Source: a virus
Direction: 5' to 3' (one strand)
Length of the DNA stretch: 39,405 nucleotides
Virus record (IMG/VR): IMGVR_UViG_3300048056_000050
Coordinates: 1-39,405 of that record
Made by a program: the position numbers and the translations under genes. Positions 1 through 39,405 of the stretch are shown here, piece after piece (position 1 is the first letter of the stretch; each line of letters begins with the position of its first letter). The notes beneath the pieces were generated by a model. It was not told where the DNA came from, did not search any database, and saw only the letters and a list, made by a program, of their open reading frames with translations.

Positions 1-78
1 GGCCGCCGGAAAGTTTGAGAAAATACGTTTTTGGTTAATTTTTCTGTATTTTGTTCTTAGGTTTTACGTCAAACATGC

Positions 79-94
79 CGTATAACTTAATTAT
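79..94 (+). promoter_or_regulatory. AT-rich repeated element, copy 1 (possible promoter or operator)
   Basis: A 16-bp sequence, CGTATAACTTAATTAT, overlaps the probable start of the first gene. It recurs with one mismatch at 808-823, in front of the ribbon-helix-helix-like gene. The core TAATTA is self-complementary, as an operator half could be, and TATAAC at 81-86 resembles a -10 box, but I see no matching -35 box. The repetition is seen directly; the regulatory role is inference. Confidence 0.35.
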
Positions 95-281
95 GAGCAA
101 CACGGAAAAGCAAACTTGGGATGAACCGACAGTTCCAGACTTGAACCAAATCTTGGTTGAGTTTGAAGAACTTCAAATGAAGCCCGAACGTTGGGGAGTT
201 TCGGATCGGCGGATCGTCGAAATCGCGGTTTCCGACGATTTGCACACAACAAGTGAAATTCCGGCAATTGCGGGGTTTTGA
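93..281 (+). CDS. Small hypothetical protein (62 aa)
   Basis: I do not recognise this protein. From ATG 93 it has 62 residues and is acidic in its first half (DEPTVPDLNQILVEFEELQ), with no cysteines, membrane segment or known motif. ATG 75 and TTG 51 are in-frame alternatives adding 6 and 14 residues. None of the three has a good Shine-Dalgarno site, so the start is uncertain. Its TGA stop is one base before the ATG of the next gene, suggesting translational coupling. The start overlaps a 16-bp element repeated at 808-823; if that is a promoter, the message would be nearly leaderless. Confidence 0.5.
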   Translation: MSNTEKQTWDEPTVPDLNQILVEFEELQMKPERWGVSDRRIVEIAVSDDLHTTSEIPAIAGF

Positions 282-282
282 A

Positions 283-783
283 ATGGTTTTCAAAAAGACG
301 CGTTTCGTCGAAGTCGATTCGACCCGGTTCATTGCCCACATGACGAAAATCATCTTGGCGTCGAACACAAAGGCCGGGGTCAAAGCATGTTGGAGCGTCA
401 TAGGAAACGAACGGGTTGTGACGATCAATGTCGGCAAAGCGATGGTTCGAATTTTTACAACAATGCGTCAAGATACGGATGAAGTTCGAAGTTGTGGCAA
501 AGACGCGGTTCGAATCGTTGTCGGGGTCGTGGACGGTCGCCGGTTTGTTCCCACATGCAAATCAAGGCGCGTTTTGCGGACTGCTCCGGCGAAGATCGAA
601 GACCGCCAAGGGTATTTCTTGGAACGTGTCACAGAACACGTAAGAGACGCTTACAAGGCCGCTTTGCGCGTTCGTCATTGTTCACAATGCGACGGGTTTT
701 TGGCCGAACGCAAAGGCGCCAACGGGATGTTTCTAGGTTGCGTCAATTATCCGGGTTGCCGCCACACCGAAAGTCTAACTTGA
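283..783 (+). CDS. Protein with C-terminal topoisomerase-type zinc finger (166 aa)
   Basis: The C-terminal 35 residues read HCSQCDGFLAERK...FLGCVNYPGC. This is the pattern CxxC, then a basic stretch, then GMFxGCxxYPxC, known from the zinc-ribbon repeats at the C-terminus of bacterial type IA topoisomerases (zf-C4_Topoisom). Those fingers bind single-stranded DNA. No topoisomerase catalytic domain is present, and the N-terminal 130 residues are basic and unassigned. I therefore infer a small nucleic-acid-binding protein. ATG 283 is chosen because it lies one base after the previous stop; a GTG at 253 would overlap that gene by 29 bp. An unrelated use of the finger, for example as a nuclease accessory, is possible. 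Confidence 0.65.
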   Translation: MVFKKTRFVEVDSTRFIAHMTKIILASNTKAGVKACWSVIGNERVVTINVGKAMVRIFTTMRQDTDEVRSCGKDAVRIVVGVVDGRRFVPTCKSRRVLRTAPAKIEDRQGYFLERVTEHVRDAYKAALRVRHCSQCDGFLAERKGANGMFLGCVNYPGCRHTESLT

Positions 784-807
784 TGGTTGATGTTATGTAT
801 TCCATCG

Positions 808-823
808 CGTAAAACTTAATTAT
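808..823 (+). promoter_or_regulatory. AT-rich repeated element, copy 2 (possible promoter or operator)
   Basis: CGTAAAACTTAATTAT matches 15 of 16 positions of the element at 79-94. Here TTGATG (787-792) lies 17 bp before TAAAAC (810-815), each matching the sigma-70 consensus at 4 of 6 positions, so a weak promoter for the gene at 860 is possible. The gap 784-859 holds nothing else. Confidence 0.35.
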
Positions 824-859
824 ATTTTTCCGAACAATCAAAAAGGGGACATTGGGCAA

Positions 860-1129
860 ATGAGCGAAAAAAAGAAAGCCGGCCGGCCGTCGGCGTTTGA
901 CGAAAAAATGGATGTTGCGATTTGCCTTCGGTGTTCGGGAGAACAGAAAGACGCGATGGAACAATTTGTTACCGAATTGAACGCAAAGCGTAAGGCGCAA
1001 GGGATTCCGGGAAAGATCAAATTGGCGACGTGGATCCGTGAATTGGCGTTGAAGCATTCGGGCAACGAAGAATTGGGGCAAGCGGCAAGGATCCGCGAGA
1101 AGGCCATCGCGGCGGCGTCGATCGTTTAA
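860..1129 (+). CDS. Small ribbon-helix-helix-like protein, putative transcriptional regulator (89 aa)
   Basis: After a basic N-terminus (KKKAGRP) there is a short beta-strand-like segment VAICLRC (about residues 19-25). A helix (GEQKDAMEQFVTELN) follows, then a loop and a second helix LATWIRELALKHSG (about 54-68). Strand-helix-helix with a 'WIRELAL' second helix is what MetJ/Arc-type ribbon-helix-helix proteins look like, and they bind operators as dimers. This is a fold-level guess from pattern, not a family hit. GGGG at 845-848 is the likely ribosome site. The repeated 16-bp element at 808-823 lies in its leader, so autoregulation is a testable idea. A terminator follows at 1157. Confidence 0.45.
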   Translation: MSEKKKAGRPSAFDEKMDVAICLRCSGEQKDAMEQFVTELNAKRKAQGIPGKIKLATWIRELALKHSGNEELGQAARIREKAIAAASIV

Positions 1130-1156
1130 AAGCTGTTTTTTGTTGAATCAAATTTG

Positions 1157-1190
1157 CCGGCCGGGGGATATTCATTCCCGGCCGGTTTTC
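1157..1190 (+). terminator. Intrinsic terminator after the RHH-like gene
   Basis: A perfect 9-bp GC stem pairs CCGGCCGGG (1157-1165) with CCCGGCCGG (1177-1185), extendable by two G-U pairs. It is followed by TTTTCTGTTTTC. It sits 27 bp after the stop at 1129 and 22 bp before the next start at 1212. Confidence 0.8.
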
Positions 1191-1211
1191 TGTTTTCAAG
1201 GGGATCACGAA

Positions 1212-1643
1212 ATGCAAAACGAACAAAGTTCAGTCGAAACCGAAACCATAGAACAAGCAAAAGAAGGGGGCCGGGTTCAAGTTGGCCGGGGCGTTGGCGA
1301 TTGTGATTTTTGCGTTGCGAAAAACATAGACGTTATCAAATCGTTCGATTCTCGGATCTACAAAGGGGCGGCTTGTTCACAATGCGTCTTGGAAGGTCGA
1401 ACCAATGAGACGTTCAAGCCAGATTCTAAGGCTATGCGCCCGATGGTTTATGTAGCCAAGGCTAACCAAGGCATCGAACCGTTCGCGTCGGCCATGGCCA
1501 AAGCAGACTCACAAAGGCTAGGTCGTAACTTGCCAAGTGGACTATTGTTCCATAATCGTAAGGCAAGGAATCGGGCGGCGGCGTTGGCCAGGTCGCGGCG
1601 ACAACCCAAACGATTGATAAAAAAGAAGAAGCGAACCAAATGA
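1212..1643 (+). CDS. Hypothetical protein with two CxxC motifs and a basic tail (143 aa)
   Basis: Two CxxC pairs, CDFC and CSQC, lie about 20 residues apart in the N-terminal third. They could bind one zinc ion, as in a small zinc ribbon. The C-terminal 35 residues are very basic (RNRAAALARSRRQPK followed by IKKKKRTK), which fits nucleic-acid or acidic-surface binding. I recognise no family. ATG 1212 is preferred over TTG 1140 because GGGG at 1200-1203 is correctly spaced and because 1140 would place the terminator inside the coding region. Its stop overlaps the next start as ATGA, so the metalloprotease downstream is probably translationally coupled to it. Confidence 0.6.
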   Translation: MQNEQSSVETETIEQAKEGGRVQVGRGVGDCDFCVAKNIDVIKSFDSRIYKGAACSQCVLEGRTNETFKPDSKAMRPMVYVAKANQGIEPFASAMAKADSQRLGRNLPSGLLFHNRKARNRAAALARSRRQPKRLIKKKKRTK

Positions 1644-2341
1644 AATCGACCTTTGGATTTTTAATGTTAGGCGTCACAGTTCTTTACTTTGGCGCCTTTT
1701 TCGTTTTCACCGAACAACTTTTGAAGCTTCCGTTCGTTGGAAAATTTGGTGTTGTGTTGGGGTTGATTGCTACGGGCGCGATCGCAATTTTGTTGTTGAA
1801 AGATCGGGCCGAACTTCTCGACGACAAGTCTTTCATCATTTCAAAAGGGGGCCAACCGCGTCTTTGGGCAAAAGTCCCTGTTACGGTTTATGTCGCGCGC
1901 GATGTGTCAGAAGACTGGCAAGCGGCGATCGATTACGCGGTTGACCACATAAATTCGGAAGTCGGTTTTCGTTTGCTTTGGGCGCCCCAAACAATGCTTC
2001 CGGAAATCGATCCGCGTCGGCCGGGGTTTCATTGCATCAAGATCCGAGACGACGACGGGGAGGATCCGTTACACGGGTCGACCTTGTTTTACCCGGAAGA
2101 ACCACCGATCGAATCGGTTCAAATTGTGGTTCCCCAGCAATCGACACAACCGTTAAAAGACCGACTTACACAGGAACGAATGCGCAATTTGATGGTTCAC
2201 GAATTCGGCCATTCGCTTGGGTTGGCACACGACGGCGGGTTAGAAAGCGTGATGTTCCCGGTCTTGCACCAAAGGCCGGCGAAGCTGACGAAACGCGACG
2301 TTCAGCGTTTGCGCGTAACGTACCGACGGCGAATGAGTTAA
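1640..2341 (+). CDS. Membrane-anchored matrixin-like zinc metalloprotease (233 aa)
   Basis: Residues 187-198 are HEFGHSLGLAHD, a full metzincin zinc site (HExxHxxGxxH) with the trailing Asp usual in matrixins. Met205 in SVMFP fits the Met-turn found just behind that site. Two hydrophobic segments at about 5-25 and 33-54 predict membrane insertion, with the catalytic domain after residue 70 (VPVTVYVARDVSEDWQAAI is a typical domain opening). These proteases cut peptide bonds using a zinc-activated water. The phage role is unknown: superinfection exclusion, cleavage of a host envelope protein or virion maturation are all guesses. It overlaps the upstream gene by ATGA and precedes the head module by two genes. 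Family assignment is firm; role and topology are inferred. Confidence 0.8.
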   Translation: MKSTFGFLMLGVTVLYFGAFFVFTEQLLKLPFVGKFGVVLGLIATGAIAILLLKDRAELLDDKSFIISKGGQPRLWAKVPVTVYVARDVSEDWQAAIDYAVDHINSEVGFRLLWAPQTMLPEIDPRRPGFHCIKIRDDDGEDPLHGSTLFYPEEPPIESVQIVVPQQSTQPLKDRLTQERMRNLMVHEFGHSLGLAHDGGLESVMFPVLHQRPAKLTKRDVQRLRVTYRRRMS

Positions 2342-2354
2342 TCTAGGGGGCGAA

Positions 2355-2651
2355 ATGAAGAAATTCGATTTGATCGTTCACGTTCAAAGTGAAAAACAGA
2401 TTCCACAATTGGCGCCACAAAACCGGGTTCGCGCGGTTGACTTGCCGGCGGCGAGTATCAAGGCGATCCATGCCGATGCGGCCATGAAACAAGCCAAGCG
2501 GTTGTTGGAAGGGGCCGGTTATTCGGTGCGTTCGGTTGCAATGGGTCCAAGCGGGATCGTTGTTGTCGTGTTCAACGCCAAGGCGACGAAAGAAGCCAAA
2601 TCGCTAATCGCGAACCGGGCCAAGAATCAATTGTTGGCGTCGAAGAAATAA
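2355..2651 (+). CDS. Hypothetical protein (98 aa)
   Basis: I do not recognise this protein. It alternates short beta-like stretches (FDLIVHVQ; YSVRSVAMGPSGIVVVVF) with an alanine-rich helix (ADAAMKQAKRLLEGAG) and a basic end (NRAKNQLLASKK), suggesting a small compact alpha-beta domain. A strong ribosome site AGGGGG (2345-2350) precedes ATG 2355. It sits between the metalloprotease and the portal gene, 13 bp from the latter, so it is co-transcribed with the head module. No membrane segment, cysteines or catalytic motif are visible. Confidence 0.55.
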   Translation: MKKFDLIVHVQSEKQIPQLAPQNRVRAVDLPAASIKAIHADAAMKQAKRLLEGAGYSVRSVAMGPSGIVVVVFNAKATKEAKSLIANRAKNQLLASKK

Positions 2652-2664
2652 AGGTTCCGAACCG

Positions 2665-4767
2665 ATGACAAAAAAAGAAGAGCCTCAACAGATCATAACG
2701 ATCAACCCGTTGGACAACATCGATCGAACGTTGAAAACGCGAATTGATGAAATTGAAGATCCGGTTGAAATTGCAAAATCTTTGTTCATCGGTGGCGGTT
2801 CGATCGTTCAATCGAATGTTGTTTCGACTGAACGGGGAACCGAAGACGGGGACATTTTCCATTCATCGGGGGCTTTGGAACCACCATATTCACCCGATGT
2901 TTTGTGCAAAGTTTTCGAGCATTCCCACACGTTGCGACAGAATGTTGATAGCTATTGCGTCAACATCGACGGGAACGGTCATCGTTTCGATGCTGTGATC
3001 GATCTCGAAAATGACGACGACGCGATCGAACAAGTTCGCGACGCAATTTATTTTGAACGTCTTTCGGTTGAAACCGACGAAGGCTTGTCGCCTCAAAATG
3101 CGGCGAATGTGGAATGGCCCGATGACGATGAGGTTAAAGAACGAATCGAAGAGATGATCAAAGAAGCCAGACTTGAAAAGGCTTTTTTGGAAGCGTTCTT
3201 TCGGTTCGCTACGATCGACGAAAGTTTCATTTCACTTCGAAAGCGAACCCGACAAGACAAGGAAATAACGGGGAACGCCTTTTGGGAAGTTTTGCGCGAT
3301 GAGGTTCAAAACCAGCCATCGCAATTCAATTATGTTCCCGCGTTCACAATTCGTTTGATGCCGTTGGGCGACGTTCGGTCGAATCCGCCGGTGAAAGTCC
3401 AACTTAAAATCAAACGGACGCTTTTCACTTACGACGAAATTTCAGCGCCGAAAAGGTTTCGAAAATACGTTCAGGTTTATGAAAAAACCCGTGTTTATTT
3501 CAAGGAATTTGGCGATCCAAGAACAATGTCGGCGAAGACCGGAAAGTATTTCGAAACGGTTGAAGATCTGAAAAAACCCGACGGCGAGGGGCCCGATGCA
3601 ATTGCGGCCACCGAGTTGATCCACTTTTCGATTCATTCGCCGCGTTCGCCTTACGGAATCCCACGTTGGATCGGGGCGTTGCTTTCGGTCCTTGGTTCGC
3701 GCCAAGCCGAAGAAGTCAATTTTATGTATTTCGAAAACAAGTCGGTCCCACCTTTGGCCATCTTGGTTTCGGGTGGGCGGTTGAATGCCGATTCTGTTTT
3801 GCGTGTTGAAGACTACATAAAGAACAAAATCAAAGGTCGTGAAAATTTCCATTCGGTTTTGATCTTGCAAGCTGAACCTTCGGGAATGTCTTCTTTGGAT
3901 TCCGCCAATTCCCAAATGAAGATCCAAATCGTTCCTTTGACTTCGGCGCAACAAAAAGACGCGTTGTTTCAAACTTACGATGAGCGGGCGATCGACAAAA
4001 TCGGGATGCAATTTCGATTGCCGCGTTTGTTGCGCGGTGACATCCGAGACTTCAACAGGGGGACGGCCGATGCCGCGTTGGAATTTACGGAAATGCAGGT
4101 TTTCAGCCCTGAGCGTGACGATTTCGATTGGTTGATCAACCGAAAGCTTTTGCCCGAATTGGACATCAAGTTTTGGACGTTTGCGAGCAATTCGCCGACG
4201 ACGCGAGATCCGATCGATTTGGCCACAATTGTCACGGACATGGTCAAGGCTTCGATTTTCACGCCGGCGGAAGCCCGGGAACTTGCGAAGTCAATTTTCA
4301 ATCGCGACTTCAAAAAGATTGATGAACTTTGGACAAAGATTCCGCCTGAACTTTTGAAGGCGGGGATCTATCCCGAAGGTTACAGCGATCCAAGTATGGC
4401 GAACGACACGCCAAACGACACGCCAAACGCGGATGCCAACGGCCAGGATGAACAAAGCAAAGATTCCGAACGGCAAGCCAAGGGCGGGGAAACGGGGCCG
4501 GCAAAACGCCGGAAACGTAAGGGGACAAGCGGGCGGGATTCCAAAGAAGGTTTCGCCAATATTCCGAAGTCTGAAAAGAGTTTGAAGGATTTGGCAAAGG
4601 GACTTTTGAAGCTTCGATCGTCGATCGACGAAATGGAAAAAGAAGACATCAAAAAGCAGGACATCGCCGAACGAATTTTGGAAAACGCCGAAGTGATAAA
4701 CATTCCGGCGGATGAATTCGCGGCGTTGTTCGACAGTCCAGACGCCGAACCCGAAGACGGGGAATAA
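2665..4767 (+). CDS. Portal protein, PBSX/P2-like family, with long C-terminal extension (700 aa)
   Basis: Portal proteins form the dodecameric ring at one capsid vertex through which DNA is packaged and to which the tail attaches. The N-terminus carries a 'PPYSPDVLCKVFEHSHTLRQN' segment followed by VNIDGNG, typical of PBSX-type portals. The core motif YGIPRW lies near residue 329, followed by a long helix (VLGSRQAEEVNFMYFEN), and GDIRDFNRGTADAALEF near 458. After about residue 570 the family core ends and a 130-residue extension follows. It has a low-complexity linker with a 12-bp tandem repeat (4402-4425, NDTPNDTP), a basic patch (AKRRKRKGTSGR) and a charged helical end. The extension may contact scaffold or DNA; that is inference. 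The next gene starts 2 bp after the stop. Confidence 0.85.
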   Translation: MTKKEEPQQIITINPLDNIDRTLKTRIDEIEDPVEIAKSLFIGGGSIVQSNVVSTERGTEDGDIFHSSGALEPPYSPDVLCKVFEHSHTLRQNVDSYCVNIDGNGHRFDAVIDLENDDDAIEQVRDAIYFERLSVETDEGLSPQNAANVEWPDDDEVKERIEEMIKEARLEKAFLEAFFRFATIDESFISLRKRTRQDKEITGNAFWEVLRDEVQNQPSQFNYVPAFTIRLMPLGDVRSNPPVKVQLKIKRTLFTYDEISAPKRFRKYVQVYEKTRVYFKEFGDPRTMSAKTGKYFETVEDLKKPDGEGPDAIAATELIHFSIHSPRSPYGIPRWIGALLSVLGSRQAEEVNFMYFENKSVPPLAILVSGGRLNADSVLRVEDYIKNKIKGRENFHSVLILQAEPSGMSSLDSANSQMKIQIVPLTSAQQKDALFQTYDERAIDKIGMQFRLPRLLRGDIRDFNRGTADAALEFTEMQVFSPERDDFDWLINRKLLPELDIKFWTFASNSPTTRDPIDLATIVTDMVKASIFTPAEARELAKSIFNRDFKKIDELWTKIPPELLKAGIYPEGYSDPSMANDTPNDTPNADANGQDEQSKDSERQAKGGETGPAKRRKRKGTSGRDSKEGFANIPKSEKSLKDLAKGLLKLRSSIDEMEKEDIKKQDIAERILENAEVINIPADEFAALFDSPDAEPEDGE
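4402..4425 (+). repeat. Two tandem 12-bp copies in the portal linker
   Basis: AACGACACGCCA occurs twice in direct succession (4402-4413, 4414-4425), encoding NDTPNDTP in the hydrophilic linker between portal core and C-terminal helix. In-frame duplication by slippage is the simplest explanation. Confidence 0.75.
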
Positions 4768-4769
4768 CC

Positions 4770-5855
4770 TTGGATTTCGAAGAACAAGATCTTTGCCAAT
4801 GTTGTACTTTGACCGTCGAAGAAATCATTCGGCGGTCATTTCGCGTTGATATTCACAAGGCTTTGAACCCTTTGAATGATGATGATTTCATCGTCATTGT
4901 CGGACGACTTACCCGGGCCCTGGTTAAGTCGACAAAGGAAGATGAAGGCAAAGCCCTTAAGGCGGCGATTCAAGCCTTAGATGTCAACTGGAAGAACATG
5001 ACAGGGACCGACAGGGATCGGATTATTGACGCTTCAAGGATCGCGATCCGAAATATTCCAAAGAAGCTTATTCGACCGGTCAAACAAGAGTTGACGATCG
5101 CCGGGCCCCGGGTTGTGAAGGGAAGTCGTAAGGGGACAAAAGCACGATTGCCGATCAAATTGTCGAACCAAATCGGGGTCGATATGTCTTTGAAAGATAC
5201 GCGAATGACAGATTGGCTTGTCAATTCGCAATCTCTTTTCATCCGGGATGAATACGGCCGGCGGTCGGCGCGGTTTTCAGTTTTGGCCCGTGAAATTGTG
5301 ACCGAAGGACTTGATAGCGGTTTGGGCAGGGATTCGATCGCCGAGAATTTGGAAAATCGTTTGATGGCGGCCATTGGACTTGAAAAGTCGAAGTCTTATT
5401 GGAACATGATCAGCGGCGTGTTTGTGAACCGGGCCCGGACATGGGGCCAAATGGCGAGTTTCCAGGAAGCCGGGATTGAACGAATGACGTTCTTGGCGGT
5501 CATGGATGAGGTTACAACCGAACAATGCCGGGCCCTACACGGAAAGACATTTGACGTTTCCGAGGGCGTTCGACGGTACGAAGAAACGGAAGCAAGCCAG
5601 GATCCGGAAGCCGTAAAAGATTTAACGCCGTGGATCCATACAGGAAAAGATGGCCACGGAAACAAGGTCTTGTATGTGAAGGACCGTGGCGGCCGACGAA
5701 CAATTGTCGGAACCGTTGTTAAATCAGGGGTCGGCAAAAAAGACGAAAAGGGAAAGTTCAAAGGGTTGTTTTCTTCGAAACAACTTCAGGCCATCGGGGC
5801 TTTCCTCCCCCCGCTTCACAGTCGGTGCCGGTCAACCATAGATGCGGACGTTTGA
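4770..5855 (+). CDS. Phage head morphogenesis protein, SPP1 gp7 / Mu F-like (361 aa)
   Basis: The C-terminal part fits the Mu F-like/SPP1 gp7 domain: a helix NRARTWGQMASFQEAGIE (from about 218), DEVTTEQCRALHGKTF, and a final PPLHSRCRST near residues 349-358. In SPP1, gp7 is a minor capsid protein that binds portal and DNA. The N-terminal half is helical and unassigned and opens with an odd cluster LCQCC. The start is TTG 4770, two bases after the portal stop, with ACGGGGAA just upstream. No ATG gives a full-length product, so the TTG is convincing. Placement directly after portal is the standard order. Confidence 0.8.
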   Translation: MDFEEQDLCQCCTLTVEEIIRRSFRVDIHKALNPLNDDDFIVIVGRLTRALVKSTKEDEGKALKAAIQALDVNWKNMTGTDRDRIIDASRIAIRNIPKKLIRPVKQELTIAGPRVVKGSRKGTKARLPIKLSNQIGVDMSLKDTRMTDWLVNSQSLFIRDEYGRRSARFSVLAREIVTEGLDSGLGRDSIAENLENRLMAAIGLEKSKSYWNMISGVFVNRARTWGQMASFQEAGIERMTFLAVMDEVTTEQCRALHGKTFDVSEGVRRYEETEASQDPEAVKDLTPWIHTGKDGHGNKVLYVKDRGGRRTIVGTVVKSGVGKKDEKGKFKGLFSSKQLQAIGAFLPPLHSRCRSTIDADV

Positions 5856-5873
5856 CAGCACTTAGGTTATATT

Positions 5874-6575
5874 GTGGGAATGAAAAAATTGATTCTCACA
5901 AAAGGTTATTTGGCGCTTGTCGACGATGATGTTTATGAACGAATTTTGAAATTGAATCGGCCTTGGTTTGCCAGGGTTTCAAGAGATTCGATTTATGCGG
6001 CAAGAGACGAAACGTATTCCAAGAAAAATCGGAAACGGGTTTATTTGCATCGGTGGATCATGGGATTGCCGCCGGGCCGAACGCCGGTTGTCGATCACAT
6101 AAACCGCGACACGCTAGACAACCGGCGGGAAAATCTTCGGTTGGTTACGACATCCGAAAACAATCGGAACAGTGGTCTTTCGATTTCCAACACAAGCGGT
6201 TTTATTGGTGTTGCGGTTGTGAACGATTCGGGAAATTGGCGGGCTTATGCCAGTTCAAATAACAAACAAATCAACATCGGTGTTTGGCCGACAAAAGAGT
6301 TGGCGGCGGTTGGTAGAGATCTTTTCGTGAAAGAAAGGTTCCCGACTTCGGTTTTGAATTTCCCGGATGGAAAATTTCCACACACGCCGGAAGAAGTTGA
6401 ATCTTCCAAAATCGCACGGCCCATAAATGAAACCCCGGGGATCCGTTTCAAGGCCAATGGTTATGAAGTAGAAAAACGCGTTGACGGCAATCGCGTTTAT
6501 GTCGGACGATTCGACACGTTGGAAGAAGCCAAGTTGGCGCAACGGAACTTTCTAAAAACCAAGGGGAAAAAATGA
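5874..6575 (+). CDS. Free-standing HNH homing endonuclease with AP2 DNA-binding repeats (233 aa)
   Basis: The core HRWIMGLPPG...VVDHINRDTLDNRRENL (about residues 59-92) is an HNH nuclease fold with the catalytic DH, followed by TSENNRN. Two AP2-like DNA-binding segments follow: GFIGVAV...GNWRAYAS..IGVW (about 108-140) and PGIRF...GYEVEKR..VYVGRF (about 187-217). Such enzymes nick or cut a specific site and spread their own gene. It interrupts the head operon without breaking either neighbour, so it is not an intron or intein product. GTG 5874 has AGG 7 bp upstream; ATG 5880 is an alternative. Five of 23 arginines use AGA/AGG, somewhat more than in the portal or capsid gene, weakly suggesting separate origin. 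Confidence 0.85.
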   Translation: MGMKKLILTKGYLALVDDDVYERILKLNRPWFARVSRDSIYAARDETYSKKNRKRVYLHRWIMGLPPGRTPVVDHINRDTLDNRRENLRLVTTSENNRNSGLSISNTSGFIGVAVVNDSGNWRAYASSNNKQINIGVWPTKELAAVGRDLFVKERFPTSVLNFPDGKFPHTPEEVESSKIARPINETPGIRFKANGYEVEKRVDGNRVYVGRFDTLEEAKLAQRNFLKTKGKK

Positions 6576-6991
6576 GTGAACGTCTTCAGGATTTCGCGGG
6601 CGGCGAATTGTTGAAAATGGTCGAACCTAAATGGGTTGGCCGAATTGTTTTGGGAATTACGGGGGCGATCGAACATTCGTTCAAGACGGATTTGGTTCTT
6701 CGGCCGGTGAATACCCGAAGTGAAATTGAACGCCGATTCAAAATTTGCATTAAATGGTTTGTGATTTTGAGGCGGGATCTTCACTGGTCTTGTCCAAAAA
6801 TCATCGATTCGTTTAAGGAACTTTTGCGATCTGAATTGGACGGCGGCAAATGGGATCCCGATAAACAAAGGGATTCTTGGGTTGGAACATCGCCTAGCGT
6901 TCAGGGCCCGGTCGAATTACAGGACGACGGGGGCGAAGATTTGTCGGGCGATGTGCCAAACATAGACGCGACAGAGGCCGAAGGGGTCTAA
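6572..6991 (+). CDS. Hypothetical head-module protein (139 aa)
   Basis: I recognise no family. The first 95 residues look globular and helical, with basic stretches (RSEIERRFKICIKWFVILRRD). The last 40 are acidic and probably disordered (DDGGEDLSGDVPNIDATEAE). The start overlaps the endonuclease stop as ATGA. Since the endonuclease is probably an insertion, this gene presumably followed the gp7-like gene before. An accessory head or packaging role is possible from position only. Confidence 0.5.
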   Translation: MSERLQDFAGGELLKMVEPKWVGRIVLGITGAIEHSFKTDLVLRPVNTRSEIERRFKICIKWFVILRRDLHWSCPKIIDSFKELLRSELDGGKWDPDKQRDSWVGTSPSVQGPVELQDDGGEDLSGDVPNIDATEAEGV

Positions 6992-7081
6992 TCTTGTCCA
7001 CAAATAGATTTTTTGCGAAGATCGAAACTTAAGATTTTTCGCCGGTACGGAAAAGAACACATTTTGAAAGGTTTCAAACCA

Positions 7082-7915
7082 ATGTCGATCAAAGAAAAAT
7101 TGTCAAAGCTTCAAAAGTCGGTCAACGAATTGATCGACGATAACAAGGGGATGACAATCGAAGGTTTTGTTGGGTACGCGGCCGAACAAATCGCCAAGGC
7201 AAAAAGCGACAAACCCGAAGTTCGCGTTGAGCGGTTGAAGCATTTGGCCGAACAAATCGAGGTTGCCAAGGATTTTGAGGGAAGCCCGGAAACACCCGGC
7301 GGGTTGTTGGCGGTCAAGCAATACAAAGACCCCGACCAATACAAGACGACTGAAAAAGAAACTTCACCGTCGAACGCCAGCCCGACAACCGAATTTTCTT
7401 CAAACGATATCCCAAACGCTTCTTCGGGCGTCGGCACGGCAACGGCCGGTGACACGCCCCCAATCGTCGCTTCGGGTTCCGGGTTCGATTCACCGGCAAC
7501 GGCAACGTTCGCCAAGGCGATCGAAAAAATGTCCGGTGATATTTGCGAATTGGTCAAAGCTTTGAAAGAAGAAGAGCCGAAGGCCAAAAAGGAAGAAGAG
7601 TCTGAAGATTCCGAAGACGAATCCGACGATGAAGAAAAAGATGAAGATTCCGAAGACGCCGAAGAATCAGACGATGAAGAAGGCGACGACGAAGAATCCG
7701 ACGATGAAGAATCCGACGATGAAGAAGGCGACGATGAGGCCGAAGAAGTCGCAAAATCGGGCGACGTGACCAAAGGCGTGATTTGGCCGCTGAACATGAA
7801 TTCGGATTTCGGCATGGGTCGAGTCGAAAAAGATGAACCCGAATGGGGCCGCGACAACGAAAAGTCTTCAACCGTTAAGAAGACCGAAAAGCCGAAAAAA
7901 CCGGTGAGCGCGTAA
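7082..7915 (+). CDS. Acidic-repeat head-module protein, possibly assembly-related (277 aa)
   Basis: Three regions are visible. Residues 1-70 are helical (KEKLSKLQKSVNELIDDN). The middle is Ser/Thr/Pro-rich linker. About residues 160-222 are an extreme acidic tract of Glu, Asp and Ser repeats. The end (VIWPLNMNSDFG followed by WGRDNE) is a conserved-looking short motif that might dock to another head protein. It precedes the prohead protease, and acidic, disordered proteins at this place can be scaffold-like or internal head proteins. ATG 7082 is chosen over TTG 7013 because AAAGG lies upstream and the extra 23 residues are unlike a protein start. Function remains inference from position. Confidence 0.55.
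   Translation: MSIKEKLSKLQKSVNELIDDNKGMTIEGFVGYAAEQIAKAKSDKPEVRVERLKHLAEQIEVAKDFEGSPETPGGLLAVKQYKDPDQYKTTEKETSPSNASPTTEFSSNDIPNASSGVGTATAGDTPPIVASGSGFDSPATATFAKAIEKMSGDICELVKALKEEEPKAKKEEESEDSEDESDDEEKDEDSEDAEESDDEEGDDEESDDEESDDEEGDDEAEEVAKSGDVTKGVIWPLNMNSDFGMGRVEKDEPEWGRDNEKSSTVKKTEKPKKPVSA
7602..7748 (+). repeat. Degenerate tandem repeat encoding the Glu/Asp/Ser tract
   Basis: Units related to GAATCCGACGATGAA (15 bp) recur with GAAGGCGACGAC variants, giving runs such as SDDEESDDEEGDDE. Slippage can change copy number in frame, so length is expected to vary between relatives. The minus strand shows a long serine-rich open frame here that is only a shadow. Confidence 0.8.
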
Positions 7916-7973
7916 ATCAAAAACCAAAACAAAATCGGATTCCGATCATATGAGTCAAAAGGGGAAAAGCGAA

Positions 7974-9326
7974 ATGGGATCAAATTCACGGCGCGTTCCC
8001 GTTTTGAAGCGTTCAGAAATGATGGCGCAAACATATGATCGTGAATCCGAACTTGGGGAAAATCATCACTTGGGTCTACCGGGATCGCGGTATCGTCAAA
8101 ACTCGGATCTTAACTTCGATGACGGTCTTCGTTCGGCGCGTGACATTCTTTTGAAGAATGAACAAGCCGAAGAACCCGACGAAACAAAAGAAATAACGCA
8201 AAGCGTGTCAACCCGGGTTGACAGTTCTGAACCCGAAGAAGTTTCGAAAGTTGTCGCACAAGACAACCGAAACGAAACCGAAGATGAGTCAGACGGGGTT
8301 GTGGTAACCAACGAATCGGATGTTCAAACCGGCGGTGAATCATATTTCGAATTCCCGTCGGTGTTGACTTGGGAAGCGGTGAAAAAAGCCGAACTTCCCG
8401 AAAATGGTTCCGGTCTTCCAAAAAGTTTGGAATCCGATGTACCGCCACAATTCCGATTTTGGAAATGTGCGAACGTCGAAGACGCATTGGCCGTCAGGGA
8501 AGCTTTGGTTGAAAGTGGCTTGTTCAGCCCTTCAACGGTCGGAATCGTCAACGGTGAGCCACGACGGGCCGTTGTCGAGACGGTTCAGAAGCTTTTCTTG
8601 CCGCCGGATTATGACGACGCACAATCGGTTGTTGTGCCGCCAAAGCGAAGCGTGATTGAAAAAGCAAAGTCGCTTTTGGACACGGTCGAAACGGTCGCGG
8701 TCTTTCCGCATGAAATTACGAAAAGCCTTGGCGTTTCTGTCATTCTCGAAAAATTGAATGATGTGAAGACGCCTTGGATTGTGTCGGTTGAAGACACACA
8801 AGAAATTCGAAAGACGCTTGGGCGCGCGTTCAAATTGAAATCTGACGATTCGAATTTGTTCGTTTCGAACGTCGAATTGGTTTCGAACGAATTGGTCGAA
8901 TGGGTTCACGAAAGCCGATCTGAAGAATTGGTGAAATATGCTTTCACCAAAAGCCAAGGCATCCGGATTTTCAAAGCCGATAAAAATGAAGAAGAGCGGA
9001 TCACTTTCGGCGTTGTGTTGGAACCGGAAGAAATCGATGCCCAAAAGGACACGGTTTCAATCGAAGAAATCGAGCAAGCGGCCTACAGATTCATGGAAGA
9101 CTTCGGCAATCTCGGATTGCAGCATTCGGAAATTATCAATGGGCGAACGGTACTTTTGGAAAGCTACATTGCGCCGGTTGATTTCGAGGTTGGTACCGAA
9201 AAAGTTAAGGCCGGTTCTTGGTTGATGAAGCTTCGAATTGTCGACGAAGATTTGTGGGAAGAAATCAAATCGGGCGCGATTACAGGTTATTCGATTGGTG
9301 GATCTGCGATTCGTAAACCGGTCTAA
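7974..9326 (+). CDS. XkdF-like prohead serine protease (450 aa)
   Basis: The C-terminal 130 residues (from about 323) look like the XkdF-type phage serine protease: GIRIFKADKNEEERITFGVVLEP is cut here to its key parts GIRIFKA and FGVVLEP. NLGLQHSEI carries the likely catalytic His384, and ITGYSIGGSA the likely Ser440. This class cleaves scaffold and capsid precursors during head maturation. The N-terminal 320 residues are acidic and unassigned, so the protein is longer than usual. It stops 10 residues after the Ser motif; the usual C-terminal motif (ExSxVDxPAN) instead opens the next gene. ATG 7974 is chosen because AAAAGGGG lies 9 bp before it; ATG 7950 is in frame without a ribosome site. 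Confidence 0.75.
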   Translation: MGSNSRRVPVLKRSEMMAQTYDRESELGENHHLGLPGSRYRQNSDLNFDDGLRSARDILLKNEQAEEPDETKEITQSVSTRVDSSEPEEVSKVVAQDNRNETEDESDGVVVTNESDVQTGGESYFEFPSVLTWEAVKKAELPENGSGLPKSLESDVPPQFRFWKCANVEDALAVREALVESGLFSPSTVGIVNGEPRRAVVETVQKLFLPPDYDDAQSVVVPPKRSVIEKAKSLLDTVETVAVFPHEITKSLGVSVILEKLNDVKTPWIVSVEDTQEIRKTLGRAFKLKSDDSNLFVSNVELVSNELVEWVHESRSEELVKYAFTKSQGIRIFKADKNEEERITFGVVLEPEEIDAQKDTVSIEEIEQAAYRFMEDFGNLGLQHSEIINGRTVLLESYIAPVDFEVGTEKVKAGSWLMKLRIVDEDLWEEIKSGAITGYSIGGSAIRKPV

Positions 9327-9379
9327 CCTTGCGGGTCGAATATTGTTCCGTGATACATTGAGCGAAATTCTTTATTCAA

Positions 9380-10366
9380 ATGTCTACCAAGAAAAAAAGC
9401 GTCACGCGTCTTGAAGATCTTGTTGTCGAAGAAGTTTCGATCGTAGACAAGCCCGCCAATTTGCGACGATTTTTGATGCTCAAAAACGAGGATGAAGCCA
9501 GCATGAAAACCAAAGGCACCGAAATTTTCAAAGACAAAGACGGAAACTTGGTCGCGAAGAAAACTGAAACTTCAGAAGCGCCAACCGTCGAAGTTGAAAA
9601 GCCAGACGAAACATCAAACGAGATCGTCAAGAATTTTTCGAATCTTGGGGAATTGATTCAAAAGCGTTTGAGCGTCACAAGTTCAGCGCGAAAAGAAATT
9701 TATTCGACTTTGTCGGAAACCATGAGCCGGCTTTATACGGTCATGAATACGACCGACTACGCGCAAACCGACATGGGCGAAGGTGATTCGAAGTTGGTTC
9801 CGGTGTTGGCCGCTGAACTTGCTGAAATTGCAAAAGACATCGGCGCGTTGGCGAAAAGCCTTGGTTCGGTTGTCAAAAAGTCGGATGAAAATTCGGATTC
9901 GGTCGAATCCAAATTGGAATCTTTGATCGACGCGGTTCAAAGCGAGATCGTCGAAAAAGCCGGTATGTCAAAGGGTTCGGCCGGCAAGTTGAAGAATGTG
10001 ATCGCCACGCTTAGCGGGATGGTCAAAGAGTTCGAAGGCGGCAAAGTTGCCCCCACTTCGACCGACACCGACAAGAGCAAAGGCAAGGTTACCAAATCGG
10101 AAGATGAGGAAAAACCGGCCGAAGTTGTTGCACTTGAAAAAAGCGTTGTCGATTTGTCGGGCCAGGTTTCGCAATTGTTGGCAATTGTGAAGACCCAAAA
10201 CAAGACCTTGGTAAAAATCAAAAAGTCGCGCGGCGGTTCGAATGCCATCGCGGTTGATTCATCCGAGAAAGAAGATCAGACCGCATTTGACGACAAATGG
10301 GGTCTTGATTTGAACGAAGACAAGTCCCGCGAGAACATCGACAAGGCAATTGATTTCAACGATTAA
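9380..10366 (+). CDS. Scaffold candidate carrying the detached XkdF C-terminal motif (328 aa)
   Basis: Residues 11-31 (LEDLVVEEVSIVDKPANLRR) match the segment that normally ends or follows the XkdF/HK97-type protease domain. The rest is charged, low in aromatics and mostly helical (residues 75-200, and a VVDLSGQVSQLLAIVK coil near 255), as scaffolding proteins are. Position between protease and capsid gene supports scaffold. ATG 9380 has no clear ribosome site. An internal ATG 9503 has GAGGA 10 bp upstream, so a shorter scaffold lacking the protease motif could also be made, as in nested phage scaffolds. Assignment is inference from motif, composition and place. Confidence 0.6.
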   Translation: MSTKKKSVTRLEDLVVEEVSIVDKPANLRRFLMLKNEDEASMKTKGTEIFKDKDGNLVAKKTETSEAPTVEVEKPDETSNEIVKNFSNLGELIQKRLSVTSSARKEIYSTLSETMSRLYTVMNTTDYAQTDMGEGDSKLVPVLAAELAEIAKDIGALAKSLGSVVKKSDENSDSVESKLESLIDAVQSEIVEKAGMSKGSAGKLKNVIATLSGMVKEFEGGKVAPTSTDTDKSKGKVTKSEDEEKPAEVVALEKSVVDLSGQVSQLLAIVKTQNKTLVKIKKSRGGSNAIAVDSSEKEDQTAFDDKWGLDLNEDKSRENIDKAIDFND

Positions 10367-10448
10367 AAACATCTTCTAGGCTTTTGGGGACCAAGCCCGG
10401 GAACAGAAGACAACGGCAAAAAAGAAAGAAAGAAAGAGGAATTATAAA

Positions 10449-11390
10449 ATGAGTGCGATCATGAAAAACAGGACGATCCTTCAAAAAGCGGATCTCGCTC
10501 TGTCCGATCTTCTGAGCGGCGGCGAGTTGGTCCCGGCACAAGCCAAAAAGTTTGTTCGGCTTTTGATCAAAGAGTCGGCGATCCTTTCAATGGCGACCGT
10601 TCGCCCGATGGGTTCGAAGAAACAATTCGTCGAAAAGATTCGTTTCGGTTCGCGCATTTTGCGAGCCGGCCAATCGGCGGTTGCATTGTCTGAACCCGAT
10701 CGTTCAAAGCCCGACCTTTCCAAAGTCGAGTTGGACGCGAAGCTTTTCAAAGCCGAAGTTCATTTGGACAATGAGGTTCTTGAAGACAACATTGAACAGG
10801 GTTCTTTGCGTCAAACCGTTATGGAATTGATGGGCGAAGCCATTTCCCGCGACATGGACGAAGTGATCGTGAATGGCGACACGGCAAGCGCCGATTCGTT
10901 CTTGGCCCAATTCGACGGTATGTTGGCCCAAGCCACTTCCAACAGCGTTGGCGGCGGCGGCAACCCGTTGGATTCGGACGACTTGAAAGCGGCCATCAAG
11001 GCCATGCCAACCGAGTTCATCCGCAACAAGCGCCGGTTGCGTTTCTTGACTTCGATCGATGCCGAAACCGATTACCGCGACACATTGGCGGGCCGCGACA
11101 CGGTGGCCGGCGATCGTTTTCTTCAGGAAGACGCACCGATCATGTATTCGGGAATTCCATTGATGGATGTTCCTTTGTTCCCTGAAGATTTGGGCGGCGG
11201 CAACAACGAAACCAACGTGATTTTGTCGGATCCGAAAAACTTCATGGTTGGCATTTGGCGGAAGATCTTGATGGAAACCGACAAGGACGTTTCGGCCGGT
11301 GTCTTGAAGATCGTTTCGTCTTTGCGTTTTGACTTCAAATATGTTGAAGAAAGCGCCGTTGTTAAGGTGACTGCCGTTACCGTTTCGTAA
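10449..11390 (+). CDS. Major capsid protein (313 aa)
   Basis: The sequence shows a phage capsid layout: helical N-terminus, then a strand-rich region (AKLFKAEVHLDNEVLEDNI, about residues 97-115) leading into the long helix LMGEAISRDMDEVIVNGD. Near the end are the P-loop-type segment GIPLMDVPLFPEDL and the YEE-like close (VEESAVVKVTAVTV). This is what HK97-fold capsid proteins of the P2/PBSX kind look like. Adenine-rich leader with AAAGAGGAAT before ATG 10449 is a good ribosome site. It follows protease and scaffold in the normal order. Hairpins right after the stop (11378-11457) may tune expression against downstream genes. Confidence 0.8.
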   Translation: MSAIMKNRTILQKADLALSDLLSGGELVPAQAKKFVRLLIKESAILSMATVRPMGSKKQFVEKIRFGSRILRAGQSAVALSEPDRSKPDLSKVELDAKLFKAEVHLDNEVLEDNIEQGSLRQTVMELMGEAISRDMDEVIVNGDTASADSFLAQFDGMLAQATSNSVGGGGNPLDSDDLKAAIKAMPTEFIRNKRRLRFLTSIDAETDYRDTLAGRDTVAGDRFLQEDAPIMYSGIPLMDVPLFPEDLGGGNNETNVILSDPKNFMVGIWRKILMETDKDVSAGVLKIVSSLRFDFKYVEESAVVKVTAVTVS

Positions 11391-11457
11391 GAAACGACGG
11401 TTTACCCAAACACTTGATTTGGTTCCCCTGTAAAAAGGGGAACACTTTCAAACCAAA
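11378..11457 (+). other. Two hairpins between capsid and decoration gene
   Basis: CGTTTC-GTAA-GAAACG (11381-11396) spans the capsid stop codon. GTTCCCC (11422-11428) pairs with GGGGAAC (11437-11443). TTTGGTT (11418-11424) could alternatively pair with AACCAAA (11451-11457), which overlaps and excludes part of the second stem. No U-run follows, so mRNA processing or stability is likelier than termination. Confidence 0.45.
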
Positions 11458-11468
11458 GGATTTCGAAA

Positions 11469-11795
11469 ATGGCACTTGGAACAATTACGAAGAACGCGGC
11501 CGAATCCGGCAACGTGTCGAAGGCTTTGAACTTCGACACGATTTCATTCTTGGGCGACGGCGCCTATACGACCGGTGGGACCGTTGCATTTGATGCAGCG
11601 ATCAAAACCTTGACCAAGGACGGGCGTAACGTCATCGGGGTTATTCCCGGCGATTGTGGCGGTTTCATTCCGGTCTATTCGGCCGGGAAGCTGAAAGTTT
11701 TCCGCGCCGGTGCAACCAATGCGGCGTTGGAAGAAGTACCAAACGCGGCGGATCTTTCCGGAACAACTTTCAATCTTTTGGTCGTTTCCCGATAA
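11469..11795 (+). CDS. Small capsid decoration protein candidate (108 aa)
   Basis: A glycine/alanine/threonine-rich, beta-looking 108-residue protein with few charges, directly after the capsid gene. That position and size are typical of head decoration or cement proteins, but I recognise no specific family motif. It contains VIGVIPGDCGGFIPVYSAG near the middle and one cysteine. CAAAGGA at 11455-11461 supports ATG 11469. Alternatives are a minor head protein of unknown use. Confidence 0.5.
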   Translation: MALGTITKNAAESGNVSKALNFDTISFLGDGAYTTGGTVAFDAAIKTLTKDGRNVIGVIPGDCGGFIPVYSAGKLKVFRAGATNAALEEVPNAADLSGTTFNLLVVSR

Positions 11796-11828
11796 CGGGG
11801 TTCGACGGTTAGGACAAGGGGCAAAAGA

Positions 11829-12215
11829 ATGAAACTTGTTAAGCTTTATCCGTACAACAAACAATTCGGTTGGGTTCTTCGGTCTTACACTTTGACGAAT
11901 GGGAAAAACCCAATTCGTTTTCGGGGAACGACCGGCTCGATCAAATCGGGTTGGTATGAAGTGGAAGATGATTTTGCCGAAGAACTTTCGAAAGTTCTTC
12001 AACAGGATCGTTATCCCGAAGGTCCAAAGGCTTTTATGGTCGCGAACGATCGCGAACATTCGGCCGACTTGGATCGAAAGATTGCTGAACGGTTGGCAGG
12101 AAAGAACGAAAAAGAAGGCAACGCAGAAGCGCCGATTCGGATTCATCGTCCCGGTTTGAAGACCGAAGCGAAGAACCCGACGAAACCAAAGACGCGCAAA
12201 CGCCAAGCCGAATAG
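11829..12215 (+). CDS. Hypothetical protein with basic C-terminus (128 aa)
   Basis: The first 75 residues look like a compact beta domain (KLVKLYPYNKQFGWVLRSY; FRGTTGSIKSGWYEVEDDFA). The last 35 are charged and basic with repeated Lys/Pro (NPTKPKTRKRQ). I know no family by motif. AAGGGG at 11816-11821 is the ribosome site. It is the last gene before the double terminator, so it closes the capsid transcription unit. A similar short beta domain with basic tail occurs in the gene at 21147, but I see no clear sequence identity. Confidence 0.5.
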   Translation: MKLVKLYPYNKQFGWVLRSYTLTNGKNPIRFRGTTGSIKSGWYEVEDDFAEELSKVLQQDRYPEGPKAFMVANDREHSADLDRKIAERLAGKNEKEGNAEAPIRIHRPGLKTEAKNPTKPKTRKRQAE

Positions 12216-12240
12216 ACCAAACGTTTTTTGTTTTGGTTTG

Positions 12241-12280
12241 AAAAAAGGGCATTCCCGAAAGGGTTTGCCCTTTTTCTTTT
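12241..12280 (+). terminator. Intrinsic terminator closing the capsid unit
   Basis: AAAAAAGGGCA (12241-12251) pairs with TGCCCTTTTT (12266-12275), with an inner CCC-GAAA-GGG stem (12254-12263) and a following U-rich run. The A-tract upstream makes it potentially active in both directions. The 175-bp gap 12216-12390 holds only this and the next terminator. Confidence 0.85.
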
Positions 12281-12322
12281 GGTGCGTTCGTTCCCAAGAA
12301 AAAGGGGGCTTTGATACAATTG

Positions 12323-12362
12323 GAAAAGGCCAAGGTGTTAGGGGAACCGGATGGCCTTTTTC
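12323..12362 (+). terminator. Second tandem terminator-like hairpin
   Basis: GAAAAGGCCA (12323-12332) pairs with TGGCCTTTTTC (12352-12362) around a 19-nt loop, ending in a U-run, 28 bp before the next start. Between the two terminators TACAAT (12315-12320) resembles a -10 box but has no good -35 box. Confidence 0.65.
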
Positions 12363-12390
12363 AAATCAAAACTTCAAGAGGTAAACACCG

Positions 12391-13932
12391 ATGTCAAGAT
12401 TCACTTCCCTACGCCAAGACGCCATTTTTTCTTCGGATGTTTTCGACGATACGATCGCGGCTGGCGCCACACTTGAAACGGCTTCGGTAACAGGCGAAGA
12501 CGATTTGAACGGTCTTCGTTCACAGGTAAAGCGAATCACGGGTGAAAGCGATTGGTTTTCGGCACTTTCAGGGCGCGACGTTGCAACGCTTTCGACTTCT
12601 CAAGTTGCGATCGAAGATCGGATCTTCGTTTGTGACGCCACGGTGTTGACTGACATCACGGTGCCAGCGGCACAAAATCACGTCATTCTTGACGTTTCAA
12701 GTTCCGAAGCCCCGACACAAGTTGCGGCCGTTGCGGCAACAACAGAGGGCGCGATTGTTGCCCAATCGGCTTTGAACGGTGCGGGTTTCGACGTTCCCGA
12801 ATTGATCGTTGTTGCCGGTCCAAATGCTTTGTCACCTTTGAACTTGTTGATTGTCCGCAATGCCGGGGACAAGCAAATTCCCCAATCATCGGGCCGTGAC
12901 ATCTTCGGCTTGCTTCAATATGAAAGCACGGGGGCCGACGGCGCGGCGTTCAACGACATTTCGGCCGGTGCGCGTGTCAAGATTTCTTTCGTTCGGTACA
13001 ACGCAGGTGGAACGGCTTTGGAAGCTGTCCCGTCGGGCGACATCGCAACGTTGGATATCGAATACAATTACAACTTCAACCGGCAATATAAAAACTTGGA
13101 TCGAAATTGCTTCATTTCGACCCGGGGATTTGTGGATCAGTCGGCGAGTGTTGATGTTACGTTGGACAACGCGATCGACAACCAATCGGGTGTTGTGACC
13201 CAAGCGCAGAACATCGACGTTCAGATCGCAGCGGGCCAGCGTTGGCGCTACCAAGACGCGACCAACGCTTTGTTGTTCGAGGTTTTCGAAGGTTCGGGCG
13301 GTGGAACTTCGGCCGTCAATCTTGGCGCCGGTGTTGACGAATTTGACGTTGACGCCATCGACGTGGATTTTGCCCAAGGCATCAAGGTTGGCACTTCCAA
13401 GACACGGCCGATCGAAATTGGTGACACCGATGGCGTCATTGAGACGACGGCCGGCGATCTCGGTTTGACCGCGTTCGCCGAAATGGTTTTTGTTGACGGG
13501 AACAAATCGGGTTCAACGTTTGCCGGGGCCTTTAAGCTTTCGGAAACGTCAACCGAATGGTCGGATTTCGAAACCGAGTTTGGCGAAGTTTCGATTTTGA
13601 ACGCATTGATTCAAGCGAATCAGTCGGTCGCTCCGGTAACAAAAACTTCGGTTGTTGTGACTGCCGATATTTCGGCCGATGTTGACGCCGGCGGTGTTGC
13701 CGGTGGTGCAAATCTTTCGGCTCAAATTCACGATCTTTCAGGTGGAAATTTCGTGAGCGATCACGACGTTTATGTGAACGGTCAAATTTTGACAGGCGGG
13801 GCGAATGCGGCCGCGAACTTTGATTATTATCCGGGAACAAGTTTGGCGAACGGTCAAATCAAATTCGAATTTTCGCTTCGAGGAACGCCGGCAAACAAGC
13901 GTGATAAAATCATGGTAATTTCGCGAGCGTAA
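12391..13932 (+). CDS. Large beta-rich putative virion protein (513 aa)
   Basis: The protein is Ala/Asp/Val/Thr-rich, low in lysine and cysteine, with alternating strand-like patterns throughout and no membrane segment. That is typical of phage surface or fibre proteins. The middle (VDVTLDNAIDNQSGVVTQA; QRWRYQDATNALLFEVFEG) suggests repeated beta-sandwich domains. I recognise no family. It opens a new unit after two terminators and has AAGAGG 12 bp before ATG 12391. A head fibre, decoration or tail-side virion protein is likely by composition and place; mass spectrometry of virions would decide. Confidence 0.55.
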   Translation: MSRFTSLRQDAIFSSDVFDDTIAAGATLETASVTGEDDLNGLRSQVKRITGESDWFSALSGRDVATLSTSQVAIEDRIFVCDATVLTDITVPAAQNHVILDVSSSEAPTQVAAVAATTEGAIVAQSALNGAGFDVPELIVVAGPNALSPLNLLIVRNAGDKQIPQSSGRDIFGLLQYESTGADGAAFNDISAGARVKISFVRYNAGGTALEAVPSGDIATLDIEYNYNFNRQYKNLDRNCFISTRGFVDQSASVDVTLDNAIDNQSGVVTQAQNIDVQIAAGQRWRYQDATNALLFEVFEGSGGGTSAVNLGAGVDEFDVDAIDVDFAQGIKVGTSKTRPIEIGDTDGVIETTAGDLGLTAFAEMVFVDGNKSGSTFAGAFKLSETSTEWSDFETEFGEVSILNALIQANQSVAPVTKTSVVVTADISADVDAGGVAGGANLSAQIHDLSGGNFVSDHDVYVNGQILTGGANAAANFDYYPGTSLANGQIKFEFSLRGTPANKRDKIMVISRA

Positions 13933-13951
13933 AACCCGATGTTCGGGTTTT
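13931..13951 (+). terminator. Hairpin with U-run at the stop codon of the 513-aa gene
   Basis: AAAACCCGA (13931-13939) pairs perfectly with TCGGGTTTT (13943-13951) around a 3-nt loop. The stem starts inside the TAA stop codon. The short U-run makes it a partial terminator or 3'-end stabiliser. Confidence 0.6.
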
Positions 13952-13985
13952 GAAGTGACAAAACAACAAGGGGACACGTCACAAG

Positions 13986-14567
13986 ATGAGCCTAGAAAAA
14001 TCGGAAATTTTACACGCTGCTTTTGACAGCCATGCTGTAGAACTTGAAAAACTTCGTTTGGTTGCTGAACAACGAATTCAGCAAGCAAGCGGGGCTTCAA
14101 GTGCTTTGAAAAAAGCGGCCAAGCATATACATGGGTTGATTCCTCTCATTAAAAAAGGGATCGATGACGGTGAAATTGTACCGAGTTCGGAACCGGTCGA
14201 ATTTTTGAAAGTCCTTGTTACATGGGTTTCGAGGGCCGGGAATACTTGTGTTGCGATGTCCGAGATGGCCGACAGCGAAGGCAACCGGGCGGAAGGCGAA
14301 ATAAGGGGTTATGATTTGTCGATCGGTATCGCCAAAAGCCGAGCGACAGAAGCCGCAACGCGGGCCGCTGAGAAGGCCGAAGTTCTTTCGGAAGGTGTCG
14401 GTGAGGGTATCGGGCAAAAAGACGACAGGAACGTGATTCCATTGCGCCCAACGGGGACAAGACCGGCCCGATCGGATGCCGATCTTCGTAAGTCCGAAGA
14501 GACGAAAAAGCCGATTCAAAAAAGACGCAAAAAGACAAAAGTGGAAAAGTCGACCGACGAAAAATAA
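13986..14567 (+). CDS. Hypothetical helical protein with basic tail (193 aa)
   Basis: Mostly helical, with predicted coils at about residues 1-60 (EKSEILHAAFDSHAVELEKL; SSALKKAAKHIHGLI) and 105-145 (SRATEAATRAAEKAEVLSE). The last 40 residues are basic and lysine-rich (PIQKRRKKTKVEK). I do not recognise a family. AAGGGGACA at 13968-13976 is the ribosome site, though 12 bp from ATG 13986. It differs from its beta-rich neighbours and may be an assembly factor rather than a surface protein, but that is a guess. Confidence 0.5.
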   Translation: MSLEKSEILHAAFDSHAVELEKLRLVAEQRIQQASGASSALKKAAKHIHGLIPLIKKGIDDGEIVPSSEPVEFLKVLVTWVSRAGNTCVAMSEMADSEGNRAEGEIRGYDLSIGIAKSRATEAATRAAEKAEVLSEGVGEGIGQKDDRNVIPLRPTGTRPARSDADLRKSEETKKPIQKRRKKTKVEKSTDEK

Positions 14568-14586
14568 AGTTGGGGGGGTTCAAACG

Positions 14587-14769
14587 TTGGTAAAATATAC
14601 GCCAGATCGTTCTTATGGTTTTCGTGATGAAGATGGTTTTGGACTGTCACAAGAAATCAGCGAAGCTTTCGAACCTTTGCCGGGTTCAACTATGATTGCC
14701 GACGATCCCGAATTGACTTTGGAAGGTTCAATTGAACTTTCAACGACTTCGAATCTTTTGATTCTGTGA
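14587..14769 (+). CDS. Small hypothetical protein, TTG start (60 aa)
   Basis: This 60-residue frame begins at TTG 14587, 7 bp after a run of seven G (14573-14579), and ends 7 bp before the next ATG. It is acidic (FRDEDGFGLSQEISEAFEPL; TMIADDPELTLEGSIEL). A longer in-frame start at 14476 would overlap the previous gene by 92 bp and begin with unlike, basic sequence, so I reject it. The motif ADDPELTLEGSIELS hints at a structural spacer like those in other phage tail-fibre clusters. No family recognised. Confidence 0.5.
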   Translation: MVKYTPDRSYGFRDEDGFGLSQEISEAFEPLPGSTMIADDPELTLEGSIELSTTSNLLIL

Positions 14770-14776
14770 AACAAAA

Positions 14777-15310
14777 ATGTCAGGCGATGGAACGATAATT
14801 TTTCCGGTTCGTGTAAGCGACGCAGCAAATCCAGCGGCCGGGAAATCGAAGATTTTCACAAAGGCCGATGGTCTTTATGTGATCGGTGATGCGGGCGTTG
14901 CTAGTCGTTTGGTTAAAACAACCGAACTTGTTTCGGGTGGTTCGTTCGTTGATTATCAAGAAAAAGTCGGCGACCAATCAACAACGGGATCGGGTGTCAA
15001 CGCGTTGGTTTTTTCACCTAACGTTTTGACAGCCGGTGATTATATTCTTGAATGGTCCGTTCTTTGGGCGTTGTCTTCGGCTTCGCAGTATTTCCAAAGT
15101 CAGGTCAATTTGACCGGGTTCGGAATTGTCGAAAACATTTCAATTGAACCAAAGGACACAGCAAACCGTCATTCGTGGACAGGTTTTCGAAAGTTGACTT
15201 TAACGTCAGGTGTCAAAACGTTCAACTTGTTGTTCGGATCGTCTGGTGGTTCAACGGCGACGGTTTACGCGACTTCGAAAATGATGCTTCGAAAGGTTGT
15301 GTCAGTATGA
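14777..15310 (+). CDS. Beta-sandwich putative virion protein (177 aa)
   Basis: The first 50 residues (IIFPVRVSDAANPAAGKSK; DGLYVIGDAG) resemble the short opening found in phage surface proteins. The rest is strand-rich: ALVFSPNVLTAGDYILEWSV, then FNLLFGSSGGSTATVY and a closing MMLRKVVS. It looks like a jelly-roll domain and is weakly similar in layout to the C-terminal half of the next gene product. No ribosome site is obvious; reinitiation after the 60-aa gene is plausible. Its stop overlaps the next ATG (ATGA). Virion role is inferred. Confidence 0.5.
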   Translation: MSGDGTIIFPVRVSDAANPAAGKSKIFTKADGLYVIGDAGVASRLVKTTELVSGGSFVDYQEKVGDQSTTGSGVNALVFSPNVLTAGDYILEWSVLWALSSASQYFQSQVNLTGFGIVENISIEPKDTANRHSWTGFRKLTLTSGVKTFNLLFGSSGGSTATVYATSKMMLRKVVSV

Positions 15311-15933
15311 CGATCGCGGTCGAATACGAACTTTCCGATTTCACCACAAGTGAAGGTGAGGTTGATCTATCGACCCTACACTTTGCAGTGAAAGAAGCAG
15401 TTGAAAATTCCCAAATTTCACAACCATTCGTTCGAATTGATTTGGTGGGCGAAACGGTTTTTGTTCATTTTTCGGCCGAGTTATCAACGCCGGAAGAATT
15501 GGCTTTAGATTCCATCATTGAAAATCATTCTGGTTTGAATGAAGTTTTCGAACCGCCGGGGACCATTGCCAAGACGGAAGAAGTTTCTTCGACCACAACG
15601 GCGGGAATGAATTCGACAAGTTGGATCGACATTCCGGACATGACGATCACGCCAAAAGCCGGAAAGTATGTCGTGTTTCTTCGCGGTTCGTTGCAAAGCG
15701 ATGAAAAAGACAAAGTTGTTCAAGTCGCTTTAAGTTGCGATGATTCGATTATTCAAAGTTCGATTTCGAGATGGTCAAGAGGACAACGCCAAACCGTTGG
15801 AAGTTTCATTTGCACGGCATTTATTGAAGTTGACGGGACTGAGTCCGTGAAAGGATCTTGGAAAGTCGAAGATGATAAATGTGATGCTTTGGTGTTTGAA
15901 CGAAACTTGATTTTGATGAAAGTTGGCGACTAA
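15307..15933 (+). CDS. Beta-rich putative virion protein (208 aa)
   Basis: Two parts are visible. The N-terminal 80 residues end in VFVHFSAELSTPEELALDS followed by IIENHSG, a motif also seen in the next protein. The C-terminal half (TAGMNSTSWIDIPDMTITP; AGKYVVFLRG; final RNLILMKV) repeats the layout of the preceding protein: an opening SSTTTAG, a central GKYVV strand and a last strand ending LMKV. ATG 15307 overlaps the previous stop as ATGA; a longer frame from 15175 lies in the previous gene and is rejected. The next gene starts on the last base of its stop (TAATG). Confidence 0.5.
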   Translation: MTIAVEYELSDFTTSEGEVDLSTLHFAVKEAVENSQISQPFVRIDLVGETVFVHFSAELSTPEELALDSIIENHSGLNEVFEPPGTIAKTEEVSSTTTAGMNSTSWIDIPDMTITPKAGKYVVFLRGSLQSDEKDKVVQVALSCDDSIIQSSISRWSRGQRQTVGSFICTAFIEVDGTESVKGSWKVEDDKCDALVFERNLILMKVGD

Positions 15934-16946
15934 TGGCTTTGGCTCTTTATCAATATTCGATTTCAAACGACACACAAAACGGGAAGTTGGTTCTTTCCGT
16001 TTTGAAGTCAGAAATTGGGTTCACTTCAATTTCGATCGCGTTGGACGCGACGACGCATCGGAACGGTGACGTTTTGTCGTTGGTTTTCAAATCGGCTTTG
16101 TCGGCCGGCGAACAAACGATTTTGAATCAAACGGTTGCCGCGCATGAAGGGATTCTTCCAGAGGAAAAACCAACACCGGTTGAATTGAAAAACGTCGACA
16201 TTGATGAAGATGGAAAAGTTTCAATGTCACCATTTCCGGCGCCGGAAGGATTCAACACATGGTTGGCCGGTCGCGGTGACGATCCGAATCCGGCGGGATA
16301 CGATTCCGGAAGGGGTGACGGTCAACCGTTGATGGTTACTTTTTCGGATCAGGAATCGGGAACCAAATATATCGATGTGCGATTTACCGAAACGATCGCT
16401 TTGCATGACGGCGAAGTGAACTGGACACCGAAAGAAGAATGGGGAAAGAATGACGAATTTGGTGTTGGCGTTTTTTTCCCGGCAACACCGACAGAAGCGG
16501 CGCCTGGTTCAGATGGGAATTGCAATAAGGTTCCAATTCCCGGCGGTAACATGATCATTCCGGCGGCCGGCGACGGGGCTTATAACGTCGATTTGTCGAG
16601 TGCATCGGTTCACGGTGCATTTGGGACCGTTGTTCCAATCCCTGCAAACGGAAGTTTGGAAATGGGTGGGTTTTGGGCAATGGATATTCAAACGTCAATT
16701 GTTTCTCCTATCGTTGGCGATGAGAAAAAGAAATTCGCGTTGTTGGATTTTTCGCCGCCGATTGGTTGGTTGATCAAAAGAATTCCAACGATTTCGAGTC
16801 GTGCAATCTTCGAACTTGATGTTTATCGCGTCGAAGTTTTTCATCCGAATTGGCGCTTGAGGTTTTCGGTTACTCGACAAAATCAGCCAAGTGAAGAATC
16901 TTCGATTGGTGGTTGGTTGTTCGGGTTTCGAAAAAACGCGTCTTGA
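15933..16946 (+). CDS. Putative virion protein with shared N-terminal motif (337 aa)
   Basis: The N-terminal 75 residues contain LSLVFKSALSAGEQTILNQ followed by TVAAHEG, matching the F..(A/E)LS..E...L....H.G pattern of the preceding protein. After residue 85 it is beta-rich (GTKYIDVRFTETIALHDGEV; MIIPAAGDGAYNVDLSSAS) with few charges. It ends with a basic VTRQNQ.../GFRKN stretch. No enzyme motif is visible. It begins on the A of the previous TAA, implying coupled translation. A head or tail surface component is likely. Confidence 0.5.
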   Translation: MALALYQYSISNDTQNGKLVLSVLKSEIGFTSISIALDATTHRNGDVLSLVFKSALSAGEQTILNQTVAAHEGILPEEKPTPVELKNVDIDEDGKVSMSPFPAPEGFNTWLAGRGDDPNPAGYDSGRGDGQPLMVTFSDQESGTKYIDVRFTETIALHDGEVNWTPKEEWGKNDEFGVGVFFPATPTEAAPGSDGNCNKVPIPGGNMIIPAAGDGAYNVDLSSASVHGAFGTVVPIPANGSLEMGGFWAMDIQTSIVSPIVGDEKKKFALLDFSPPIGWLIKRIPTISSRAIFELDVYRVEVFHPNWRLRFSVTRQNQPSEESSIGGWLFGFRKNAS

Positions 16947-16967
16947 AATCTTGGGGGGCGTTTGGTC

Positions 16968-17375
16968 ATGCCGGCGACGAAAAGAATCACAATGTGGATC
17001 ATGGTAATTTGTCTGGTGGTTTTGATCGGTTGGGATATTTTCGCCGCCACGAACAAGACAAAAGGTGACACGGAATCCGAAATTGTGTTCATGCTTGCGG
17101 TTACCCAAGGCCATTGGGGGATCGCCACTGCTTTGGGTGGGATTGTCGGCCATTTCGTATCCCAACAACGTCGTCAGATGCATTTATTGGCTTCGGTTGG
17201 TTACGGTCTTTGCATTTGCGGCGGGTTTGAATTGCTTGGGCAATTGTCGGGATTTCGGCATGGTGCGGCGGTTTCGTCGCTAGTCGGGTTCATTTACGGT
17301 TATATTTTTTGGGCACAAGGAACCGATGGCCTTCCCAAAGACAACGAAGACAGAAGATCTAACAACTCAAATTGA
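16968..17375 (+). CDS. Four-helix membrane protein, possible holin (135 aa)
   Basis: Four hydrophobic segments are predicted: TMWIMVICLVVLIGWDIFA (8-26), WGIATALGGIVGHFV (about 50-64), LLASVGYGLCICGGFELLG (about 74-92) and AAVSSLVGFIYGYIFW (about 100-115). The signature W(D)I...N...GDTESE followed by a GxxxGH helix occurs in small phage membrane proteins annotated as holin-like. Holins open the inner membrane for lysis, but no endolysin is near and the setting is virion genes, so the role is uncertain. ATG 16968 follows six G at 16952-16957. The last 50 bp overlap the next gene. Confidence 0.5.
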   Translation: MPATKRITMWIMVICLVVLIGWDIFAATNKTKGDTESEIVFMLAVTQGHWGIATALGGIVGHFVSQQRRQMHLLASVGYGLCICGGFELLGQLSGFRHGAAVSSLVGFIYGYIFWAQGTDGLPKDNEDRRSNNSN

Positions 17376-17613
17376 CGGGTTGATTTCGACATTTTCGATT
17401 TCTTCGGGACCGTTCGTTTCCGGTTCATTGAACGTTCATCACAACGGGATCCGCCTTCGACCAAACGAAGAATTTTCTGAAAACGTAACGTTCGACGGTT
17501 TCACGATCTGCTTTGTTCCGAGGTTGAACGACGCGTTGTTGGTTCAATTTGAAATTGAAGACGCGGGGGCGGGATTTCCGCTTGTGATAGCTTCGGGTCG
17601 CGATGACTGTTAA
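17326..17613 (+). CDS. Small tail/baseplate-type beta protein (95 aa)
   Basis: ISTFSISSGPFVSGSLNVHH followed by NGIRLRP and then FTICFVPRLNDALLVQFEI fit a pattern common in phage virion proteins: 'F.TS.PFVPGSL.V..NGlrL', a strand, then '.P..gD.L.V.Y'. These small beta modules usually belong to fibres or baseplate attachments. It overlaps the membrane-protein gene by 50 bp in another frame; AAGGA 5 bp before ATG 17326 supports that both are real. The next gene follows after 12 bp. Confidence 0.6.
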   Translation: MAFPKTTKTEDLTTQIDGLISTFSISSGPFVSGSLNVHHNGIRLRPNEEFSENVTFDGFTICFVPRLNDALLVQFEIEDAGAGFPLVIASGRDDC

Positions 17614-17625
17614 AGGGGTTACAAA

Positions 17626-18738
17626 ATGCCAGCGTTAGCAAGAGGCCAAGCGTCAAATTGTTCGAATCCGATTTTGGACATCTTCACAAAGGTTTCCGGG
17701 ATTTCAACGGATGTGGCGGTTTTGCAATTTGTGATTTTCGAAGAAGTCACGACACCCGGAACGCCAATCCAAGTCTTCCCGCCAGCGGGCCGGCAAACCG
17801 TCGACTTGAACGATTGCCCGGTTGGGCAGAAGATCGCAACGGGTCGTTATGTGGCGCTTTACACGCCTGAATTGACCGAACCGATCGGCACACACATAAT
17901 TCAATGGTATTTCAAACTTACGCCGACAAGCCCGGAACAGAGCTTTTCAGAAGAGTTCGAAATCTTGGCCGAAGTCACGGCCGGTTCATCAAGTGGTTAT
18001 TGCACGGTTGGGGATCTACGGGATGCCGGGGTTACAATTTCACAAGCCGACGATGCGCGCCTTCAAAAATTGATCACGTTGGCTTCAAGGATGATCGACA
18101 AATACACCGGTCGATTTTTCGAGCCGCGAACCAAAACAATTCGACTTGACGGAACAGGGGCCAGGGGCCTTTTGTTGAACGAACCAATCATTTCGATTAG
18201 TGAAGTGAAATTGGTTTCTGATGAAACGGTTTCGACATCGTCGGTTTCGTTGACGGATCTTCGAATTTACAACCGCCACATTTCCCAAAACCTTTTGAGT
18301 CCGGACGATCGGGAAAGTCCAAAAATTGAATTTCTCGAATTCGATTATCGAAACGAATCACTTTCAACTTTTTCATCTTCTTACGCGCATGAAATTTTTC
18401 ATCCGCATCGTTGGCCAAAGGGAACCCAAAACGTAGAAATCACGGGAATCTTTGGATACACGGATCCGGACGGAACGCCTATGGGTCAAACGCCCGATGG
18501 AATTTGTATGGCTTGCCAATTGATGGTGATTCGTCTTTTTCTTGAACCGTTTGGCGACGGCAACGGGGATGCCGCGAATTCTTGGCGCGTGACAGAACAC
18601 AAGACGCGCGACCAATCGATCAAATTTGCCGATCCTTCAAGTTTGGGTTCGGCCGGGGTCGGTGCATTCACCGGCGATCCACAAATCGACAGAATTTTGG
18701 CCATGTATTCACGCGGGCCATTGATGGGATCGACATGA
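17626..18738 (+). CDS. Head-tail connector protein with N-terminal Ig-like domain (370 aa)
   Basis: From about residue 125, YCTVGDLRDAGV followed by DDARLQKLITLASRMIDKYTG and RFF, then GLLLNEPIISISEVKL, is the helix-bundle pattern of HK97 gp6/SPP1 gp15-type adaptor proteins that form a ring under the portal. Residues 1-115 form a separate strand-rich domain (VAVLQFVIFEEVTTPGTPI; GRYVALYTPEL), absent from short (~100 aa) connectors. The connector domain also runs longer, to LEPFGDGNG near 305 and on. AAGGGG at 17613-17618 is the ribosome site, and its stop overlaps the next start (ATGA). Confidence 0.7.
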   Translation: MPALARGQASNCSNPILDIFTKVSGISTDVAVLQFVIFEEVTTPGTPIQVFPPAGRQTVDLNDCPVGQKIATGRYVALYTPELTEPIGTHIIQWYFKLTPTSPEQSFSEEFEILAEVTAGSSSGYCTVGDLRDAGVTISQADDARLQKLITLASRMIDKYTGRFFEPRTKTIRLDGTGARGLLLNEPIISISEVKLVSDETVSTSSVSLTDLRIYNRHISQNLLSPDDRESPKIEFLEFDYRNESLSTFSSSYAHEIFHPHRWPKGTQNVEITGIFGYTDPDGTPMGQTPDGICMACQLMVIRLFLEPFGDGNGDAANSWRVTEHKTRDQSIKFADPSSLGSAGVGAFTGDPQIDRILAMYSRGPLMGST

Positions 18739-19262
18739 GGGGGAGACTTATTTTCCCGTTTGTGGCTGAGATTATGCCGCTCGATACGGTTGCGACGAAA
18801 GCCGATCCCGATGGTGGGGGGGTTTTGACGAGTGGTTACGATGAAGACTTTCGAACCACGATCAAAATCCTTGAAACGCCAACCGATCAAACGGGGAAAA
18901 GTTCACGGGTAGAAGGTGCGCCGATTTTGATCCGAACCCAAATTGAGGTTGAGCAACAAGAACGGCTACAAATGATGCTTTCGGGCGACAGTCCCGAAGG
19001 GCGGTTTCGTTTGATTTTCCATTACAAGGATTTCGAACGGTTGGGACTTTTGGATTCTGACAACAAACCGACGATCAAAAAGGGCGACAGGCTTTCCCGC
19101 CTTTTGGACACAAAGGGAAATTTGGTCGAAGTCATTCCCGATCCGCCGGGGCTTTATGTCCATCAAGTGATGTCGCGCGGTTGGGGTTTGGGTGGAACGA
19201 ACCCGACAAGGAATTTGATTTTCATCGACTTTGAAGAGCGAGCGACTTCTGTTCCGGGTTAA
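18735..19262 (+). CDS. Neck / head-closure protein candidate (175 aa)
   Basis: No strong motif. From ATG 18735 the protein has strands TTIKILETPTDQ and APILIRTQIEVEQQ, FRLIFHYKDFERLGLL, then PTIKKGDRLSRLL and YVHQVMSRGWGLGG. The 'GDRL...G....V' ending resembles head-closure (stopper) proteins such as SPP1 gp16-like ones in position and layout. It lies between adaptor and tail-completion genes, where a stopper is expected. The frame is open further upstream, to 18582, but that part overlaps the connector gene. Confidence 0.5.
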   Translation: MRGRLIFPFVAEIMPLDTVATKADPDGGGVLTSGYDEDFRTTIKILETPTDQTGKSSRVEGAPILIRTQIEVEQQERLQMMLSGDSPEGRFRLIFHYKDFERLGLLDSDNKPTIKKGDRLSRLLDTKGNLVEVIPDPPGLYVHQVMSRGWGLGGTNPTRNLIFIDFEERATSVPG

Positions 19263-19279
19263 GATCCGTTGAACGGACA

Positions 19280-20056
19280 ATGATTCGAATTTCGAAAGAT
19301 GGTCAATGGGATGAAGCCATTTCGGCTTTGTCGACAGCGCCGGCAAGAATGCGGGTCGCAATGGATCGGGCGGTATTGGCAGAAGCCCAAATGTTCCGTT
19401 CGAAGGTGATTCAAGGGATCACAAACCAAGCGCCGGGCGGAAAGAAGTTCAAAAAACTTTCCGAAACGACATTGGCGATCCGTCGGTTCACCGGTTTCAA
19501 CGGAACAAAAGCGTTGATGGTTCGTGGCGATCTTCGAAACTCTGTGAAGGTCACAAAGAAGAATGGTTTGTTGGGCGTTGAAGCATTTGTTGGTGTTCAC
19601 CGGACCGAACGGGGCAAAGACGGCAAGAGTTTGATCAACATCGCCGAGGTTCACGAATTTGGGGCCGGGCCTTATGCAATTGCCGTAACGCCGGCAATGC
19701 GCAAGTTTTTGATGGCGGCGTTTTCAAAGGAAATGCCGGGCGACGGCGAAGGGGCCGGTGACGGTTCGGGTGGTTTGTCTACGGGGATCATAATTGTAAA
19801 GATCCCGCCAAGGCCATTTATGCGGCCAGTCATAGACAAATGGTTTTCAGGCCCCAAGGCGGCGGCCCGGTTTCAAGCCCGGGTTATGGCGAATCTAGGC
19901 GGGTTGTTTGGGGGCCCGGGGTCCAACACGGCCAACAAAGCATTGGCAAGGGCCAAGGCCAAGTCGAAGCGCAAACGGGCCAAGGGCAAGCCCCTATTAA
20001 GTTTTAGGCGCAAAGCCAAGCGCGACCCGTCAACGGGGCGATTCAAAAAGCGATGA
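19280..20056 (+). CDS. Tail completion / virion morphogenesis protein, gpS-like, with basic tail (258 aa)
   Basis: GGKKFKKLSETTLAIRR, LMVRGDLRNSVKV, IAEVHEFGAG and PPRPFMRPVIDKW follow the order of phage virion morphogenesis proteins (P2 gpS/HK97 gp10-like): a grip on 'L..sG.L..S', a 'A..h.fG' and '.PaRPf'. These complete the tail end that joins the head. The last 45 residues are unusually basic (ALARAKAKSKRKRAKGK, then FRRKAKRDPSTGRFKKR) and glycine-flanked, an addition that could bind DNA at the neck. No clear ribosome site is seen before ATG 19280. Confidence 0.65.
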   Translation: MIRISKDGQWDEAISALSTAPARMRVAMDRAVLAEAQMFRSKVIQGITNQAPGGKKFKKLSETTLAIRRFTGFNGTKALMVRGDLRNSVKVTKKNGLLGVEAFVGVHRTERGKDGKSLINIAEVHEFGAGPYAIAVTPAMRKFLMAAFSKEMPGDGEGAGDGSGGLSTGIIIVKIPPRPFMRPVIDKWFSGPKAAARFQARVMANLGGLFGGPGSNTANKALARAKAKSKRKRAKGKPLLSFRRKAKRDPSTGRFKKR

Positions 20057-20070
20057 TGTAAATTTGGGGA

Positions 20071-21090
20071 ATGGGAATCCCAAGCGTTGTTCGATTGTTG
20101 CCGTTTGGCGCCTCAATATCCGATCCGGTCGAAGGTCCAACCGCCGGGCGGCAATTGATCGAAATTTGGGGGGATGGTTTCCGCCTCCCGAATACGGATC
20201 CGGTTCCCTTGGTTCCCGGTCAACCGTTTGTTGTTGCGCCAAAACCAAGGTCGGTTTCTGTCACATTCAACGGAACCGAAGCTTTGAAGGTTGAGGTTCG
20301 GGCGACAAATCTTCTTCGGGTTTTGACGCCTTCAAGTTCGCTTCCAAGCGATAACGCAAACAACAACGCGGCCGGGGTTGTTGATGTTGTGATCCAAAAT
20401 TTGGACGACAACGAAGATCCGATCCCTGGCGAAGTTGTCGTTTTGCCGGCGGCCTATACATATCGACGGATCAAACTGGACGCTTTGAACGAACACGATT
20501 TGACGCGAATGGTTCGAACTTTGATCCGAATGTTGAAAGTTCAGGTTTTGCCAGAAGTCATTTTGACTTCAGAAACCGATTTTGATCGGGATGTTTCAAC
20601 CGCATTTGTTGAGATCGCCAAGACGCCGGCGATCGTTTTGGTCGGTCCTTCAACGCCTGAAAATCGGTTTTACAGCAAGAACGCGGGCGACGATGAATTG
20701 GTTGACGGCGTTGTTCAGATCCGGAAAAAACCACACACGGTTGATTTGAATTTTGATTTGATCGGAATTTCAAACAACCCGATGGAACTTGTGAACTTGA
20801 TGGCGTTGACGACAACGTTCATTGATTCGAACCCTTATATTTTCATGCAAAAAGATCCGAACGACCCAAGCAAGGGTTCGGCCAAATACGAATTCGACTT
20901 TCAACCGGGTTCTTCTTTTTCTACTTCGGCGAAATCAAATAACGCCAACATTCAAAGTTTTAGCGGGGCGATCACAATTCGCGGATTCGATATCGAAGGT
21001 TTCCAAGGTTTCAACGGTGCAATTCTGGAAGCGTTGTCGGAAACTTTGTCCGAAGGTGTGATCCTTGACGTGGCCGCAAAGCAAGGGTGA
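20071..21090 (+). CDS. Tail-neck protein with N-terminal IPT/TIG-like domain (339 aa)
   Basis: Residues about 1-130 look like an IPT/TIG Ig-fold: a G-R-x-L-I-E-I-W-G-D-G-F element, then VSVTFNGTEALKVEVRA, LLRVLTPSS and VVDVVIQNLDD. The remainder (NEHDLTRMVRTLIRMLKVQV; TAFVEIAKTPAIVLVGPSTP; a final IRGFDIEGF) resembles tail terminator or sheath-terminator proteins in place and length, though I cannot name a family. It sits just before the sheath genes. ATG 20071 is the only usable start; GGGGA touches it, so initiation may depend on the preceding gene's stop 14 bp upstream. Confidence 0.5.
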   Translation: MGIPSVVRLLPFGASISDPVEGPTAGRQLIEIWGDGFRLPNTDPVPLVPGQPFVVAPKPRSVSVTFNGTEALKVEVRATNLLRVLTPSSSLPSDNANNNAAGVVDVVIQNLDDNEDPIPGEVVVLPAAYTYRRIKLDALNEHDLTRMVRTLIRMLKVQVLPEVILTSETDFDRDVSTAFVEIAKTPAIVLVGPSTPENRFYSKNAGDDELVDGVVQIRKKPHTVDLNFDLIGISNNPMELVNLMALTTTFIDSNPYIFMQKDPNDPSKGSAKYEFDFQPGSSFSTSAKSNNANIQSFSGAITIRGFDIEGFQGFNGAILEALSETLSEGVILDVAAKQG

Positions 21091-21107
21091 TTCTTTTAAT
21101 TGTTCGT

Positions 21108-21123
21108 TCCACGCAAACGTGGA
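21108..21123 (+). other. Hairpin in the leader of the sheath region
   Basis: TCCACG (21108-21113) pairs with CGTGGA (21118-21123) around CAAA, 24 bp before ATG 21147, with no U-run after it. Possible mRNA stabiliser. Confidence 0.35.
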
Positions 21124-21146
21124 CAAAGAAAAAGGGAATTCGCTAA

Positions 21147-21497
21147 ATGTCGACTGTTACCATTGTAAACAAAACCAAACGACCGGCCCGGATGCTGGTT
21201 TTCAATCTCGATAAGTCTTCATTTCCTGTTCAAGTGGTGAATCGAGTTACAGAGGAAGGCAAAGACGGGATTCGAAAGATTCGAGTCGTGAACAAGTTGG
21301 TTCCCGATTCTCTGAGAATCCCGGCGGGCGGAATGGTCAAGGTCGATCGAAAAGTTGCCGAATGTTCGTCGGTTCAATCGGCTTTGGCTCGGCGAGAAAT
21401 TTCAATTCAAAGTTCCGAATCTTCCAGCTTGAAAGCTGGACAGGGGGAGACGGAAACCGAATCGAATCAACCAAAGACGCGACGGCGCAAGGGTTGA
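21147..21497 (+). CDS. Small hypothetical protein with basic tail (116 aa)
   Basis: About 75 residues of beta-looking sequence (TVTIVNKTKRPARMLVFNL; VPDSLRIPAGGMVKV) followed by a serine/glutamate linker and TRRRKG. 'N.t..p..l....PL.I.a...v' layouts occur in small proteins beside phage sheath genes, but the function is unknown to me. Ribosome site AAAGGG upstream of ATG 21147. The gene is 54 bp from the sheath start and probably co-expressed with it. Confidence 0.5.
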   Translation: MSTVTIVNKTKRPARMLVFNLDKSSFPVQVVNRVTEEGKDGIRKIRVVNKLVPDSLRIPAGGMVKVDRKVAECSSVQSALARREISIQSSESSSLKAGQGETETESNQPKTRRRKG

Positions 21498-21551
21498 TTT
21501 CGGAAGTTCGTTGTCACTGCAAAAACGGAAAATTTTTAAGGAACTGAAAAA

Positions 21552-23762
21552 ATGAGCAATGCCCTACTTTCAAGCAAAGTTTCGATTCAAGAAGAAGAGC
21601 CAAGAACCCGAACGATCGACGCGGTCCAAACTTCGATCGCTGCGATGGTCGGCATTGCCGAACGCGGGCCGATCGGTGTTGCAACGCTGGTAACATCGTT
21701 TGATGAATACCGTGACATTTTCGGCGGTTATACAACCGACGCTGAAATGACAACGGCGGCCGAAGGGTTTTTTGACAACGAAGGCCAGTTTTTGTATGTG
21801 ACCCGGACCGTTCACTTTGCGGATCCGTCGAATCCAGCAACGAAGGTTTCTTTGAAGGCCACGATCAATTTGTTGACGGCGGCCGGTGGACCAACGGCGG
21901 GTTCTGTAACTTCCAACAACACGGAAACTTTCTTGTTGGCGGATGGTCAAACCGTTGTTGTCGATGTCGATACCGGGGGCAATGCAACGGCGACGTTCAA
22001 CGCAGCGGCGGCGGCTTTGACGGCAAGCAATACGGAAACCTACGCGTTGGCGAACGGTGAAACTTTGACGTTCCGAATCAACGGCGGCGCATTGCAAACG
22101 GTGACTTTCACGACGGCGGCTTTTGCCAACATCGCGTTGGCAACGGCCCTTGAAGTTTCGGCGGTTATCAACGCGGGTTCGGTCGGCATTCAAGCCGATG
22201 TTGATGCCGGTGCATCGCGAATTACAACCGATCGCCAAGGAACCGGGGCTTCAATTGAAATCGTCGGTGGTACGGCCCAAGCGACTTTGGGCTTTGCGAT
22301 CGGTACTGTGAACGGAACCGGTGACGTTGCCGACATCACAGCGGTAACAGCGGCTGAAGCCAAGACGGTCATCGAAGCCGATGTTCCCGGTTGTACCGTC
22401 AACGATCTTTCGGGCGCGGTTCAAATTGTTTCAAACACAACCGGTCTTTCTTCTTCGATCCAAGTTGATGCGGCTTCGACTGCCGACGGGATTTTTGGTT
22501 TCGACAATGCTTTGCATGTTGGAACCACGGGGGCGGCGGTTCCGACACTTCAAGTTGATGGTTTGTGGGATGGTGCTTACGCCAACCAATTTCAACTTCA
22601 GGTCGCGGCGGCGACTTCGGGTGAAAGCGATCGGTTCAATCTGACGCTTTTGCAAGGTGGTCTGATTGCCGAAATCTGGCCAAACGTTTCAATGGATGAC
22701 AACGCCGAACGATACGTTGAAGACGTTGTGAATTTGAGCAACGAAAAATCTAAATTGATTTCGGTTGTGGATCTCGATGTGTCTTCGGCACAACGTCCGG
22801 CAAACGGAATTTCCGCAAACATGACGGGCGGCGATGACGGCTTGACCGGTTTGGTCGATAACGATTTTATCGGTGACAGCACTGGAAAAACGGGCATCCG
22901 TGCGTTGGACACAGTACAAGACGTTTCGATCTTGGGTGTTCCCGGCCAAGCAACCGGGCCCATTCAAAACGCGATGATCAACTATTGTGAAAGCACGCGA
23001 AACGGTTCGATGTTTTCCGTTTTGGATTCCCCCGCCGGTGCGTCGGCAACTGACATCATCACATATGTTGAAACAACGGCTTTGCTTTTGGGATTGTCCG
23101 AATTCGGCGCCATGTATTGGCCACGGGTCAAAGTTCTGAACCCACTTCGGGGCGTCTTTGGGAACGTCGACAATATTGTTGTTGCGCCTTCGGGTCACAT
23201 CATGGGCGTTTATGCACGAACCGACGCGGCCCGTCCCGGTGGGATTTATGATCCACCCGCAGGAATCGAAGAAGGCCAATTGTTGAAAATTGTCGGTTTT
23301 GAGACTGACGAAGTTTTTGACGAAGCCCGTCGCGATCTCGTTTTCCCAAAGCGGATCAACATTTTGACATCGTTCACCGGTGCGCCACGACACATCGACG
23401 GTTCCCGTTGTTTGAAGTCGAACGGAAATTTCCCCTTCGTTGCCCAAAGGCGCGGGGCGATCTTCATCGAACAATCGATCAAGAACGGAACAGAATTCGC
23501 GCGAAACAAGAACAACACCGACAAACTTCGGCGCGAGGTTGAACGGACAATTCGAGGGTTCTTGAAAATCCAAATGAACAACAACGCGTTTGCTTCAAAC
23601 GATCCTGATTTGGCTTTCTTTGTCGACTTCTCGGAAAAGATTCAAACGCCGGCCAAAAACCGAATGGATGGCCGGGTTGGTCTTGCATTCAACGAACCGG
23701 CGGAATTCATTGTCATTCGTTTTTCGAAAGACACGCGGGCAATTGAACAAGCGGCGGCCTAG
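21552..23762 (+). CDS. Contractile tail sheath protein with inserted beta domains (736 aa)
   Basis: Sheath proteins polymerise around the tube and contract to drive it through the host envelope. N-terminal residues 1-90 (TSIAAMVGIAERGPIGVATL; SFDEYRDIFGGY; FFDNEGQFLYVTR) and the C-terminal domain from about 600 (FPKRINILTSFTGAPRHIDG; LRREVERTIRGFLKIQ) are typical. Between them residues about 115-345 form an insertion of repeated beta modules: a short copy near 117-155 (TETFLLADGQTVVVDVD) and a full one near 156-250 (TETYALANGETLTFRING to IEIVGGTAQATLGF). Insertions here usually decorate the outer sheath. The same module occurs in the protein at 37309. Length is above T4 gp18 (659 aa). Confidence 0.85.
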   Translation: MSNALLSSKVSIQEEEPRTRTIDAVQTSIAAMVGIAERGPIGVATLVTSFDEYRDIFGGYTTDAEMTTAAEGFFDNEGQFLYVTRTVHFADPSNPATKVSLKATINLLTAAGGPTAGSVTSNNTETFLLADGQTVVVDVDTGGNATATFNAAAAALTASNTETYALANGETLTFRINGGALQTVTFTTAAFANIALATALEVSAVINAGSVGIQADVDAGASRITTDRQGTGASIEIVGGTAQATLGFAIGTVNGTGDVADITAVTAAEAKTVIEADVPGCTVNDLSGAVQIVSNTTGLSSSIQVDAASTADGIFGFDNALHVGTTGAAVPTLQVDGLWDGAYANQFQLQVAAATSGESDRFNLTLLQGGLIAEIWPNVSMDDNAERYVEDVVNLSNEKSKLISVVDLDVSSAQRPANGISANMTGGDDGLTGLVDNDFIGDSTGKTGIRALDTVQDVSILGVPGQATGPIQNAMINYCESTRNGSMFSVLDSPAGASATDIITYVETTALLLGLSEFGAMYWPRVKVLNPLRGVFGNVDNIVVAPSGHIMGVYARTDAARPGGIYDPPAGIEEGQLLKIVGFETDEVFDEARRDLVFPKRINILTSFTGAPRHIDGSRCLKSNGNFPFVAQRRGAIFIEQSIKNGTEFARNKNNTDKLRREVERTIRGFLKIQMNNNAFASNDPDLAFFVDFSEKIQTPAKNRMDGRVGLAFNEPAEFIVIRFSKDTRAIEQAAA
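21912..22075 (+). repeat. Diverged tandem duplication inside the sheath insertion
   Basis: The segments at about 21916-21963 and 22026-22073 encode NTETFLLADGQTVVVDV and NTETYALANGETLTFRI. They share a common frame and many base matches (ACGGAAAC; GCG(G/A)A(T/C)GGT), pointing to duplication of a beta module followed by divergence. Confidence 0.6.
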
Positions 23763-23804
23763 TCAATAAGCCGAAACCAAAAACAAAAAACGGAGTATTG
23801 AAAA

Positions 23805-24272
23805 ATGGCAGTCGTAGGAACACCAAGAGTCTTTCAAAAGAAGTTCGCTTTTCAGGTCGAAATTGACGGCATTCGTTCAGCGGCGTTCACCCGATGTTCT
23901 GAGTTGTCGGCCGAAATCGGCAAAGTTGAACAGCGGGAAGGCGGGAAACTCATTCCCGACAAAAGCCCGGGGTTGGTCAACATTACCGATGTGACGCTTG
24001 AACGCGGCGTTGCCAACGGCGATAGCGATCTTTACAATTGGTGGCTTGATGTCGTCAAAGTATCGGCCGGCGGCGGTACGGGCAAAGTCACGCCGTTTTA
24101 CAAACGCCAAGTCGAAATTCTTCAACTTGACCGCGACGCTTCTGTTTTGAAGCGTTGGGTTTTGGAAGGCGCGTGGCCGACAAAATGCGTTGTTGGCGAA
24201 TGGGACAACGATGCCGACGAAAACGTTGTTGAAAGCCTCGTTTTGACATTTGACACGTTCGATTTGGTGTAA
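23805..24272 (+). CDS. Tail tube protein, T4 gp19 family (155 aa)
   Basis: PRVFQKKFAFQVEIDGIRSA, FTRCSELSAEIGKVEQREGG, VTLERGVANGDSDLYNWW and the end RWVLEGAWPTKCVVGEWDND with ESLVLTFDTFDLV match the T4 gp19-like tube family: 'F.V.idG...a.F...sgl..e......eGG', 'vtL.rG......ly.W', '.A.P.k......n......iE...L..d.f.'. Its rings form the rigid inner tube. Length (155) is normal. It follows the sheath after 42 bp with CGGAGT upstream, the standard order. Confidence 0.9.
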   Translation: MAVVGTPRVFQKKFAFQVEIDGIRSAAFTRCSELSAEIGKVEQREGGKLIPDKSPGLVNITDVTLERGVANGDSDLYNWWLDVVKVSAGGGTGKVTPFYKRQVEILQLDRDASVLKRWVLEGAWPTKCVVGEWDNDADENVVESLVLTFDTFDLV

Positions 24273-24301
24273 GAACCTAATCGTTCACCAATTTTCAAAA
24301 C

Positions 24302-24321
24302 AAACGGTGTTGGGCCCGTTT
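24302..24321 (+). other. Weak hairpin before the tail chaperone genes
   Basis: AAACGG (24302-24307) pairs with CCGTTT (24316-24321) around an 8-nt loop. No U-run follows. Confidence 0.3.
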
Positions 24322-24347
24322 AGGGTTCACAAAGGGGACACCAAAAA

Positions 24348-25184
24348 ATGAATTGTATTTTGCCAAGCGGGCTTCGGGGCGTAGTCCGCAAATTGACAGG
24401 GTCGGAAATCAATCTTTTCACCAATCGGGATGTCGTCAAAAGTGGCGATCTCTTTGACCGAATCCTTCGGTCTTGTTGGGTTGAAACGACGGATTCCGGC
24501 CCTTATTCTTTTGCCGAAACCGGGAAAAGTTCGCCGGATTGGAAGCGGGTTTTGGTCGCAGATCGAACAATGGCTTTGATCGCGATCCGCATTGCGACTT
24601 ATGGAAGTTCATACGTTTTCAACGTTCAGTGTTTGAACAGCCAAAGTTGTGGTGAGCGTTTCGAATGGGAGATCGACCTTTCTTCGGATCTCGATGTTTT
24701 CGATCTTCCCGAATCTTCAATTGATAAAATTCGGGATGACGACAACCGTTTTCTTTGTTCGGTTGACGGTCATGAAATTGTTTTCAAATTGACAGACGGC
24801 GCCGGTGAAACGTTGGCCGGCCGTCGGCTTGCCAAGAACCGCAACGACATTATGTCGGTTGGTTTGGCTTCGAAGATTGTCAGTGTTGACGACAAAGAAT
24901 TGAATCACGTTCGGGCCGAAGAATTCGTGAAGGCATTGGGGGCCGATTCACAACTTGAACTTCTTCAGAGATTTGAAGAAGTCGATGGCGGCGTTGAAAC
25001 TATGATCGAAATTGAATGTCCTAGCTGTTACACAAAGCAGGATAAAAGCCTCCCTTTAGGGGAAGAAGGCTTTTGGATTCCTTCGTCACGCAAGCAACGG
25101 AAGAAGATCCGGGAGACGACGCGGAAGACCCAAAAGCGGAAGATGTTTCAGGATCCAAACAACCAAGGAAACGAAGAGGATTGA
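24348..25184 (+). CDS. Tail assembly chaperone / T4 gp26-like baseplate hub family protein (278 aa)
   Basis: ILPSGLRGVVRKLTGSEINL followed by about 60 residues and VADRTMALIAIRIATYGSSY, then a Cys-bearing FNVQCLNSQSCGERFEWEIDL, fits the family that includes T4 gp26 and the small proteins preceding tape measures in gp19-type phages. A second CPSC pair near residue 226 may complete a zinc site. In this position such proteins act as tape-measure chaperones. After KSLPLGEEGFWIPSS the tail becomes basic and disordered (KQRKKIRETTRKTQKRK). The gene overlaps the next by 112 bp; a CCCTTTA heptamer in its frame (25052-25058) could send ribosomes into that frame. Confidence 0.65.
   Translation: MNCILPSGLRGVVRKLTGSEINLFTNRDVVKSGDLFDRILRSCWVETTDSGPYSFAETGKSSPDWKRVLVADRTMALIAIRIATYGSSYVFNVQCLNSQSCGERFEWEIDLSSDLDVFDLPESSIDKIRDDDNRFLCSVDGHEIVFKLTDGAGETLAGRRLAKNRNDIMSVGLASKIVSVDDKELNHVRAEEFVKALGADSQLELLQRFEEVDGGVETMIEIECPSCYTKQDKSLPLGEEGFWIPSSRKQRKKIRETTRKTQKRKMFQDPNNQGNEED
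25044..25074 (+). promoter_or_regulatory. Candidate -1 programmed frameshift signal (slippery C CCT TTA in a hairpin)
   Basis: Read in the upstream gene's frame, 25052-25058 is C-CCT-TTA, a perfect X-XXY-YYZ slippery heptamer. Shifting by -1 gives CCC-TTT and enters the frame of the 25073 ORF, which is open from 25046. AAAAGCCT (25044-25051) pairs with AGGCTTTT (25067-25074), placing the heptamer in the loop. A looser downstream stem (25075-25110) is also possible. The fusion would have 351 residues. Confidence 0.5.
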
Positions 25185-25402
25185 TTGCGGGACTTTTTCC
25201 AACCTACGAAGAACGATGGTTGGAAAAAGTCACGGCCGAACTTTGCTATCACAGACATGGCGGTTCGGGTCTTTCGTTCAGTCGTTCCGAGATTCGCGAA
25301 ATGCCGATCGATGAGATAGAATTCTATCTAGAATGGCTTGAAGATATGAGACGGCGAGAAGCCGAAGCCATGAAGAAGGCGAATCAAACCGCGAGAAGAT
25401 GA
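25073..25402 (+). CDS. Second tail chaperone frame (109 aa if independent; likely -1 fusion partner)
   Basis: This frame overlaps the end of the previous gene and stops 14 bp before the tape measure, exactly where the 'GT' part of phage tail chaperones lies. It opens acidic (EEDPGDDAEDPKAEDVSG), then basic (KQPRKRRG), then helical with YEERWLEKVTAELCYHRHGG and the charged helix IEFYLEWLEDMRRREAEAMK. It can be reached by a -1 slip at 25052-25058. Alternatively TTG 25073 can start it, with AGGGGA 9 bp upstream. Size and layout fit a tape-measure-binding segment; sequence family not recognised. Confidence 0.65.
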   Translation: MDSFVTQATEEDPGDDAEDPKAEDVSGSKQPRKRRGLIAGLFPTYEERWLEKVTAELCYHRHGGSGLSFSRSEIREMPIDEIEFYLEWLEDMRRREAEAMKKANQTARR

Positions 25403-25416
25403 ACGGATAAAAACGA

Positions 25417-28044
25417 ATGGCAATGAACAACTTTGGTTTGGGTTTAACGTTCACGGCGCGAAACCTTGCCAGTGGTGCCATTCGACGTTTGAAGGGTGAG
25501 GTTACTGGGTTGGGGGCCGCTTCGGGTGTTGCCGGGGCGGCTATGTCGGCCGGGTTTGGTGTTGCGGCGGCGGGGATCGCGCCTTTGGTTGTTGGTGTGA
25601 CTGGTTTGGCGGCTTCTTTGAGTTTGGCCAATGCCGCCGGTGAATTCGAAACCGGTATTCAGAAAGTCGCCAACATTTCGGGGGCAACGGCCGAAGAACT
25701 TGGGCTTCTTCGGGATGCTGCGATCGAAGCTGGTCTGAACACGCAATTTTCGCCGGATGAGGCGACCGAAGGTTTGGCCAACTTGGCGGCCCAAGGTTTC
25801 AACGCTTCGAATTCGATCACGATGCTTGATTCTTCTTTGGCGTTGGCGGCCGGCGGTCAAATTTCGATCGGTCAGGCAACCGCAACAAGCGCGGCGGCTT
25901 TGCGTGTTTTCAGTTTGGCGGCCGATGAAGGCGGCATGGCAACCGACAAGCTTTTGAAAATTACGAATTTGACGGCGTTACAGGCCGGCGATCTCGAAAT
26001 TGCTTTGGGTACGGTTGCGCGTGGCGCGAGTATTACGAAACAAAGCCTTGATGAAATGTTGATTTCGATGGGCCTTGTGAAAAACACGGGTGTTGATGCT
26101 TCCGTGGCCGCTTCTTCGGTTTCATCGGCGTTGCTTTTCGCTGCGCAAAATGCAAAAAAGTTTTCCGGTATCGGTGTTTCGTTGACCGACAACAACGGAG
26201 AATTCAGAAGCTTTTTGGACATTGTCGGGGACACGTCCAAGGAATTGGACAAGGTCGAAAACGCGGCCGAACGGGTGGCGATGACGACCGATCTTTTCGG
26301 ACGGTTCGGAACAAATGCTTTCGCTGGAATTTCGAACCAATTGAAAGAAATGGTCAAACGCGAACCCGACATCAAGACCATTGAAGACGCGGTTGCCCAT
26401 TTGCGTTTTGAGATGGCAAGCGCCGAGGGAACGGCGGTCGAATTTTCAAATCGGTTGTTGGACACGTTCGGCGGTCAAAAGAAGATCTTGCAAGGGGCGA
26501 TGCAAACAATGGCGGTTCTTTTGGGTGAGCCATTCGCCAAGGTTTTCAAGCCGGTTATTTTCGCGATCGCTCAATCGCTTTCGGCGGTTGCGCGTTTGAT
26601 CAATTCAATGCCGGAAGAATTCAAAGTTGCCGTTGCCGCGTTTGTGGTTTTGTCTTCGGCGATCTTGGCGGCTTCGGGTGCGTTGACGGTGTTCATCGGG
26701 TTGGGAATGGTTGTGGGTGCGTTCTTGTTCCCGTTGCTTGTCAAAGGTGCAACGATTTTCGCGTTGGTCTTGTTCCCGTTGGTTGGTGGGATCTTGGCAA
26801 TGGCGGCGGCGTTCGGCGCTCTTTACATTGCGGCGCGTGAAAACGTTGGTGGGTTGGGCGACTTCATTTCGGGATTGGTGGACAAGACAAAGTTGGCTTT
26901 CAACGCAATTCGGCAATTGTTTTCGGATGGCTTTGTTTCTGGCAAGACTGCCGAAGCATTGTTGGATCCGGCGAACAAAGGCGTTTTGAATTTCGTTCGA
27001 ACGATTTTTCAGGTTGGAAAGCGGATCGTCGCATTCGTTCAAGGGATCGGTGCGGGGTTTGCCGAATCGTTTGGTTCCGTTGCGCCAAAGGTTGAAGGGT
27101 TGGTTGACGCCTTCAAAGACGTTTTGGAAATTTTGGGGATTACCGACAGCACGGCCGGAAGTCTTGGCGGTATGGACAAATTCGCCGCGAGTGGTGCGGC
27201 GGTTGGTTTGTTCTTGGTCGATGTTTTTGGTTTTGTGGTCGACGGGTTGAAGCGAGGAATCAAGTTCATCTATGGCTTCATTCAAGGGGCCAAGGACGCG
27301 ATCAAATCGTTTGTCGCGTTTGACGTGTTGAAGTCGCGGGTTTCTTTGGCGGCCGACGAAATCAAAAACCTGTTCATTCAATTGGGCTTTGGGTCTTCAG
27401 AAGCCGGCGGCGACATCCAATCGATCGGGTCGATCTTCGGAAAAGTCTTCGGTTTTATGATGGGTGTCGGAACCGAATTTGTGATCGCTTTTGTCAACGG
27501 GATCCGGTTTGCGATCAACGTGTTTCAAGCATTCATGGATATGCCGCGAGTGTTTGCGAAAATTTGGATCAGTGTCGCCACGACAATTGAAAATGTCATT
27601 GCGTCAATTTTGAATTACTTCGATGAGGCTTTGATGGCGATCGGTGAGTTGGCCGCCAAGATTCCGGTCGGGTTCCGAACGGGGGCCGTCGAATCTGTGA
27701 TCGACATGGGGATCGGTGCAAATCAGCGCATCAACCAAAGGTTGGTTGAGACGGGCCAAAGGGACCGTGAGCGTGATTCAAGGCTTACGGCCTTGGATGA
27801 TACGGCAAGCGTCGAACAAGCCCGCATTGGGGCCGCTGGGAACGATCAAAGCATGGTTGCGGGACACTTGGCGAATTTGGCCGGGAGTGTTCGCGCAATG
27901 CAAAAATCCCAACAGCAAAAAGACGACAAACCGTTGGTTGTTAATTTGATCGCTGACGCTGAAAAGATCGCTACGGTCGTAACTTCCCAAAATAGGCGTC
28001 GTGCGTCACAAGCATTCGTTCCGGTTCCGGCCGCCGTCGAATAA
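25417..28044 (+). CDS. Tail tape measure protein (875 aa)
   Basis: The N-terminal 330 residues match the phage tail tape measure family: a glycine/alanine hydrophobic start, then ANAAGEFETGIQKVANISGA, AIEAGLNTQFSPDEATEGL, NLAAQGF, and later LLFAAQNAKKFSGIGV and DLFGRFGTNAF. Hydrophobic segments at about 402-480 (FKVAVAAFVVLSSAILAASG; ALVLFPLVGGILAMAAAFGA) are usual in tape measures and may enter the host membrane. The rest is helical. The protein sets tail length; at the usual 0.15 nm per residue a tail near 130 nm is expected. It has no visible peptidase or lysozyme motif. Confidence 0.9.
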   Translation: MAMNNFGLGLTFTARNLASGAIRRLKGEVTGLGAASGVAGAAMSAGFGVAAAGIAPLVVGVTGLAASLSLANAAGEFETGIQKVANISGATAEELGLLRDAAIEAGLNTQFSPDEATEGLANLAAQGFNASNSITMLDSSLALAAGGQISIGQATATSAAALRVFSLAADEGGMATDKLLKITNLTALQAGDLEIALGTVARGASITKQSLDEMLISMGLVKNTGVDASVAASSVSSALLFAAQNAKKFSGIGVSLTDNNGEFRSFLDIVGDTSKELDKVENAAERVAMTTDLFGRFGTNAFAGISNQLKEMVKREPDIKTIEDAVAHLRFEMASAEGTAVEFSNRLLDTFGGQKKILQGAMQTMAVLLGEPFAKVFKPVIFAIAQSLSAVARLINSMPEEFKVAVAAFVVLSSAILAASGALTVFIGLGMVVGAFLFPLLVKGATIFALVLFPLVGGILAMAAAFGALYIAARENVGGLGDFISGLVDKTKLAFNAIRQLFSDGFVSGKTAEALLDPANKGVLNFVRTIFQVGKRIVAFVQGIGAGFAESFGSVAPKVEGLVDAFKDVLEILGITDSTAGSLGGMDKFAASGAAVGLFLVDVFGFVVDGLKRGIKFIYGFIQGAKDAIKSFVAFDVLKSRVSLAADEIKNLFIQLGFGSSEAGGDIQSIGSIFGKVFGFMMGVGTEFVIAFVNGIRFAINVFQAFMDMPRVFAKIWISVATTIENVIASILNYFDEALMAIGELAAKIPVGFRTGAVESVIDMGIGANQRINQRLVETGQRDRERDSRLTALDDTASVEQARIGAAGNDQSMVAGHLANLAGSVRAMQKSQQQKDDKPLVVNLIADAEKIATVVTSQNRRRASQAFVPVPAAVE

Positions 28045-28056
28045 GCTTGTTTGACA

Positions 28057-28650
28057 ATGAGTTTTTCAGGCGACGCAGGGGCCAAGCCCCCAAGGGTTTT
28101 TTTCGTGAATTTGCGAACGGGCGAAGGGCAAGAAATGCCTTTTATGCCAACCGAGTTCACAGAAGAAATCGTTGTGAACTATGGCCGGCAAGTTGTTGCC
28201 GGAATGAGTCACGAAACGCTTCAATTTTCCAACACGTCGAATTACAAAATTTCGGGGTTGGAATTTTTCTTTTTAGGCGTGCCGCGTTCGGGTTCAGAGG
28301 ATCCGAACAACCTAAGCCAGCAAGACATCATTCACGACAAACGAAATTTCTTGATGTCGCTGACGCTTTCGAGTGAATCGGCCGAAACGGTTCGGGATGG
28401 TGGGCCCCCAAGAATTTTGTTTGTGTGGCCAAAAATGGTTTCGATGACTTGTGTTATTGGATCTTTGAAAATCACACATGAGAAGTTTTCCAAGGACGGG
28501 CGTTCTTCAATTTTCCGCGCGGTTGTTGATCTGGAAGAAGTCCGCGACTTTCGTTTGACAAGCGAAAATGTAAGGGTTCAAGGAACGTTCAGGCCAAGCG
28601 CCCAAGCTATCGAATGGCAGAACGTCGAACAACTTGTAAGGGCCCTTTGA
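28057..28650 (+). CDS. CIS tube-like/baseplate hub adaptor protein (197 aa)
   Basis: EMPFMPTEFTEEIVVNYGRQ, then VAGMSHETLQFSNTSNYKIS followed by GLEFFF, then PPRILFVWPKMVSMTCVIGS and KFSKDGRSSIFRAVVDLEEV, follow the pattern of the contractile injection system tube domain found in Afp7/Pvc7: 'F.P.e.s.......y....G.s...l.y.gt....i...l.f', 'pP.vlf.wg', 'F...G.p.RA.v...l.e'. Those link tube and hub. It lacks the LysM part, which is a separate gene immediately after. ATG 28057 is preferred; TTG 28051 adds two residues. Assignment is by pattern only. Confidence 0.6.
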   Translation: MSFSGDAGAKPPRVFFVNLRTGEGQEMPFMPTEFTEEIVVNYGRQVVAGMSHETLQFSNTSNYKISGLEFFFLGVPRSGSEDPNNLSQQDIIHDKRNFLMSLTLSSESAETVRDGGPPRILFVWPKMVSMTCVIGSLKITHEKFSKDGRSSIFRAVVDLEEVRDFRLTSENVRVQGTFRPSAQAIEWQNVEQLVRAL

Positions 28651-28651
28651 T

Positions 28652-28987
28652 ATGCCACCAAGACGATTTTCACGACACACATTCACCGAAGCATATGAAG
28701 ACGACAACGGGCGTTTGATGTTGACGGAGCCTGAGCCGTTTCGTTATCAGTCGTTCCCTGACAATCGGATCCATACGGTCAAAGGTGGTGAAACCATTTT
28801 TTCGATCGCTGCGAAATATTTTCGACCTTTGCCAAGGCCATCGGGGTTCTTTTGGATCTTGATGGATTTTCAACCCGTGCCAATTATCGATCCAACTTTG
28901 AAGTTGGCCGAAGGTTCGAAGTTGGTTGTTCCGTCGCTGCGAACCGTTCTTGAAGAAGTTTTTTCAGAAAAACGCCGGGGTTTGTAA
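28652..28987 (+). CDS. LysM-like tail protein, gpX/T4 gp53-type (111 aa)
   Basis: HTVKGGETIFSIAAKYF (about residues 47-63) followed by SGFFWILMDFQPVPIIDP and KLAEGSKLVVPS is a LysM-like domain of the P2 gpX/T4 gp53 baseplate kind: 'h.v..GDtl..IA..yyg....w..i...N...dP...l..G..l.iP'. In phages it sits at the hub or wedge and helps attach the spike complex, and may touch peptidoglycan. It starts one base after the previous stop and ends adjacent to the next ATG. Confidence 0.75.
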   Translation: MPPRRFSRHTFTEAYEDDNGRLMLTEPEPFRYQSFPDNRIHTVKGGETIFSIAAKYFRPLPRPSGFFWILMDFQPVPIIDPTLKLAEGSKLVVPSLRTVLEEVFSEKRRGL

Positions 28988-30556
28988 ATGCCGATTCTTG
29001 AACGTTCGGCGCCTTTGCTTCTTATCAAGATGAAGATTCCCGGTGGGGATGTTCGGGTTGTAAGCGATCACATTCTCGGATTCAACTTCAAGGACCGGGA
29101 ACGCAAAGCGGATCTTTTGACATTGACTGTCAAAAACAACAACTTGGAAAACTTCGATGATCCGATTTGGCGCAAGGGAACCGAATTGATCGTGTCTTGG
29201 GGTTACCCGGGCGGGATGCATCCTGAGCGCGAATGTATTGTGACAGGGGTTAAGGGCTTTCGAACATTGCAGATCGAAGCCCAAGCCAAATCCGTGTTGA
29301 TGAATCGAACGGTCAAAAGCCGAACGTTTTCAAACGTCAAGGCGTCGGAAGTCGCAAGCCAGATCGCTTCGGAAATTGGGTTTGGTTCTGACCAAATTTT
29401 TGTTGATGACACGGAACACGTCATTGACACGATCACACAAGCCAAGTTGACCGATGCGCAATTTCTCAAGCGTTGGGCGGCCAAAGTTGGTTTCGAATTT
29501 TACGTTGATTTCGAGGGCTTCCATTTTCACGAAAGGCGTCTTGATTCTGCGCCGATCCGGGTTCTTCGATATTTCACAGACCAAGCCGGTGGCGACATCA
29601 TTGATGAACCGACGATCGAAAACGACATAACCGGCCGGCCCGGTCGGGTTGTTGTCAAAGGTCGCGACCCGTACAAAAAACAAGACATCAACGAAGTGGC
29701 CGACAACGATTCCGACAATAATAGGAATGTGATCGCGCCGGTGACCGAACTTTTGTTGGACGACACGACAACGGAAATCACGGTTCGGAAACGGTTTCCC
29801 GAAAAAAGGATCGGCGGGAATGACACGGTTTTGACAGCCGATGACAACGCCAGCAAAGCCAGCCAAACGGCGAAGTCACGATTCCGCCGGGCCCAACAAG
29901 TCGCGGTGAAAATGAAGTTGACGATTGTCGGCGATCCGCTTTTGTTGGCGAAAAGCGTTGTTCAAATCGAAGGGATGGGGCAACGGCTTTCGATTCGGTA
30001 TTGGGTCGAAGAAGTCGAACACGTTTTCACGCCGGGTTCGTACACTTGCCAATTGTCGCTTGTAAGCGATGGCCACGGGGGCCACAAGACCGATTCAAAC
30101 TTGACCCAAACTGACTTGAACCAAGTACAAGGGAAAGCCGGTGTTGGGGCTGGGAAGACCAAGGGAATCAACGAAACGATCTTGAAGTTCATTCAAGATG
30201 GTTCATTGGCCGCGTTGGAACTTGGCGACACTTTGAGTCAAACCGCGTTTCAAAATTCTTTGGTCGCTTACAATTCCAAAGGGAACAAGGCAAAGGTTCA
30301 AATCACAACATACCTTCAACCGGTTTTGGCTGGTTTTAGAAACGAATCGGTTTCGATCATTGTTGCGAATTTTGCCGCCAAGGTGATTTCGGCGTTGGCC
30401 CAAGACGGCGAAGAAACTTCTTCGGGTGGGAATCTGAACAACAAAGATTCGAACATTGACGATTCGGTTCTTGAAGAAGTGACATTTATTGACGACGAAA
30501 CGGGGGCCGTTCGGACGGTCTATAAGCAAAGCAAGCCGAGGGGGGCAAAGAAGTGA
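28988..30556 (+). CDS. Baseplate hub protein, late control gene D / T4 gp27-like (522 aa)
   Basis: The start (APLLLIKMKIPGGDVRVVSD, then ILGFNFKDRERKADLLTLTV), ISWGY-like LIVSWGYPGGMH, VKASEVASQIASEIGF and LTDAQFLKRWAAKVGFEFYV with FHFHERR are typical of the GPD/gp27 family that forms the trimeric hub between tube and spike. Residues 1-370 hold the family fold; 370-522 are an added helical and acidic extension (GETSSGGNLNNKDS; DDSVLEEVTFIDDETG), perhaps for a wedge contact. Its stop overlaps the next start as GTGA, placing hub and spike in fixed ratio. Confidence 0.85.
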   Translation: MPILERSAPLLLIKMKIPGGDVRVVSDHILGFNFKDRERKADLLTLTVKNNNLENFDDPIWRKGTELIVSWGYPGGMHPERECIVTGVKGFRTLQIEAQAKSVLMNRTVKSRTFSNVKASEVASQIASEIGFGSDQIFVDDTEHVIDTITQAKLTDAQFLKRWAAKVGFEFYVDFEGFHFHERRLDSAPIRVLRYFTDQAGGDIIDEPTIENDITGRPGRVVVKGRDPYKKQDINEVADNDSDNNRNVIAPVTELLLDDTTTEITVRKRFPEKRIGGNDTVLTADDNASKASQTAKSRFRRAQQVAVKMKLTIVGDPLLLAKSVVQIEGMGQRLSIRYWVEEVEHVFTPGSYTCQLSLVSDGHGGHKTDSNLTQTDLNQVQGKAGVGAGKTKGINETILKFIQDGSLAALELGDTLSQTAFQNSLVAYNSKGNKAKVQITTYLQPVLAGFRNESVSIIVANFAAKVISALAQDGEETSSGGNLNNKDSNIDDSVLEEVTFIDDETGAVRTVYKQSKPRGAKK

Positions 30557-31107
30557 TCAATCCCGATCAACCGGATTTCGATCCAACTTTTTTTGGCATT
30601 CATGAAGGGGTTGTTGTTGATCGAAACGATCCTTTGAAATTGGGTCGTGTTAGGTTTCGAATCCCTGGTTTGATTGAACCGAAAAGTTCTTGGGCGTTGC
30701 CGATTGGTTCACCGGGAGGGGGAACCAAGGATGCCGGTCTTTGGTGGATTCCAAGGATCGGTTCTGAAGTGGCGGTGTGGTTTAAGGGTGGCGATCCGGA
30801 TCATCCGCGATACATGCCGGCCAATTGGGGAACCGGCGAGCCGCCAACGGCTTCACAGGGGAACCCGGACATTGTTGTTTTGGGCCTTGGGTCTTACGAC
30901 ATTGTGATCGACACGCGAGAAGGCCAAAAGAATTTGAAAATCGTCGACAAAGACGATCCTGAAAATTCGATCGAATTCGACGGGGTCACAAAGGCGATCC
31001 AACTTAGCGCCACGACGGCGATCAAAATTGTCAGTACCGGTCAAGTCGACATTCAAGGTCTTTTGGTGACGATCAACGGCCAAGCGGCCGGGTTGGGGAA
31101 GTTGTAA
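30553..31107 (+). CDS. Tail spike / baseplate assembly protein V, gp5-like, without lysozyme (184 aa)
   Basis: FFGIHEGVVVDRNDPLKLGR followed by VRFRIPG, then SSWALPIGSPGGGTKDAGLW and IPRIGSEVAVWFKGGDPDHP is the OB-fold of gp5/gpV/VgrG spikes. GEPP, then a repeat-like KIVDKDDPENSIEFDG...IKIVSTGQVDIQGLLVTING form the needle prism. T4 gp5 has a lysozyme domain after the OB-fold; this protein has none. GTG 30553 overlaps the hub stop (GTGA). I see no PAAR tip gene in the window. Confidence 0.85.
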   Translation: MINPDQPDFDPTFFGIHEGVVVDRNDPLKLGRVRFRIPGLIEPKSSWALPIGSPGGGTKDAGLWWIPRIGSEVAVWFKGGDPDHPRYMPANWGTGEPPTASQGNPDIVVLGLGSYDIVIDTREGQKNLKIVDKDDPENSIEFDGVTKAIQLSATTAIKIVSTGQVDIQGLLVTINGQAAGLGKL

Positions 31108-31110
31108 AAA

Positions 31111-31827
31111 ATGGCCATAGAAATTCAATGTCCGACGATCGACGCCAATTCCCAAGGGATCTGTATCAGGATGCCGGGAGGCGGGAAGCTTTCGGTTATG
31201 ACGCCGGTTTCCAACCCGTCACAACTTGAGATCGTCAAACCGTTGTTGGCCCAAGTCAACGCGGGGTTGGCGCCATTGATCCCGGTCTTCAACATTATCG
31301 ACGCTGTTCTTCAATTGAAAAACGTTGTCGAAGCAATTCCCAAGGCTTTAACTTCGGTCCCCCCAAAGCCCCAAGCCATCGTTGATGAAATTGAAGAATT
31401 GGTGAAAAAAACGGCGAAGCTTGCCGAACTGATTCCCCAAGTTTCAACGCCTTTGATGATTTTGGACATTGTCGACACGTTGATCGCGACGATGAACGGG
31501 GTTTTGACGGAACTTGAAACGATCGCTTTGCAACAAGCGCGAATTGCGGCGGCAAAAGACAAAGCCAATTCTTCAGGAAACACAGCGTTACAAGCGATCG
31601 TCGATTGTGCGACCGGTGTTTCAAATACACAGATGGTAAGTTTGGGCGAAGGGCTTGCGCCTCTCAACACGTTGATCGGTGTTTTGAATCTGTTTTTGGA
31701 ATTGATCGGTTTGCCAACCTTGCCGAACCTTGCCGAATTGTCCGAAGATTCACTTGAAGCAATCGACCAAATTCGTTCAGTTATCGAAGTTCTTGAATTT
31801 GTTCGCGGGAAAATTCCGATTCCTTGA
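31111..31827 (+). CDS. Conserved-looking helical tail-region protein (238 aa)
   Basis: It opens with GICIRMPGGGKLSVMTPVSN, PSQLEIVKPLLAQVNAGLAP and LIPVFNIIDAVLQLKNVVEA, a start I associate with phage proteins next to spikes in contractile phages. From residue 50 it is almost all amphipathic helix with a hydrophobic, low-polar pattern (LIGVLNLFLELIGLPTLPNL). Function unknown; a spike cap, wedge helper or membrane-active component are possible. GGGG at 31095-31098 is a plausible ribosome site. It follows the spike gene after 3 bp. Confidence 0.5.
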   Translation: MAIEIQCPTIDANSQGICIRMPGGGKLSVMTPVSNPSQLEIVKPLLAQVNAGLAPLIPVFNIIDAVLQLKNVVEAIPKALTSVPPKPQAIVDEIEELVKKTAKLAELIPQVSTPLMILDIVDTLIATMNGVLTELETIALQQARIAAAKDKANSSGNTALQAIVDCATGVSNTQMVSLGEGLAPLNTLIGVLNLFLELIGLPTLPNLAELSEDSLEAIDQIRSVIEVLEFVRGKIPIP

Positions 31828-31855
31828 AAGTCGAAATTCGAAAGACGTTTGAACC

Positions 31856-33016
31856 ATGGCCTTACCTACAAAACTGAAAACATACCGTTACGCGACCCAA
31901 ATTTTGCCGGCCGCTGGTTCACAGGCTTTAACACACAATCGAGTTTATTTCGGAATTTACAATATGCTTCGGGGCCAAAAGGCGGATGGTTCGGGCCCGC
32001 TTTCCTGGACTGACGATGCGGGGGCGGCGGCGGCGGCGCCGGCCGCTTTGTTCACCGTGAAATCTTCAAGCGATGGCGCGGGAACGTTCGGCAACAATGA
32101 CGACGTGAACAACATATTGAACGAAGGTGATATTGTTCACGTTCTAACCGGAAATGATGCAACACCAAAAACTTGGTACACGTTGGAACATTCTGTCATC
32201 GGGATCCAACTTCTCGGTCGATACATCACGAATTCATTCAACACAACACAATTCCAAGGGCCTTTTCTTGTTTCCCTTGAAGGTTTTGGGGTTGCCAATG
32301 GTGGAACCGATGGCGGGGCCGGAACTTCACCTTCGGCGATCGACCAAAAGCATTGTTGGTCTTATGACAACGTAATAGTCGGAACCGGTTTTGCTGGTTT
32401 TTGGATTGGAAATTCACCGGACGCACAACACGTTATTCACGCGATCTTCAGTTCAGATGGCGAAGTTGTGAATTTGATCGTCATGCGGGCCGGATCAACT
32501 TATATGGTTTTCCGTTTTGAAAAACCGACTTCTCCAACGGTTATTCCGGGGACACCGGATAAAATTTGGAACGGCAAAGAAAAGCCATATATCGCCTATA
32601 TCGTTTCTTCAAATGGGGATGGTTCAGCGAATCGAGTTACAAGAAATTCCAATTGGATTTCACAGAAAAAAATCGCCACGCATTTAGGAAATTTCGTCGA
32701 CAACACACAATCGGTTGGCAAAGATCTTTCGATCGGTTGCGAACAAGCTTTGGACGGTTCCGGTGCAATTCACCGAATCGGTCAATCTGGAAACACAAAC
32801 CGACATCCGGCCGTTCCACTTTCGATCATGGGGATGCCGGGAAACACGCCTTCTTTTTTTGGGCGTTGGGGTTTGTTCACGGATCTTTGGTTGGGTTCGG
32901 ACACGGATCAGGGTGTGGCCGAAGGGGATAATTACCCCGACGATGGTTCGCGCCAATTTGTTGGAATGGGGATTTTTGTTTATCCCTGGAATTCGACAAC
33001 CATGCAAACTTCGTAA
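31856..33016 (+). CDS. Putative virion/baseplate-associated protein (386 aa)
   Basis: Low-charge, Gly/Ser/Asn/aromatic-rich with many strand patterns (ALTHNRVYFGIYNMLRGQ; QGPFLVSLEGFGVANGG; VNLIVMRAGSTYMVFRFEK) and a LGSDTDQGVAEGDNYPDDGS loop near the end. No known family. Between spike and gp25 genes it is likely a baseplate or fibre component. No clear ribosome site precedes ATG 31856. Two cysteines only. Confidence 0.5.
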   Translation: MALPTKLKTYRYATQILPAAGSQALTHNRVYFGIYNMLRGQKADGSGPLSWTDDAGAAAAAPAALFTVKSSSDGAGTFGNNDDVNNILNEGDIVHVLTGNDATPKTWYTLEHSVIGIQLLGRYITNSFNTTQFQGPFLVSLEGFGVANGGTDGGAGTSPSAIDQKHCWSYDNVIVGTGFAGFWIGNSPDAQHVIHAIFSSDGEVVNLIVMRAGSTYMVFRFEKPTSPTVIPGTPDKIWNGKEKPYIAYIVSSNGDGSANRVTRNSNWISQKKIATHLGNFVDNTQSVGKDLSIGCEQALDGSGAIHRIGQSGNTNRHPAVPLSIMGMPGNTPSFFGRWGLFTDLWLGSDTDQGVAEGDNYPDDGSRQFVGMGIFVYPWNSTTMQTS

Positions 33017-33043
33017 GTTTTTCTTTTTCAACAGGGATTCACT

Positions 33044-33550
33044 ATGGCCGAACACGATATTGATCTTTTCGGGGGGATCGCTACCCCGTTTGATGAGTTC
33101 GGTTTAAGCCAAAGTGAACATCCTCTTGACGGTGTTTCGGAATTGGTTTTTTCCGAAATGGCGGCGTTTCGGCCAACACATGAAATTGAATTATTCAAAT
33201 TCACCGTTGACGCCGATGAAGAGGGAAACGATCCGCCGGCGATAACTTTTGTAACGCCGGTTTCGGAAATCACGAAAGACCAACCGATCGTTGTCGACGT
33301 TTACGACGACAACAACGCTTATCGCCGAATCATTTTGATGGTCACATTTTTCGAAAGTGGCCAAGGCGATTGGATCCACGACGGCGATTCGTTTTCGCCT
33401 TTTTACATCGCCAATTCAACCCGTTCTGTCATTCCGGGCGGCTTCCGGTACACGCTTAGGCGAAGCGGCGGATGGCCTCAAAAGGTCGGCAAGACAACGT
33501 TGATGAAATGGCGAGTCTTGGCAATCGACACAGAAGGGAACGAAGGTTAG
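33044..33550 (+). CDS. Putative baseplate-region protein with Ig-like C-terminal domain (168 aa)
   Basis: Residues 1-60 are acidic (DIDLFGGIATPFDEFGLS). From 65, PPAITFVTPVSEITKDQPIV and VDVYDDNNAYRRIILMVTF resemble Ig-like modules that start 'P.i....P..g.....tpi..dv.D....a.i.....f', with RVLAIDTEGNEG as a final strand. These modules often decorate phage structures. It ends 3 bp before the gp25 gene, so it belongs to the wedge operon; function unproven. Confidence 0.5.
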   Translation: MAEHDIDLFGGIATPFDEFGLSQSEHPLDGVSELVFSEMAAFRPTHEIELFKFTVDADEEGNDPPAITFVTPVSEITKDQPIVVDVYDDNNAYRRIILMVTFFESGQGDWIHDGDSFSPFYIANSTRSVIPGGFRYTLRRSGGWPQKVGKTTLMKWRVLAIDTEGNEG

Positions 33551-33553
33551 GCC

Positions 33554-34078
33554 ATGGCTTCGACGATCTATCCAATCGCGCCGGGTTCGGGTTCTTCCGA
33601 TCCCGGGTTTGTCGGTGTTCAAGGCATTTCCCAAGGACAATTCAACCAAATTTTCGGCTTTGGTTTGATCGTCCCGTTTCGCCGAGGGGCCAACGATTTT
33701 GTTTCTTCGGGCGGTGAAGAATTCGTGAAAAGCATGGTTTCCCAAACGTTGGGGACCGTTTGCGATTCCGATTTTACCCAAGGGGAAGTTCCATGGCGAA
33801 CCGAATTTGGTTCGTTGATCAACTTCATTCGGCACAAAAACAATTCGGAAGTCGCGGCCGAACTTACGCGGGTTTACGTCATTGACGCTTTGACCCGTTG
33901 GGTTCCGCAAATTCGGATCAAAAATGTGATCGTTGAAAAGAAGAAAGATTTGAACGGTCATCAAACAATTTTGTTGGCCGTGTTGCACTACGACATAATC
34001 GAAATTCGTCGTCCGGGAAACGATGTTTTGATTTCGAATGTCAGTCAATCTTTGGAATTGCTCCAATTGGCCGCGTGA
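33554..34078 (+). CDS. Baseplate wedge protein, gp25/GPW family (174 aa)
   Basis: Residues 78-90 (EVPWRTEFGSLIN) hold the EPR-like core of the gp25/GPW family, which starts sheath polymerisation at the baseplate. VYVIDALTRWVPQIRIKNV and a strand QTILLAVLHYDIIEIR complete the fold. Normally 'EP' precedes a 'R' in T4; here VPWR serves. Its N-terminal 75 residues exceed the shortest family members. It is followed by a 69-bp leader and the gp6/J-like gene, the standard pairing. Confidence 0.85.
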   Translation: MASTIYPIAPGSGSSDPGFVGVQGISQGQFNQIFGFGLIVPFRRGANDFVSSGGEEFVKSMVSQTLGTVCDSDFTQGEVPWRTEFGSLINFIRHKNNSEVAAELTRVYVIDALTRWVPQIRIKNVIVEKKKDLNGHQTILLAVLHYDIIEIRRPGNDVLISNVSQSLELLQLAA

Positions 34079-34105
34079 TTTTCCAAGCCTAGCTTCCCTT
34101 AGATG

Positions 34106-34125
34106 CATCCGGTTAATATCGGATG
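34106..34125 (+). other. Hairpin before the gp6/J-like gene
   Basis: CATCCG (34106-34111) pairs with CGGATG (34120-34125) around GTTAATAT; no U-run follows, and AGGGGGG (34134-34141) then TTG 34148 lie after it. May protect or expose the leader. Confidence 0.4.
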
Positions 34126-34147
34126 AACTTCAACAGGGGGGCGGATC

Positions 34148-35659
34148 TTGTCGATCCTTGGAACCAATCTCGATTATACCGACAAAGACTTTGACAGCAT
34201 TCGAATCCGGGCTTACGCCTTGGTTGAATCAGTTTTTCCTCAATGGACGGCCCGACAAATCGCCAATTTTGGCAATTTGTTGGTCGAATTGTTGGCTTTC
34301 AAATTCGACGTGTTGGCAAAGTACCAAGACGCGCAAGCACGGGAAACCCGTTGGTCGTTTGCAAGCCAACGAAAAAACCTTTTGTCGCTGGTCAAATTGA
34401 TCGGATATGAGCCGGCAACGGCGACGGCTTCACAAGTTGATGTGACTTTGACAATTCCCGAAATTGTGGCGGGCGATGTCGTGTTTCCGGCCGGTTCAAT
34501 TGTGAAAACTTTGGACAGGGTGAACCCGGTTGAATTTCAACTTTTGGCGCCGGCAACAATTTTGGCCGGTGAACTTTCGGTTTCGGGTGTCACTGCCGAA
34601 AACTCGGAAAACGAAGAAGATGTTTTCGCTTCTTCGGGTAAGCCGAATCAAGAATTCATCCTTGGTTCAACGCCTTACATCGACGGTTCGTTGGTTGTCG
34701 GTGCGGGCAACGGGGCATTTGTTGAAGTTGCCAACTTTTTGGAATCAACTTCGACCGATCCACATTTCACGGTCATCGTCGATCAAAATGACCAAGCCAA
34801 GATCCGTTTTGGTGACGGAATCACGGGGTTGATTCCGACAGGAACGATCACGATGGATTACAAAATTGGTGGTGGTTCGGCCGGCCAAGTCGAAGCCGGA
34901 ACGGTTGTCGTGATTGACGGGGTTTTCACCGATGCTTTTTCAACGGTCGTTCAACCGACGGTGATAAACCCGGGGGCTTCGACACCGGCGGTTGATCGGG
35001 AAAGTTCAAACAAGATCCAAACAAACGCGCCTTTGTCTTTGCGCGTCTTAAACCGTACAGTTGCGCGGGAAGACTACGAAATTAATTCGTTGCGTCTTGC
35101 TGAGGTTTCAAGGGCGTTGATGCTGACAAGCAATGAAGACGCGCAGATCGGCGAGAACCGGGGCTTCCTGGCGATTATCCCGGTCGGTGGGGGGCAACCT
35201 ACCGAAGACTTGAAAACGGCCGTCCTGAACCAAGTGACGGTCGTTTATCCCAAGACATTAACCTTCCAAGTGACGGTTGGGGGGGCCGACTTTATCGAAG
35301 TCGATGTTTTCGCGCGGGTCTTTTTGGCCAAGGGCGCCAAGCCTTTGACCGTTGACACAGCGGTTCGAAGCAATTTGGCGAACTTTTTCAAGATCTCAAA
35401 TGACGACGACACGCCGAACCAAAATATTGATTTCGGGTTTCGGTTTGTCGAAACGACAGGGGATCCCGAAGGGCAATTGGCGTGGTCGAAAATTTTTAAC
35501 GTTGTGAACGACACGACGGGGATCCAAAAAATTGATGACGGGGTTGATTCGTTCCAACTGAACGGGCTTCGGTCCGATGTCGCTTTGTCCTTGCGTCAAT
35601 TTCCTGTTCTTGGAACGGTGACAATTATCAACGCGCAAACCGGAACGTCTTTGGTTTAA
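34148..35659 (+). CDS. Baseplate wedge protein, gpJ/T4 gp6-like (503 aa)
   Basis: NLDYTDKDFDSIRIRAYALV, then FPQWTARQIANFGNLLVELL, AFKFDVLAKYQDAQARETRW and NLLSLVKLIGY are typical of the gp6/J family that makes the baseplate's ring of wedge dimers. Later ARVFLAKGAKPL and VRSNLANFF match its C-terminal end. Start is TTG 34148 after AGGGGGG; no ATG lies near. Residues 120-300 are strand-rich. Six bases separate it from the next gene. Confidence 0.85.
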   Translation: MSILGTNLDYTDKDFDSIRIRAYALVESVFPQWTARQIANFGNLLVELLAFKFDVLAKYQDAQARETRWSFASQRKNLLSLVKLIGYEPATATASQVDVTLTIPEIVAGDVVFPAGSIVKTLDRVNPVEFQLLAPATILAGELSVSGVTAENSENEEDVFASSGKPNQEFILGSTPYIDGSLVVGAGNGAFVEVANFLESTSTDPHFTVIVDQNDQAKIRFGDGITGLIPTGTITMDYKIGGGSAGQVEAGTVVVIDGVFTDAFSTVVQPTVINPGASTPAVDRESSNKIQTNAPLSLRVLNRTVAREDYEINSLRLAEVSRALMLTSNEDAQIGENRGFLAIIPVGGGQPTEDLKTAVLNQVTVVYPKTLTFQVTVGGADFIEVDVFARVFLAKGAKPLTVDTAVRSNLANFFKISNDDDTPNQNIDFGFRFVETTGDPEGQLAWSKIFNVVNDTTGIQKIDDGVDSFQLNGLRSDVALSLRQFPVLGTVTIINAQTGTSLV

Positions 35660-35665
35660 CGAAAA

Positions 35666-36550
35666 ATGGCCCATACAAATCTAAGTTTTGAAATCGACGA
35701 TCCGGCGGATCCCGGTCAAGCCGAAGATTGGTCGATTTCAACAACCGAATTCGGGGAAGAATCGGCCGAATTTTCAGACGGGCAAACGCCCCCAACACCG
35801 GGGCGGCCGGTTGAGATTTTCGAAGGCGGTTGGGGGAATTCCGACTTCATTTCAGCGTTTCCAAATCCCGACGACTTCGGAAGCATTTTCCCAAAGCTTT
35901 TTTCATCGCCTCCAAACACAGATCGAGAAAAGTTCGAATCGGGTTGGCAAGGCAACGAAGGGTTCAGTTTCAAACTTTCGAGCGTCGACCCAAGGCTTTT
36001 CAATACTTTGTTGGAATTGATCGAAAAGTTCGAACGCGAATGGGATTCGAACCAAGGGTTTCTTTTCAATTGGGCCCAAGTTGTTTCGGGGCCCGGCGAA
36101 TTGGCGAACTTGTTCAACACGTCAAACGATCCCGAAGAATCGTTTGAAGCCGAATGGTTGGGAAATGAATCGTTTCATTTCACGATGCCAGCGCCGAACG
36201 CGAAATTTTTTCACGGAAACCCAAGCCAGACCTACGAAGATTTTGAAGTAGCAAAAGCTTCGGTTCTTTGCGCTGTGACGCCTTCGACCGACACAATCAC
36301 AGCGTCGGCCCATGGATTTTTGATGGGCGATCGGGTCACGTTTCGGAACATTGACGGGAATCTTCCAAGCGGGATCCAATCGGGAACGCCTTACGTTGTT
36401 GTTGCCGTGCCAACAGCGAACACTTTGCAAGTTGCCCAACAAGCCGGGGCGCCGGCCGTTGATATTCAAGACTTTGGAACCGGAACACATTACATTGACG
36501 GCGATCCAAGATTCGTTTGGGTCGGAACCGATTTTATGGCTTCCCTATAA
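35666..36550 (+). CDS. Protein with repeated FExxW motifs and C-terminal FCCH-like domain (294 aa)
   Basis: The motif F-E-x-x-W-x-G/S-N-x-x-F-x-F occurs four times: EIFEGGWGNSDFISAF (about 50-65), EKFESGWQGNEGFSF (about 90-104), EKFEREWDSNQGFLF (about 119-133) and ESFEAEWLGNESFHF (about 158-172). A broken fifth (YEDFEVAKAS) follows near 190. The end (ASAHGFLMGDRVTFRNIDGN; TPYVVVAVPTANTLQVA) resembles the small beta domain of phage virion proteins. The repeated Trp/Phe strips could each bind one baseplate subunit. Function unknown. Confidence 0.6.
   Translation: MAHTNLSFEIDDPADPGQAEDWSISTTEFGEESAEFSDGQTPPTPGRPVEIFEGGWGNSDFISAFPNPDDFGSIFPKLFSSPPNTDREKFESGWQGNEGFSFKLSSVDPRLFNTLLELIEKFEREWDSNQGFLFNWAQVVSGPGELANLFNTSNDPEESFEAEWLGNESFHFTMPAPNAKFFHGNPSQTYEDFEVAKASVLCAVTPSTDTITASAHGFLMGDRVTFRNIDGNLPSGIQSGTPYVVVAVPTANTLQVAQQAGAPAVDIQDFGTGTHYIDGDPRFVWVGTDFMASL
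35814..36245 (+). repeat. Four to five protein-level FExxW repeats
   Basis: Copies about 30-40 residues apart encode FExxWx(G/S)Nxx F. DNA copies share GAA-GAxx-TTCGAA-like stems but have diverged, so this is an old duplication. Confidence 0.6.
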
Positions 36551-36576
36551 GGGGATTGGGGAAAAGGAAATTCGAA

Positions 36577-37290
36577 ATGAGTTCAGCGGATTGGACAATT
36601 TTAAATGATAGTTTGTCGGCCGGTTCGGTCGATCGTGGTGTGACGACTGGGATCGCAAGGCCGCCTTCAACCGGTGCCAACAATTTTCTTTATGGCTTCA
36701 ATTCGCTTGTTTTGGCAACGGGCGCGGTCGGCTTGTTTGCCAACGGTGTCAATTTCGCGCCAACCGCCAAAGGTGTTTCGGTTCGTGGCGCTGTGAAACG
36801 TGGTTTGAGCGGCGGGCCCTTGGGTTATGCGCCTTTCTTGTTCGCGGGAATCCAAGGGACAAGCGTTAACGATCTGGCCTATATGTTGGGTTTTGCAGAC
36901 GGGGATCCTTCTCACTTGGTTTTGAAGAAAGGTACCTTGGCGACAGGGCTTCCCGATCTCGCGCCGGACGCACCAAACAACGGTGTTCTTCTTCGATCTG
37001 ACGATACTTTTTTGGTCGACACTTGGAAGCACATCCGCCTTGACATGGTCGTTAACACAAACGGCGACGTTCTTTTGCAGTGTTTCGAAAACGATTTGGA
37101 CACAAACCCATTGAACGATCCGCCGGTGTGGACCGCGATTCCTGGGATGTCAGAATTCGTTGACGACGCTTTGCAAATCAACACCGGTTCGGCGCCATTC
37201 ACAACAGGGCGACACGGTTTCGGATTTTATACCGAGGATGTGACACGCCGGGGGTTCTTCGATCAAATCGAGGTATTGCGCCAGCTTTAA
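36577..37290 (+). CDS. Concanavalin/LamG-like putative lectin domain protein (237 aa)
   Basis: Strand-rich single domain: APFLFAGIQGTSVNDLAYML, VLLRSDDTFLVDTWKHIRLD, MVVNTNGDVLLQCFEND, then TGRHGFGFYTEDVTRRGFFD followed by QIEVLRQL. 'tWh.irld...n..Gdv.lq.....' and '...G..Gfg.......g..fDn.ev' are features of concanavalin/LamG-like sandwiches, which often bind sugars. Role could be host-surface recognition or baseplate decoration. ATG 36577 has AAGGAA upstream; 36517 would overlap the previous gene. Confidence 0.55.
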   Translation: MSSADWTILNDSLSAGSVDRGVTTGIARPPSTGANNFLYGFNSLVLATGAVGLFANGVNFAPTAKGVSVRGAVKRGLSGGPLGYAPFLFAGIQGTSVNDLAYMLGFADGDPSHLVLKKGTLATGLPDLAPDAPNNGVLLRSDDTFLVDTWKHIRLDMVVNTNGDVLLQCFENDLDTNPLNDPPVWTAIPGMSEFVDDALQINTGSAPFTTGRHGFGFYTEDVTRRGFFDQIEVLRQL

Positions 37291-37308
37291 GGAAAAGGGT
37301 TTTGAAAA

Positions 37309-37995
37309 ATGGGACTTTCGCCGTTTTACACACAACGGCCCGGGCAACATCAAAGCCGGGTTGAAAATCCAGCGGGGTTCAATTCACCCGATGGCGAAGC
37401 GTCCCTGATTCTCGGTTCGGATCCTTCGGGATATTTTCGACGATTCAAAGTCGGTGACAAAGTCGAAGTTTTTCAAAGCAACACGGTCGACGCAGCGGCG
37501 AAGATCTTAAAGTTCAAAAGCCGGATTCGTGGACCTTCGAAAGTTCCCGCTTTGTCTTCGGCCGGCGAAAACTTCGGGTTGGCCGATGGCCAAACTTTGA
37601 TTGTCAAAATTGATGAAGGTCTTCAACAGATCGTGACATTCAACACGGCCGATTTTGTCGACATATTGAACGCGACAGCGGCCGAAGTGATCGCGGTTTT
37701 GAACGCCAACCTTCAAGGGGCGGTGGCTTACGGAAACGGTTTGGGAAATGTTGCCATAAAAAGCAACCGGACCGGTCGTTTCTCAAGGGTTGAAATCGTC
37801 GGCGGTACGGCAAACGCGGCTTTGATATTTGAAGAATTGGCTTGGAACGCAAAACTTCTTTTGGGCGGTGTGATCATCAATACGGTTGAATTGTGGCCCG
37901 GTCGCGTTGTTGATTTTTCACAATGGGCGGCGAATTTGTCGGGGGCCGGTTCACCGGTTGAAATTCGATTCGTTCTTGAATTGGTGGCCAAGTGA
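37309..37995 (+). CDS. Protein carrying the same beta module as the sheath insertion (228 aa)
   Basis: From about residue 80, NFGLADGQTLIVKIDEGLQQ followed by IVTFNTADF and later VEIVGGTANAALIFEE match, in order, the sheath module (YALANGETLTFRINGGALQ, VTFTTAAF, IEIVGGTAQATLGF). Bases also match closely around 37790-37811 and 22254-22275. The N-terminal 75 residues and C-terminal 60 are separate beta segments. Baseplate or fibre role by position; module function unknown. Its stop overlaps the next start (GTGA). Confidence 0.55.
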   Translation: MGLSPFYTQRPGQHQSRVENPAGFNSPDGEASLILGSDPSGYFRRFKVGDKVEVFQSNTVDAAAKILKFKSRIRGPSKVPALSSAGENFGLADGQTLIVKIDEGLQQIVTFNTADFVDILNATAAEVIAVLNANLQGAVAYGNGLGNVAIKSNRTGRFSRVEIVGGTANAALIFEELAWNAKLLLGGVIINTVELWPGRVVDFSQWAANLSGAGSPVEIRFVLELVAK

Positions 37996-39405
37996 GCATC
38001 GAACTTGAACTTCCCGGTTGGTATATTGACGATCTCGAATTTGATGATTTGGGTTCGGGGGCCGGCGATCCATATTTCGAATTGATCGGGCAAAAGCCCG
38101 AACCGAACCAAGTCGATTTCAAAATTGATGGTTCAATTGAATTTTTCCTTGTAACACATGCGGCCGATTCGCCGGTTACGGCCGGTCTTGAAATTCGGAT
38201 CACAGTAGGGGCGGCAACCGAAGTTGTCGCTTATACGGCCGGGACATTTCAAGCCGGTTGGAATGGTGCGGGTTCAACAGCCGTTCTTGTCGATCCGCGA
38301 AGTTTGAAAATCGTTGTCGATCCGACAACCGATTTCCCTTCACAAACAACGGTTTCGGTTCGGGTCATCGCCACAACATCAAGTCTTCAAACGCTTGATG
38401 AAACGTATTCTTTCGAAACGGAAGATCGTTCTTTCCCGATCCTTTTGTCGGCATCTTCTCGGGAAAAGAAGGTTGTCCGAATCGTATTCAATGAGCCGGT
38501 GAACCAAGAAAGTTCGGACGGTTCAGGGTCGGCTTTGAACCCTTTGAATTACGCGTTCGAACGAACAACCCGGGTTGAAGATCCAAGTTTGTTGTTCCCG
38601 TCGGTTCCTTTGTCTGCCGTTTCGGTTGAGATCGTCGACAGTTCAACGGTTGACGTAACCCTTGATTGGGAAATGACCCAAGGGTTCACATATTTGGTTG
38701 TGGCTTCCAATGTCGAAGACGTTTTTGGGAACGTCATCGCGGCGCCAAATAATCAAGCGGTGTTCTTCGGGTTTGTTCCTGAAGTCGTTCAAGGTCGAAA
38801 CTTCGATGTTTGGATGATGATTCCGAGGAAGAATCGGGACGAAGACAACGGGATCGGCGACCTTCGAAGGTTGATCGAAGTTTTCAAAGAAGTCTGTTCT
38901 TTGATGCTTTGCAGCGTTGACCGGTTCACCGACATCATCGATCCGGACATTGCCGAAGAAAAATATATCGACGCGATTCTTTGCGACTTGGGAAATCCGT
39001 TTTCCTTTGTTCTCGACTTGAACCAAAAACGGAAATTGATCCGAATTTTGGTTTCAATTTACAAACAAAAGGGAACTGAGCCGGGGATCATCAACGCGAT
39101 CCGCTTTTTTCTGGGAATCGAAGTCACAATTACCACGTTTGCCGGCGAAGGTTGGGAACTTGGGATTGACGAATTGGGCGGTTTTTTCGATGAGGGAACG
39201 GCGATTTTGGGGCCGGGGACCAGCTTTCAACTTTATTCGTTCGACATAACGAGCCCGGTTGATTTGACGGATGAACAACGTGGACAGATCAGGGACATCG
39301 TCAACCTAATGAAGACAGCCCACGAACATTTCATTAATCTAGTGGAACCGACAGGCCCCGAAGCGATCGACCATATCGAACTTGGTCTTTCAATTTTGGG
39401 TGATG
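37992..39405 (+). CDS. Tail protein gpI-like with Ig-like insert, partial at right edge (471+ aa)
   Basis: The frame begins at GTG 37992 (overlapping the previous stop, GTGA) and is still open at the window end. Residues 150-260 (RSFPILLSASSREKKVVRIV, FNEPVNQ, LNPLNYAFER) look like a bacterial Ig-like/SbsA-type module. From about 280, RRLIEVFKEVCSLMLCSVDR, FTDIIDPDIAEEKYIDAILC and DLGNPFSF, then KRKLIRILVSIYKQKGTEPG followed by IINAIRFFLGIEV, are the P2 gpI/TIGR02242-type tail protein that closes the baseplate wedge and holds fibres. The C-terminus is missing, so length cannot be judged. Confidence 0.75.
   Translation, partial: MSIELELPGWYIDDLEFDDLGSGAGDPYFELIGQKPEPNQVDFKIDGSIEFFLVTHAADSPVTAGLEIRITVGAATEVVAYTAGTFQAGWNGAGSTAVLVDPRSLKIVVDPTTDFPSQTTVSVRVIATTSSLQTLDETYSFETEDRSFPILLSASSREKKVVRIVFNEPVNQESSDGSGSALNPLNYAFERTTRVEDPSLLFPSVPLSAVSVEIVDSSTVDVTLDWEMTQGFTYLVVASNVEDVFGNVIAAPNNQAVFFGFVPEVVQGRNFDVWMMIPRKNRDEDNGIGDLRRLIEVFKEVCSLMLCSVDRFTDIIDPDIAEEKYIDAILCDLGNPFSFVLDLNQKRKLIRILVSIYKQKGTEPGIINAIRFFLGIEVTITTFAGEGWELGIDELGGFFDEGTAILGPGTSFQLYSFDITSPVDLTDEQRGQIRDIVNLMKTAHEHFINLVEPTGPEAIDHIELGLSILGD

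Follow-up and report, generated by a model that had tools for sequence, protein, structure and literature searches.

A -1 frameshift in the tail chaperone genes of phages has long been established, with T4 noted as the exception (PMC5009743). Frameshift-made chaperones encoded next to the tape measure gene are well known from lambda G/GT and many others, as a first-pass annotation of the DNA described here had noted. Chaperone genes of the T4-like kind were identified by Vladimirov et al. (2022; Virology 566:9-15), as that work is cited in PMC12846349, and going by this citation the two-gene arrangement of T4 was probably already recognised there. Poly-T slip signals are known in the TAC-N genes of T4-like phages (PMC12846349). 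Haloviruses of the HF1 group have two chaperone frames between the tube and tape measure genes, and a +1 shift has been proposed for them at TTT-CGC (PMC7230728). In the literature searched, which most subscription papers lay outside, we found no report of a CCCTTTN slip site or of a +1/-1 switch among gp26-like genes.

The window, by which we mean the whole stretch of DNA that was analysed, is the complete IMG/VR record IMGVR_UViG_3300048056_000050 from an uncultivated virus (39,405 bases). Pfam and PHROG profile matches place the sheath gene, the tube gene, the chaperone locus and the tape measure gene in this order along it, and other genes encode portal, HK97-type capsid, neck and baseplate proteins. 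Together these head and tail genes indicate a contractile-tailed phage. The features of the tail region are as follows.

21552..23762, + strand: tail sheath protein (phrog_23 tail sheath, E 3.5e-33; phrog_15814, E 7e-201)
23805..24272, + strand: tail tube protein, gp19-like (PF06841, E 8.7e-27), the presumed partner of the C-domain
24348..25184, + strand: predicted short form (TAC-N), a gp26-like tail assembly chaperone of 278 aa in the 0 frame with an ATG start (PF12322, phrog_150, predicted fold)
25046..25402, + strand: -1 frame, which from 25058 would encode the C-terminal extension of the long form (TAC-NC; open frame, conserved C-domain phrog_20255)
25052..25058, + strand: slippery heptamer C CCT TTA, candidate -1 frameshift site (58 of 61 loci share CCCTTTN at these codons)
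25184..25402, + strand: conserved C-domain proper, LIAGLFP...ELCYHRHGGSGLSFSRSEIREMPIDEIEFYLEWLE (alignment of 61 sequences; helical model)
25417..28044, + strand: tape measure protein (PF10145, E 1.3e-22; phrog_1533, E 6.4e-38), the presumed client of the chaperones

The sheath protein has 736 aa and matches phrog_15814 over its full length; this family is listed as of unknown function, even though the protein has matches to tail sheath families as well. Adjoining the portal gene, positions 1640-2341 of the window encode a Matrixin-like metalloprotease (PF00413, E 6e-08), which is unexpected in a phage packaging region. An HNH_3 protein with a weak AP2-like match, probably a homing endonuclease, is encoded within the head gene cluster (5874-6575).

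The chaperone locus consists of two overlapping frames directly 5' of the tape measure gene; the second stops at 25402, and the tape measure begins at 25417. The -1 frame is open from 25046 to 25402, and the overlap amounts to 112 bases when counted from a TTG at 25073 to the 0-frame stop. CCCTTTA at 25052-25058 lies in phase as C CCT TTA, and no other X XXY YYZ site of the gp26-like frame falls within the open part of the -1 frame. A shift at this site would join 237 codons up to 25058 to 114 further codons, giving a fusion of 351 aa. In the overlap, the open frame, the phase of the heptamer and the length of the fusion, our count agrees with the first-pass annotation.

From the pattern of conservation described below, we consider it highly likely that programmed -1 ribosomal frameshifting lets a single chaperone gene of this contractile-tailed phage yield two proteins. 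Most ribosomes would stay in frame over 24348-25184 and make the short gp26-like chaperone. At C CCU UUA a minority would move back by one base and read CCC UUU in place of CCU UUA; carrying on in the -1 frame, they would make the long form, which ends in a helical domain. If the two forms act as those of lambda G/GT do, the short one may coat the product of the adjacent downstream tape measure gene and the long one may recruit tube subunits. In a large and mostly uncultivated set of contractile-tailed phages, what now stands as a "baseplate hub" and a small orphan gene would become one recoded chaperone gene, and CCCTTTN gives annotation tools a slip site to look for.

Relatives were gathered by alignment-based scans of viral contigs and by one scan of bacterial genomes. 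Used as the sole query, the second frame matched no viral contig or phage; alignments of two or more sequences did retrieve relatives. With the window included, 69 distinct loci carry both parts, and clustering of near-copies left 61, which share kinship, so that counts on them are not counts of independent events. The gp26-like proteins of the clustered loci are 23-48% identical to that of the window, and the closest relative (L002) has 52% identity. The phrog_20255 C-domain was present in all of the first nine loci. The pattern used for finding C-domains lies downstream of the heptamer and does not fix the frame; the C profile takes in a few residues of the heptamer's -1 reading. Without exception, the second domain of these 69 loci lies in the -1 frame (68 scored automatically). 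The remaining locus, L011, was read by hand and has CCCTTTC followed by the -1 frame; its gp26-like frame (774-1715) is broken upstream of the slip site, by an assembly error or a real indel. The first-pass annotation had named relatives with separated frames and no slippery site as what would count against a frameshift. The outcome across these loci was the opposite, with the frameshift arrangement kept.

Conservation of the heptamer, also proposed there as a check, is strong. At the homologous Pro and Phe/Leu codons 58 of the 61 loci have CCCTTTN (47 CCCTTTC, 4 CCCTTTT, 3 CCCTTTG, and 4 CCCTTTA, namely the window, L054, L075 and L108). The other three have a substitute canonical site a few codons downstream, T TTT TTC in two and A AAT TTT in one. 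In the tree, the three relocated sites fall at separate places inside a well-supported -1 clade (100/99), so lost slip sites were apparently replaced. CCCTTT is absent from L066, L070, L071 and L114, where A AAT TTT or T TTT TTC occurs near the frame end as an apparent relocation.

The conservation lies in synonymous choices. The Pro codon at the heptamer is CCT in 58/58 cases, compared with 43 of the 550 other Pro codons of these genes, and the Leu codon just before it is CTC in 52/52. Synonymous codon choice alone predicts a slippery heptamer in 2.9 of the 61 loci, and all 61 have one; for the window, given the encoded amino acids and the codon use of the gene, the chance of such a heptamer at this site is about 0.01. 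Between the heptamer and the 0-frame stop the -1 frame contains a stop in none of the 61 loci (27.1 expected). By codon rules, CCCTTTC should be an almost ideal tandem site, with Pro and Phe tRNAs able to read both frames. The CCCTTTA of the window would re-pair less well, with Leu-tRNA moving from UUA to UUU where Phe-tRNA moves from UUC to UUU at CCCTTTC. The long form could also arise by transcriptional slippage at the heptamer, which contains two three-base runs, and two relatives have a six-T run in its place. This explanation is scarcely credible, as the X XXY YYZ codon phase is preserved in every case; to our knowledge, three-base runs are also too short for transcriptional slippage.

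A second route to the C-domain is separate initiation, with the following candidate start.

25073..25075, + strand: TTG, an unsupported alternative start for the second frame (start absent in 35 of 61 loci)

On this account the second gene would be translated from the TTG, with AGGGGA (25058-25063) as its ribosome binding site, and would be coupled to the first gene, translation of which opens a hairpin over the site. Both motifs are present where the first-pass annotation had placed them, and the predicted hairpin covers both. The TTG, which that annotation had offered as the rival explanation, does not persist among relatives. The closest relative, with CCCTTTC at the same place and its second domain likewise in the -1 frame, has CTG at that position and no ATG, GTG or TTG ahead of the conserved domain. 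TTT TGG, the Phe-Trp codons of the first frame, yields the window's TTG when seen from the other frame. The stretch from the heptamer to the conserved domain lacks ATG, GTG and TTG altogether in 35 of the 61 loci, which rules out an independent start as the mechanism shared by these loci. A coupled start also leaves the invariant CCT and CTC codons and the replacement slip sites unexplained. We therefore regard separate translation as very unlikely, with at most a minor contribution from an independent start at the window's TTG with its SD-like AGGGGA, and frameshifting as the preferred reading.

Two elements of the window were considered as stimulators of frameshifting.

25044..25074, + strand: hairpin around the heptamer (a real inverted repeat, not supported as functional)
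25039..25042, + strand: SD-like AGGA, possible weak stimulator (ends 9 nt before the heptamer)

The 8-bp stem reported earlier is a perfect inverted repeat (arms 25044-25051 and 25067-25074). The claim that the heptamer lies in its loop holds in that the arms enclose it; the loop is not open, since the predicted fold pairs CCCT with the following AGGGG. Compared with shuffled sequences, the window's fold is unremarkable (z -1.5 over 121 nt, z -1.3 for the local hairpin). As a stimulator the hairpin was rejected, with no enrichment over shuffles (relatives mean z -0.05), and its 5' arm would sit within the ribosome at the moment of slippage. A downstream stimulatory structure was likewise rejected (window z 0.04, relatives mean z -0.55 against shuffles). 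With no structural stimulator found, the efficiency of frameshifting may be low.

The 9 nt between AGGA and the heptamer resemble the spacing in dnaX. An SD core ends 5-14 nt upstream of the heptamer in 39 of the 61 loci. The count of SD motifs is no higher than in synonymous shuffles (33 vs 30.7), so amino-acid choice would explain it. The mean anti-SD energy (-5.23 vs -4.33 in shuffles) is below that of all 200 shuffles, and this pairing energy weakly suggests a role as stimulator.

The 0-frame protein matches PF12322 (T4_baseplate; E 2.5e-08, 34.3 bits against a curated cut-off of 24.5) and phrog_150 (E 1.7e-10). Its AlphaFold model has a pLDDT of 93. Residues 1-85 of the model align with the HK97 tail assembly chaperone 2ob9 (VIA-align Z 6.1, rmsd 3.0 over 73 residues; next chain Z 3.7), a likeness of only moderate strength; Foldseek alone gave E 0.7 and probability 0.72 for the same comparison. 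A profile search of the PDB by sequence gave no match to solved structures for either protein. The model of the C-part is helical (pLDDT at least 85 from residue 51 onward), and it has no convincing structure match in the PDB, which does not make the fold new. Ten residues are invariant across 59 aligned first proteins, and four of these are cysteines.

24630..25028, + strand: four cysteines of the 0-frame protein, C95, C101, C224 and C227 (invariant in 59 sequences)

Residues 91-238 have weak structural matches to the zinc domains of NrdR and ZPR1 (Z 2.5-2.8), and the four-cysteine set is a probable metal site.

The family names point to the baseplate. Frameshifting could be real and the 0-frame product nevertheless a true baseplate hub component, with the long form as its structural variant and not a chaperone. 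PF12322, phrog_150 and many phage annotations carry baseplate or baseplate hub labels. However, a T4 review counts gp26 and gp51 among the hub assembly chaperones (PMC3004832, which also cites genetics that put gp26 in the hub), and the tape measure neighbourhood and the HK97 chaperone fold of the model indicate a chaperone. A structural hub role is thus improbable. Because the predicted fold is that of the HK97 chaperone and PF12322 includes these T4 proteins, we read the locus as TAC-N and TAC-NC, and the "gp26 baseplate hub" appears better named a tail assembly chaperone. The first-pass annotation had called a gp26-like first partner unusual; given the predicted fold, it is the expected kind of partner.

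In the wider gp26-like family the downstream domain can lie in the +1 frame, as it does in SP-15, LIS04, GXN1, Mel-JY01, immuto and BRock and in most contigs found with the SP-15 type. Among these contigs, 18 have a C-domain score above 10; the domain is in the +1 frame in 17 of them, L150 being the single -1 case. Loci of the +1 and of the -1 group were collected separately, with queries of their own kind. The +1-frame loci (L013, L014, L015, L113, L115, L116 and most of L118-L149) mostly have the domain after TTT CGN (EFFRP). A recognisable Phe pair occurs in 30 of 31 clustered loci; its last codon before the shift is TTT in 28 of them, and CGN comes next in 21. The exact TTT CGN motif is missing from a few +1 loci, SP-15 and LIS04 among them. 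Profile comparison shows the +1 and -1 domains to be homologous (probability 94-95%). In the tree, a huge phage with a -1 TTTTTTC falls among the +1 rows, with weaker support than the -1 clade. The second chaperone domain of SP-15, LIS04 and GXN1 is annotated in part or not at all.

T4 gp26 and gp51 both match PF12322 (E 8.8e-64 and 3.9e-52) and are paralogues (L112:3803-5229). T4 gp51 consists of a gp26-like part and a C-terminal extension of roughly 47 aa. The extension has a weak likeness to the frameshifted domain (score 21.5; the best of 100 shuffles reached 14.8), suggesting that T4 has two genes in place of recoding. Taken together, it is reasonably probable that one homologous family keeps a short and a long protein throughout and has changed how the long one is produced: by -1 shifts at C CCU UUN (the clade of the window), by -1 shifts at relocated sites, by +1 shifts mostly at UUU CGN (GXN1, BRock and many uncultivated relatives), or from two genes in T4. 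The wider comparison offers a test case in which the direction of recoding switches or a second gene takes over while both products are kept.

Among described systems, HF1 was tried as a gp26 relative and rejected, as its first protein has no match to the gp26-like profile. Its TTT-CGC is the motif found here in distant gp26-like relatives, and its proposed shift is +1, unlike the -1 shift of the window. The first protein of the window is in the same Pfam family as T4 gp26 and gp51, but these are encoded by two separate genes on opposite strands, whereas the window has a single gene with a -1 overlap. Compared with HK97 chaperone 2ob9, approximately residues 91-237 of the window protein have no counterpart. 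The TAC loci of Vandenendeviridae and Andersonviridae (phage Adele, PMC12846349), compared by description, are similar in being myovirus TAC-N/TAC-NC genes with a conserved -1 frameshift, although their slip motif is GTTTTT. Unlike lambda G/GT, the window combines a contractile tail, a gp26-like first protein with a four-cysteine domain in place of the small gpG, and a CCCTTTN site. It shares with lambda G/GT the overlapping frames just 5' of the tape measure gene, the X XXY YYZ site for a -1 slip and, as predicted, a short and a long product (PMC5009743). On these likenesses in sequence and arrangement, the locus very probably belongs with the known frameshifted tail assembly chaperones of the lambda G/GT kind.
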